Origin: Dehalococcoides mccartyi
GTDB lineage: Bacteria > Chloroflexota > Dehalococcoidia > GIF9 > DYGU01
Direction: 5' to 3'
Length of the DNA: 45,566 nucleotides
Assembly: GCA_020724525.1 (NCBI GenBank)
Contig: DYGU01000013.1
Coordinates: 1-45,566 of the forward strand
Below, one piece after another: positions 1 through 45,566 of this stretch. Each line of letters opens with the position of its first letter. Positions within the stretch are counted from its first letter, which is position 1. The position numbers and the translations under genes were made by a program. Under the pieces are notes generated by a model. It did not search any database and was not told the DNA's origin. It saw only the letters and a list, made by a program, of their open reading frames with translations.

Positions 1-22
1 CAGCATATTGCTGTAAGCAGAA

Positions 23-295
23 TCAGAGTCCATAAAGTGCCCTGAGACAATCATCTTTAAGTATTATCACTGCATTCCTGACATTCTGGGGAAGCTTGTT
101 CCAGGCTGGATGGTGGCGCCTAAAGAGAAGGCAATGGATGTCCCCTTTTGCCTCTCTAAACCTCCTCATAAGAAACTTAGCATGAGATAAGGACAAACCA
201 AGCTCCTGAGCTGCCTTTCTCTGGCTTATTTGCTTGTGTAAAGCTAACGTCAAAATCTGGTGTCTCTCTATCACCTTGAGTAACTTCACCTCCAT
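23..295 (-). pseudogene. Transposase/integrase N-terminal HTH fragment
   Basis: Encodes about 90 residues with a helix-turn-helix segment (QRKAAQELGLS, then FLMRRFREAKG) like the N-terminal DNA-binding part of ISNCY/IS481-type transposases. It stops after LRALYGL, so no catalytic DDE domain follows. I place the start at ATG 293-295 because AAGGAGGT lies 7 nt upstream (303-310); an upstream in-frame start at 337 has no such site. The neighbouring remnant at 367-568 suggests a graveyard of insertion sequences. It could instead be a small stand-alone HTH protein. The HTH is seen in the sequence; the transposon origin is inferred from resemblance. Confidence 0.5.
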
Positions 296-366
296 TGGTA
301 GTACCTCCTTTTTGGAGAATACTACCCTGTTACTCAAGGTATTATTCTTCCTTCAATGTTATGGTA

Positions 367-568
367 TTATTCTACCTTCAAGCCAACAATTTTCTTGATG
401 TTATGCACTAAGCAGACTAATATCCATTCACCATCTGCCTTGTCCAATCCTAAAAATTTAAAGGCTTGCTCAGCTGATAAAAGAGGAAGAGACGCAACCA
501 ACGCCGAAGCCTGTAGTTGCTGCAGCCATCTCCCAGAGTCCGGTTTAATGGAGAGCTACCGAGAGGTC
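367..568 (-). pseudogene. Transposase C-terminal remnant (IS1182-like)
   Basis: The minus-strand frame ending with TAA at 367-369 reads about 66 residues without a start codon, including GEWILVCLVHNIKKIVGLK. This resembles the conserved tail of DDE transposases of the IS1182 group (GEW...VC..HN.KK). It is preceded by an in-frame stop, so only the C-terminus survives. A plus-strand open frame over the same bases has no resemblance to anything and is treated as a shadow. Between 569 and 706 I see no gene, only a short AT hairpin near 632-646. Confidence 0.55.
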
Positions 569-706
569 AACTATTGACAGACATTTAGGAATCTATAAAG
601 TTCAGAGGATAGTTTTTCTTGAAGGTAGGAGCTAAAAAATAGCTTGCTACGGAGAAACGCGGAAACCTTGCCTCCAGCGGGTGAGCGCCTACAACTTTAG
701 CGGTGT

Positions 707-961
707 TTAACCGTATACTTCCTGTCGGCGACCTACTGCAAAGATAGTAACTACGCTATCGTTGTCATTAATAGTATATAAAATCCTATAGTCACCAACT
801 CGGAGGCGATATTTCCCTTGACCAATAAGTTTCTTTGTACCTCTGGGTTTGGGATTGTTTTCTAAGGAAAGGATTCTTTTGTTGATACGGACATAGATTG
901 CTGTGGGGAGTTTATCCATCTCCTTCTCAGCAGAACGGAGAATTCGGACTTCGTACTTCAC
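707..961 (-). CDS. RelE/ParE-family toxin
   Basis: An 84-residue protein with the RelE/ParE fold signature: an N-terminal strand and helix (VRILRSAEKEMDKLP), the central GKYRLRVGDYRILYTI segment that is the family hallmark, and a C-terminal VVTIFAVGRRQEVY strand. Family members are mRNA interferases cutting in the ribosomal A site, or gyrase poisons; which one applies cannot be read from sequence. It starts at GTG 959-961 and overlaps the stop of the upstream antitoxin gene by four bases (GTGA), so the two are translationally coupled with the antitoxin first. The length is normal for the family and it looks intact. Confidence 0.85.
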   Translation of the reverse strand: MKYEVRILRSAEKEMDKLPTAIYVRINKRILSLENNPKPRGTKKLIGQGKYRLRVGDYRILYTINDNDSVVTIFAVGRRQEVYG

Positions 962-1173
962 CCTTTGTGAGCTCGTTTTGTTGTCTTTGCCAGGTAGTCC
1001 CTAAAGGGGCGAGATGGTTCTCCCTGCCGCTGCCGGATAGTTATCAAATCGAGAATGTCCTCTCTTAGCTTTGCGTCTTCCAGCAAACGGGTAATAACTG
1101 CCTCCCTTTCCGCCTTTGAAAGGGACTGAAGAGCCATTAAATAAACCTCGGCTCTCAATTCAACTGCCTTCAA
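958..1173 (-). CDS. Antitoxin partner of RelE/ParE-type toxin
   Basis: A 71-residue, charged, helix-rich protein (LSKAEREAVITRLLEDAKLREDILD). It sits directly upstream of and overlaps the RelE/ParE toxin, the usual order for this toxin-antitoxin class. The basic C-terminus (KTTKRAHKG) could be the toxin-binding tail. The likely start is TTG 1171-1173, preceded by GGAG about 8 nt away; a second in-frame Met lies at residue 13. A good -10 box (TATAAT, reverse strand of 1192-1197) stands just upstream. Antitoxins of this type usually autorepress their operon. Assignment rests mainly on size and position. Confidence 0.7.
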   Translation of the reverse strand: MKAVELRAEVYLMALQSLSKAEREAVITRLLEDAKLREDILDLITIRQRQGEPSRPFRDYLAKTTKRAHKG

Positions 1174-1330
1174 TTAGCTATCTCCGTTCTTATTATAACA
1201 CAACAATGAGAGGGGTTAAAATTTGTGATACCGTCTCATTAATTCATGCTTTTCTTTAGCAGATCAGCCTCCCCGTAGGTTTATCCTCTTTGGTCCCTTT
1301 TCTTGACCAAACTTCGGATGCGATTTAATA

Positions 1331-1498
1331 GTGGAAATCGAGGGAAAGAGAATAGATATAGAAGCCTTTCTTAACGATAATCTGCCAGTTCCCCTCATTT
1401 TTGGAGCTCTGGATATAGAAGGTTATCTAATTAAAATAGATTTAGCTAAAAGGCAACTTGGTCTTTCAGAGTTTACAGGGTTCATGTTAGCTCTATGA
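1331..1498 (+). pseudogene. Possible clan AA aspartic protease C-terminal remnant
   Basis: A 55-codon frame from GTG 1331 to TGA 1496-1498, open from 1307. The product contains EGKRIDIEAFLNDNLPVPL followed by an IFGALDIEGY segment. The GKRID plus FGA pattern also occurs in the intact retropepsin-like gene at 23628-24023 of this window, so this could be the C-terminal half of such a protein that lost its catalytic Asp-Thr-Gly part. There is no ribosome-binding site, and flanking bases hold no matching frame. It could also be a chance open frame. Confidence 0.3.
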
Positions 1499-1537
1499 AT
1501 TCTAAAAAGTAGCTTTGGCTTGAGAATCTATTAAAAA

Positions 1538-1564
1538 CCCCTGAAAAACGAAGTTTTTTAGGGG
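1538..1564. repeat. 12-bp stem-loop hairpin
   Basis: CCCCTGAAAAAC, a GAA loop, then GTTTTTTAGGGG: a 12-bp stem with a single G-T wobble. No U-tract follows on either side, so a simple intrinsic terminator is unlikely; it may be a relic of a mobile-element end. The rest of 1499-1686 shows no gene that I recognise. Confidence 0.5.
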
Positions 1565-1686
1565 GCCCGAATTTAGAGACGGGTTAAGCATAGGTTTACT
1601 TTGGAAAGACATGAGGATTTTTCAGCAATCTCTATTAGGTGAGCCCTATTCTTGTCTTAGCAAAGTATGAATAAGAAGACCGCTAC

Positions 1687-2463
1687 TCAAGAGCCCAGGA
1701 GTTCTTCAAAGAGATGGGGGGATAAGCTTTTGAGGAAGGAATACAGGGAGCCGTTGGGGTTGCTAAATAAAGGAGTAATAGAAATGCGATTTTGTTCCAG
1801 TGCCCAGGTGTCAATTCCTTGGTCTTTATTCCATTGAGGTTTGGTGCGCTTTATCCAATAGAATTCTCTTTTGCCATCGTGCCCTTGTTCTACGATATCA
1901 TTATAAGCCTGGTCTCCCAGTCGGGTAATTTCTAAACCTTCAATTTTATCTAAGGGGAGATTGGGTAGATTTATACTCAGTATTAGCTTTTTAGGTAAGA
2001 TATTGTCTTGAACCTTTTGGGCTAAGATTTGAGCCAGCCTGGTAGCACTATCAAAGTGAAGGTCTTTAAAAGCAGCTACGGAGAGGGCAATGGAGGGGAT
2101 GCCATAGAAATAGCCCTGGAGAGCGGCTCCGACAGTTCCAGAAATGAAAACATCATTGCCGAGATTAGCTCCCTGGTTAATACCGGAGACAACCATATCT
2201 ACACGGTCTTTCGCCAACCACTTAACTGTTAGGATGACGCTGTCTGTTGGAGTCCCTTCTATGGCATAAGTCTCTATTCCAGTAATGGGCGGATGCATTG
2301 GCTGGACTCTGATGGGACGGTGGAGACTTACTGCAGTGCCAATACCGCTCTGCTCCCGGTCGGGGGCAACTACAACTACTCTGTGTGTCTTTTGCAACTC
2401 GTTGGCTAAAGCCCATAATCCGGGGGCATTTATACCGTCATCATTAGTTACTAATATATTCAT
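1687..2463 (-). CDS. surE: 5'/3'-nucleotidase SurE
   Basis: A 258-residue SurE survival-protein phosphatase, which removes phosphate from nucleoside 5'- and 3'-monophosphates with a divalent metal in the cytoplasm. The metal-binding residues are visible: Asp8-Asp9 in TNDDG, Ser39 in DREQSG and Asn96 in SGINQG. The fold segments SLHRPIRV and IEGTPTDSV are also present. Length matches the family. It is divergent from the complex I operon and shares its upstream region. A promoter with -35 TTGCTG and -10 TAAACT stands 19 nt before the ATG. Nothing looks damaged. Confidence 0.95.
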   Translation of the reverse strand: MNILVTNDDGINAPGLWALANELQKTHRVVVVAPDREQSGIGTAVSLHRPIRVQPMHPPITGIETYAIEGTPTDSVILTVKWLAKDRVDMVVSGINQGANLGNDVFISGTVGAALQGYFYGIPSIALSVAAFKDLHFDSATRLAQILAQKVQDNILPKKLILSINLPNLPLDKIEGLEITRLGDQAYNDIVEQGHDGKREFYWIKRTKPQWNKDQGIDTWALEQNRISITPLFSNPNGSLYSFLKSLSPHLFEELLGS

Positions 2464-2481
2464 GATTGTTTGATTTAGGGA

Positions 2482-2510
2482 AGTTTAGCAAAATTCTGTC
2501 CGAACAGCAA
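2482..2510 (-). promoter_or_regulatory. surE promoter
   Basis: On the reverse strand: TTGCTG (2505-2510), a 17-nt spacer, TAAACT (2482-2487), followed 18 nt later by the surE ATG. Seen by eye only. Confidence 0.45.
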
Positions 2511-2616
2511 TTGTATCTGCTTTTTGTCATTGTGAGCGCAGTGACAGGGGGACAAGTCAGGCAAAAAACACGAGAAAAAGACCATGGGTCACTTAAGGCA
2601 GCGGATGAATACGGTC

Positions 2617-2646
2617 TTGCCTTTTGGTTTTGGGGCGTGATAGAAT
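2617..2646 (+). promoter_or_regulatory. nuo operon promoter
   Basis: TTGCCT (2617-2622), an 18-nt spacer, TAGAAT (2641-2646). Transcription would begin near 2653, about 25 nt before the proposed nuoA start. It is the only good sigma-70-like site I see before the operon. Confidence 0.45.
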
Positions 2647-2677
2647 AGCAGCCGATTTTTGGCAGGAGATTTGTTGT

Positions 2678-3049
2678 TTGCTGACTGACTATGGCTATGT
2701 TGGGCTCTTTCTGATAATAGCTATTCTATTTGCTGTGAGTATGCCTCTTCTCCCCCTCACACTTAGTCTCCTTGGTCTCGTCCCTAAAAAACCTAACCCA
2801 ATAAAGACGTCTACCTACGAATGTGGTGTGGAGACCATTGGTAAGACCTGGGTTCAGTTCAATTTCCGCTATTATTTTTATGCTCTCCTTTTTGTCGTTT
2901 TTGATATCTTGATTGTTTTCCTGTTCCCATGGGCAACCAAGCTTAAACAGTTAGGGGCTGGAGCTTTTGTAGCTGTTTTAGCCTTTCTATTGATTCTTAT
3001 GGTTGGCTATATTTATGCCTGGATGAAGAGGGTTTTGGAATGGAAATGA
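2678..3049 (+). CDS. nuoA: NADH-quinone oxidoreductase subunit A
   Basis: NuoA, a small membrane subunit of complex I at the junction of the peripheral and membrane arms. Three membrane segments are visible (roughly residues 7-30, 62-84 and 92-112). The family signature is present: [13 protein letters not shown], then [18 protein letters not shown] choose TTG 2678 as start because CAGGAG lies 9 nt upstream (2663-2668). The frame is open from a TTG at 2624, but that longer form would overlap the -10 box. The resulting 123 residues match the usual NuoA length. It is the first gene of the operon and overlaps nuoB by 10 nt. Confidence 0.92.
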
Positions 3050-3693
3050 ATGAGATGAAAGCCTTACTCACCGAAAGTGACATAGCTGAAGGTCGGGCTA
3101 TTAACTTGCTGAAGGAGACCTGTCAGCCAATCCCTGACCCGGATAAGTGGCTGGAAGAAAAGCTAAGCCGCAATGTTCTGGTAACCACGGTAGATGCGGT
3201 TCTGGACTGGGGGCGGCGTTCTTCAGTTTGGCCAGTCAATTTTGGTCTGGCTTGCTGTGCCTTTGAAATGATTGCTATGGCAAATGCCCGTTTTGACCTG
3301 GCTCGCTTTGGTATGGAGGTGATGCGTCCATCACCAAGGCAAGCTGATTTGATGATGGTGGCTGGGACTGTAACCTGGAAGATGGCACCAGCCCTAAGGC
3401 GAATTTATGATCAGATGGCTGAGCCCAAGTGGGTAATAGCTATGGGTGTCTGTGCTATCAGTGGCGGCACTTTCCGGGAGTCCTATAGTGTTGTTCCTGG
3501 AGTTAATTATATTGTACCGGTGGATGTCTATGTGCCTGGCTGTCCACCCCGTCCTGAGGGATTGCTATACGGAATAATGATGTTGCATAAGAAGATTTGC
3601 CGGGAAAGTATCCAGAGAGCGTTAGCTGGAAGGATGGAGGAGTGGAAACAAAAAGTGAGCCGGCTACCTTCTTTGAGAGGTAAGGAAGAGTGA
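3040..3693 (+). CDS. nuoB: NADH-quinone oxidoreductase subunit B
   Basis: NuoB carries the terminal [4Fe-4S] cluster N2 that hands electrons to quinone. The ligands are all visible: adjacent Cys72-Cys73 in [10 protein letters not shown], Cys138 in MGVCAISGG and Cys168 in [11 protein letters not shown]. The arginine-rich tail ([14 protein letters not shown]) is typical. At 217 residues it is somewhat longer than many homologues because of an approximately 40-residue N-terminal extension. It overlaps nuoA upstream and shares a GTGA junction with nuoC downstream, indicating tight translational coupling. Confidence 0.97.
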
Positions 3694-4130
3694 CCGTTAC
3701 CTTAAAAGGTGAGGAAGTAGCTAAGAAGATAGCCCACTCTTTCCCGATGGCTATCATTACTGCTAACCAGACTGCTATTATTGTTACTCCAGACTCCCTT
3801 TATCAAGTAGCCAGGTTTCTCAAAGCGACCCCAGAATTTGATTTTGATTACCTGACCAACCTCACTGCTGTGGATTATCTGGATTATTTTGAAGTTGTTT
3901 ATCACCTGACTTCACTAAAACATAATCATAGCTTAGTTTTAAAGACCCGGTGCTATGACCGGGAGAAGCCGTCAGTACCTTCGGTGGTTAGTTTGTGGCA
4001 AGGAGCTGACCTGCAGGAACGAGAGGTCTACGACCTTATGGGTATTACCTTTTCTGGTCACCCCAATTTGAAGCGTCTTTTCCTCTGGGAAGGCTTTCCC
4101 GGTCACCCATTGCGGAGGGATTATCTGTAG
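3690..4130 (+). CDS. nuoC: NADH-quinone oxidoreductase subunit C
   Basis: NuoC, the 30-kDa-type peripheral subunit that packs against NuoD. The hallmark near the C-terminus is present: [20 protein letters not shown], followed by [11 protein letters not shown]. It has 146 residues, at the short end for the family, with no fusion to NuoD as in Escherichia coli. It starts at GTG 3690, overlapping the nuoB stop (GTGA), and ends one base into the nuoD start. It carries no cofactor of its own. Confidence 0.95.
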
Positions 4131-5233
4131 TGGCTCTCCGGACTGAGCCTTTTGTTCTTAATATTGGTCCCCAGCATCCTTCAAGTCACGGTCTATTCCG
4201 TCTTGAGGTCACCCTTGATGGCGAAGTAGTTACTGGCCTGGAGCTTGTTTTAGGCTATCTCCACCGAGGCATTGAAAAACTGGCTGAAGGGCGCACTTAT
4301 ATTCAGAATATTCCTCTCACCGACCGCCTGGACTACTTAGCCTCTATGACCAATAATTTTGCCTATGTCTTAGCTGTAGAGAAACTGGCTGGAATTGAGG
4401 TGCCAGAAAGGACCGAATACCTGCGAGTGATAATGGCAGAGCTGATGCGTATTTCGAGTCATCTTTCATTTATTGGCTTTCTTCTTAATGAGCTCGGGGC
4501 TTATTTTACGCCACTTTTCTATATGTTCAGGGAAAGGGAAAAGATTTTAGACCTTTTTGAAATGGTCTGTGGACAGCGCCTTACTTATAACTACATGCGT
4601 ATTGGGGGTGTTAGCCAGGATATTCCAGAAGAGTTTTTACCAGCAGTGAAAAGGTTTGTAGCTGAAATGCCCAGATTAGTTGATGAATATGAGCAACTTC
4701 TGTCTGGAAATGAAATCCTTCTGGCTCGGACTAAAGGGGTAGGTATTTTGCCCCGGGACAAGGCTATAAATGCTTCAGCCAGTGGTCCGGTGCTCCGTGC
4801 CAGTGGGGTAAAGTGGGATATCAGGAAAGTTGACCCTTATTCGGTGTACGACCGCTTTGATTTTGAGGTACCAGTTGGTAGTGTCGGTGATGTCTATGAC
4901 CGATACTGGGTTAGGGTATCGGAGATGAGGCAAAGCGTTCGTATTTTGGAGCAAGCTTTGAAGCAATTACCTAAAGGGGAAGTTTGGACCAAAGTGCCCG
5001 GTTTGCTCAGACCTCTCCGAGGGGAAGTCTATGGGCATATAGAAGGACCGAAAGGCGAGCTGGGCTTCTATCTGGTGAGCGATAACTCCATTGCTCCTTA
5101 CCGTTTTCATATTCGACCACCGGCTTTACTCAATTTGACGGCTCTAAAAGACATGGTTGTGGGCTGGAAATTAGCCGATGCCATAGTTATTTTTGGCAGT
5201 TTAGACACGGTTTTGGGGGAGGTAGACCGCTGA
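4130..5233 (+). CDS. nuoD: NADH-quinone oxidoreductase subunit D
   Basis: NuoD, the 49-kDa-type subunit forming the quinone site with NuoB, evolutionarily related to NiFe-hydrogenase large subunits. The motif NIGPQHPSSHGLFRLEV near the N-terminus contains the conserved His residues by the quinone pocket. Further marks are GYLHRGIEKLAEG and the C-terminal PYRFHIRPPALLNL. The C-terminal hydrogenase-type Cys pairs are absent, as expected for complex I. 367 residues; GTG start overlapping the nuoC stop by one base; its stop overlaps the nuoH ATG (TGATG). Confidence 0.96.
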   Translation: MALRTEPFVLNIGPQHPSSHGLFRLEVTLDGEVVTGLELVLGYLHRGIEKLAEGRTYIQNIPLTDRLDYLASMTNNFAYVLAVEKLAGIEVPERTEYLRVIMAELMRISSHLSFIGFLLNELGAYFTPLFYMFREREKILDLFEMVCGQRLTYNYMRIGGVSQDIPEEFLPAVKRFVAEMPRLVDEYEQLLSGNEILLARTKGVGILPRDKAINASASGPVLRASGVKWDIRKVDPYSVYDRFDFEVPVGSVGDVYDRYWVRVSEMRQSVRILEQALKQLPKGEVWTKVPGLLRPLRGEVYGHIEGPKGELGFYLVSDNSIAPYRFHIRPPALLNLTALKDMVVGWKLADAIVIFGSLDTVLGEVDR

Positions 5234-6342
5234 TGACCCTTATCGGGCAATTTCGAGACTGGCTTATTAATTTTATGCCGGAATGGGCAGCTTATATTGT
5301 TGCCTTTTTAGTTGGTGTGGTGGCTATTATTGCTTTCGTCCTGGTCATGATAATTGTTTTTATTTACCTGGAGCGACGTCTTATCGGCAGGTTCCAGGTT
5401 CGCTTAGGTCCGAACCGATGTGGTCCCGAAGGAATTTTCCAGCTCATTGCTGATTCTATTAAGCTTCTGACTAAAGAAGATATTGTCCCGGCTAAAGGCG
5501 ATTTTTGGGTCCACTTTTTAGCTCCCATTGTCACATTTGCCCCAGCTCTGATGGTGTTTGCCGTAGTCCCATTCCATAAGGGTGTTGTTCTTACTGACCT
5601 GGATGTGGGCATCCTTTATGTAGTGGCTATTAGCTCGATATCAGTGGTTGGCATATATATGGCAGGCTGGGGGTCTAACAATAAGTACTCTCTGATTGCA
5701 GCTCTGCGAGCGGTAGCCCAAGCCATTAGTTATGAGTTACCTGTGGTCATGGCGGCGGTGGGTGTTATTTTGATAGCTGGCTCTCTGTCTTTGAGTAAAA
5801 TAGTTGAAGCTCAAACTATCCCCTTCTTTCTCCTTCAACCTTTGGGCTTTTTCATCTTCCTTCTGGGCTCCATGGCGGAAATTAATCGCTCACCTTTTGA
5901 CCTTCTTGAGGCGGAATCAGAAATTGTTACTGGCTACAACATGGAATATTCAGGAATGAAGTTTGGTCTGTTATATTTAAGTGAGTATGGTCACACTCTG
6001 GCAGCTTCGTGTATTATTACCACTCTTTTCTTAGGGGGCTGGCAAGGACCGCTTTTGCCCCCATTTCTGTGGTTCCTGATCAAAGTGCTTTTGGTCTTCT
6101 TTGTCTTTTTATGGGTAAGGAGCACTGTTCCCAGGCTACGGGTAGACCAGTTGATGGCTTTTGCCTGGAAATGCCTGTTACCTATGGCATTAATCAATTT
6201 GCTTCTGATTGGTGCTCAAGTGCTCTGGTTCCCTAAAGCTTTGCCTTGGGGAATGATGGTGGTGAACTTCGCTGTGGCTGGGATTTTGATACTGCTATGG
6301 TCAAGACTCTTTGCTCTGGGAGGCGGTAGAGTTGAGGTTTGA
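5233..6342 (+). CDS. nuoH: NADH-quinone oxidoreductase subunit H
   Basis: NuoH, the membrane subunit that closes the quinone chamber and links electron transfer to proton pumping. It has 369 residues and about eight hydrophobic helices. Conserved loops are visible: YLERRLIGRFQVRLGPNR after the first helix, and EINRSPFDLLEAESEIVTGY in the matrix-side loop with its acidic cluster. The C-terminus overlaps the nuoI coding frame. No damage seen. Confidence 0.96.
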   Translation: MTLIGQFRDWLINFMPEWAAYIVAFLVGVVAIIAFVLVMIIVFIYLERRLIGRFQVRLGPNRCGPEGIFQLIADSIKLLTKEDIVPAKGDFWVHFLAPIVTFAPALMVFAVVPFHKGVVLTDLDVGILYVVAISSISVVGIYMAGWGSNNKYSLIAALRAVAQAISYELPVVMAAVGVILIAGSLSLSKIVEAQTIPFFLLQPLGFFIFLLGSMAEINRSPFDLLEAESEIVTGYNMEYSGMKFGLLYLSEYGHTLAASCIITTLFLGGWQGPLLPPFLWFLIKVLLVFFVFLWVRSTVPRLRVDQLMAFAWKCLLPMALINLLLIGAQVLWFPKALPWGMMVVNFAVAGILILLWSRLFALGGGRVEV

Positions 6343-6877
6343 AAGATACGGTATTGGCATTATCAAGGGGCTTATGGTAACTATGAAAAATTTCCTTCGT
6401 CCTCCTATAACCCTCCAGTATCCTGAAGAGAAATTAATCACTTCAAGGCGGATTCGGGGTAACGAACTGGTGTGGCAAGTGAGTAAGTGTACCGGTTGTG
6501 CTACCTGTGCCAAAAGCTGTCCGCAGGGAAATATTGAAATCGTTACCCATTTGGGTACTGAAAATAACTATGTTGTGGACAAATTACAGGTAGATACTGG
6601 AAAATGTATGTTTTGCGGTTTGTGTGTTGAGTCCTGTCCTTATGAAGCTTTGTTTATGGGGCGGAGTTATGAGCGAGCTACTTACCGACGCCGGGAACTG
6701 GTGCTGAGTAAAGAAGCTCTGGAGCTATCTGAAGACAGACAACCCAGCGGTTATTTCTATCCCAGAATAGAGGTCTTGTTGCCGCGACAGACACTACTTC
6801 TTTACTGGGATAGAGAAGACGGGCAGAAATTGTGCTGGTTTCCGTGGCGAAAGAAGGCTAATAGGGGTCGAAGGTGA
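6332..6877 (+). CDS. nuoI: NADH-quinone oxidoreductase subunit I (2x[4Fe-4S])
   Basis: NuoI, the ferredoxin-like subunit holding clusters N6a and N6b on the path to N2. Two CxxCxxCxxxCP motifs are present: Cys53, 56, 59, 63 (CTGCATCAKSCP) and Cys92, 95, 98, 102 (CMFCGLCVESCP). The N-terminal IKGLMVTMKNFLRPP helix is typical. I choose TTG 6332 because GGGAGG (6318-6323) lies 8 nt upstream, giving 181 residues; the frame is open to 6311. The start lies inside nuoH (11-nt overlap). In the absence of nuoEFG, these clusters would receive electrons from an unknown donor. Confidence 0.94.
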   Translation: MRFERYGIGIIKGLMVTMKNFLRPPITLQYPEEKLITSRRIRGNELVWQVSKCTGCATCAKSCPQGNIEIVTHLGTENNYVVDKLQVDTGKCMFCGLCVESCPYEALFMGRSYERATYRRRELVLSKEALELSEDRQPSGYFYPRIEVLLPRQTLLLYWDREDGQKLCWFPWRKKANRGRR

Positions 6878-7365
6878 CTGTCCTTGATATTGTTTTCTGG
6901 TTATTAGCCGTAATAAGTATCGGGGCAGCTTTAGCTGTAGTTTTTCTGCAGAATATTTTCCGGGCAGCCCTTTTCTTAGTCCTATGCTTCTTTGCAGTCG
7001 CCGGACTTTTTATCACCCTTCAAGCTGACTTTTTAGCTGTTGCTCAAGTCCTTATTTATGTCGGTGCTATTTCTATTTTGATTATTTTGGCTATTATGCT
7101 GACCCGAGAAATGTGGCGGGGAAATCCCGGAGGTAGGTTTCAGTTGCCAGCTTTTATCATTGCCCTGGGGCTCTTCGGGGTGATGGTCTGGGCGGTTATT
7201 AATACATCCTGGCAAATTAGTGCTGAGTTACCCCTGGTACCGACAACAGCAGCTATTGGTAGCCGACTTTTTGGTGAAGGTGGCTTGCTTTTACCTTTAG
7301 AGATAGCCGCAGTGCTGCTTCTGGCGGCAATCTTAGGAGCTATTGTTTTAGTTCGGGAGAAATGA
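6874..7365 (+). CDS. nuoJ: NADH-quinone oxidoreductase subunit J
   Basis: NuoJ, a 163-residue membrane subunit of complex I with five predicted helices. The helix containing VGAISILIILAIMLTREM corresponds to the family's conserved pi-bulge helix (VGAI.VL...VML). GTG start at 6874 overlaps the nuoI stop (GTGA). It ends with GAIVLVREK, as is common for NuoJ. nuoK follows after three bases. Confidence 0.93.
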   Translation: MTVLDIVFWLLAVISIGAALAVVFLQNIFRAALFLVLCFFAVAGLFITLQADFLAVAQVLIYVGAISILIILAIMLTREMWRGNPGGRFQLPAFIIALGLFGVMVWAVINTSWQISAELPLVPTTAAIGSRLFGEGGLLLPLEIAAVLLLAAILGAIVLVREK

Positions 7366-7368
7366 GGG

Positions 7369-7680
7369 ATGTCTGTAAGTCTGGAACATTATCTTATTCT
7401 GTCAGCGCTCCTTTTTTGTATTGGTCTGTATGGGGCTCTGTCGCGGCGTAATACCATAGTCATCTTGATGAGCATAGAAATCATGCTTAATGCGGTTAAT
7501 GTTGCCTTAGTTGCCTTTTCCCGGTATATTGTGCCCCTTGTTCTTACTGGGCAGGTGTTTGCTCTTTTCGTCATGGTTGTGGCTGCGGCTGAAGTAGCTG
7601 TCGGCTTGGCAATAATTATTGCTCTTTACCGGAGCCGGGAAACGGTTGATGTAGAGCAAGCCGATTTAATGAAGGGGTGA
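7369..7680 (+). CDS. nuoK: NADH-quinone oxidoreductase subunit K
   Basis: NuoK, a 103-residue antiporter-related (MrpC-like) membrane subunit with three helices. Two conserved membrane glutamates are visible: one in [11 protein letters not shown] and one in [20 protein letters not shown] 7369 is preceded by GGGAG and GAGGG purine runs. Its stop is directly followed, with no spacer, by the GTG of a small non-nuo gene. Confidence 0.95.
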
Positions 7681-7881
7681 GTGAAGGTGTGGGTTCAGGT
7701 TAAAACAGCACCTAATTTGATAATTGCCGAAATGTGGAAGGAGTATTTTGAAGGAGAGGGTATCCCAACTCGGATCCTGCCCGACCCGGAAAAACCGGGA
7801 GTCGGGGAACTGGCTACCTATAAGGTTCTGGTCTCCCAGGAAAAAGTCCATGTTGTTGAAGAGGTCTTAAGAAAGCTGTGA
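7681..7881 (+). CDS. DUF2007-like small protein inside the nuo operon
   Basis: A 66-residue soluble protein between nuoK and nuoL. It begins MKVWVQVKTAPNLIIAEMWK, continues with an EYFEGEGIPTRIL segment and ends YKVLVSQEKVHVVEEVLRKL. The beta-alpha-beta layout (segment on accessing a position in a chain, then G-I-.-.-.-I, then V.V..E....E.L) resembles DUF2007 'putative signal transducing' domains. It has no Cys or His pair for metal binding and no membrane segment. The GTG start abuts the nuoK stop and its TGA overlaps the nuoL start, so it is translated as part of the operon. Function unknown; it could assist assembly or regulation of complex I. Confidence 0.8.
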   Translation: MKVWVQVKTAPNLIIAEMWKEYFEGEGIPTRILPDPEKPGVGELATYKVLVSQEKVHVVEEVLRKL

Positions 7882-9782
7882 TGCCACATCAAGTTCCCTG
7901 GCTTATCTGGCTTTCCCCTATGTTCTCCTTCATTATTATTTCCCTCATTCTCAGACCTTTCTTTAACCATCACCCCAAGCTTTCTGGCTATACTACTATT
8001 GCTGCCATAGGCATTAGCTGTTTCCTTTCCTTCTGGGTTCTGATTGAAGTTCTGAAAGCTCCCGGACATAGATTAGAAATCCCTGACATCCAGTGGGTAG
8101 TCATTGAAGATGGCATTAGTATTCACCTGGGTTTGATTGTGGACGCCTTGACGGCGGTGATGCTGATAGTAGTCAGCGTGGTCAGCTTACTAATTCAGAT
8201 ATATTCCCAGGGCTATATGCATGGTGACCCGGGTTATCCTCGCTATTATGCTTTTATGTCTTTATTTACTGGTTTTATGCTCGGCTTGGTTATGGCAGAT
8301 AACCTGGTCTTTCTCTTTCTTTTCTGGGAAGGTGTTGGCTTATGCTCTTATCTCCTTATTGGCTTCTGGTTTCATCGACCAGCAGCGGCTAATGCAGCTA
8401 AGAAGGCTTTTATAGTCACCAGGCTCGGTGACTTTGGCTTTTTGGCTGCTATTTTATTCCTTTTCTATCATACTGGCACTTTTGATATCGAGAGGCTCCA
8501 TAGTTTGGCTATCGCCGGGACATTAGCCGGTACCACTTTGACCTGGGCAGCCTTGGGGATTTTCTCGGGAGCTGCTGGCAAATCAGCCCAGTTCCCTCTT
8601 CATACCTGGTTACCTGATGCTATGGAAGGTCCGACACCAGTGAGCGCTTTAATCCATGCGGCAACTATGGTCGCTGCTGGTGTCTTCTTAGTCGCTCGTT
8701 TTTTCCCTTTATTTGAACATTCCAAGGTAGCTTTGACTATTGTTGCGGTTATTGGTGCCTTTACGGCTATTTTTGCCGCCAGTATGGGACTGGTGATGAA
8801 CGATATTAAACGGGTAGTGGCTTATTCTACCATCAGCCAGTTAGGTTATATGATGTTGGGTCTGGGGGTTAGTGGTGTTGCTGTTGGTATTTTTCATCTG
8901 TTCAATCACGCCTTCTTTAAAGCTCTCCTTTTTCTTGGTGCCGGCAGTGTCAATCATGCTACCGGGACTTTTGATATCAGGGAAATGGGTGGGCTGCGGA
9001 GGGTAATGCCCTGGACTTATATTACTTTTATTATTGCTGCCTTAAGTTTGGCTGGTATTTATCCCCTTTCCGGCTTCTGGAGTAAAGACGAGATTTTGAT
9101 TTATTCCTTTAAGACTCAACCGTTTCTATTTACTTTAGCCCTAATAACCGTATTTATGACAGCTTTCTATATTTTCCGGGTAGTCTTTGTTGTTTTTGGT
9201 GGTGAGTATCGGGGGACAAAATTGGCGCATCATAGTGAACATAAACTTCACGAGTCGCCAGCAGTAATGGTTATCCCTATGGTCATTTTAGCTTTCTTCT
9301 CAGCGGTTTCCGGCTGGCTCAACCTTACTGGAAATTTTGGGGAATTCTTAGGTCATGGCGAAGCCCGTGGTCTCCTGGAAGGCTTCTTTGGGATTTTAGG
9401 AAAACCCTTGCCCTGGCTTTCCTTAATAGTTGCCGGTCTGGGGATTTACCTGGCTTATGCTATGTATAGCACCAGGCGAATTTCTCCAGAAGCTGTGGGC
9501 AGGACTTTTGTCCCCCTCTATACCACGCTTTCTCGAAAATACTGGTTTGATGAGCTTTATGAGAGGATTTTTGTGGGCAAAACCTTAGTCAACGGTCTTT
9601 TTGTCGGTCTTGAGGCTTTTGATACCTATGCTGTGGATGGTAGTGTCAATGGAATCGCCGATAAGACCATAGCTACTGGTAGAGCCCTGAGTCGGGTTCA
9701 GACAGGTCAGCTTCAGCTTTATGGTCTATTTATTGCCATGGGTATTGTGGCTATTACTATCTGTTTCTATTTCTTTGGCTGA
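7878..9782 (+). CDS. nuoL: NADH-quinone oxidoreductase subunit L
   Basis: NuoL, the distal antiporter-like proton-pumping subunit of complex I. 634 residues and about 14-16 membrane helices. Core motifs: LFLFWEGVGLCSYLLIGFW, KSAQFPLHTWLPDAMEGPTP with the broken-helix Lys, ALIHAATMVAAGVFL, and HAFFKALLFLGAGSV. The C-terminal part holds the long lateral helix and a final membrane helix. Start is GTG 7878 (GTGATG overlap with the preceding stop) or the immediately following ATG 7881. Intact. Confidence 0.96.
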   Translation: MMPHQVPWLIWLSPMFSFIIISLILRPFFNHHPKLSGYTTIAAIGISCFLSFWVLIEVLKAPGHRLEIPDIQWVVIEDGISIHLGLIVDALTAVMLIVVSVVSLLIQIYSQGYMHGDPGYPRYYAFMSLFTGFMLGLVMADNLVFLFLFWEGVGLCSYLLIGFWFHRPAAANAAKKAFIVTRLGDFGFLAAILFLFYHTGTFDIERLHSLAIAGTLAGTTLTWAALGIFSGAAGKSAQFPLHTWLPDAMEGPTPVSALIHAATMVAAGVFLVARFFPLFEHSKVALTIVAVIGAFTAIFAASMGLVMNDIKRVVAYSTISQLGYMMLGLGVSGVAVGIFHLFNHAFFKALLFLGAGSVNHATGTFDIREMGGLRRVMPWTYITFIIAALSLAGIYPLSGFWSKDEILIYSFKTQPFLFTLALITVFMTAFYIFRVVFVVFGGEYRGTKLAHHSEHKLHESPAVMVIPMVILAFFSAVSGWLNLTGNFGEFLGHGEARGLLEGFFGILGKPLPWLSLIVAGLGIYLAYAMYSTRRISPEAVGRTFVPLYTTLSRKYWFDELYERIFVGKTLVNGLFVGLEAFDTYAVDGSVNGIADKTIATGRALSRVQTGQLQLYGLFIAMGIVAITICFYFFG

Positions 9783-9792
9783 GGAGTAAGCC

Positions 9793-11280
9793 TTGGACTT
9801 TCCTTATTTAACAACCGTAATTTTTCTGCCGGTGGTGGCAGTAGTTATTATTGCTTTACTACCTCAACCTAAGCCTAAAGTTATTAAATTTATTTCCGCC
9901 TTGTTTACCTTAGCTGCCTTTGCTCTGTCTCTGGTTGTCTTTTACCTCTTCGACCGTTCCCCAGGGGCTATTGGACAGATGCAGTTTGTGGAGAAAGTCC
10001 CCTGGATTTCAGCAATCAACGCTTTCTATCATCTGGGGGTTGATGGGCTCAGTTTATCCTTAGTTGTTCTGACTACCTTATTAGGTTTCTTAGCTGTTCT
10101 GGTTTCATGGAAAATTGAGCTTAGACCCCGAGAATATTTCATCTGGCTTTTAATTCTGGAGACGAGCCTCCTTGGTGTCTTTTGCTCCCTGGACCTGGTT
10201 TTATTCTTTCTGTTCTGGGAAGTGGAGCTCGTCCCGATGTACTTCCTGATTTCTATCTGGGGCACGGGTCGGCGGGAATATTCGGCAATTAAGTATGTTG
10301 TTTACACCCTCATTGGCAGTGCCCTGATGCTGGGGGGCATTCTGGTCATCTACTTCACTACTGGCAGCCTCAATATGCTTGAGCTGGCTGATTTAGCCCC
10401 AATGACAGCGGTTATCCCTTTTGCTGGCATTTTCTTCCTTCTTCTCTTTGCCTTTGCTGTAAAATTACCTGTTATCCCCCTCCATACCTGGCTACCTGAT
10501 GCTCATACTGATGCTCCAACAGCGGTAAGTGTAATTCTGGCTGGGGTACTGCTCAAAATGGGTGGCTATGGCATGATTCGTCTCTGTGTTACTATTTTCC
10601 CCAATGTAGCCGTGACTTGTGCACCTTTACTGGTGATTCTGGCTGTGGTCAATGTTCTTTATGGTGCTGCCGTGACCTTGCGGCAGAAAGATTTGAAGCG
10701 GCTCATTGCTTATAGCAGCATCAGCCATATGGGCTATGTCCTCTTAGGTATCTTTGCCTTGAGTCAGGTGAGTCTGGTTGGGGCTACTTTGCAGATGTTT
10801 AGCCACGGTATTATCACCGGTCTCCTCTTTGCTCTGGTAGGGCTGGTATATGACAAAAGCCACGAACGCAATTTAGACAGACTCGGCGGGTTAGCCCGGC
10901 AGATGCCGGTTATTGCTGTTGTTTTCTCGGTTGGTGGGCTGGCAGCTTTAGGTCTACCCAGCACCAGTGGCTTTGCTGCTGAATTCATTACCTTTGTCGG
11001 CTGTTTCACTAGCACGGTGGTTGAAGGCATCCGCCTTTACACTATTCTCGGTGTCTTAGGTGTTGTGATTACTGCCGGCTATATATTATGGATGTTACAG
11101 CGGGTCTTTTACAGTGAACCTCTGGAGAAGTTCAATGGTGTCCCTGATGCTGATAATGTTGAGAAGCTGTGCATCTTTTCCTTTGTCGCCGCTATTATGG
11201 CGATTGGTCTTTATCCGGCGATTTTAACTGATGTTATTAGATTGGGCATTATGCCCATAATTAAGTTAATTGGAAGTTAA
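9793..11280 (+). CDS. nuoM: NADH-quinone oxidoreductase subunit M
   Basis: NuoM, the middle antiporter-like subunit. 495 residues with about 14 helices. Key motifs: LVLFFLFWEVELVPMYFLI with the essential membrane Glu, KLPVIPLHTWLPDAHTDAPT with the conserved Lys and His, and IAYSSISHMGYVLLG. TTG start at 9793, with GAGGAG 6 nt upstream (9781-9786); this is the first nuo gene since nuoK not overlapping its neighbour, sitting 10 nt after nuoL. Confidence 0.95.
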   Translation: MDFPYLTTVIFLPVVAVVIIALLPQPKPKVIKFISALFTLAAFALSLVVFYLFDRSPGAIGQMQFVEKVPWISAINAFYHLGVDGLSLSLVVLTTLLGFLAVLVSWKIELRPREYFIWLLILETSLLGVFCSLDLVLFFLFWEVELVPMYFLISIWGTGRREYSAIKYVVYTLIGSALMLGGILVIYFTTGSLNMLELADLAPMTAVIPFAGIFFLLLFAFAVKLPVIPLHTWLPDAHTDAPTAVSVILAGVLLKMGGYGMIRLCVTIFPNVAVTCAPLLVILAVVNVLYGAAVTLRQKDLKRLIAYSSISHMGYVLLGIFALSQVSLVGATLQMFSHGIITGLLFALVGLVYDKSHERNLDRLGGLARQMPVIAVVFSVGGLAALGLPSTSGFAAEFITFVGCFTSTVVEGIRLYTILGVLGVVITAGYILWMLQRVFYSEPLEKFNGVPDADNVEKLCIFSFVAAIMAIGLYPAILTDVIRLGIMPIIKLIGS

Positions 11281-11297
11281 AGAGAAGTAACTGGGAA

Positions 11298-12764
11298 ATG
11301 AGCTTAAAGCTTGAGCTATTGACACCGGAATTGAGCCTTTTAATTTTTGCTTTGCTGGTCATTTTGCTTGATTTGGGAATTAAGCAAAAGAAAGTCCTTG
11401 CTGGAGTTAGTATTCTTGGTCTGCTGGTCTCTGGTGGGTTTGTCTTGACTTTGTGGGGCAGGGAGTCAGCTTCTGCCTTTAATGGTATGTTTCTGGTAGA
11501 CCCGTTTGCCTTGTTCTTTAAGCTCCTGTTCTTAATTGCTGCCGGGCTGGTCATCTTAGCTTCCCAGGACTATGTAAGCAAGTTTGCCCGGTTTCAGGGT
11601 GAATATTATGCCTTAATACTTATCTCTGCCATTGGTATGATGCTTCTTGCTACCACCGGAGAGCTAATTTCCATCTATATTGCTCTGGAACTGAGCAGCA
11701 TTTCCCTTTATATTCTGACTGGTTTCTTAAAAGACCCCAAGTCCAGTGAAGCTGGGCTTAAATATCTCCTTTTGGGTGCGGTAGCTTCAGCTACTCTCCT
11801 TTACGGCATGGCTTTAGTTTTCGGACTTACCGGAAAGACTCGTCTTACAGAAATTGCCCAAGCTATTCAGACTATACCCTTGACGACTCTGCTGGACAGC
11901 CCGGCTTTACTTTTGGGCATAATCCTTCTCGCTTGTGGCTTTGGCTTTAAAATTGCTTGTGTTCCCTTCCAGATGTGGGTGCCTGATGTTTATGAAGGCG
12001 CGCCAACACCTATCACCGCTTACCTGTCCGTAGCCAGTAAAGCTGCTGGTTTTGCCGTTATCGCCCGCTTTTTCTACACTACTTTTGGTGTCCCCGACTG
12101 GCTGAGTCTCAACTGGGGTATTCTCTTTGCTAGTTTAAGTGCCATCACTATGACTCTGGGTAATGTGATAGCCATTGCCCAGACGAACATCAAACGGATG
12201 TTAGGTTACTCAAGCATTGCCCAAGCCGGTTACTTAATGGTGGGGTTAGCTGCTGTAGGTGTAGCTTCGATGGCAGACACTCTGGGTCGCAGTGGTCTCC
12301 TTTTTTTCCTGGCAAGCTATACTCTTACCAATCTTGGTGCTTTCATTGCCATTATCGCCATTTCCAACAAGATTGATAGCGACCTTATTGATGACTATAC
12401 CGGGATGGGCAGTCGAGCCCCCCTTTTGGCTTTAGGCTTGACTTTGTGTTTAATTTCCCTGATTGGGTTGCCGCCTACTGCTGGACTTATCGCCAAAATT
12501 TACATCTTCAACGCTGGTGTCCATTATGGACTCCTGTGGCTGGTAGTTATAGGTGTCATTAATAGTTGTATTTCGGCATACTACTATTTGGGGGTGGTCA
12601 AGGTTATGTGGCTGGGCGCCCCGGTCTCAGAAGAAAAAGTACCCTCTTCCTGGGCACTGCGGATAGTTTTAGCTCTCACCTGTCTTGGTGTCCTGGTTTT
12701 AGGCATCATCCCCGGCAAATTTGTCCAGATAGCCGAAACGGCTGTTAGAATCTTCACCTCGTAA
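11298..12764 (+). CDS. nuoN: NADH-quinone oxidoreductase subunit N
   Basis: NuoN, the proximal antiporter-like subunit and last gene of the operon. 488 residues, about 14 helices. Marks: LISIYIALELSSISLYIL with its membrane Glu, FGFKIACVPFQMWVPDVYEG with the Lys, and MLGYSSIAQAGYLMVGLA. It starts at ATG 11298, 17 nt after nuoM. No nuoE, nuoF or nuoG follows: the next bases are a decayed region. No clear terminator was found after its stop. Confidence 0.95.
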   Translation: MSLKLELLTPELSLLIFALLVILLDLGIKQKKVLAGVSILGLLVSGGFVLTLWGRESASAFNGMFLVDPFALFFKLLFLIAAGLVILASQDYVSKFARFQGEYYALILISAIGMMLLATTGELISIYIALELSSISLYILTGFLKDPKSSEAGLKYLLLGAVASATLLYGMALVFGLTGKTRLTEIAQAIQTIPLTTLLDSPALLLGIILLACGFGFKIACVPFQMWVPDVYEGAPTPITAYLSVASKAAGFAVIARFFYTTFGVPDWLSLNWGILFASLSAITMTLGNVIAIAQTNIKRMLGYSSIAQAGYLMVGLAAVGVASMADTLGRSGLLFFLASYTLTNLGAFIAIIAISNKIDSDLIDDYTGMGSRAPLLALGLTLCLISLIGLPPTAGLIAKIYIFNAGVHYGLLWLVVIGVINSCISAYYYLGVVKVMWLGAPVSEEKVPSSWALRIVLALTCLGVLVLGIIPGKFVQIAETAVRIFTS

Positions 12765-12936
12765 CTTTGGCGAGTATCAGTGGGAAGTCAAAAATAGCTG
12801 ACCTTTTACAATTTGTCTTGGGGCAATCAAAGCCTCCACAGCAATAGCCTTAACAAGTTAGCAGTGTTCAACTGTAGGTCATGCCGCCAAATATTTTAGC
12901 AAGCCATTTTATGGATTTTTTAATCATTTTTATTAC
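12765..12936. other. Gap after nuo operon, no gene recognised
   Basis: 172 bases with no frame I recognise and no convincing terminator. It lies between nuoN and decayed toxin-antitoxin-like genes on the minus strand. Confidence 0.4.
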
Positions 12937-13062
12937 CTAAAGGCAATCCTTTTTAATATAAACTTCTTGATTTTTTTCTGCCATTTCCACGGCTTCTTTT
13001 GTTTCTTCAAGCGTGGGTTCTTCTTTAATCCACACTTTTACAATATCAATCTTTTCTCTCAT
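12937..13062 (-). pseudogene. HEPN-like remnant downstream of nucleotidyltransferase
   Basis: A 41-codon frame reading MREKIDIVKVWIK at its start, then EEPTLEETKEAVEMAEK. The first part resembles the start and the second part the C-terminal helix of HEPN-domain proteins, as if the middle had been deleted. The ATG overlaps the end of the nucleotidyltransferase pseudogene by 17 nt, the usual MNT-HEPN gene order. It lacks the catalytic R-x4-6-H of HEPN RNases. The HEPN link is an inference from position and faint similarity. Confidence 0.35.
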
Positions 13063-13389
13063 ACAAGACCTTACCTTTACTTACAATGGAGGTAATAAAC
13101 GCTTGCGGAACATCTTCCCATTCTTCAATATCTTTAGTTGTGGCGACTACAACATCCTTGGATATAAGAAACGGTCTTAATGCTTTCCTAATTTTAAGTC
13201 TTAATTCCTTACAAGTGGTCTCTATGTTTTCTACAATTACTAAAATATCTACATCGCTTTCTCTCCTGATTTTCCATAAGCATAAGAGCCAAAAAGTATT
13301 ATCTTAACAGGATTAATAATTTCTAAAATTCTTTTTACCATTTCTTGAAGCAACTCTGTGTCAACTTCCTCTACCTTTATTAGTTCCAT
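13046..13389 (-). pseudogene. MNT-type nucleotidyltransferase, frameshifted
   Basis: Minimal nucleotidyltransferase of the type paired with HEPN toxins; intact members AMPylate and silence the HEPN partner. The first frame reads VKIILFGSYAYGKSGEK and stops; the next frame continues SDVDILVIVEN, then KALRPFLISKDVVVATTKD and QAFITSIVSKGKVLYERKD to TGA 13046-13048. One base is missing near 13255-13262, exactly within the GS-x10-DVD catalytic motif. The ATG at 13387-13389 overlaps the end of the small gene upstream. Either a true pseudogene or one sequencing error; the degraded neighbour favours decay. Confidence 0.8.
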
Positions 13390-13508
13390 TTTTTCACCAC
13401 ATCCGAAAGTTTTAAAGCCCCAGCTCTTGTAGGCAATTTTGAATACATCTCATCAATTTTATCTCCCCAGACAGATTTTTCAACAACTTTTATGTCCACC
13501 ATCTCCAT
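13380..13508 (-). CDS. Small hypothetical protein upstream of MNT pseudogene
   Basis: A 42-residue frame from ATG 13506-13508 beginning MEMVDIKVVEKSVWGDKIDE and ending SDVVKKWN; its stop overlaps the MNT start by 10 nt. A longer in-frame extension upstream crosses a MITE-like insertion and is probably not genuine. I do not recognise the family; position suggests it belonged to the same operon. The insertion immediately upstream has probably separated it from its promoter. Confidence 0.4.
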   Translation of the reverse strand: MEMVDIKVVEKSVWGDKIDEMYSKLPTRAGALKLSDVVKKWN

Positions 13509-13620
13509 ACTGAGACTGTTTACTAATGTACTGCGAGGCTTTAGCCTCACTACAGAAAAGCGACCCTGAAGGGTCGCACTACATTGCAAATAAATCGTTG
13601 ATAAACACCATCTCCATACT
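13497..13620. mobile_element. MITE-like palindromic insertion between 15-bp direct repeats
   Basis: CACCATCTCCATACT occurs at 13497-13511 and again at 13606-13620. Between them lies a 61-bp element (13525-13585) with near-perfect terminal inverted repeats (AATGTACTGCGA against AATGTAGTGCGA) and two internal hairpins, GAGGC/GCCTC (13535-13548) and GCGACCC/GGGTCGC with a TGAA loop (13560-13577). No coding capacity. The direct repeats do not abut the inverted repeats, so they may be a target duplication of a larger insertion or a slippage product. Confidence 0.65.
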
Positions 13621-13700
13621 ATCTTAACTCATATTTAATAAACCTGCCATTTCATATAACGGCGGTATAGACGAACTTTGGTTCGACTAATATTTTCTCA

Positions 13701-14099
13701 TCAAAACCGTTTTAAGGCAGCCTTTGCCAAGCCGTGGGCGTCTTTGTTTTGCTGATGGGTGATATGGTTGATAGTTAAATTTTTGAAGCTTCGCCCAAGT
13801 CTTTGGGCTTCGAGATATAATTTCCTCAAAGAAGGGTTCTTTACCCGGTATTCACCAGCGAATTGCCTGACTATCAATTCCGAATCAAGATATAGGGTAA
13901 CTTGGACTGCTTTGAATTTGATTGCCGCTTTTAAGGCAGCAATGACGGCTTGGTATTCGGCTTGATTATTGGTTGTCAGTCCTAAATATTGAGAAATCTC
14001 AGTTAGTTTCTGGCTCTTTTCATTCTTAATAATAACACCAATAGCTGCCGGTCCCGGATTACCCGAAGAAGCCCCATCAGCATAGATTTCAAGATGCAT
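13701..14099 (-). CDS. Ribonuclease HI-type protein
   Basis: A 132-residue RNase H domain protein that would cut the RNA strand of RNA-DNA hybrids using two metal ions. All four acidic catalytic residues are in place: Asp8 (IYADGASSGNPG), Glu48 (NNQAEYQAV), Asp72 (LYLDSELIV) and Asp120 (QQNKDAHGLAKAA). It lacks the basic-protrusion insert of E. coli RNase HI, as in the archaeal-like/RVT_3 subgroup. It lies 19 nt after the zinc-ribbon gene and is probably in its operon, a pairing frequently seen in bacteria. A weak hairpin near 13671-13689 lies downstream. Confidence 0.9.
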   Translation of the reverse strand: MHLEIYADGASSGNPGPAAIGVIIKNEKSQKLTEISQYLGLTTNNQAEYQAVIAALKAAIKFKAVQVTLYLDSELIVRQFAGEYRVKNPSLRKLYLEAQRLGRSFKNLTINHITHQQNKDAHGLAKAALKRF

Positions 14100-14117
14100 T
14101 ATGTTTCTGAAAAACTT

Positions 14118-14813
14118 TTAGTCTAAGTGGAGTATCCTGCCACAATTGTCGCACATGACCAGCATCCCCACCCGAACTTGCTGCCACCCGCCCACCGGTA
14201 GAGTAATGCGACATCCCTGACATCGCCCCTGCTCAACCTTGGCTACTGCTTGTCCCTTCTTTAATCTTACCTGTTCATAAAGCTGGAGTGTTGACGAATC
14301 AATTTGGGCGGCTGACATTTCCCGCTTCTGGGCTAATTGTGTAAGCTTTTCTTTGGTCTCATTTCGTTTTTGGGCTAAAATCTCCTGCTCCTTTTGCCAC
14401 TTTTCCTGAACTTCCTTAAGTTTTTCGGAGTTGATGCGGATTCGGTCTCGAACTACCTCCACTTCACCCATTAAATCCAGCAACCTGTCTTCCTTTTCTT
14501 TTAACTGTTTTTTCAGGGCTTCAACTTCGTGCTCAAGGTTAAGTAATTCTTTCGGGTTCTTTATCTTGCCGCTATATAGTTTGGTCTTGAGTTCACCAAT
14601 TTTAGTCTCTAAATCTTCCACTTCCCATTCCGCATCCCTCTGTTTTGTTTCCACTTCAGCCAGGTAGTTTTGTGCTAAAGCCAGGTCTGTCTTTACCCTA
14701 ATTAAGATTTCGGTCTCACCAAGCTGGCGCTCAAACTTATCTAAGGCTTCCTGACCCTTTTGAAGTTCCAAATCAATTTGTTGCAACTCATACAGTAATC
14801 TGGACAGACCCAT
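14118..14813 (-). CDS. Coiled-coil protein with C-terminal C4 zinc ribbon
   Basis: A 231-residue protein with a long heptad-rich coiled coil (about residues 10-165) followed by a zinc ribbon with Cys198, Cys201, Cys221 and Cys224 (CQGCRITLP and VMCDNCGRILHLD). This is the C4-type zinc ribbon family (zf-RING_7, formerly DUF164), whose members resemble flagellar or RNA-associated coiled-coil proteins; the biochemical role is not established. It is first of a two-gene set with the RNase HI gene. Its ATG lies only 9 nt after a good -10 box and has no Shine-Dalgarno sequence, pointing to a leaderless or nearly leaderless mRNA. Confidence 0.85.
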   Translation of the reverse strand: MGLSRLLYELQQIDLELQKGQEALDKFERQLGETEILIRVKTDLALAQNYLAEVETKQRDAEWEVEDLETKIGELKTKLYSGKIKNPKELLNLEHEVEALKKQLKEKEDRLLDLMGEVEVVRDRIRINSEKLKEVQEKWQKEQEILAQKRNETKEKLTQLAQKREMSAAQIDSSTLQLYEQVRLKKGQAVAKVEQGRCQGCRITLPVGGWQQVRVGMLVMCDNCGRILHLD

Positions 14814-14822
14814 GACAAAGCC

Positions 14823-14851
14823 ATTCTACGGCTTTGAAGGCAATTTAGCAA
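14823..14851 (-). promoter_or_regulatory. Promoter of zinc-ribbon/RNase H operon
   Basis: Reverse strand: TTGCTA (14846-14851), 17-nt spacer, TAGAAT (14823-14828). Only 9 nt separate the -10 box from the ATG at 14813. Confidence 0.55.
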
Positions 14852-14973
14852 GGGATTGCCCCTGGTCAGGTAACGATAGAAAAAGGAGAAAGGTTGCTAA
14901 TCACCCTTAATTGTTGGCAATTGAAATTTAACCAAAATGGTGGTATCATATCAAGGTAAGCGGTGGTAAGACG

Positions 14974-15168
14974 ATGGGAGTTGAGCTTCCTCAAGTATTT
15001 GGTGTGGTCCTTCTTATTATCTGGACGGTATCGAGGTCCAGAACTTCACCACGCGCTAACCCGAGTGCTTCAGTAACCGTAAGCGACCTGGATAAAGCTC
15101 TTGATAGGACTGGGATAAGAATCGCCCTTCTCACAGTAGGACTTTTAAGTATAGCACTGAGTCTTTAA
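14974..15168 (+). CDS. Small two-helix membrane protein, hypothetical
   Basis: A 64-residue frame with two hydrophobic stretches (VFGVVLLIIWTV near the N-terminus, IALLTVGLLSIALSL at the end) separated by a polar linker rich in Ser and Arg. I do not recognise it. GGTGG lies about 9 nt before the ATG and a TATCAT box at about 14943 is a possible -10 element. It is the only plausible gene in the roughly 400 bases between two minus-strand genes, but it could be a chance frame. Confidence 0.35.
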   Translation: MGVELPQVFGVVLLIIWTVSRSRTSPRANPSASVTVSDLDKALDRTGIRIALLTVGLLSIALSL

Positions 15169-15211
15169 GGTCGGGGGAAACTCGCTGTTTAAAGGAGTAA
15201 AGAACGCAATC

Positions 15212-15853
15212 CTACTTTTGCGGATAGTGGAGAACAAAAACCTGGGTGGTACTCGGTAAGGTCGACCGGCTCACAGAAAGTTTCGGCTGGGCGGCTATCT
15301 CTCCAGTCCCCATTTCTTTAAGGAATTTACCCACAGGCTCCGATTCCCGGGTTAAACATGGTGTCTTGTAATGCATAGGTATAACAACTCTCGGGGTTAA
15401 ATGCTTTACCAGTTCAACAGCGATTCGAACGTTAAAAGTGGAAGTTTCCCCCACAGGCAACATCAATACTTCAACACCACTCATTTCTTCTATTAACTCG
15501 GGAGGTGGTAAGTGTCCCAGGTCACCTAAATGGCATAAGGTTATGCCATCCATTTCTACAAGATAAACAGTATTCTTGCCGCGCTTTTTCCCTTGTTCAG
15601 TATCGTGAAAAGTCCCAATTCCGGTAATGAAAACCCCTTTTACTTCATACTCCCCGGCACCTTTAATTTCTTTAAAACTGCCGCTAATGCTTTCAACATA
15701 ACAATGACCTGGATGAAAATGGCTCACAGTCACTATGTCAGCTTGAAGTCTACCTAAAGAGTAACCTAAACTCGGATGACACGGGTCAGTAATAACTGTT
15801 GCTTCTTTTCCTTTAATGCGGAAGCAGGAATGCCCCAGCCAGGTAATTTCCAC
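15212..15853 (-). CDS. Metallo-beta-lactamase-fold hydrolase (UlaG/RomA-like)
   Basis: A 213-residue MBL-fold protein beginning VEITWLGHSCFRI, a typical start of the UlaG-like group. It has the strand VITDP, then VSHFHPGHCY where the family normally shows HxHxDH, then CHLGDLGH and a late IPMHYKTP histidine. The second-metal aspartate position is glycine here, so metal binding may be altered. I prefer GTG 15851-15853, with GAGG 6 nt upstream; the frame also opens at GTG 15863-15865. Substrate unknown. A TTGACA-type promoter lies upstream. Confidence 0.85.
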   Translation of the reverse strand: MEITWLGHSCFRIKGKEATVITDPCHPSLGYSLGRLQADIVTVSHFHPGHCYVESISGSFKEIKGAGEYEVKGVFITGIGTFHDTEQGKKRGKNTVYLVEMDGITLCHLGDLGHLPPPELIEEMSGVEVLMLPVGETSTFNVRIAVELVKHLTPRVVIPMHYKTPCLTRESEPVGKFLKEMGTGEIAAQPKLSVSRSTLPSTTQVFVLHYPQK

Positions 15854-15877
15854 CAATGACCTCACTCGAAAGTGTTC

Positions 15878-15907
15878 AATATCGCGGTTTCCCTCTCACT
15901 CTGTCAA
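15878..15907 (-). promoter_or_regulatory. Promoter of MBL-fold gene
   Basis: Reverse strand: TTGACA (15902-15907), 18-nt spacer, GATATT (15878-15883), upstream of the GTG start at 15853. Confidence 0.45.
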
Positions 15908-15983
15908 GAGCTGCAATGACAAACAGGGGATTGATAAGCAGTTTCCCCACTCAGAAGCTGGTAGAATAACAAGAATAGGGGAA

Positions 15984-16580
15984 TTAATCTTGCCTCTTAA
16001 ATTTAAATCGCTTAAGGAGCAACCATCCCGAGGGCAAAACTGAAGCTGCCAGAGCAATCTTGAATAAGTCTCCGGGGATAAAGGGGTAAAGCCCCGCTTT
16101 TAGTAACTTCTCCCCGGGAACAAATTGAGCTAACCAGGGCAAGCCGAAAATATAAATAGTAATATTGCCGATAACCATTGCCAGTACGGCTGTCCATAGA
16201 CGACGGTCCCAACCCCTTTCAGCCAGCCAGCCAACAACAAAAGCAGCGGCTACAAAACCAATCAAGTAGCCACCTGTTGGACCAAGCAAACGGGCAATTC
16301 CAGGTGGTCCGCCTAAGGCAAACCAATAAGGAATCGCAGTAGCTCCTATAGCCAGATAACTGAGCTGGCTCAGGGCACCTCGGCAACTCCCTAAAAGGGC
16401 ACCAGCTAACAGGACAGCCAAAGTTTGACCGGTAATGGGTACAGGTCCGATCCAGAAACTTATCTGAGCCAACAGAGCCGTAAGACAGCTAAAACCAACT
16501 ATTAAGGCTGCGTCCCTAAGTAACCCTTTCTTAGGAAAAACAGCGTCCATTAAGGTAACCGATAAAGCTAACTTCTTCAT
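15984..16580 (-). CDS. bioY: BioY-type biotin transporter
   Basis: A 198-residue, six-helix membrane protein of the BioY family, the substrate-binding (S) component for biotin uptake in energy-coupling-factor transporters. Family marks include the PVPITGQTLAVLLAGALLG segment near the first helices, GPTGGYLIGF in the middle and PGDLFKIALA near the end. BioY can work with a shared ECF module encoded elsewhere; no ecfAT lies in the window. The ATG at 16578-16580 is preceded by AAAGGAG. A good promoter and a weak inverted repeat (see separate entries) suggest biotin-responsive control. Confidence 0.93.
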   Translation of the reverse strand: MKKLALSVTLMDAVFPKKGLLRDAALIVGFSCLTALLAQISFWIGPVPITGQTLAVLLAGALLGSCRGALSQLSYLAIGATAIPYWFALGGPPGIARLLGPTGGYLIGFVAAAFVVGWLAERGWDRRLWTAVLAMVIGNITIYIFGLPWLAQFVPGEKLLKAGLYPFIPGDLFKIALAASVLPSGWLLLKRFKFKRQD

Positions 16581-16610
16581 TTGTTTAGTTCACTCCTTTG
16601 CTGTTGACAA
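16581..16610 (-). promoter_or_regulatory. Possible BirA-type operator before bioY
   Basis: Two half-sites, TTGTCAAC (reverse of 16603-16610) and CTAAACAA (reverse of 16581-16588), are 14 nt apart and imperfectly inverted, recalling the biotin-repressor operator. The symmetry is poor, so this is only a suggestion. Confidence 0.2.
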
Positions 16611-16619
16611 ACAGGGTAA

Positions 16620-16649
16620 AGTATATCATTGCTTAGCAAAAATGGTCAA
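16620..16649 (-). promoter_or_regulatory. bioY promoter
   Basis: Reverse strand: TTGACC (16644-16649), 18-nt spacer, TATACT (16620-16625), about 39 nt before the bioY ATG. Confidence 0.5.
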
Positions 16650-16682
16650 GAGTAATCACAGAGGCTTCAACCTTGTTATAAA

Positions 16683-16711
16683 TTGACCAGTAAGATGGGC
16701 TATGCTATGAT
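16683..16711 (+). promoter_or_regulatory. Promoter of uracil-DNA glycosylase gene
   Basis: TTGACC (16683-16688), 17-nt spacer, TATGAT (16706-16711). The ATG at 16720 comes 8 nt later, so the transcript would be leaderless or nearly so. Confidence 0.5.
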
Positions 16712-16719
16712 TGCCATAG

Positions 16720-17316
16720 ATGTCAGCCTTGGATGAACTTTACCGCCAGATTGAACGCTGTCAAAGGTGTGAGTTAGCCAGATACCGGACCCGAGTAGTG
16801 CCCGGAGAAGGCCCAGAAACAGCCAGTCTCCTCTTTATTGGTGAAGCCCCCGGTTGGCACGAAGACCAGCAAGGACGCCCTTTCGTCGGACCAGCCGGAC
16901 AATTTCTGGAAGAACTACTGGCTTCTATCGGTCTGAAGCGGGAACAAGTTTATATTGCTAACGTTATCAAATGTCGACCACTCGGTAATCGAGACCCGTT
17001 GCCCAGCGAGATACAAGCCTGCTCTCAATGGCTTGAGCAGCAAATAGAACTAATTCGACCCAAAATGGTCGTTACCCTGGGACGCTATTCCATGGCAAGA
17101 TATTTTCCGGGAGAGAGTATCAGTAAAATCCATGGCAAAGCTAAAAAGCAGGATAATATCATCTATTATGCTATGTATCATCCGGCAGCCGCTCTTCACC
17201 AGGGCAGCTTGCGTAAAATCATCGAAGAGGATATACATCGAATTCCAGAAATATTAGCTAAAATCGATAAAATACCAGAAGCTAAAGCTGGACCCCAGCA
17301 GTTGACTTTGTTTTAG
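16720..17316 (+). CDS. Family 4 uracil-DNA glycosylase (4Fe-4S)
   Basis: A 198-residue uracil-DNA glycosylase, which excises uracil from DNA to start base-excision repair. The [4Fe-4S] ligands of the thermophile-type family are present: Cys14, Cys17, Cys85 and Cys101. The catalytic GEAPG motif (41-45), the QGRPFVGPAG loop and the C-terminal YHPAAAL motif (153-159) are all visible. Family 4 is typical of anaerobes and thermophiles lacking Ung. RNase J follows after 9 nt and is probably co-transcribed. No Shine-Dalgarno sequence precedes the ATG. Confidence 0.93.
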   Translation: MSALDELYRQIERCQRCELARYRTRVVPGEGPETASLLFIGEAPGWHEDQQGRPFVGPAGQFLEELLASIGLKREQVYIANVIKCRPLGNRDPLPSEIQACSQWLEQQIELIRPKMVVTLGRYSMARYFPGESISKIHGKAKKQDNIIYYAMYHPAAALHQGSLRKIIEEDIHRIPEILAKIDKIPEAKAGPQQLTLF

Positions 17317-17325
17317 ATAAAAGTA

Positions 17326-18984
17326 GTGAATAAGCAAAAACTCAAAGTCATCCCATTAGGCGGCTTAGGCGAAATCGGCAAAAACATGATGCTCCTGGAA
17401 TATGCCAATGATATTATTATCATTGACGCCGGACTTATGTTCCCTGAAGAGGAGATGTTAGGAGTTGACCTGGTCATCCCGGACATAAGTTATCTTTTGG
17501 AAAAACCGGAAAAAGTGCGGGGTATTATTGTTACCCACGGTCACGAAGACCATATTGGCGCTCTACCCTATATACTGCCCCAGCTCAATGTGCCTGTATA
17601 TGCTACAAGACTCACTAACGGACTCATTTCTGTTAAGCTGAGAGAAAAGCGGTTCAAGGAAAAAGCCAAACTTAAAACAGTCCGCCCCGGAAGTAAAATC
17701 ATACTGGGCAATTTCAAGATAGAGTTTTTCTCTGTCTGCCACAGTATTCCTGATTCGGTAGGGCTAATTATCTCCACTCCAGTAGGTACCGCTGTCCACA
17801 GTGGCGATTTTAAGCTTGACTATACTCCTGTCGATGGGAAAGTCATTGACCTATCCCGTCTGGCAGAATTGGGTTCAGCCGGGGTCTTGCTGCTTCTGGC
17901 TGATTCTACCTATATCGAGCTACCAGGGTATACTCCCTCGGAAAAGGTTGTTGGAGAAACTCTGGAACAAATTATGGCACAGGCTCCGGGACGAGTCATT
18001 GTCACCACTTTCTCCACTCTGATTTCCCGTGTCCAGCAGGTTATTGACGCCGCTGTTAAACATCAGCGGCGAGTCTTCATTCTCGGTCGCAGCCTCAGGG
18101 ATACGGTGCGAATAGCTTCAGAATTAGACTATTTAAAAGCCCCCCCAGAAGTTTTGGGACGTCTTGATGAATTACCCCGGCTGCCCCACCACCGAATTGT
18201 CCTGCTCACCACCGGAAGCCAGGGGGAACCGACCTCAGCTTTAGTCCGTATAGCTAATCGTGACCATAGACAGGTCCATATTATCCCCGGAGACACCGTG
18301 ATAATGTCAGCGACTCCTGTGCCCGGTAATGAGGCATTGGTCAACCGGACTATAGACAATCTCTTCCGTCAGGGGGCTCGAGTCATATATGAAAAATTAG
18401 CTCAGGTTCACGTTCACGGACATGGTAGCCAGGAGGAGCTTAAACTTCTGCTTACTTTAGCAAAACCAAAGTTTTTCGTGCCTATTCACGGCGAATACCG
18501 TCACCTTAGCTTGCATGCCGAATTAGCTAAAACTCTGGGTCTGGCTGAAAAAAACGTCTTTATCCTCGAAGACGGTGATATTCTCGAACTCGGAACTGAA
18601 GCCGCCAGGAAGATTGGTAAAATCCCTGTCAGTAATGTTTATGTGGATGGCTTGGTGATTGGCGACCTGGATAGCATCATCCTTCGTGACCGGAAAACAT
18701 TATCTCGGGATGGAATTGTGGTGGTCATTTTTACTATAGACAAAAAAGGTGGGAAACTCATGGGCCGACCCGATATTGTATCCCGAGGTTTTATAAATAC
18801 CAAGGAAGGTGAACTGTTACTGGAAAAAGGGCGAGACTTAATCGTAGCCGCTTTAGACCACAGGGGTAAGCATAGTATAGAATGGGGATCAATTAACACC
18901 AAGGTGAAAGATATTTTGACTAAATTTTTTTATAATGAAACCAGACGCCGCCCCATGATTTTACCCATAACTGTCAGAGTTTAA
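17326..18984 (+). CDS. rnj: Ribonuclease J
   Basis: A 552-residue RNase J, a beta-CASP metallo-beta-lactamase acting in RNA decay and maturation as 5'-3' exonuclease and endonuclease. The zinc-binding motif HGHEDH lies at residues 71-76 (THGHEDHIGALPY). Further marks are the SIPDS and GDFKLDYTP motifs, the beta-CASP region, PIHGEYRHL, and the C-terminal oligomerisation domain ending RRPMILPITVRV. Start GTG 17326 gives MNKQKLKVIPLGGLGEIGKN, the usual N-terminus. Clustering with FtsK is common in Gram-positive-type genomes. Intact. Confidence 0.96.
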   Translation: MNKQKLKVIPLGGLGEIGKNMMLLEYANDIIIIDAGLMFPEEEMLGVDLVIPDISYLLEKPEKVRGIIVTHGHEDHIGALPYILPQLNVPVYATRLTNGLISVKLREKRFKEKAKLKTVRPGSKIILGNFKIEFFSVCHSIPDSVGLIISTPVGTAVHSGDFKLDYTPVDGKVIDLSRLAELGSAGVLLLLADSTYIELPGYTPSEKVVGETLEQIMAQAPGRVIVTTFSTLISRVQQVIDAAVKHQRRVFILGRSLRDTVRIASELDYLKAPPEVLGRLDELPRLPHHRIVLLTTGSQGEPTSALVRIANRDHRQVHIIPGDTVIMSATPVPGNEALVNRTIDNLFRQGARVIYEKLAQVHVHGHGSQEELKLLLTLAKPKFFVPIHGEYRHLSLHAELAKTLGLAEKNVFILEDGDILELGTEAARKIGKIPVSNVYVDGLVIGDLDSIILRDRKTLSRDGIVVVIFTIDKKGGKLMGRPDIVSRGFINTKEGELLLEKGRDLIVAALDHRGKHSIEWGSINTKVKDILTKFFYNETRRRPMILPITVRV

Positions 18985-18992
18985 GCTCAACC

Positions 18993-21071
18993 TTGCCTAA
19001 TAGAAAGAAAGCGCAACAACCTTACCATAAAGCAAAAAGGCATCGCTTTTTTGGCAGTGTTGCCTTTGCCTTATTGTGGCGATTTTTGTTACTGGTCAGC
19101 ATCGTTGCGCTACTCTACTGGCTGACACCTTACCTCATTAAGCTGGGAGTTAATATCTGGCACAGTCTTCTGGAACTATTTGGAGCCGGATTGGTCTTAA
19201 TCGCCTTAGCTCTGGGGACCTTTGTCTGGGTAATCTGGCGGCAACAACTTTACTTCTTGCTAAAGAACTGGAACCGGTGCCTTGGCGCTATTGCTTTAGC
19301 CTTAGCCCTGTGGGGAGTGTTTGCCTTCTTTAACCCGGGTGAAGGCATCTTAAGTCAAGTCACCTTAGGTGGTAACCTTGGTAAGAAACTGATTGGAAGC
19401 CCTGGCATTGTTGGCGGGCTAAGAATAACTGGGCTTGTTCTTTTGGGCATCCTATTCATAGCGCCCCGATGGAGCTGGCAAGCAATTGTCACTCTTTACC
19501 GAGCTACAGCCAAAGCTAAAGCTAAACAACCTACCATCATAAAGAAAGTCGAAGTTAAAGAAGAAGCGGCTATACCAACTGAAGCGCCAGAGCCGGAATT
19601 ACCTCTTAAACCAGAAAAATTACCGGTATTCACCGCTGGGGGGTGGCAATTACCACCAATTGATATCCTTGATAAAGCCACCGAAATAGAACTTAGCCAG
19701 TCGGATATCGAGAAGCGGGCACGCTTAATAGAAGAAGCTTTAAGTAGCTATGGAGTAGAGGCTAAAGTAGTCCAGATAAACATCGGTCCTACTGTAACCC
19801 AGTTTGGTGTTGAGCCCGGCTGGGACCGAAAGTACAAGGAAATCAGGGAAAGGGACAAAGATGGCAATATTAAAGTCCGCCTTCAAGAAGTATCAAAGAC
19901 CAGGGTCAAGGTAGAACGCATTAACTCTCTGGCTAATGACCTGGCTTTAGCTTTAGCTGCTCCCACTATCAGAATTGAAGCCCCAGTGCCCGGAAAGTCA
20001 GTGGTAGGGATTGAAGTCCCCAATACCACTTTTGGACTGGTCAACCTCCGTAGTGTTATTGAAACAGCCGCTTTCCAGAAAGTTAAAGCCAGATCAAAGC
20101 TGGCTCTTGCCTTGGGCAAAGGTGCCGGAGGGGAGAGTGTAGTTGCTGACCTGACCAAAATGCCTCATCTTCTCATCGCTGGCGCTACTGGTAGTGGCAA
20201 AACAGTTTGTCTCAACTCCGTCATCTGCTGTTTACTTTTCCATAATACCCCTCATGATATAAAGTTCATTATGCTTGACCCCAAACGCGTTGAGTTAGTC
20301 ATTTATAGCAGTATTCCCCATTTAGTCTCCCCGGTAGTTGTTGATACCGATAAAGCCATAAAAGCCCTGCGCTGGCTCAATCAGGAGATGGATAACCGCT
20401 ACCTGAAATTTGCCAAGGAGGGGGCTCGCAATATTGAAAGCTATAATAAGGATAAACACCCCGGCGAAGGAATGCCTTACTTAGTGCTGATTATTGATGA
20501 ACTGGCTGACTTGATGATGGCAGCTTTTGACGAAGTAGAACACATCTTATGCCGTTTAGCCCAATTAGCTCGGGCTACTGGTATTCATCTGGTTGTAGCT
20601 ACTCAACGACCCTCGGTAGATATAGTCACCGGACTAATTAAAGCTAATTTCCCCACTCGGATCAGTTTTGCCGTTACTTCCCAGGTAGACTCCCGTACTA
20701 TCCTTGATACCACTGGGGCTGAGAAACTTCTGGGGAGAGGCGATATGCTTTATATGCCTACCGAAGCCACCAAACCAAAACGTCTCCAGGGTACTTTGGT
20801 CACTGACCGTGAGATTCAAAGTTTAGTCTACTTCTGGGCTAATCAGCAAAGAATAGGGATAACCCCGATTAGATTTGAGGAAGTAGCCGAAACCCCCTAC
20901 TCTGCCATCCAGAAAGCCCCAGACCCCTTGTTAGAGGAGGCTCGGCGTCTGGCGCAGGAACATAAGCATATTTCTACTTCTTTCCTCCAAAGGCGTCTCC
21001 GTATTGGCTATCCCCGCGCCGCCCGACTTATGGAAATGCTGGAGCAAGGAGAAGGTAAAAAAACCTATTGA
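18993..21071 (+). CDS. ftsK: FtsK/SpoIIIE-type DNA translocase
   Basis: A 692-residue DNA translocase that pumps chromosomal DNA through the closing septum. It has four N-terminal membrane helices (about 27-47, 62-82, 95-113, 143-158), an Ala/Lys/Pro linker (about 172-215), and the RecA-like motor with Walker A GATGSGKT (397-404) and Walker B LVLIIDELADL. The C-terminal winged-helix gamma domain (ARRLAQEHKHISTSFLQRRL onward) reads KOPS/SRS polarity signals. The linker is short compared with E. coli FtsK. Start is TTG 18993, 8 nt after the RNase J stop, with a purine run in the RNase J tail rather than a clear ribosome site. Confidence 0.94.
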   Translation: MPNRKKAQQPYHKAKRHRFFGSVAFALLWRFLLLVSIVALLYWLTPYLIKLGVNIWHSLLELFGAGLVLIALALGTFVWVIWRQQLYFLLKNWNRCLGAIALALALWGVFAFFNPGEGILSQVTLGGNLGKKLIGSPGIVGGLRITGLVLLGILFIAPRWSWQAIVTLYRATAKAKAKQPTIIKKVEVKEEAAIPTEAPEPELPLKPEKLPVFTAGGWQLPPIDILDKATEIELSQSDIEKRARLIEEALSSYGVEAKVVQINIGPTVTQFGVEPGWDRKYKEIRERDKDGNIKVRLQEVSKTRVKVERINSLANDLALALAAPTIRIEAPVPGKSVVGIEVPNTTFGLVNLRSVIETAAFQKVKARSKLALALGKGAGGESVVADLTKMPHLLIAGATGSGKTVCLNSVICCLLFHNTPHDIKFIMLDPKRVELVIYSSIPHLVSPVVVDTDKAIKALRWLNQEMDNRYLKFAKEGARNIESYNKDKHPGEGMPYLVLIIDELADLMMAAFDEVEHILCRLAQLARATGIHLVVATQRPSVDIVTGLIKANFPTRISFAVTSQVDSRTILDTTGAEKLLGRGDMLYMPTEATKPKRLQGTLVTDREIQSLVYFWANQQRIGITPIRFEEVAETPYSAIQKAPDPLLEEARRLAQEHKHISTSFLQRRLRIGYPRAARLMEMLEQGEGKKTY

Positions 21072-21102
21072 GGTTAACACGATTCTGAACAAATACGTCA
21101 AG

Positions 21103-23097
21103 TTACCTGGGTCTAACCAGGGGTGACATAAGCTCTTCGTCTTTTCTCAATTCAATGATACGGTCACGGAGCAAAGCCGCTTTTTCAAACTCCAGATTTT
21201 TAGCCGCTTTTTTCATCTGAGACTCTAGCTCTTTAATCAGCCTGGCAACCTCTTCCTTAGAAATAGGCACTGGCATATAAGGTGCCCGAGCCTCAGCTAC
21301 TACCTTGATCCTCTCTGTAATATCCCTGATAGCCTTCTTTATCCCCTGGGGAGTGATGTCGTGTTCCTTATTGTAAGCCTCTTGAATTCGTCGCCGCCGG
21401 TAGGTCTCATCAATAGCTTCACGCATAGCTGTAGTCACACTGTCAGCATACATAATGACATGTCCATCTATGTGTCGAGCCGCTCGCCCCATGGTCTGGA
21501 TCAAGGCTTCTTTTGACCTCAGATAGCCTTCTTTATCAGCATCCAGGATAGCTACCAGGCTTACCTCAGGCAGGTCCAGTCCCTCTCGGAGCAGGTTTAT
21601 GCCCACAACAACATCGTAGACGCCTAAACGCAGGTCGCGCAAAATTTCCACCCGCTCCAGAGTCTCAATTTCAGAGTGGAGGTAATGGGTTTTTATTTCC
21701 ATTTCTCGGAGATAATCAGCAAGCTCTTCCGCCATCCGTTTAGTTAGAGTTGTTACCAGACAGCGCTCCCCCCTCTCGACACGGCTCTTTATCTGATAAA
21801 TGAGGTCATCAATCTGCCCCTTAGTCGGCTTGACTTCAATAGTCGGCTCTAAAAGTCCGGTGGGACGAATTAATTGCTCAACTATTTTCTGACTGTGTTC
21901 ATACTCATAAGCTGCCGGTGTCGCTGAAACATAAATAACCTGATTAATATGCCTCTCAAATTCCTCAAAGTTCAAAGGACGGTTGTCCAGAGCTGAAGGC
22001 AAGCGAAAACCATAATCCACCAGGGTCTGCTTGCGAGAAATATCGCCGTGGTGCATACCCCGTATCTGGGGGAGGGTCATGTGGGACTCATCGATAAAGA
22101 GCAGGAAGTCGTCAGGGAAATAGTCCAGTAGAGTCCAGGGAGGGCTTCCCGGTGCTCGTCTCTGGAGGTGCCGCGAATAGTTTTCCACACCGGTGCAATA
22201 GCCCACTTCCCGGAGCATCTCAATATCATAATTAGTCCGGGCTTCCAGCCGTGCTGCTTCAAGGAGTTTACCCTGACTTCTCAATTCCTTTAGTCTCTCG
22301 GCTAACTCAGCTTTAATATCTTCAATAGCTGCCATCAACTTATCGTAAGAAGTAACGAAATGCTTTGCCGGGTAAATATCTACTTCTTCCCGTTCGGCTA
22401 ATAATTCACCGGTAAGGGGGTCAACTTCCACAATCCGCTCCACATCATCCCCCCAGAACTCAATCCTCAAAGCTATTTCTTCGTAAGATGGCTGAATCTC
22501 TAAAGTATCACCTCGGATCCGGAACTTACCTCTGGTAAAATCAAAGTCATTTCTCTCATATTGCATATCCACCAACCGGCGCAACAGTTTATCCCGATTG
22601 CATCTCTCCCCCTTTTTCACCGTTACCACAAAACTATGGTATTCTTCTGGAGAACCTAAACTGTAAATGCAGGACACTGAAGCTACAATAATTACGCCTC
22701 GTCGCTCAAAAAGAGCCCGGGTTGCCGCATGTCTCAGCTTGTCAATCTCCTCATTTATGTCAGTCTCTTTCTCAATATAAGTGTCCGTCTGAGGGACATA
22801 AGCTTCAGGCTGATAATAATCATAATAGCTAACGAAGTATTCCACAGCGTTATCCGGGAAGAACTCTTTGAATTCAGTGCATAGCTGAGCGGCTAAAGTC
22901 TTATTATGACAAATGACCAGAGTCGGTTTCTGCACCCTTTCAATAACATTAGCCATGGTGAAAGTCTTACCGCTACCAGTTACCCCCAGCAGCGTCTGCT
23001 TTCGGTATCCCTTGTTGACACCCTCCACCAGCTTCTCCACAGCTTGGGGCTGGTCACCGGTAGGTTGAAAATCAGAGACAATCCTAAACTCAGGCAT
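21103..23097 (-). CDS. uvrB: Excinuclease ABC subunit B
   Basis: UvrB, the damage-verifying helicase-like core of nucleotide excision repair. 664 residues, full length. Walker A GVTGSGKT (38-45), the beta-hairpin that clamps DNA ([12 protein letters not shown], near residue 95), the DE-x-H box [11 protein letters not shown], the HELICc motif GRAARHIDG, and a C-terminal UVR domain (about 627-662) for UvrC binding. Its ATG is overlapped by the stop codon of a 48-residue membrane protein gene, so both are coupled. uvrA and uvrC are not in the window. Confidence 0.97.
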
Positions 23098-23236
23098 CCG
23101 CCTCCTTAGCTAAAGCAAACAGTAACTTCTTCTCCAAGTCCTCAATTGCTGGAACTTCTACCCTTCTGGGTTTGAGAAGCAATACAACAATTAGTGCCAA
23201 CAAAGCCAAAATCACAATGAATAGGTATATTTCCAT
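23090..23236 (-). CDS. 48-residue single-pass membrane protein overlapping uvrB
   Basis: ATG 23234-23236 opens a 48-codon frame: an N-terminal membrane helix ([20 protein letters not shown]), a basic stop-transfer (KPRR), then a short acidic and amphipathic tail ([17 protein letters not shown]). AGGAG lies 7 nt before the ATG, a much better site than most in this window, and its TGA overlaps the uvrB start by 8 nt. That arrangement supports a real, translationally coupled gene. I do not know the family. The protein would sit in the inner membrane with its tail in the cytoplasm. Confidence 0.65.
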
Positions 23237-23269
23237 ATTAAACTCCTAAAAACGCACGAACGCAATTTC

Positions 23270-23333
23270 TTACTTCCTGACCCGCTGCTGCAGTGCTAAC
23301 TTAACTTATCCTCAAGGCTTAGCTTTAGACACG
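23270..23333 (-). pseudogene. Relic of the ruvA 3' end
   Basis: About 60 bases align with the end of the intact ruvA (24155-24214): both read, on the reverse strand, a LED(K)VKLALQQ-like segment ending in RK and TAA. Roughly three quarters of positions match by eye, with one missing base near GAGGATAAG. The relic and the intact end flank the protease/HicB cassette as imperfect direct repeats. Confidence 0.6.
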
Positions 23334-23373
23334 GAGACAGAACCTGTGTCAGGCAAATTCAACTTAAGAATAT

Positions 23374-23586
23374 TCACTGAATGATTATATATTCAGAAAA
23401 AGATTGCGACTCTGGAACAGGCAAGTTGTCTTCCACCAACCCTCGCAAGTGCATCTCAATTGCCTCATACATATTTTGTTCAGCTTCTTCTCGAGTATCA
23501 CCTGTGGCTACGCAACCGGGCAAGTCGGGTGAATATGCTGAATAATTCCCGTTAGCCTTTTCAATAACAACGAGAAATCGATACAT
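23374..23586 (-). CDS. HicB-like antitoxin domain protein (orphan)
   Basis: A 70-residue HicB-type protein: YRFLVVIEKANGNYSAYSPD, then LPGCVATGDTREEAEQNM and a helix EAIEMHLRGLVED. The pattern of strand, D-LPGC, GDT-EEA and amphipathic helix defines the partially degraded RNase H fold of HicB. I choose ATG 23584-23586 because AAAGGAGGAG lies just upstream; a longer frame begins at a TTG (23631) overlapping the protease gene. No HicA gene is adjacent, unlike the pair at 28165-28612, so its partner is missing or unrelated. It is downstream of and probably co-transcribed with the aspartic protease gene. Confidence 0.8.
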   Translation of the reverse strand: MYRFLVVIEKANGNYSAYSPDLPGCVATGDTREEAEQNMYEAIEMHLRGLVEDNLPVPESQSFSEYIIIQ

Positions 23587-23627
23587 GTCTACTTCTCCTC
23601 CTTTAATTTCGCCTGTTTCAAAATACT

Positions 23628-24023
23628 TCAAAGCTCTGTTAGCTCTCCTTTCCGGAGACGGTAATAATCAACCTGGGGTGGGATGGTACTTTCGTTGATA
23701 ATTGTCCCCCAGTCTTCAAGAATAACCGCTCCAAAGAGGACATCTATCCTTTTGCCATTTTCCTCTCCTAAATCCCTAACAGGGTAAAGAACTTGAGCAA
23801 ATTGATATGCTCTTCCTTCACTGTCCTTAATGATGCCGGGAACAACTCTCCCCTCCTTCACTCTAAAGGTCTTGCCTCCCAGTCCTACTTCAAACGGTTG
23901 GACCGGGAACAATGGAAGCCTCTTTGCTAATTCAGACCTGATATAAGACCTCCAAGCACCTGTATCCAGGGCGGCACACAACTTCTTGCCTTTTATTTCT
24001 ACCTCAACTAAAGGCCTCGCCAT
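23628..24023 (-). CDS. Retropepsin-like clan AA aspartic protease
   Basis: A 131-residue soluble protein. VEVEIKGKKLCAALDTGA carries the single Asp20-Thr21-Gly22-Ala23 active-site motif of retropepsin-like proteases, which work as dimers. It is followed by a VGLGGKTFRVKEG strand pair and a GKRIDVLFGAVILEDWG C-terminal part, matching the small bacterial 'clan AA' group. Substrates of this group are unknown. ATG 24021-24023 is preceded by AAGGAA. It sits with an orphan HicB in a small cassette between ruvA and uvrB. Confidence 0.8.
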   Translation of the reverse strand: MARPLVEVEIKGKKLCAALDTGAWRSYIRSELAKRLPLFPVQPFEVGLGGKTFRVKEGRVVPGIIKDSEGRAYQFAQVLYPVRDLGEENGKRIDVLFGAVILEDWGTIINESTIPPQVDYYRLRKGELTEL

Positions 24024-24154
24024 GGATATCCTTCCTTTCCCTTTTAGTTTTTAAGTTGCTAATTTAATCTCTCTTTTATACTACTACCTAAAATTATAGG
24101 AGTCAACGGAATGCTGTATTTGTGACCGTTAGTGGCATTCAGGCGCCCCGTTTT

Positions 24155-24739
24155 TTACTTCCTGCCTAGCTGCTGCAGCGCCAGCTTGACTTTGTCCTCC
24201 AGACTTAACTCTGAGGACTGGGGCAGTGCTGAGACAGCCTGGGTAGCTTCTTTGAGTGAGTAGCCGAGACTGATAAGAGCCGCTACAATATCGGCACTTT
24301 CTGCTGCCAATGGTAAAGCTGCTACCCTCTTCCACCCCTTCTCCAGCTTACCTTTTAGCTCAAGGACAAGGCGACTGGCTATCTTCTTACCAATGCCAGG
24401 CACCTGACTGAGAATGTCAACACTGCCGTTAACAATCGCCAGAGCCAGTTGCTCTGGAGTTAAAGAGGAGAGTAAGGATAAAGCTGCTTTGGGACCAACC
24501 CCCGATACAGAAATAAGGTTTTGAAACAGTCCTAACTCTTCCGCCGAGGCAAAACCATAAAGGGTGACATTGTCTTCTCTTAAATAGAGATGGGTCTGGA
24601 GATAAACTTTATCTCCCACACTACCTAACTGCTCTAAAGTAGAACCAGGAATATGAACTCGCAGACTAACCGAACCGACCTTTATCACGGCTGAGTCCAA
24701 TTCCCGCCGCTCCAGAGTTCCTTCCATAGCTACTATCAT
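24155..24739 (-). CDS. ruvA: Holliday junction branch migration protein RuvA
   Basis: A 194-residue RuvA, which binds Holliday junctions as tetramers and loads the RuvB motor. Three regions are seen: the N-terminal OB fold (MIVAMEGTLERRE onward), two helix-hairpin-helix motifs (SVSGVGPKAALSLLS and SQVPGIGKKIASRLVLELKG), and the C-terminal RuvB-binding domain (IVAALISLGYSLKEATQAV). It overlaps ruvC by 4 nt. ruvB is not found nearby. Its 3' end has a diverged copy at 23270-23333. Confidence 0.96.
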   Translation of the reverse strand: MIVAMEGTLERRELDSAVIKVGSVSLRVHIPGSTLEQLGSVGDKVYLQTHLYLREDNVTLYGFASAEELGLFQNLISVSGVGPKAALSLLSSLTPEQLALAIVNGSVDILSQVPGIGKKIASRLVLELKGKLEKGWKRVAALPLAAESADIVAALISLGYSLKEATQAVSALPQSSELSLEDKVKLALQQLGRK

Positions 24740-25242
24740 CTTACTTCCTTATTTTTAGTCAGCAGTCGGTTGAGACGAGTCTTACGCAGGTGGCAGATAG
24801 CTATAGCTAAAGCGTCAGCAGCATCACCGGGATAGGGAAATTGAGCTAAACCGAGCTGAATTTTAACCATTTCCTGCACCTGCTCCTTGCTGCTATTACC
24901 ATAGTTAGTTACTTGCTGCTTTACCTGGGCTGGAGAATAGCAACTAACAGGCAGTTCCCGGTTAGCAGCAGCTAAGATGGCTATAGCTTGTGCCCTGCCT
25001 ACAGTTAAAGCTGTCCGAGCATTCTGAGCCACAAAAGGTTCCTCCACCGCCATCTCATCCGGCTGATAACGGTCTATAAGCTGGTTCAGAGAATGATAGA
25101 GGGAACCTAACCTTTTTTCTACTGAAACTCGTGCTGGGACAGTCAACACCCCGCAGTCAACCAGTGTCATCCCCTCTTCCCCCTCATCTACCACACCATA
25201 GCCGAGGATAACGGTGCCTGGGTCTACACCAAGAACACGCAT
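24736..25242 (-). CDS. ruvC: Holliday junction resolvase RuvC
   Basis: A 168-residue RuvC endonuclease that cuts Holliday junctions symmetrically. The four catalytic acids are visible: Asp7 (GVDPGT), Glu67 (AVEEPF), Asp140 and Asp143 (GDAADALAIA). The conserved TALTVGRAQAIAI helix is also present. It lies 27 nt after yebC and overlaps ruvA, forming a yebC-ruvC-ruvA operon that is widespread in bacteria. Confidence 0.96.
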   Translation of the reverse strand: MRVLGVDPGTVILGYGVVDEGEEGMTLVDCGVLTVPARVSVEKRLGSLYHSLNQLIDRYQPDEMAVEEPFVAQNARTALTVGRAQAIAILAAANRELPVSCYSPAQVKQQVTNYGNSSKEQVQEMVKIQLGLAQFPYPGDAADALAIAICHLRKTRLNRLLTKNKEVR

Positions 25243-25269
25243 AAGTAAATAGTCCCAAAAACCTGGATG

Positions 25270-26022
25270 TTATACTTGGGCACGCAACTTCTCCAGGACA
25301 GCATCAGAATAGTCCACATTGGAGAAGACACGCTGTACATCGTCCAATTCATCGAGGTGGTCAAGGAGCTTCAAGGTTTGCCAGGCTTCCTTCTCCCCCA
25401 GCATCACTGTTGACCTGGGCACCAGAGACAATTCAGCAGAAACAACCGGTTTCCTCTGCTCTACAGCTTTTCGGACTTCTTCCAGGTTACGAGGCGAGGT
25501 ATAAATTTCAAGGTAACCTTTCTCTATCTTGACATCTTCGGCACCGACATCTATAGCCAGCAAAGCCAGTTCTTCAGCATCAGCCCCATCAGTCTCCACA
25601 GTAATCACGCCCCTGCTCTCAAAGAGCCAGGCAACACAACCGCTTTCCCCCAGACTACCCCCATATCGGGCAAAAACACTACGCACTTCCTGAATGGTCC
25701 GGTTACGATTGTCGGTCATGGCTTCTACAATAATAGCCACCCCATTAGGACCATAGCCTTCCAGGCTCACTTCGGTCATAGTAGAGGCTTCTAACCCACC
25801 ACTACCTCGCTTTATAGCCCGCTCAATATTTTCCAAGGGCATATTATTATCCCGGGCTTTTTGCACAGCTAAACGAAGGCTGAAATTGCTTTCCGGGTTA
25901 CCGCCGCCCTGGCGAGCCGCCACCATAATTTCCCGGGTCAATTTGCTAAAAAGCTGCCCCCGCCGGGTATCAGCCACCCCTTTTTGACGCTTAATCTGTA
26001 CCCACTTAGAATGACCAGACAT
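25270..26022 (-). CDS. yebC: YebC/PmpR-family protein
   Basis: A 250-residue YebC-family protein beginning MSGHSKWVQIKRQKGVADTR, the strongly conserved N-terminus. Further marks are LRLAVQKARDNNMPLENIER, YGPNGVAIIVEAMTDNRNRT and GSLGESGCVAWLFE. The family was long annotated as transcriptional regulators; recent work links members to translation of proline-rich stretches. AGGTGG lies upstream of the ATG. First gene of the yebC-ruvC-ruvA set. Confidence 0.95.
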   Translation of the reverse strand: MSGHSKWVQIKRQKGVADTRRGQLFSKLTREIMVAARQGGGNPESNFSLRLAVQKARDNNMPLENIERAIKRGSGGLEASTMTEVSLEGYGPNGVAIIVEAMTDNRNRTIQEVRSVFARYGGSLGESGCVAWLFESRGVITVETDGADAEELALLAIDVGAEDVKIEKGYLEIYTSPRNLEEVRKAVEQRKPVVSAELSLVPRSTVMLGEKEAWQTLKLLDHLDELDDVQRVFSNVDYSDAVLEKLRAQV

Positions 26023-26128
26023 AGCAACTATCCACCTAATTTTATCACTTCAAACCCCTGAGGGTAAAGCTACTCATAAAGAGATCGTTTAGCAATGCTT
26101 ATCCACTACCCTGAACAAGGCGGAGAAA

Positions 26129-26173
26129 CCCTCACCTACCCTCTCCCTTCAAGGGAGAGGAATAAGGTGAGGG
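26129..26173. repeat. 45-bp palindromic REP-like repeat
   Basis: CCCTCACCT ... CCTCTCCCTT, short loop, AAGGGAGAGG ... AGGTGAGGG: a near-perfect interrupted palindrome. A related partial copy (CTCTC ... GAGAG) follows at about 26188-26206. It lies between two minus-strand genes. Such CCTCACCC/CCTCTCCC palindromes are common dispersed bacterial repeats; it could also fold as a transcript-end hairpin. Confidence 0.65.
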
Positions 26174-26236
26174 TGACAAAATAAACACTCTCTCATAAGG
26201 AGAGGAATTAGCTTCTTTGTCACCAGATTCAACAAA

Positions 26237-26938
26237 TTATTCAAAGCCGCTGAGCTCTTTTAGAGGTCGCATGGCAGCCAAAACGTGCTTATCAAGGCGG
26301 TGCCAAGCTATGCCCATAGGTCTGGGGCGCGGAGATTCAATCCTGATTGTCTGTGTTGGTGTCACGATGAAATCCACGGAGATGTCTTTCTCGTCCCAGG
26401 GTAGCTCGTCATAAACTTGAAGGTCATGAACTACAACTATAATAGGAGTCCCCGCCTTGGTGCTGTCAATTTCCCTCAAGATAGCATATTCTAAATCGAA
26501 ATATCCCGTTCCTTTCCCTAACCTTTCACCACTAAGGCTCACCGCCACTGCTCCTGTGACCAGGAGGTCGATTTCACCTATGTCATCTTTGCTTGTTATT
26601 AGTCTCTTTCCTAACTTTCGTATCCCGGAGCTACGAATAGCCTGTGTCCAGAGGTGTCGGGATATACTCTGATTAACCTCATAAAACCCGTCTCTGAGCC
26701 GAGGTGTCGCCATGACCAGAACTTTACTATCCCGCAGGACATTCCATCTCACCTCGAACTGTGCCATGTCCGGTGGTACAAAGACTTTTCGCGCCTGTAT
26801 GTAGACCTCAAGCTCTCTTAGCCGCTCAGCTGCTTGCTCCTGCCCCTTAAATGGGGGTATGCTATTAAAAGAATGGGAAAGCCCAAGGGCAGCCAGTTTC
26901 TCCCAGATTTCCTGCCTGATAAGCTGTTTCTCTTTCAT
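26237..26938 (-). CDS. 5-formyltetrahydrofolate cyclo-ligase-family protein
   Basis: A 233-residue protein of the 5-formyl-THF cyclo-ligase (MTHFS) fold, which converts 5-formyl-THF to 5,10-methenyl-THF with ATP. It shows KLAALGLSHSF near the start, KVFVPPDM, ATPRLRDGFY, VTGAVAVS and GERLGKGTGYFDLEYAIL, the counterpart of the family's GRGGGYYD phosphate loop. It is longer than classic MTHFS and closer to the MTHFSD-like group, so the exact substrate is unsure. It is divergent from a radical SAM gene with only 41 nt between them. Confidence 0.8.
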   Translation of the reverse strand: MKEKQLIRQEIWEKLAALGLSHSFNSIPPFKGQEQAAERLRELEVYIQARKVFVPPDMAQFEVRWNVLRDSKVLVMATPRLRDGFYEVNQSISRHLWTQAIRSSGIRKLGKRLITSKDDIGEIDLLVTGAVAVSLSGERLGKGTGYFDLEYAILREIDSTKAGTPIIVVVHDLQVYDELPWDEKDISVDFIVTPTQTIRIESPRPRPMGIAWHRLDKHVLAAMRPLKELSGFE

Positions 26939-26979
26939 CTCAATTCTATTTTAGCCGAAAAGGAACCTGAATAGCGACC

Positions 26980-28101
26980 ATGACCGGGGAGAAGAACAAT
27001 AGAGTTTTAGAGGAAAAGTGTCGTCTCCTGGAGCAAGGATTTTCTCCGGGTAGCTGTGCCACCTGGCACCAAGGTAAGAAAGAGCCTGCCTGCCGGGTAA
27101 CCCTTAAGTGGGAAGACGACAAGCCATATCGACTTATCAAATCAACCCATCTCTCCCGCCCCGAGCACTATTTCTCCGTCTATCAATCAGGATGCAACTG
27201 GAGCTGTAAAAAATGCCATTCCTGGGAATTCACCAAAAATGCCACTGGCAGCTGGATGTCCCCTCAGGATATAGCCAGGCTTGCCCAAAACTATGCCCGG
27301 AAAATAACTTATAAGGAGCCCAGAGAAAGGGCTACTGCTTTCCATGCCTTAGACCTCTGTCGTGGTTGTGGTGCTTGTGTCACTCTGGCTTACTTACCCT
27401 TAGTCAAAGCCGGACAGCTATTGGAAAAACCTTACCTTATAAAGACGGGCACAAGGTCGAAGCTTTGTCCGCAGAAACTCAAGCCTGAGCAAATAGTGCT
27501 CTCGCCACAGGGATTTGGTCCCGCCCGGAACATAATTGCTTTCACCGGCGGTGACCTTGCCTGTCAGCCCGAATTCTATGCTTTATGCGCTGAAAAGATA
27601 AAAGAGCTTGAGCCGGGACTCTGGGTGCTCTTTGAAACTAATGGCTACGCTCTTACCTCTCGAAACCTTGATGTCTTCTCCAGCGCCGGGATAGATGCCT
27701 TCTGGCTTGATATCAAAGCTTATGATGCAGAAGTGCACCACAGGCTCACCGGTGCTGGCAATGACTGGGTGCTGAGACTGCCAGAAGAGATTCTCAAAAG
27801 AGACTTTGTCCTCGAAGTCCTTTCCCTCTACATCCCCGGCTGGGTGGAGACAGACCAGATTGAAAAAACCTCAGCCCTCCTGGCATCGGTAGATAAAAAC
27901 ATACCCTTTACTATCCTCGCCTTCTTCCCGGAGCATGAACTGAGACACGTGCCTTCCCCAACGCTGGAGCAAATGATATCAGCCTATGGGGCAGCTCGAG
28001 CCACCGGGCTGAGACAGGTAAGGCTGGGAAATGTCAGTGTCTTTGCCGAGACTGAAGAAGACTACCAAAAATTAGCTGCCCTGGTTCCCGACAGTTGGTG
28101 A
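26980..28101 (+). CDS. PflA/PflX-like radical SAM protein with extra cysteine cluster
   Basis: A 373-residue radical SAM enzyme. CNWSCKKCHSWEF holds the CxxxCxxC [4Fe-4S] motif (Cys72, 76, 79); FTGGDLACQ (188-196) corresponds to the GGE motif, and WLDIKAYDAEVHHRLTG is typical of glycyl-radical activating-type proteins. Between them is CRGCGACV (Cys127, 130, 133) with a further Cys163, which may hold an auxiliary Fe-S cluster. No glycyl-radical enzyme gene is close by. Target unknown. The similarity is to COG1180/COG1313-type proteins; exact family assignment is inference. Confidence 0.8.
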   Translation: MTGEKNNRVLEEKCRLLEQGFSPGSCATWHQGKKEPACRVTLKWEDDKPYRLIKSTHLSRPEHYFSVYQSGCNWSCKKCHSWEFTKNATGSWMSPQDIARLAQNYARKITYKEPRERATAFHALDLCRGCGACVTLAYLPLVKAGQLLEKPYLIKTGTRSKLCPQKLKPEQIVLSPQGFGPARNIIAFTGGDLACQPEFYALCAEKIKELEPGLWVLFETNGYALTSRNLDVFSSAGIDAFWLDIKAYDAEVHHRLTGAGNDWVLRLPEEILKRDFVLEVLSLYIPGWVETDQIEKTSALLASVDKNIPFTILAFFPEHELRHVPSPTLEQMISAYGAARATGLRQVRLGNVSVFAETEEDYQKLAALVPDSW

Positions 28102-28164
28102 GTCGGCTTTTTGTTTTCTTGTGACTTTTGGCACAGCCCGCCTCATCGCTTCTATATCTCTAAG

Positions 28165-28398
28165 TCATTTCTCATAAAGCTTCAGAAACTCTTCCCTTGT
28201 TAACCCAGCCTCGCTAATTATACCGCGAAGTAGTCCTCTTCTTATTTCTCGATGAGCTGGAACGACTACACGGATATGGGGAGGCTCTCTTCTCTTTAAA
28301 ATTATGTGGCTTCCCTTCTGATGATGAACAAAGAAACCGGCTTTCTCTAAAACTTTGACGAGCTCAGCTCCCGAGAGAATGGGAAGCTTCCTAGGCAT
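28165..28398 (-). CDS. hicA: HicA-family mRNA interferase toxin
   Basis: A 77-residue HicA toxin with a double-stranded RNA-binding-like fold, which cleaves mRNA. It begins MPRKLPILSGAELVKVLEKA and contains the catalytic His31 in HQKGSHIIL, then VVVPAHREIRRGLLRGI. I use ATG 28396-28398, which overlaps the hicB stop by 8 nt; the frame extends five codons further upstream without a better start. It is the downstream member of a hicBA pair. Confidence 0.9.
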   Translation of the reverse strand: MPRKLPILSGAELVKVLEKAGFFVHHQKGSHIILKRREPPHIRVVVPAHREIRRGLLRGIISEAGLTREEFLKLYEK

Positions 28399-28612
28399 AA
28401 ACTTCCACGTCAAGGATCTCCGGTTCTATATTTAAAGGTATCGGAAGCTTGTCTTTTCTCAGACTCTCTAAGTAGGCTTCAATTGCCTCACGAATATTGG
28501 ACAGCGCTTCCTCTCTCGTGTTTCCTTGGGAATAGCAGCCAGGTAAAGCAGGACAGCGAACTACGTACCCACCATCTTCAGGGTCTGGCTCCAACACAAT
28601 TCTATATTTCAT
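28391..28612 (-). CDS. hicB: HicB-family antitoxin
   Basis: A 73-residue HicB antitoxin: YRIVLEPDPEDGGYVVRCPA, LPGCYSQGNTREEALSNIRE and a helix EAIEAYLESLRKD. It lacks a separate C-terminal DNA-binding domain, so it is the short type. The ATG has GGAGG at a proper distance. The antitoxin precedes the toxin, less usual than hicA-hicB order but seen in many genomes. AT-rich promoter-like sequence lies upstream (28630-28700). Confidence 0.9.
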   Translation of the reverse strand: MKYRIVLEPDPEDGGYVVRCPALPGCYSQGNTREEALSNIREAIEAYLESLRKDKLPIPLNIEPEILDVEVYA

Positions 28613-28714
28613 ACAAACCCTCCTGGCTTGAGGTTTAATTGTATATTGTTAACTACGCTTTATAAGCTTTTTTCTCCCTCGACAAGTTTACTATTCGGAT
28701 TATATCACGTTCTC

Positions 28715-28870
28715 TCAGTAGAGGCACTCTCTTCTATTAGTGCCTCACACCGAACAATGTCCTTTAGTAGCTGCTTTCCCATCTTTCAGGATAACCTGTT
28801 CTTCATTATTGATTTCCCTTTTTGCTCTGCACTTCAAGCAAGTAAGCCTGGGGTACCACGAGTGCTTGAA
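28715..28870 (-). pseudogene. DUF5679-like zinc-ribbon relic
   Basis: The minus-strand frame reads WYPRLTCLKCRAKREINN, then EEQVILKDGKAATKGHCSV, then TGA (28745-28747) and GTN. DUF5679-like proteins have C..CR.KRE......V..KNGR.AT.G.CPVCGTK, so the TGA replaces the fourth zinc-binding Cys. No start codon precedes the frame. It is probably a decayed gene with a Cys-to-stop change. The 28613-28933 interval otherwise holds only the hicBA promoter region and a hairpin. Confidence 0.5.
28721..28746. terminator. 8-bp hairpin in hicB/PIN intergenic region
   Basis: GAGGCACT (28721-28728), a 10-nt loop, AGTGCCTC (28739-28746). No U-tract follows on either strand, so a terminator role is uncertain; it overlaps the zinc-ribbon relic. 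Confidence 0.25.
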
Positions 28871-28933
28871 AACATGTTTAAAAAATGTTAACCTTAAGCA
28901 GTCAAGGCATCATATTATTAATTAGGGAGTTTA

Positions 28934-29449
28934 TTGATTGTTGCAGATGCGTCAGTGCTCATAGTTCTGTCGAAGATAGGCAGAGTTCGTCTGTTAAGAC
29001 TACTATATGAGCAGGTTGTTATTGGCCCTGTGGTTAAGGCAGAGGTGGTTGATAGAGGCAAAGCAATCAGTGCGGCTGAGGTCAGACAGGTGGAAAAGGG
29101 ATTAGAGGAAAGTTGGATACGAGAGGTTCTGACCACGAATAGGGAGAAAAGGCTTATCCAGCGAATATTAGACAGTATTCGCTTAGGCGAGGGTGAGGCT
29201 GAGTCTCTTGCGTTAGCAAGCACTCGCAAGCTCATCGTTTTGATAGATGATAAAGAAGCGAGAGCAATTGCCAAAGCCATGGAGATAGAGCATATGGGCA
29301 CAGCTGGAGTGTTATTAGAAGCTTTCATTAAGAGGCATCTGACCTATAATGAGTTGGAAGAGGCTGTGAGAGATTTGGGCGGGGTGATGTGGCTTTCCCC
29401 TGATATTGTAACTGATATAATGAGAACAGCGAGGGAGGTAAGGAAATGA
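28934..29449 (+). CDS. PIN-like DUF3368 toxin
   Basis: A 171-residue DUF3368 protein, a PIN-superfamily nuclease-type toxin. It has the N-terminal Asp motif IVADASVLIVLSKIGR, LGEGEAESLALAS with the central acidic residues, and LIVLIDDKEARAIAKAM with the second Asp pair, arranged as in PIN domains. The start is TTG 28934 with GGGAG upstream. Its stop overlaps the start of the UPF0175 gene by 4 nt (ATGA), forming a toxin-antitoxin pair in toxin-first order. Confidence 0.88.
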   Translation: MIVADASVLIVLSKIGRVRLLRLLYEQVVIGPVVKAEVVDRGKAISAAEVRQVEKGLEESWIREVLTTNREKRLIQRILDSIRLGEGEAESLALASTRKLIVLIDDKEARAIAKAMEIEHMGTAGVLLEAFIKRHLTYNELEEAVRDLGGVMWLSPDIVTDIMRTAREVRK

Positions 29450-29784
29450 AAAGGGAGCAAATGGTTGGGTCACGTCTTCCACAAGAGTTGTTGAAAGATC
29501 TGGAGATGATAGAGAGGCTGGAGCAGACTGACCGCTCTACTACTGTAAGGAAGCTTCTTTACAGAGCCGTAGGGGAATGGAAACAGGAATACTATGCAAG
29601 GCAGTATGGCGAAGGAAAGACAACCCTTGCTCGAGCTGCTCGGGAGGCTGGGGTCTCGTTGTGGGAAATGGTGGATTATGTGAGGCAGAAGAAAATAGCA
29701 GCCCAATATGATTTAGAAGAATTCAAGAAGGATGTGGAAGCTGTACTCCGCAGAACCGGTTCTACCAGAGCGGTAGTACAGTAG
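29446..29784 (+). CDS. UPF0175-family antitoxin
   Basis: A 112-residue protein. The N-terminus looks like a ribbon-helix-helix segment (MVGSRLPQELLKDLEMIERL), followed by the UPF0175 domain AREAGVSLWEMVDYVRQKKI and an acidic C-terminal helix. UPF0175 proteins are the usual partners of DUF3368 PIN toxins and are thought to bind both toxin and operator DNA. It overlaps the toxin gene and is intact. Confidence 0.85.
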   Translation: MKREQMVGSRLPQELLKDLEMIERLEQTDRSTTVRKLLYRAVGEWKQEYYARQYGEGKTTLARAAREAGVSLWEMVDYVRQKKIAAQYDLEEFKKDVEAVLRRTGSTRAVVQ

Positions 29785-29834
29785 AGTTAGAGTTTAAGGA
29801 ATAAGGGGCAAAACCAGCAGCGAGTCTACTTTAG

Positions 29835-29866
29835 AAAAAACGGGCTCCAGTCAAAACCAGAGCCCG
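29835..29866 (-). terminator. Intrinsic terminator of ssrA
   Basis: On the reverse strand CGGGCTC, a 12-nt loop, GAGCCCG (29841-29866) followed by TTTTTT (29835-29840). It lies 10 nt beyond the tmRNA 3' end: a textbook Rho-independent terminator. Confidence 0.9.
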
Positions 29867-29876
29867 AATCCTATTC

Positions 29877-30224
29877 TGGTGGAGACGGGGGAGAGTTGAA
29901 CTCCCCGTCCAGAAGAGAACCTCCAGAATCTGCTACAGGCTTAGTCAGCTCTTTTGTCTTATCCAACCGTCCTCTGCTGACTGAGTACAGTTAGACCAGT
30001 CGATAATCTCTTGTCCAGTCTCTATCGACTTCAGGACTGGGGCACCCTGACTTTTCGTCGCCCAATCCCAACCCGCCAGGGCAGGGTCGGGTTGGGCGTG
30101 CAACTTTAATTAAGCTGCGATAGGAACTGCTTCGGCAGTTGTCTTGTGCCCTTTGTTTTATGAGGTAAAGGGCACCTCAGCCTGCTATTCTGTACGCTCT
30201 TCCCTGTCGAACCCACGCGCCCCC
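29877..30224 (-). ncRNA. ssrA: tmRNA
   Basis: Transfer-messenger RNA, 348 nt. The 5' GGGGGCG pairs with CGTCTCC just before the 3' ACCA. The T-arm is GGGAG-TTCAACT-CTCCC. The conserved GGGTTCGAC lies near the 5' end. A first pseudoknot is clear (GAGG...CCTC with TGCCCTTT...AAAGGGCA). The tag frame ends GCA GCT TAA (30110-30118); reading from the GCC at 30134-30136 gives the short tag AEAVPIAA. The resume codon is inferred from its distance to the pseudoknot. It starts 14 nt after smpB and is probably processed from a shared transcript. Confidence 0.93.
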
Positions 30225-30238
30225 GTTAAAGTTAATTT

Positions 30239-30700
30239 TTAATGTGCCTGTCGCCAACTTTTTAAGGCTCGTTCCACCTCCCTCTCTGCCTCCCGCCGGG
30301 CAATAGCCTCCCGCTTATCGTGAAGTTTCTTGCCCCGGGCAACACCCAGCTCCACCTTGGCAATTCCATCTTTAATATATAGCTTGAGAGGCACTAAAGT
30401 CAAATTTTTCTGAGTTAGCTTGCCCACAAGACTGTCTATCTGCTGGCGGTGGAGCAAGAGTTTACGAGGGCGGGTTGGCTCATGATTATAATGACTGCCA
30501 GCCTCATAGCGGGCGATATGGGCATTAAACAACCAAAGTTCACCATTATCGGGATGAGCATAGGCTTCCCGGAGATTGACCCTTCCAGCCCGGATAGACT
30601 TAATTTCAGTGCCGGTAAGCGCAATGCCAGCTTCCAGGGTCTCCAGAATATGATAGTCGTGATAAGCTTTGCGGTTAACAGTTATTGCTTTTAGGTCCAT
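30239..30700 (-). CDS. smpB: SsrA-binding protein SmpB
   Basis: A 153-residue SmpB, which binds the tRNA-like part of tmRNA and fills the decoding site during trans-translation. Marks: NRKAYHDYHILETLEAGIAL near the start, TEIKSIRAGRVNLREAY, PLKLYIKDGIAKVELGVARG and the basic C-terminal tail (KLHDKREAIARREAEREV) that enters the mRNA channel. It lies immediately upstream of ssrA. Its ATG follows a -10 box by 12 nt, leaving a leader of perhaps six bases. Confidence 0.97.
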   Translation of the reverse strand: MDLKAITVNRKAYHDYHILETLEAGIALTGTEIKSIRAGRVNLREAYAHPDNGELWLFNAHIARYEAGSHYNHEPTRPRKLLLHRQQIDSLVGKLTQKNLTLVPLKLYIKDGIAKVELGVARGKKLHDKREAIARREAEREVERALKSWRQAH

Positions 30701-30712
30701 CGTCCTGTTAGA

Positions 30713-30742
30713 ATTCTACCATTATTTTTAATAAAAACACAA
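30713..30742 (-). promoter_or_regulatory. smpB-ssrA promoter
   Basis: Reverse strand: TTGTGT (30737-30742), 18-nt spacer, TAGAAT (30713-30718), 12 nt before the smpB ATG. Confidence 0.5.
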
Positions 30743-30789
30743 AAGATTACCAAACAGTCCCAATGAATATCAGGACAACGGAGGATAAA

Positions 30790-31299
30790 ATGGGAAAGTT
30801 ACTGGACAAATTATGGCTGATTCTCATTCTTTTCTTAGTGGTTACTGTTATTTCAGGTGGTATTGTCCTAGCAATAAAGCAGGTACAAAGCCAGCCGGTA
30901 GAAATTGTTATTACCCCGCCAAAAATTCCCCAATACCACGGGCAAGTTCACATTGGCGGAGCCGTAACCAATCCCGGATACTATCCGTGGAAAGATGGGG
31001 ATACCCTTCAAGCTGTTCTCCAAGGTGCTGGACTTAAAGTAGAAGCCGACCTGAGTCGGCTAAAAATCTATGTGCCGCAGGTCGGTGAAACCTACCCACC
31101 CCAGAAAATCAATATTAACCGAGCCGAGACCTGGCTACTTCAAGCCCTACCTGAAATTGGTCTGGTGAGGGCTCAGGCTATTGTAAATTACCGCATTCAA
31201 AAGGGACTTTTCCTTCGCCCGGAAGACCTGCTCAAAGTAGAAGGCATTGGTCGCCTGACTTATAACCGTATAAAAGACTTGATTACTGTGGATGACTGA
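30790..31299 (+). CDS. comEA: ComEA-type DNA-binding competence protein
   Basis: A 169-residue ComEA: an N-terminal membrane anchor (LWLILILFLVVTVISGGIVL), an SLBB domain (VHIGGAVTNPGYYPWKDGDT) and a C-terminal helix-hairpin-helix pair (INRAETWLLQALPEIGLVRA, then LLKVEGIGRLTYNRIKDL). ComEA binds incoming DNA outside the membrane and hands it to ComEC. I choose ATG 30790, with GGAGG 5 nt upstream; the frame is open from ATG 30763. It is followed by comEC after 15 nt. comEC is interrupted, so transformation is doubtful. Confidence 0.9.
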   Translation: MGKLLDKLWLILILFLVVTVISGGIVLAIKQVQSQPVEIVITPPKIPQYHGQVHIGGAVTNPGYYPWKDGDTLQAVLQGAGLKVEADLSRLKIYVPQVGETYPPQKININRAETWLLQALPEIGLVRAQAIVNYRIQKGLFLRPEDLLKVEGIGRLTYNRIKDLITVDD

Positions 31300-31314
31300 A
31301 AAGGAAATTTAGTT

Positions 31315-33756
31315 ATGCCCCTCCTTCATGTTAGCTGTGCCTGGCTTTTAGGCATCTATTTAGGAGCCAAAATCTCTTTTCCTCTAAGTAGCCTTCTTTT
31401 CAGTTTAGCTCCCGTTTGCCTGCTGCCTTTCTTATTCCAATACAGAAGCAAGTTGCTTCTCCTCACTTTCTGTCTTTTAGCTTTCTTCGGTGCTACTTTT
31501 CGGTTTCAAACAGCTCAACCGGTGGTTAATGAGCAACATTTGGCTTTTTACAATAACCGGGGAGTAGTGGAAATTACAGGTCTGGTCTCCAACGACCCCG
31601 AAAGCCGGAATACTACGCAGTCTATCCACCTTTCCGCCTCGGAGATAAGAATAGACAATCAAGTAAAGAAAATTTCAGGAACAGCTCTATTACGGACCGC
31701 AATATACCCGGAATACTATTACGGAGACATCCTGAAAGTAACCGGTAAATTGGAAATAGCACCGACCTTTGCTGATTTCGATTACAAGGGATATCTGGAA
31801 CGGCAAGGGATTTACTCGATAATCAATTACCCGAAAATAGAAATTTTAGATAAGAGAAAAGGCAGCAAACTCCTGCAATGGCTTTATTCCTTTAGGAACC
31901 ATCTGTCTCAAGTCCTGAAGGCGACTCTACCTGAACCCCAAGGGGCTTTAGCCCGAGGTATTACTCTTGGTATGAGAAGTGACATACCCTCTTCACTGAG
32001 CTAAGCTTTCTCTCGAACTGGTACAGCTCATCTTCTGGCTATTTCCGGTCTCCACCTCAGCATTATTATCGGGATGTTTGTCAGCCTGGGTCTGAGGTTA
32101 TTCGGGAAAAGATACTATTTGTATATTTGGCTTGCCTTGTTAGTTACCTGGCTATATGCCCTATTCACCGGCATGCGTCCCCCGATAGTCCGGGGAGCAA
32201 TTATGGGAAGCCTGTTCTTATTAGCCGAATATGTAGGAAGACAGCGAAGTGCTATCATTGCTCTGGTGTTTGCCGCGGCAATAATGGTTGGAGTTAAGCC
32301 TCAAGTCTTATGGGATGCTGCCTTCCAACTCAGTTTCCTGGCTATGGCAGGACTTGTTTTCCTATCTCCACCTCTGCAAAACTGGGGGAGAAGATGGGTC
32401 ACGAGCATTTTCAATAACAAGGCTATAGTCGCATCTATAGTTAATGTAGTTACTGATGGCTTTGCCGTAACTCTGAGTGCCATCATTGCTACTTTCCCTG
32501 TCATAGCCTACTATTTCGGTATCGCCTCTTTGGTCGGTCTTCCAGCCACCTTTTTAGCCTTACTCGCCTTGCCGGCTATTATTGCCATCACCATACTGGC
32601 TGGTTCCTCAGGACTCGTGTTTTTTCCCTTAGCCCAGGTCTTTGCCTGGGTAGATTGGCTTTTTCTCAGCTATCTAATTCTGGTAATTAAAATCTATGAC
32701 TCCTTACCCCTGTCTTCCTTTGAAATAAACAATCCCCAACTCTGGCAAGTGTGGGGTTACTATGCTTTCCTTACCATCACTATCGGCATTGTCAGCTCCA
32801 GAAGACAAGTTGTTGGACTCCTATCTAAAGCATTTTCCAAAGTCCAGCAGTTAGCCCAGAATTCGGCTAACTGTCTTTCTCGCCTGCCCAGGAAATGGCT
32901 TATTCCCGGCTTGTTACTAATAGCTATCCTGGTCTGGACAACCATCCTGACCCTGCCTGATAACCGGCTTCGGGTGAGCTTTCTCAATGTTGGTCAAGGT
33001 GACGCTATTTTGATTCAGACACCAAACCGTCAGAATGTCCTTATTGATGGTGGACCCAGTCCTCAAGCCATAAATCTGGAATTAAGTAAAAAACTCCCTT
33101 TCTGGGACAGGACTATTGACCTGATAGTACTAACCCAACCTCAGGCTGACCATGTCACCGGTCTGGTGGAAGTGCTCCACCGCTACCGAGTAAGGCAAGC
33201 AATGGAACCAGGATTAACTTCTAACTTGCCAGCTTATCAGGAATGGCTAAAACTCGTCTCCCAAAAACAAATTAACCCTACATTAGCTCAAGCCGGGCAA
33301 ACTATTGACTTAGGGAAAGGAGTAATTATGGAAGTGCTCAATCCCCCGTCACCCCTTCTCAAAGGTAGTGCTGATGATATAGACAATAATGGAATAGTTT
33401 TACGTTTGAACTGGGGCAAAGTCAGCTTTCTCTTTACCGCTGATATCGAAGAGGAAGCTGAGTTAAATCTCATCGCCCGGCGAGCCAATTTGACAAGCAC
33501 AGTATTAAAGGTAGCTCATCATGGCAGCCGGACCTCTACCTCGCCAGAATTTTTAGCCATGGTCAATCCACAAGTAGCTGTCATCTGTGTCGGTAAAGAC
33601 AACAAATTCGGTCACCCCCACTCTCAAGTTATGGAAAGATTAACCAATCATTTAGGTAAAAACAGAATCTATACTACCGCCGAAAATGGTGCCATAGAAT
33701 TTGTCACTGATGGCGAAAGATTATGGTTAAAGAGAGAAAACCGGGGCTCCCGTTAA
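31315..33756 (+). pseudogene. comEC: ComEC DNA channel, interrupted by in-frame stop
   Basis: ComEC/Rec2, the inner-membrane channel for single-stranded DNA uptake. The first part (31315-32004) has the N-terminal helices and OB-like domain and ends IPSSLS, then TAA (32002-32004). The same frame continues AFSRTGTAHLLAISGLHLS, the strongly conserved competence motif, through the helix bundle and the C-terminal MBL-like domain (FLNVGQGDAILIQTP, QADHVTGL, KVAHHGSRTST) to 33756. The stop stands where Glu is usual, so one G-to-T change suffices. All else is full length (813 codons). Confidence 0.88.
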
Positions 33757-34690
33757 GTTGACCTTATCTCTTCTCGCATAAACTTTATGTAAGAAATGGC
33801 AAAGCATAATGAAGATAAAGCAATAAGGCTGGTCAAATGAGGCCAGATTAATAACAAGCTTTGCCCGAAGGGCAAAGGATTAGGCAGCATCCTCTCTACT
33901 TGGATAATCAATAGAGGACTAAAGCTTCTCACTGTAGGCACCAATAAAACAATAACCGCTTCCTCATAAAGAGTATTAGAGGAAAGACGTTCAATCATCG
34001 CTCGGAATTCTTCATGCTTCACAATTAACTCTGCCGGTGAATCGCGGGTAACCGGCACAACCGCATCAGCGATAACACCAGAAATCATGAACAGGAAAAA
34101 AAGAGGAATATCCACAAAGCTATAGAAGCTAAGGCAGAGGTAGCCGTCCGTTCAAAAAGGAGAGAAAAAAGGACAGCTAAGGCTAACCAGAAGGCTCCAT
34201 AAATTACACTTACAAGGAGGAAAGCAACGAGTCTCAAAGCTTCTTCCGAGCTGGGGGGACACCTATCATACGCAAGCCCATCCCGGCAACAATGGCAATT
34301 ATGCTTATCAGGAGAATAGCCAGAGTAGTCAGTCCGGCTAAAAACTTGCCATTAATAACCGAATCTCTGTAAACAGGCTGAGATAAAAGCCGACTGAGAT
34401 TGCCGCTGGTTCGCTCACTATTTATAGCATCGAAACCGAGAGCTATGCCCACTATCGGTATAAAAAGAGCCAGAAAGGTCAAAAAACGGTGGCAACATAC
34501 CCCCTGAGGTAGTAAACAGCATAATAAAAACAAATTCAGTAGTCTCAGTTACTTCACTTCTTATAGTCTGAGCCGCTACATAAATAGCTGATATCCCAGC
34601 TAAGTAAATTAAGAGAAATAAAATTATGAATCTCTTACTGCTAAAATGGTCAGCCAGTTCTTTCCAGAAAATGGTTATCAATCCCGGCAT
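33753..34690 (-). pseudogene. ABC-2 type permease, multiply frameshifted
   Basis: Membrane subunit of an ABC exporter. Pieces in three frames join as one protein: MPGLITIFWKELADHFSSKR, a first helix, FLTFLALFIPIVGIALGFDA, the INSERTSGNLSRLLSQPVYR motif, further helices, and a final helix pair before MREEIRST. Each of the three breaks falls in a homopolymer run: A6 at 34481-34486, G6 at 34253-34258 and A7 at 34096-34102, each off by one from an open frame. That is compatible with decay or with sequencing error. The ATPase pseudogene precedes it with a 6-nt overlap-like spacing. Confidence 0.85.
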
Positions 34691-34692
34691 AT

Positions 34693-35624
34693 TCAGTCCT
34701 CGCTGAAATATTTCCGATAAATTTTCTCCAGAGTATACTCCTCAATTTTCATCTCCATTAGTGAAGCACCACTCTCAACGATAGTTTTAGCTATTTGAGG
34801 TCTCAAGTCAGTGTCGCAATGATGAGGAATAACTCACCAGACTCTTCCACACTTAGGACGCCCTTAATTTGCTTCAGAGAATTAACCAGTCCCGGACCTG
34901 GTTCAGTTACTCGAACCTCAACTCTGTATCTCCCACCAGCTACAGCTTCCCTGCCCAAATGGTCGACTGACCCTTCCACTATTAACCGCCCCTTTGCCAC
35001 TATACCAGTACGATGGCAGACTTTCTGGACCTGGTGTAACTGATGAAAGCACAGAACTAAAGTTATTCCGCTTCTCTTCATGTCACTTATAAGTTCCAAA
35101 ATTTCGTCAACGCCCTTAGGGTCTATCCCAGCGGTAGGCTCATCCAAAAAGACTATTTTAGGTTCTTTCACCAGCACATCGGCTATCCCTAATCTCTGCT
35201 TCATCCCCCGGGAAAATTTGCCTACTTTTTGGTCGGCTACTTCTGATAAACCTACTCTTTCTAATAGCTCGTTAATACTCTTTGAAGCTTCCACTTCTTC
35301 CACACAGTTAAGACGAGCCGTATACTACAAATTCTGTCGGGCAGTGAGGTCTTCATAGAAGCCAACTTTTTCCGGAAGGTAGCCCGCAATCCGCTTTACT
35401 TTCAAAGGCTCCTGGGTTGAATTATAACCGTAGACCCGGGCGGTACCCGAAGTAGGTTCGGTAAGCCCCAATAACATTAATAGAGCCGCTGTCTTGCCGG
35501 CACCATTAGGACCAAGGAAACCAAAAACTTCTCCTTCTTCAACTGAGAGATTAAGATTGTCGACAGCGGTGAAACTTTCATACCGCTTGGTTAAATTCAC
35601 CGCCTCAATAACCCGTGGCTTCAC
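34693..35624 (-). pseudogene. ABC transporter ATPase, nonsense and frameshift
   Basis: ATP-binding subunit. Walker [21 protein letters not shown], the LSGGQ-like FSRGMKQRLGIA, Walker B IVFLDEPTAGIDPKGVDEIL and the switch His (LCFHQ) are present. TAG at 35325-35327 interrupts the frame after ARQNL, and the same frame resumes YTARLNCVEEVE. A second break near 34810-34825 shifts the C-terminus, which continues LRPQIAKTIVESG and ends KYFSED at TGA 34693-34695. Pairing with an ABC-2 permease and a NEW3-domain protein suggests an exporter; substrate unknown. Confidence 0.85.
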
Positions 35625-35626
35625 CT

Positions 35627-36560
35627 CTACCGCCTACCCAAACGCATGAAAATAATGGCTAGGCCAGCTATTATTGCCACTACAATACCGACACCAACCC
35701 AGCCCCAAAGAGTTGGCGTTAATACGGTCACCCTGAGGTCTAACCTGTCGTAGGCGAGCATACTTTCCTCATCAATTTTTAAAGTAACTGCATAATCGCC
35801 AGCTATTGTTTTCCGGGATGGTTTTATGTTCACCTCAACCTCCTGTTTAGCCCCGGGTGTTAGCGTGTCTATAGTCTCCGGGTTAAAAGCAATACTCCAG
35901 CCTGCTGGTTTTTCTGTGGAGAAAGTAATCTTCTTCAAGGTAGCCGTGCCTCTATTCTCTATAATAACAGGGATCGGGTTATCTTCCCCAGCGGTAGCCT
36001 TCGTGTTAAGCCTGCCTTCCAGTATACCGCCTGTCTTAGCTTTAAGGTCATATTTGGCAGTAATAATAGCTTTAAGATCAATGCTGCCTTTAAGGTCCTT
36101 AATCTCCTTAGAGCTGGCAGATAAAGTAACCACATACTCGCCAGGTTCAGGTAGACGCTCAGTGTACCAAAGGAAAATCGGGCTGACTACAACTTTAACT
36201 GTATCTGGATAAGCTTTGCCTGGGTCAAGGCGAATTGAGGCTATCTCCTTAGCTTCGTAGCCGGGACGGAAGGATACATAAAAGCCGGGTGGTGCTTTAG
36301 CTGAAAGTTCAAACTCGCGGGACTTTTTACCTGTATATTTCAGTTCAACTTCAAATTCAAAAGTTGAGACGGCAGTGCCACGAATTACCGGATAACGGGT
36401 TTCAAGCTTAATTTCTTTCTCCGAGGAAGTTTGTCCTAATGACGCTGATATGGAATCAGGCTATTCTGAGGTATTGCCAGCACTATCTGGCTTACCAGCC
36501 CACTAAAGAGTATCAAAAACAACCAGAGAAAAAGGATACCGATAACACCCCTAAACCGCC
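35627..36560 (-). pseudogene. NEW3-domain surface protein, broken N-terminus
   Basis: Extracellular protein with two immunoglobulin-like NEW3/NPCBM-type repeats: EIKLETRYPVIRGTAVSTFE, LPEPGEYVVTLSASS, then VIIENRGTATLKKITFSTEK and VNIKPSRKTIAGDYAVTLK. A C-terminal membrane helix (VGIVVAIIAGLAIIF) ends MRLGRR. The upstream signal-peptide region (LFLWLFLILFSGLVS) lies in another frame, a TAG follows in the mature frame, and no start codon is found. Such proteins often precede ABC ATPase and permease genes. All three genes here are damaged. Confidence 0.75.
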
Positions 36561-36616
36561 TATACTGTCAAACTTTTTGCTTTGAGGGTGTTTGGCAAAA
36601 CACTTTAAAAATTGCG

Positions 36617-36645
36617 TTGTTATTGCATATAGGCCGTGTTACAAT
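36617..36645 (+). promoter_or_regulatory. mfd promoter
   Basis: TTGTTA (36617-36622), 17-nt spacer, TACAAT (36640-36645). Transcription would begin near 36652, just ahead of the structured leader. Confidence 0.55.
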
Positions 36646-36656
36646 TTGTTTTATTC

Positions 36657-36720
36657 GGGCTAGTTAAGAAAACTACCGGGCTGAAAGTCCGGTAGAACCC
36701 CTGAAATTTGCAACTAGCCC
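36657..36720 (+). ncRNA. Structured 5' leader of mfd, class unknown
   Basis: An outer 9-bp stem GGGCTAGTT (36657-36665) with AACTAGCCC (36712-36720) encloses a 10-bp hairpin CTACCGGGCT/AGTCCGGTAG (36673-36695, GAA loop, one G-U pair). CTGAAA occurs twice, in the hairpin tip and in the 3' internal strand (CCCCTGAAATTTG). The element begins about 5 nt after the predicted transcription start and ends 11 nt before the ribosome site of mfd. I cannot match it to a riboswitch class I know. Confidence 0.55.
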
Positions 36721-36743
36721 TGTAGGTGTTTAGGAGAAATAAG

Positions 36744-39700
36744 GTGAACCTATCACCTCTATTGTCTTTGATTAAAGCCATTCCTATTTACCACCAACTT
36801 ACAAAAGAATTGTGTCAAGGCAAAAACGAGTCTAATCTTGTGCTTCTTGATGCAGCTAAGCCTTACTTAATAGCTGCCCTGTATCAAGAATTGCTCTCCC
36901 TTATTCTCATGATATGTGCCGAACCTAAAAGTTCACGGAAGTTTTATGACGAGCTTCAAAATTGGGCTCCAGATCCGTCATCGGTTTACCTTTTCCCTGA
37001 GCCTGACGCTCTGCCTTACGAAGACCTACCTTCAGACATTACTACAACAGGCGGAAGACTCCAGGTCTTATCTACCCTGACCTCTTGGCAAAAGACAGTG
37101 CTTTATAGCCAAAAACCGCCTCTGATAGTAGCCTCTGCCCCGTCAGTAGTAAATAAAACCCTGAGCTTCTCACAGTTTGCCACAGCTTGCCATACTCTTC
37201 ACACCGGAATGAGCCTTGACCTCCTGCATCTTTTAGCTAAATGGCAAGCTATGGGTTATGAACTTGAGGAAATTGTAGAGATTCCCGGAACAGTAAGTCG
37301 CAGAGGTGACATCGTTGACATTTTTCCCCTTGATAGTCACCTGCCAGTTAGAGTAGAGTTCTTTGGTAATCAAATAGAGAGTATTCGGCTTTTTGAGCCT
37401 CAGAGCCAGAGATCTTTAAAGCCCATAACTTCAATAACTATCGTTCCGGCTAAGGAAAACCTGGGACATGAGCAAAACTCGTTTTCGACCAATACTGGTT
37501 GTATTATTGATTATTTAGCGGAGGAGACACTCCTTATCATAGATAATCCTGAAGACATTAAAATTACCCTTGAAGAATTAGATAAGAAAGCTAACGAGTT
37601 GCGGCGGGTGAAAATTGAGCAAAAAGAGATTACCGAGGATTCCCCCAGACCTTACTTCACCTGGTTAGAGTTCTGGGAGAAGATGACCAGAACCAAAAAA
37701 CGTCTAATTCTCTGGTCCTGGGACACGGCTCAACCCAGCTTCGATACCATCCCACCTTTTCCCTTTACTTTAGCCCCGAGTTACGGGGGAAAACTTGACC
37801 TTCTGGTTAAAGATATTAAAGCAGCAGTTAAAGAGAATAAGCGAGTTATTATAGTCAGCCATCAAGCCCAGCGCTTGAGCCAATTTTTTCAAGATAATGA
37901 CATTCTCACCCCGGTAATAAATCAAATTGAAAAACCACCCATATCCAGCTCGATAACTCTTCTTCAAGGCTCCTTAGCCGAGGGTTGGGTGATGAAAGGA
38001 GGTTTCGCTCTTCTCACTGATACTGAAGTTTTTGGTTTTGTAAAACAAAGGCGCCTGACCAAAAAGCGTCCGGTGCAACGGCAATGGCTCTTCTCCCAAA
38101 TCTTTCCCGGTGACTATGTAGTCCACATTGACCATGGTATTGGTAAATTCAGTGGGCTTACTACCATGTCTTTAGACAAAACCGAGCGGGAGTACCTTGT
38201 TATTGACTATGCTGCCGGTGACCGTCTCTATGTGCCCACAGACCAGGTTGACCGTCTTAGCCGCTACATTGGCGCCAGCGACAAGCCTCCTGTCGTAAGT
38301 CGGCTGGGAACCCAGGAATGGGCACGGACTAAGCAAAAAATTAAGGAATCTGTAATTAACATCGCCCAAGAACTTCTGGCGCTTTATGCTACCAGAGAAG
38401 TAATTACTGGCTTCCCTTTCTCCCCGGACTCTATCTGGCAACAAGAATTAGAAGCCTCTTTCCCATACCTGGAGACACCTGACCAGCTTGAGACTATCCA
38501 GGCAGTCAAAGAAGATATGGAAAAGGCTAAACCCATGGATAGACTAGTGTGTGGTGATGTCGGTTACGGTAAGACCGAAGTGGCTTTAAGAGCTGCCTTC
38601 AAAGCAGTAATGGACAATAAACAGGTAGCCTTTTTAGTGCCGACTACAGTATTAGCCCAGCAGCATTTCAACACCTTTACTCAAAGGTTACAAGCCTTCC
38701 CGATTAGAGTTGAAATGCTAAGCCGATTTTGCTCAGAAAAAGAGCAGCAAACTATTCTTGAAGGATTGGCTGATGGGACAGTGGACATTTGTATCGGCAC
38801 CCATCGCTTGCTGCAAAAGGATGTCTTGTTTAAGAACCTGGGGGTGGTAATCATTGACGAGGAACAGCGTTTCGGCGTAGTCCACAAAGAACGATTAAAG
38901 CAAATGCGCCAGGAGGTGGATGTTCTGATCCTTAGTGCAACCCCTATCCCGCGCACCCTCCATATGTCTTTAGCTGGAATTAAAGATATAAGTATTATGG
39001 AAACGCCTCCCGATGAGCGTCTGCCAGTTAAGACTTACGTTAGTTATTATGACGACCAACTGGTTCGGGGAGCAATTATCCGGGAACTGGAAAGGAATGG
39101 TCAGGTCTTTTTCGTCCACAATCGGATTCAGAATATCAGTAATATAGCTAACAAACTCCAAAACTTGGTGCCTGAAGCCAAAATAGCCATAGCCCACGGA
39201 CAAATGCCCGAAGAGGAATTGGAAAAAGTAATGATAGATTTCACTGCTGGTAAAAGCGATATTCTGGTATCAACCACCATCATTGAATCAGGGCTGGATA
39301 TACCAAACGTCAACACTTTGATTGTTAACCAGGCTGACCGGTTAGGTCTAACCCAACTTTATCAACTGCGGGGGAGAATAGGGAGAGGTAGCAACCGGGC
39401 TTACGCTTACTTTCTCTTCGATAAAGGTAAACGACTAACCCCTCAGGCTCAAAAACGACTCAGAACTATCTTCGAAGCTACTGAACTGGGAGCTGGCTTC
39501 GGTATCGCTATGAAAGACCTCGAAATCCGTGGTGCCGGTAACTTACTGGGAGTGGAACAAAGCGGACATATTGCCGCTGTTGGTTTTGACCTTTACTGTC
39601 GCCTCCTTGCCGAAGCTGTGGAAGAACTAAAAGCCAGGGAAATGGGTAAAAGTATGGACAAAAAGGCTGAACTACCATCACCCGTCATAGCTCTTCCATT

Positions 39701-40106
39701 GCCGGCTTATATACCAGAAGAATATGTCCCTGACATTAATACCAGAATAGCCCTTTATTACAAATTAGCCAGGGTTAAGCAAAAGTCAGAAATAGACGAC
39801 ATAGCCCATGAGTTAAGGGACAGATTTGGAGTTCTACCTCAGCCAGTGAAAAATCTACTGGACATGTTAGAAATTAAGTTACTCTGTATCAGCAACGGGG
39901 TAGAATCAACCACATCAGAGGCAAAGCAGATAATAATAAAATTCAGTCAAGGTAGAAAACTTAGACACCCGCCCCCTGAACTGCTAAAGGCGGGGATTAA
40001 GATAGGTAGTACACAAATAAGATTAAATATGAATTACTTTGGAAGCAAGTGGTTGGAAGCACTTAAACAAACACTCCAGGAATTAGCCGTAAATTCAGTG
40101 AACTAA
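36744..40106 (+). CDS. mfd: Transcription-repair coupling factor Mfd
   Basis: Mfd pushes stalled RNA polymerase off DNA and recruits UvrA. About 1120 residues, full length. Domains in order: a UvrB-like N-terminal module (PDALPYEDLPSD, SRRGDIVDIFPLD), the polymerase-interacting domain (FPGDYVVHIDHGIGKFSG), the translocase with Walker A GDVGYGKTEVALRAAFKA (near 605) and the DEEQ box DEEQRFGV (near 705), TRG motif region, and C-terminal TRCF domain. I choose GTG 36744 because AGGAG (36732-36736) lies 7 nt upstream; the frame is open to GTG 36726 but that start would contain the ribosome site. Confidence 0.96.
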   Translation: MNLSPLLSLIKAIPIYHQLTKELCQGKNESNLVLLDAAKPYLIAALYQELLSLILMICAEPKSSRKFYDELQNWAPDPSSVYLFPEPDALPYEDLPSDITTTGGRLQVLSTLTSWQKTVLYSQKPPLIVASAPSVVNKTLSFSQFATACHTLHTGMSLDLLHLLAKWQAMGYELEEIVEIPGTVSRRGDIVDIFPLDSHLPVRVEFFGNQIESIRLFEPQSQRSLKPITSITIVPAKENLGHEQNSFSTNTGCIIDYLAEETLLIIDNPEDIKITLEELDKKANELRRVKIEQKEITEDSPRPYFTWLEFWEKMTRTKKRLILWSWDTAQPSFDTIPPFPFTLAPSYGGKLDLLVKDIKAAVKENKRVIIVSHQAQRLSQFFQDNDILTPVINQIEKPPISSSITLLQGSLAEGWVMKGGFALLTDTEVFGFVKQRRLTKKRPVQRQWLFSQIFPGDYVVHIDHGIGKFSGLTTMSLDKTEREYLVIDYAAGDRLYVPTDQVDRLSRYIGASDKPPVVSRLGTQEWARTKQKIKESVINIAQELLALYATREVITGFPFSPDSIWQQELEASFPYLETPDQLETIQAVKEDMEKAKPMDRLVCGDVGYGKTEVALRAAFKAVMDNKQVAFLVPTTVLAQQHFNTFTQRLQAFPIRVEMLSRFCSEKEQQTILEGLADGTVDICIGTHRLLQKDVLFKNLGVVIIDEEQRFGVVHKERLKQMRQEVDVLILSATPIPRTLHMSLAGIKDISIMETPPDERLPVKTYVSYYDDQLVRGAIIRELERNGQVFFVHNRIQNISNIANKLQNLVPEAKIAIAHGQMPEEELEKVMIDFTAGKSDILVSTTIIESGLDIPNVNTLIVNQADRLGLTQLYQLRGRIGRGSNRAYAYFLFDKGKRLTPQAQKRLRTIFEATELGAGFGIAMKDLEIRGAGNLLGVEQSGHIAAVGFDLYCRLLAEAVEELKAREMGKSMDKKAELPSPVIALPLPAYIPEEYVPDINTRIALYYKLARVKQKSEIDDIAHELRDRFGVLPQPVKNLLDMLEIKLLCISNGVESTTSEAKQIIIKFSQGRKLRHPPPELLKAGIKIGSTQIRLNMNYFGSKWLEALKQTLQELAVNSVN

Positions 40107-40126
40107 AGAGCGGAACATATTACCAA

Positions 40127-40219
40127 TTACTCATTCATCAAAAAAGCAATACCTAAAAGTCCAGGACCAGTATGTCCCCCCATGACCGGAGTAAAATCCC
40201 TAACATAAATTTCAACATT
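40127..40219 (-). pseudogene. DegV C-terminal remnant
   Basis: A 30-codon frame on the minus strand reads NVEIYVRDFTPVMGGHTGPG, then LLGIAFLMNE and TAA (40127-40129). This is the C-terminal fatty-acid-pocket motif of DegV-family proteins (PV.G.HTGPG..G.AF). A stop lies directly before it; the remaining 250 or so residues are gone. It lies between mfd and the proB promoter. Confidence 0.75.
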
Positions 40220-40328
40220 TCACCCCCTCTCTATTTTTAAATTTTGTGAGTTGATAGACAGTACTGCTGCCCTGGTTTCAATTAGAATACCTCGGAGCAC
40301 TATATACATAGTAACACAAAATACAACT

Positions 40329-40358
40329 TTGTCACAACCTATATTTGCTTGTTATAAT
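40329..40358 (+). promoter_or_regulatory. proB promoter
   Basis: TTGTCA (40329-40334), 18-nt spacer, TATAAT (40353-40358). The ATG at 40365 is 7 nt after the end of the -10 box, so transcription should start on or near the start codon. Confidence 0.65.
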
Positions 40359-40364
40359 AGAGTA

Positions 40365-41483
40365 ATGTCTTACCAGCGCATAGTAGCCAAATTCGGGACA
40401 AATCTGCTTACCGGAGGCAGTGACAGTGACCGCCTTGACCTGGAGATAATGGCAAGCCTTGTGGGACAGATAGCCAAAATTCACCACCAAGGAAAAGAAG
40501 TTATAATTGTTTCCTCAGGCGCTATCGCTGCCGGCAGGCAAAAGCTTGGTTTAGTTAAGGAGCGAGAGGACATACCTTTTAAGCAAGTCTTAGCCTCAGT
40601 GGGACAGAGCCGTCTTATGCATGCCTACGAGCAACTTTTTAGCTGGCATGATATAACAATAGCCCAAGCTCTCCTCACTAAAGCAGATATCTCCGACCGT
40701 GCCGGTTATTTAAATGCCCGCAACACATTGCTGACTCTCCTGGAGCTGGGTGTAATCTGTATTGTCAATGAGAATGATGTAGTGGCTATCGATGAAATTG
40801 AGGGAATCGCTTTTGGTGACAATGATAACCTTTCCGCCATGGTATGCAATCTGGTTGATGCCGACCTTTTAGTATTACTTACGGATATCGAAGGCTTATA
40901 TTCGGCTGACCCACACTATGATCCTAACGCCCGTCTTATATCTCGGGTAGATAAAATTGATGCTGAAATTGAGCGTATCGCCGGTTATGCCTTCAGCCAC
41001 CATGGAACTGGAGGAATGAGAACGAAAATCGAAGCGGCTAGGCTGGCAACAGCTTCAGGAGCTACTGTAGTCATCGCCAATGGCAAGGAGCCTGATGTCC
41101 TTTTACGAATTGTTAACGGTGAAGAAATAGGCACTTTGTTTCCTCTCAGGGTAACTAAGTTGGAAAGCAAGAAGCGCTGGCTGCTCAGCGGGCTGGCTTC
41201 TAAAGGTAAATTAATCCTTGACACTGGAGCTGCCAGAGCTATTAAGAAGCAAGGCAAAAGCTTACTTCCCGCCGGCATTGTTGCCATTGAGGGCAATTTT
41301 CAACGGGGTGACACGGTAGACATTTTCGACCAGGAGAATAACCATCTTGGCTGTGGTATAGTTAACTATGGTAGTAACGATATAAATATTATTAAAGGTG
41401 CTCACTCAGAAAAGATTTTCAGTCTTCTTGGCTATGAATATGGTGCCGAAGTAATTCACCGGAATAATATGGTAGTCTTATGA
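40365..41483 (+). CDS. proB: Glutamate 5-kinase
   Basis: A 372-residue ProB, which phosphorylates glutamate in the first step of proline synthesis. The amino-acid-kinase domain shows IVAKFGTNLLTGG, VIIVSSGAIAAGRQKLGL, IVNENDVVAIDEIEGIAFGD with the Asn-Asp substrate residues, LLTDIEGLYSADP and HHGTGGMRTKIEAA. A PUA domain follows from about residue 275 (LILDTGAARAIKKQGKSLLP). ATG 40365 gives the conserved N-terminus; the frame is open further upstream, but the promoter lies in that stretch. No Shine-Dalgarno sequence: probably leaderless. proA follows after a small membrane-protein gene. Confidence 0.95.
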   Translation: MSYQRIVAKFGTNLLTGGSDSDRLDLEIMASLVGQIAKIHHQGKEVIIVSSGAIAAGRQKLGLVKEREDIPFKQVLASVGQSRLMHAYEQLFSWHDITIAQALLTKADISDRAGYLNARNTLLTLLELGVICIVNENDVVAIDEIEGIAFGDNDNLSAMVCNLVDADLLVLLTDIEGLYSADPHYDPNARLISRVDKIDAEIERIAGYAFSHHGTGGMRTKIEAARLATASGATVVIANGKEPDVLLRIVNGEEIGTLFPLRVTKLESKKRWLLSGLASKGKLILDTGAARAIKKQGKSLLPAGIVAIEGNFQRGDTVDIFDQENNHLGCGIVNYGSNDINIIKGAHSEKIFSLLGYEYGAEVIHRNNMVVL

Positions 41484-41541
41484 GGATACTTAAACAATCT
41501 CTATTGAGCCGGGAACTTGAGCTAATTCAGGGGTTAAGCCA

Positions 41542-41949
41542 ATGGAAATATGGCTTATTGTGATTATAATCTTTGGCTCGGTCACGATTCCGCTTATAGC
41601 TTTCACGTTTAGTCTAAGACCGTTTGTAAAAGACACTGTTCGTGCTGAGTTAAGCGATTTTAAGGTTAATGTTGAAGGTCGGTTATCTCGGATAGAAAGT
41701 AGACTTAACGAGCTTGGTAAGTGGACACGAAAGCTACCTGACATATTGCCCGAAACTAAAGAAAATCCTGATAGCAGAAGAAAAGAGCTTTTGGAAAAGT
41801 GGAGGCAAGGCACATTAACCTACCATGAATCGATAGAGTTACGAGATATACTTGCCCAAGAGGCAGAACAAGCCGAGGAGAATAAAAAGGTTGTTATTAC
41901 GCTTTGTTTAATCGGTCTGTTGCTTTATGCACTTAGTAGAAGGGATTAG
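41542..41949 (+). CDS. Small membrane/coiled-coil protein between proB and proA
   Basis: A 135-residue protein with an N-terminal membrane helix (EIWLIVIIIFGSVTIPLIAF), a charged coiled-coil-like stretch (VEGRLSRIESRLNELGKW), a second charged region (KELLEKWRQGTLTYHESIEL) and a C-terminal hydrophobic helix (VVITLCLIGLLLYALS). I do not recognise the family. AGGGG lies about 9 nt before the ATG. It sits 58 nt after proB and 34 nt before proA in the same direction, so probably one transcript, but nothing suggests a role in proline synthesis. Confidence 0.7.
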   Translation: MEIWLIVIIIFGSVTIPLIAFTFSLRPFVKDTVRAELSDFKVNVEGRLSRIESRLNELGKWTRKLPDILPETKENPDSRRKELLEKWRQGTLTYHESIELRDILAQEAEQAEENKKVVITLCLIGLLLYALSRRD

Positions 41950-41983
41950 ACAAAGAACAAATCCTTAAATAAGGCAGGAAGAA

Positions 41984-43258
41984 ATGGAGCAAGCCATAAA
42001 GGAACTGGAAGAGAGGGGAAAGGCTGCTAAACAAGCCTCAAAGAAGCTGGCTTTTCTATCAACTGAAATCAAAAATAAAGCTTTACTCAATATTGCTGAA
42101 GCCCTTATGTCTCGGAAAGATGAAATCCTTTCAGTAAATGCTCTGGACTTGAGGGAAGCGGAGGCTTCTGGAATGGGTGCGGCTATGCTTGACCGCCTCC
42201 TGCTGTCTGAAAGTCGCCTTGAAGCAATAAGCCAGGATGTCAAAGCAGTGGCAGCTTTACCTGACCCTGTTGGGGAAATTTATGAAATGCGTACCTTAGC
42301 CAATGGTCTCCAGGTGGGTAAAAAGCGAGTCCCTTTAGGGGTTATCGGTGTCATATACGAAAGCCGACCTAATGTCACCGTTGACATTTCGGTTCTCTGC
42401 CTAAAATCAGGTAATAGTGTCATTCTCCGTGGGGGTAAAGAGGCACTCCGTTCTAACTCAGCTTTGGCTAAACCAATTCAAGAAGCCGCTTATCAAACCG
42501 GCATACCCGAAGGGGCAGTACAATTTATTGAGTCCGCAGATCGGGCTTTAGTTAATCACATGCTCAAAATGAGAGATGTTATTGATTTGCTGATTCCAAG
42601 AGGAGGTGCTGAATTAATAAAATTTGTGGCTGATAATGCCACTATGCCTGTAGTTGCTGGAGGTATTGGCGTCTGCCATACTTATGTGGACAAAAGTGCC
42701 AATATAGAGAAAGCGGTAGCTATTGCCTATAATGCCAAAGTTCAACGCCCTACAGTTTGTAATGCCTTAGATACCTTGCTCGTCCACAAAGATATCGCTG
42801 AGCCTTATTTGTCATTAATTGCTCAGGAATGGGCAAAAGCTGATGTAGAAATGCATTGTGATGAGCCTACGCTATCTATTTTACGACCCATACCTTTGTT
42901 AAAACTGCTACCAGCGACAAAAGAAGATTGGGGAAAGGAATTTCTGGCTTTAATTGCGGCAGTTAAGATAGTTGACTCTTTAGACGAAGCCCTGCATCAT
43001 ATAGAAGTATATGGTTCAGGACATTCGGAAGCTATAGTTACTGAAGATTATTCGGCAGCCAGGCGTTTTATTAATGAAGTAGATGCCGCTTGTGTTTATG
43101 TCAATGCCAGTACTCGTTTTACCGATGGTGGTCAGTTTGGTTTAGGTGCTGAGGTGGGAATAAGCACCCAGAAATTTCAGGCTCGTGGTCCTATGGGGCT
43201 TAAGGAACTAACCAGCTATAAATGGATTATCTTTGGTAACGGTCAGGTACGTCCATAA
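41984..43258 (+). CDS. proA: Gamma-glutamyl phosphate reductase
   Basis: A 424-residue ProA of the aldehyde-dehydrogenase fold, which reduces gamma-glutamyl phosphate with NADPH to glutamate semialdehyde. Marks: PLGVIGVIYESRPNVTVDIS, SVILRGGKEALRSNSAL, LIPRGGAELIKFVADNA, the active-site Cys in KVQRPTVCNALDTLLVH, and the C-terminal DAACVYVNASTRFTDGGQFG. AGGAAG lies before the ATG. With proB it supplies two of the three proline steps; proC is not in the window. Confidence 0.96.
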   Translation: MEQAIKELEERGKAAKQASKKLAFLSTEIKNKALLNIAEALMSRKDEILSVNALDLREAEASGMGAAMLDRLLLSESRLEAISQDVKAVAALPDPVGEIYEMRTLANGLQVGKKRVPLGVIGVIYESRPNVTVDISVLCLKSGNSVILRGGKEALRSNSALAKPIQEAAYQTGIPEGAVQFIESADRALVNHMLKMRDVIDLLIPRGGAELIKFVADNATMPVVAGGIGVCHTYVDKSANIEKAVAIAYNAKVQRPTVCNALDTLLVHKDIAEPYLSLIAQEWAKADVEMHCDEPTLSILRPIPLLKLLPATKEDWGKEFLALIAAVKIVDSLDEALHHIEVYGSGHSEAIVTEDYSAARRFINEVDAACVYVNASTRFTDGGQFGLGAEVGISTQKFQARGPMGLKELTSYKWIIFGNGQVRP

Positions 43259-43265
43259 GTGCCTT

Positions 43266-43991
43266 TTAACTCAATGTGGCTAAAGCCGCTTTTTGTATCT
43301 GAAACAATTGCTTAATGCCCTTTTCCGCCAATAAGAGCAAGGAGTTTGTGACTTCCCTGGAGAAAGGCTTATTCTCCCCCGTTCCTTGTATTTCCACAAA
43401 CTCACCAGTATCAGTCATTACCACATTAAAATCAACCTCAGCTCGGTAATCTTCTTCATAGCAGAGGTAGAGGAAACTTTCACCATCAACAATGCCAACA
43501 CTGATAGCAGCTACGGCACCCCTTACCGGCATTTCCAACAGGATTCCCTGTCTGGTCAAATTATACAAAGCCTGATAGAGAGCTACATAACCCCCGGTAA
43601 TAGCTGCAGTTCGAGTACCACCATCAGCCTGTACCACATCACAGTCCACAACTAAAGTCCTTTCTCCCAGAGCTGATAAATCGACAACAGCTCTAAGAGT
43701 GCGACCAATAAGGCGTTGGATTTCCTGGCTTCTGCCAGCCATCCGGCCCAGAACACCCTCACGGGGAGTACGAATAATGGTAGCCCGAGGCAACATAGAA
43801 TATTCAGCCGTTATCCAGCCGCTACCTCGACCTTTAAGAAACCCAGGCACTCTCTCCTCAACACTCACCGCACAGATAACCCGAGTCTTCCCTTGCTCAA
43901 TTAAGACGGAACCTTCAGCAAAACTCTGATAGCCCAAGGTAATATGTATTGGGCGTAACTCGTCCCTAGCTCTTCCGTCAATTCTGGTCAT
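43266..43991 (-). CDS. rph: Ribonuclease PH
   Basis: A 241-residue RNase PH, the phosphate-dependent 3'-5' exonuclease that trims tRNA 3' ends. Marks: [91 protein letters not shown] and EIQGTGE. I choose ATG 43989-43991, which gives the conserved N-terminus; the frame is open 11 codons upstream across the promoter. A -10 box lies 9 nt before the ATG, so the leader is at most a few bases. It converges on proA with 7 nt between the stops. Confidence 0.95.
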
Positions 43992-44000
43992 ATTGAGCCA

Positions 44001-44029
44001 AGTATAACACCGCCGCTTAATCACAACAA
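44001..44029 (-). promoter_or_regulatory. rph promoter
   Basis: Reverse strand: TTGTTG (44024-44029), 17-nt spacer, TATACT (44001-44006); 9 nt from the -10 box to the rph ATG. Confidence 0.5.
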
Positions 44030-44050
44030 TCTTGAGATCATATTGTTCGC

Positions 44051-44086
44051 AAGGATTGCTTCCTCACTATACTCCTCGCAATGACA
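44051..44086. repeat. Dispersed-repeat fragment
   Basis: AAGGATTGCTTCCTCACTAT then ACTCCTCGCAATGACA: the 'GATTGCTTC...CTCGCAATGACA' type repeat scattered in many environmental bacterial genomes. A weaker relative (GTCATTGTGAGCGCAGTGAC) lies near 2527-2546. No coding role. Confidence 0.45.
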
Positions 44087-44104
44087 GTTAGGAGTTATTA
44101 AACA

Positions 44105-45541
44105 CTCCCCGACCGAGACCGTTTAGCAACGAGCAGTTATAATCATCTATCGCCCTTTAAGGGGCTTAATTTTCTTTTTTTCACCTCAGTTTAGGGTGCT
44201 TTGGCTATTTGTTTAACTCCTTTTATAGCTATCTCTTTCCTCCTCTTCCTGTTTTTGGGCATAATTCACCCACTTCAGCTACTCATCACATAGGTTTAGC
44301 CTCACCTCTAAAGCTAATGCCAGTTAACAGTTTCACCAGCCTCTTTAAGTTAACTGCCATAAAGGTGAGATAGCACTGAATAGCATGCCTCAAGAAACCT
44401 ATATAGCGACACCTACTAAAGCCATGCCATTTCTTTACTTCAGCAAATTTCCGTTCAATTTTGTATCTTTCTCTTAGCCCCTCATTATATTCCTGACTTT
44501 CCTTAATTTCTGCCCAGCCTTCTTTACTTTCGTCCTTCTTTTTGGTCCGGTAGTCATTAAGCCTTATTGCTGAGCTTATGCCTTTCTGTTTAAGAAAGTA
44601 GTGGTTTCCGCCATCATCATATCCCTTATCCCCGGCTACCACCTTTACCTCTATTCCCTTTTTCAAGTCCTTTTCCACTAAATCAGGAAGATGGCGACCA
44701 TCGTAGTCATTGGCATACCCCGGCTTAACACTGGTGATTATCTCTGTCTTAGCATTAAGGCTTATCTGGTCTTTATAACCATAAAAATACTCTGTTTTTG
44801 TTTCCCTTTTGCCATCCTTATTTAAGATTAACTTTTCTCCCTTCACTCCCCAAGTAGCATCTCTGTCTCTCGGCTTTTTACCTTCCTTTTGCCTTGCTTT
44901 ATTCTTAGCTATATTAACATCAGCTATAGTATGGACACTATCAATGAGCTGGAGCTTACCAAATTTAATTCCCTTCTCTATGGCTATCTTGATAATCTCA
45001 TCAAATAACTCCTCATAAGCCTTTTTGCCACCATTCTTAAGTAACCTCTCCTTGAATGAGGTAAGGGTAGAATGGTCGGGGGTTTTCTCATCAGCCCTCA
45101 ATTTCAAAAAATAACTTAAAGAAAGGCTATCATTAGCCATCGTCTCTACCTGTCTTTCCGAAATACGATAAAGATAAGAAACAAGGAGCATCTTCAAGAT
45201 AATGGTTGGATTATAAGGAGCCTGGCCTATTTCCCCTTTCCCTTTGTAATAGCGAAGGAGCTTACCTGTAAACCTATCCCAATCTATAACCTCATCAAGC
45301 TTCCTCAAGAAATGATTTTGAGGCACTTTTTGCTCATAAAGGAAATTACCAAAGAAGGAATCCAGGGTAGTTTCCTTACTTACACCTTATTTTTGCCATG
45401 CTTAAGCCTCCTTTAATTTTTCCTTAAGTATAATAGCTTTGAGGCTATCTGGTTACAGCTGGAAGTGGACTTTTAAAAGAAAATTTTCACGAGTTGCTCA
45501 ACAATCTGCGAGATACTGTAATATTTTGGTCGGTCGGGGTT
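44105..45541 (-). mobile_element. IS5-like insertion sequence
   Basis: About 1.44 kb around one transposase gene. Candidate ends: CTCCCCGACCGAGACC (44105-44120) and its inverted counterpart GGTCGGTCGGGG (45528-45539), plus inner inverted GTTTAGCAAC (44121-44130) and GTTGCTCAAC (45493-45502). The spacing between the two motif pairs differs at the two ends, so the exact boundaries are uncertain and no target duplication is assigned. 44131-44285 and 45400-45541 hold no other gene. Confidence 0.5.
44286..45399 (-). pseudogene. IS5-family DDE transposase, N-terminal frameshift
   Basis: IS5-type transposase with an N-terminal DUF772 domain (YNPTIILKMLLVSYLYRISE) and a DDE domain: Asp in LQLIDSVHTIADVNIAK, Asp in VVAGDKGYDDGG and Glu in RYKIERKFAEVKKW. 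The natural start is ATG 45397-45399, with GGAGG upstream, reading MAKI; then one extra base near 45386 shifts the frame. The next frame continues GVSKETTLDSFFGNFLYEQK into the rest. Without that base it would be about 371 residues. A downstream start at GTG 45326 would give 346 residues, so activity is possible but doubtful. Confidence 0.8.
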
Positions 45542-45566
45542 GAAAATAAAAGAGAGACCTCGCAGA

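Follow-up and report, generated by a model that had tools for sequence, protein, structure and literature searches.

A second ruvA 3' end beside a hicB-bearing segment, and similar repeat-bounded segments at other gene ends, in a Dehalococcoides mccartyi genome

Background

The route by which toxin-antitoxin modules reach chromosomes in the absence of any visible mobile element is a standing question. It is raised here by the interval between ruvA and uvrB in a stretch of 45,566 nucleotides (contig DYGU01000013.1; hereafter, the window), one of the contigs of a 1.34 Mb genome assigned to Dehalococcoides mccartyi. On the minus strand the features run yebC, ruvC, ruvA, a protease gene, hicB, a relic ruvA end, a truncated gene, and uvrB (Table 1). 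The order yebC-ruvC-ruvA-uvrB is kept in relatives; the closest of those compared belong to the same order as the source genome and to different families, and the named ones are Dehalococcoidia/Chloroflexi. A preliminary description of the window proposed that an element had inserted into the end of ruvA while restoring its coding end, as integrative elements do at the 3' ends of other genes.

Table 1. Features of the ruvA-uvrB interval and repeat-bounded segments elsewhere in the genome
Feature	Position in window	Strand	Evidence or repeat identity
ruvA, intact, 194 aa	24155..24739	-	Pfam RuvA_N, HHH_5, RuvA_C; conserved gene order
Live ruvA 3' end: coding end plus 4 bases beyond stop	24151..24214	-	Direct repeat, local alignment
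Spacer 3' of ruvA, before protease gene	24024..24154	-	Holds sigma-70-like promoter match
Retropepsin-like aspartyl protease gene, full length	23628..24023	-	Pfam below cut-off; homologue alignment
hicA remnant, 12 codons plus stop	23589..23627	-	Alignment to hicA-hicB junctions of L035, L037, L038
hicB antitoxin-like gene, 70 aa from ATG	23374..23586	-	HicB_lk_antitox, E=2e-12
Relic second ruvA 3' end, frameshifted	23266..23349	-	nhmmer, E=1.8e-7
Truncated Holliday-resolvase-related endonuclease gene, 48 of ~161 codons	23090..23236	-	Identity to L003 gene
uvrB	21103..23097	-	Mostly 82-89% identity in relatives sharing gene order
purQ segment			98% (50/51)
yifB segment			94%
dnaN segment			83%
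secA segments, two in tandem			100%, 81%
pth segment			91%
tRNA-Thr 3' half segment			49/49, begins at anticodon
Segment at another gene end			93%
Segment at a further site without gene assignment			95%
Gene-start segment			81%

The ruvA-uvrB interval

The window contains a second, diverged ruvA end in the same orientation as the live one. An ungapped direct repeat (24151-24192 and 23266-23307) is 81% identical over 42 bases, the relic and the live end are ~80% identical, and their gapped local score is 65, whereas 100 shuffled versions of the interval gave no score above 35. The resemblance noted in the preliminary description exceeds chance. A model (nhmmer) of ruvA ends, built from 59 relatives with the window left out and spanning 201 positions, matches the live end at 24355-24155 (E=1.4e-47) and the relic at 23340-23271 (envelope 23349-23270, model positions 130-200), with nothing else above threshold within the window. 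The second end proposed earlier is therefore real, but the limit of 23333 given for it is too short, since the copy reaches ~23349. In the final 55 aligned bases, 11 positions separate the relic from the live end; compared over 55 bases with the ruvA ends of the 59 relatives, the relic differs from the nearest at 14, with a median of 21. The relic is out of frame owing to indels. A convincing second ruvA end is absent from all other of the ~100 ruvA loci examined.

Empty sites are present in two close relatives. At loci L003 and L005, ruvA is followed by a spacer (98 and ~54 bases, respectively), a gene of 161 codons that matches Endonuc_Holl (archaeal Holliday junction resolvase-related), and uvrB. 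The window has 33 bases between the relic and the first ~45 codons of this gene; the remnant is 89% identical to codons 1-45 of the L003 gene and ends at the uvrB start. Because the relic and the truncated downstream gene adjoin, the relic side represents the original arrangement, to which the ~0.8 kb separating the two copies has been added. Relative to these relatives, then, the window carries an insertion with duplication of the ruvA end, and the earlier proposal that the insertion kept the coding end of ruvA is borne out. The accompanying check for other cargo between two ruvA ends gave no example among the ~100 loci: in other relatives, the ruvA-uvrB interval contains an RmuC-family gene, a degV-like gene (so named from its sequence), or almost nothing.

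Genes between the two ruvA ends

The preliminary description placed a protease gene and an orphan hicB between the copies. Both genes are there, but "orphan" is an incomplete account of hicB. The protease ORF matches gag-asp_proteas at E=1.1e-4, which is below the Pfam cut-off: its scores with PF13975 and PF13650 are 23.1 and 22.1, against cut-offs of 28.2 and 24.3. The DTG motif is intact. In an alignment with six homologues D20 and G22 are invariant and the C-terminal end is the same, so the gene is complete. Of 393 genomes in the class, seven others have homologues, at ~23-37% identity, and no relatives of the protease were found in viral contigs or in phage or plasmid records. Searches with PADLOC and NCBIfam gave no match for either the protease or HicB. 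Upstream of the protease gene, a consensus scan gives a weak sigma-70-like match at 24106-24078 (TTGACT, 17 nt, TAGTAT), a candidate promoter.

The HicB protein is 66-73% identical to the HicB of relatives, in three of which it is preceded by a complete hicA. At the junctions of these three (L035, L037 and L038), hicA ends with ...SILKQAGLKEEQ* or similar and HicB begins one or two bases on. In the window, 12 codons (SILKQAKLKEEK) and a stop follow in frame straight after the protease stop, and after two further bases comes the HicB ATG. Since SILKQAKLKEEK corresponds to the last codons of hicA, the protease gene has replaced the first part of hicA. Judged from this junction, HicB is not a primary orphan; hicA was once present and was supplanted by the retropepsin-like gene. 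The most likely start of HicB is the ATG at 23586, rather than the TTG at 23631. Thus, of the two components of a HicAB module, HicB is encoded and HicA is reduced to a 12-codon remnant.

Repeat-bounded segments elsewhere in the genome

The layout seen at ruvA recurs at other gene ends in the same genome. An unbiased scan for low-copy, same-strand repeats 250-4000 bases apart, covering ~0.79 Mb (~59% of the genome), yielded eleven repeat-bounded segments, including that at ruvA, of 295-1378 bases (Table 1). The repeats that bound them are 38-77 bases long, 78-100% identical and otherwise unique in sequence. In eight of the eleven the repeat is the end of a protein gene; the remaining three repeats are the 3' half of a tRNA-Thr gene, a gene start, and another site. 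Genes were named from Pfam where tested and otherwise from the translated sequence. Most of the segments carry toxin-antitoxin genes. The cargo includes hicBA, a HEPN protein, vapBC together with a ParE-type toxin pair, and a HepT-like/nucleotidyltransferase pair; the ruvA and dnaN segments hold retropepsin-like genes, and small ORFs are present as well. The purQ, yifB and dnaN cases were first found by testing HicB loci; the scan that gives the count is not based on HicB. Of the 11 HicB genes in the scanned sequence, five lie inside these segments, although the segments make up 1.1% of that sequence (p=7e-8). The same scan of 200 kb of E. coli returned a single match, formed by two tRNA genes. 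Among the repeats listed for the ~0.79 Mb, no large element bounded by copies of a gene end stood out. Since the layout recurs elsewhere, ruvA is no special target; it is one old member of a general pattern.

Several of these loci have features of their own. At L154 (1805-2558), two retropepsin-like genes lie downstream of dnaN, the first of which reads in frame into the dnaN end copy, so that its protein ends in sliding-clamp residues (GVDNHVVMPMFVQW); these genes adjoin a gene that, by eye, resembles Cas10. At L164 (18593-19171), a repeat-bounded insert lies at the start of an electron-transfer-subunit-like gene, the start codon region of which is duplicated.

Other HicB loci have repeats of a different kind. 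The hicBA at L153 (1-4200), present with a ParE-like pair inside or beside a CRISPR-like array with the repeat CGGAAACAACCTAATCCTCGCCAGGGGACTCCTAC, was set aside as a gene-end case because its flanking repeats are those of the array. The HicB locus at L158 was set aside because of REP-like repeats; L171 nevertheless shows a gene-end duplication just upstream of the L158 hicB. The hicAB of L037 is flanked by REP-like repeats and no gene end.

secA, pth and dnaN in related genomes

Among loci with at least 0.6 kb of sequence downstream, the secA end is duplicated in 6-7 of 25 members of the order. Copies of the end follow cassettes in G000, G038, G008, G057 (58/58 bases identical), G071 and G063; G033 has a weak copy. 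The start of the copy is at TGCCCCTGCGG or no more than ~10 bases from it, and the cargo varies (vapBC, MerR-like plus PIN, others). Tandem secA-end cassettes are present at L189 (16163-18160) and L236 (882-3317), in two families, with a copy of the secA end after each cassette and no integrase. The toxin-antitoxin-rich genome G038 shows the signature at secA (three ends), at pth and elsewhere, while its genus-mate G049 shows little.

The pth end is clearly copied at 5 of 28 loci, with toxin-antitoxin or lipoprotein-like cargo and with boundaries that vary. At L369 (1525-6460, in G032), ~87 codons forming the 3' half of pth occur a second time 4 kb downstream, fused there to another ORF. For dnaN, 27 loci gave a clear close-range case in the source genome only. 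In G001 (L368, 1070-19252), dnaN and a copy of its end are 18 kb apart; the stretch separating them includes restriction-modification-like genes and, on reading, showed no integrase. This case was left out of the evidence.

Recombinases and end signals

The segment between the ruvA copies contains a protease gene, the hicA remnant and hicB, and no integrase. Four tyrosine-recombinase matches were found in the genome, none of them on the window's contig. There is no integrase in the eleven segments or at the secA and pth loci, no target-gene end near any of 34 integrase loci, and no integrase-bearing element at any of the target genes. An integrase-type element as the agent of insertion, which the comparison in the preliminary description implied, is thus not upheld by these searches. 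Likewise, neither a common motif or fold among the target ends nor conserved cassette ends were evident by eye or in a hairpin search, and the gene-end repeats in most cases fold no better than shuffles. Nor is the ruvA segment an insertion sequence: it contains no transposase ORF and no inverted-repeat pair at its ends, and its ruvA-end duplication is at least 60 bases.

Relation to known systems

In several respects the segments resemble tyrosine-recombinase islands and prophages at the 3' ends of tRNA or protein genes, which leave the same direct repeats of a gene end on both sides and a functional gene. Other points in common with such elements are cassette-free sites in relatives, tandem accretion at a single site and the tRNA-Thr 3' half case. 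Unlike them, the inserts described here are 0.3-1.4 kb, carry no integrase, occupy ~nine different targets in one genome and have no evident conserved ends. Since no integrase was found, the ruvA segment is not classed as a site-specific integrative element.

Integrons and integrase-less cassette clusters offer another comparison, as they too consist of small, often toxin-antitoxin-bearing cassettes in repeat-separated arrays with the recombinase encoded outside the cassette. However, the repeat here is a host gene end and probably not an attC, the repeats tested mostly have no significant fold, and there is no array platform. Grounded (decayed) E. coli prophages [PMC6379469] are likewise remnants at gene ends that contain toxin-antitoxin genes and have lost excision, as the ruvA segment may have, but they are far larger than the ruvA segment, and their eutA case has an 8-base duplication only. 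Finally, the HicB of the window and its hicA-hicB junction clearly derive from a HicAB module, from which the segment differs in that hicA is down to 12 codons and a retropepsin-like gene stands in its place.

The openly accessible literature contains no report linking ruvA to an integration site, in agreement with the preliminary description, and no account of toxin-antitoxin cassettes with duplicated core-gene ends, secA included.

Origin of the segments

On balance, the interval 23350-24150 is probably one old and decayed example of a type of small integrative cassette without an integrase that recurs in this order, a reading that takes in the end duplication, the hicA remnant, the recurrence of the layout at other gene ends and the absence of an integrase. 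A hicA-hicB cassette would have joined the chromosome within the last ~60-85 bases of ruvA, such that on the upstream side the live gene kept a complete 3' end and on the far side a second end came to lie before the original downstream gene. Later, in the probable order of events, the protease gene would have replaced hicA except for its last 12 codons, the far ruvA end would have lost its frame, and the downstream nuclease gene would have been truncated. The decay of the relic indicates that the insertion is old. Toxin-antitoxin cargo may keep such remnants from deletion; this addiction argument is not universal, since some pth inserts carry lipoprotein-like rather than toxin-antitoxin genes.

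Reuse of the same gene ends, together with the near-constant boundary at secA, favors joining by recombination at an attachment-like site, for which a tRNA gene is the classical target. Because the ruvA case is present in one genome only, it is secA and pth that carry the argument for site specificity. Recombination at the gene end would presumably have been att-like, and since no integrase is found in the eleven segments or at the secA and pth loci, the enzyme may have acted in trans, may have been lost from larger elements, or may be unneeded if circles recombine homologously. The length of the copies (38 to ~85 bases, and ~260 in one relative) and the varying pth boundaries argue against a single integrase.

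The last of these options, in which circles of a cassette plus one gene end enter the resident end by a RecA-type single crossover, seems unlikely. Each round would regenerate the end on both sides, and repeated rounds would build arrays with no special enzyme after the founding event. This would account for the reuse of the same gene ends without integrases and for the tandem secA cassettes with an end after each; the repeats match the local gene (58/58 at L253, 49/49 at the tRNA gene, 50/51 at purQ), and uptake proteins resembling ComEA and ComEC are encoded in the window. However, at 40-60 bases the copies offer little length for RecA-dependent exchange, the founding event is left unexplained, and this route gives no reason why differing secA cargo should start at nearly the same base.

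Less probable again is a long target-site duplication, in which a staggered break or copying would duplicate 40-100 bases and only insertions near gene ends would survive. Consistent with this, the repeats are unique host sequence whose position relative to the stop varies (about -17 to +21), and one covers a gene start. Repeated use of the same targets and the near-constant secA boundary in different families speak against it; moreover, the duplications made by known bacterial transposases are far shorter than these. For targets hit once, long target duplication is possible.

The divergence of the two ruvA ends had been attributed either to an old event, as the decay of the relic bears out, or to an imported ruvA end. 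The latter would mean that a relative's ruvA-protease-hicB fragment entered by homologous recombination inside ruvA at one end and by illegitimate joining at the other, so that the native end came to lie downstream. It would fit the difference at 20% of positions, as well as the finding that G003 is the nearest genome for the window's ruvA but G008 for yebC and ruvC. It is improbable, given that the relic is nearer to the live end (11/55) than to any of 59 relatives (at least 14), that roughly half of the differing positions hold bases which few relatives have and which look like relic decay, and that no donor with the order ruvA-protease-hicB was found.

We tentatively suggest a wider reading: minimal mobile cassettes of a kind not yet described, most of them toxin-antitoxin pairs, may have as their attachment sites the 3' ends of core genes (secA, pth, ruvA, purQ, yifB, dnaN, tRNA-Thr). 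Such cassettes would carry the gene end as their recombination site and build arrays, with the recombinase or homologous exchange supplied by the cell.

For the entry of toxin-antitoxin modules, these loci matter because the insertion scars are still readable: every cassette has a gene-end duplicate next to it, and a single genome holds many such sites, of several ages. Together with cassette-free sites in relatives, the scars make the route of entry testable and provide a simple search signature for other genomes.

Other features of the window

Three further regions of the window touch on these subjects. The ComEA-like and ComEC-like competence genes (30763-33756) bear on DNA uptake as a route for cassettes. 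A complete hicB-hicA pair (28165-28612, minus strand), without flanking gene-end repeats, lies 5 kb from the ruvA cassette. Lastly, at 28934-30224 a UPF0175 gene and another ORF adjoin the tmRNA gene, and this spot, beside a classical integration target, looks toxin-antitoxin-rich as well.
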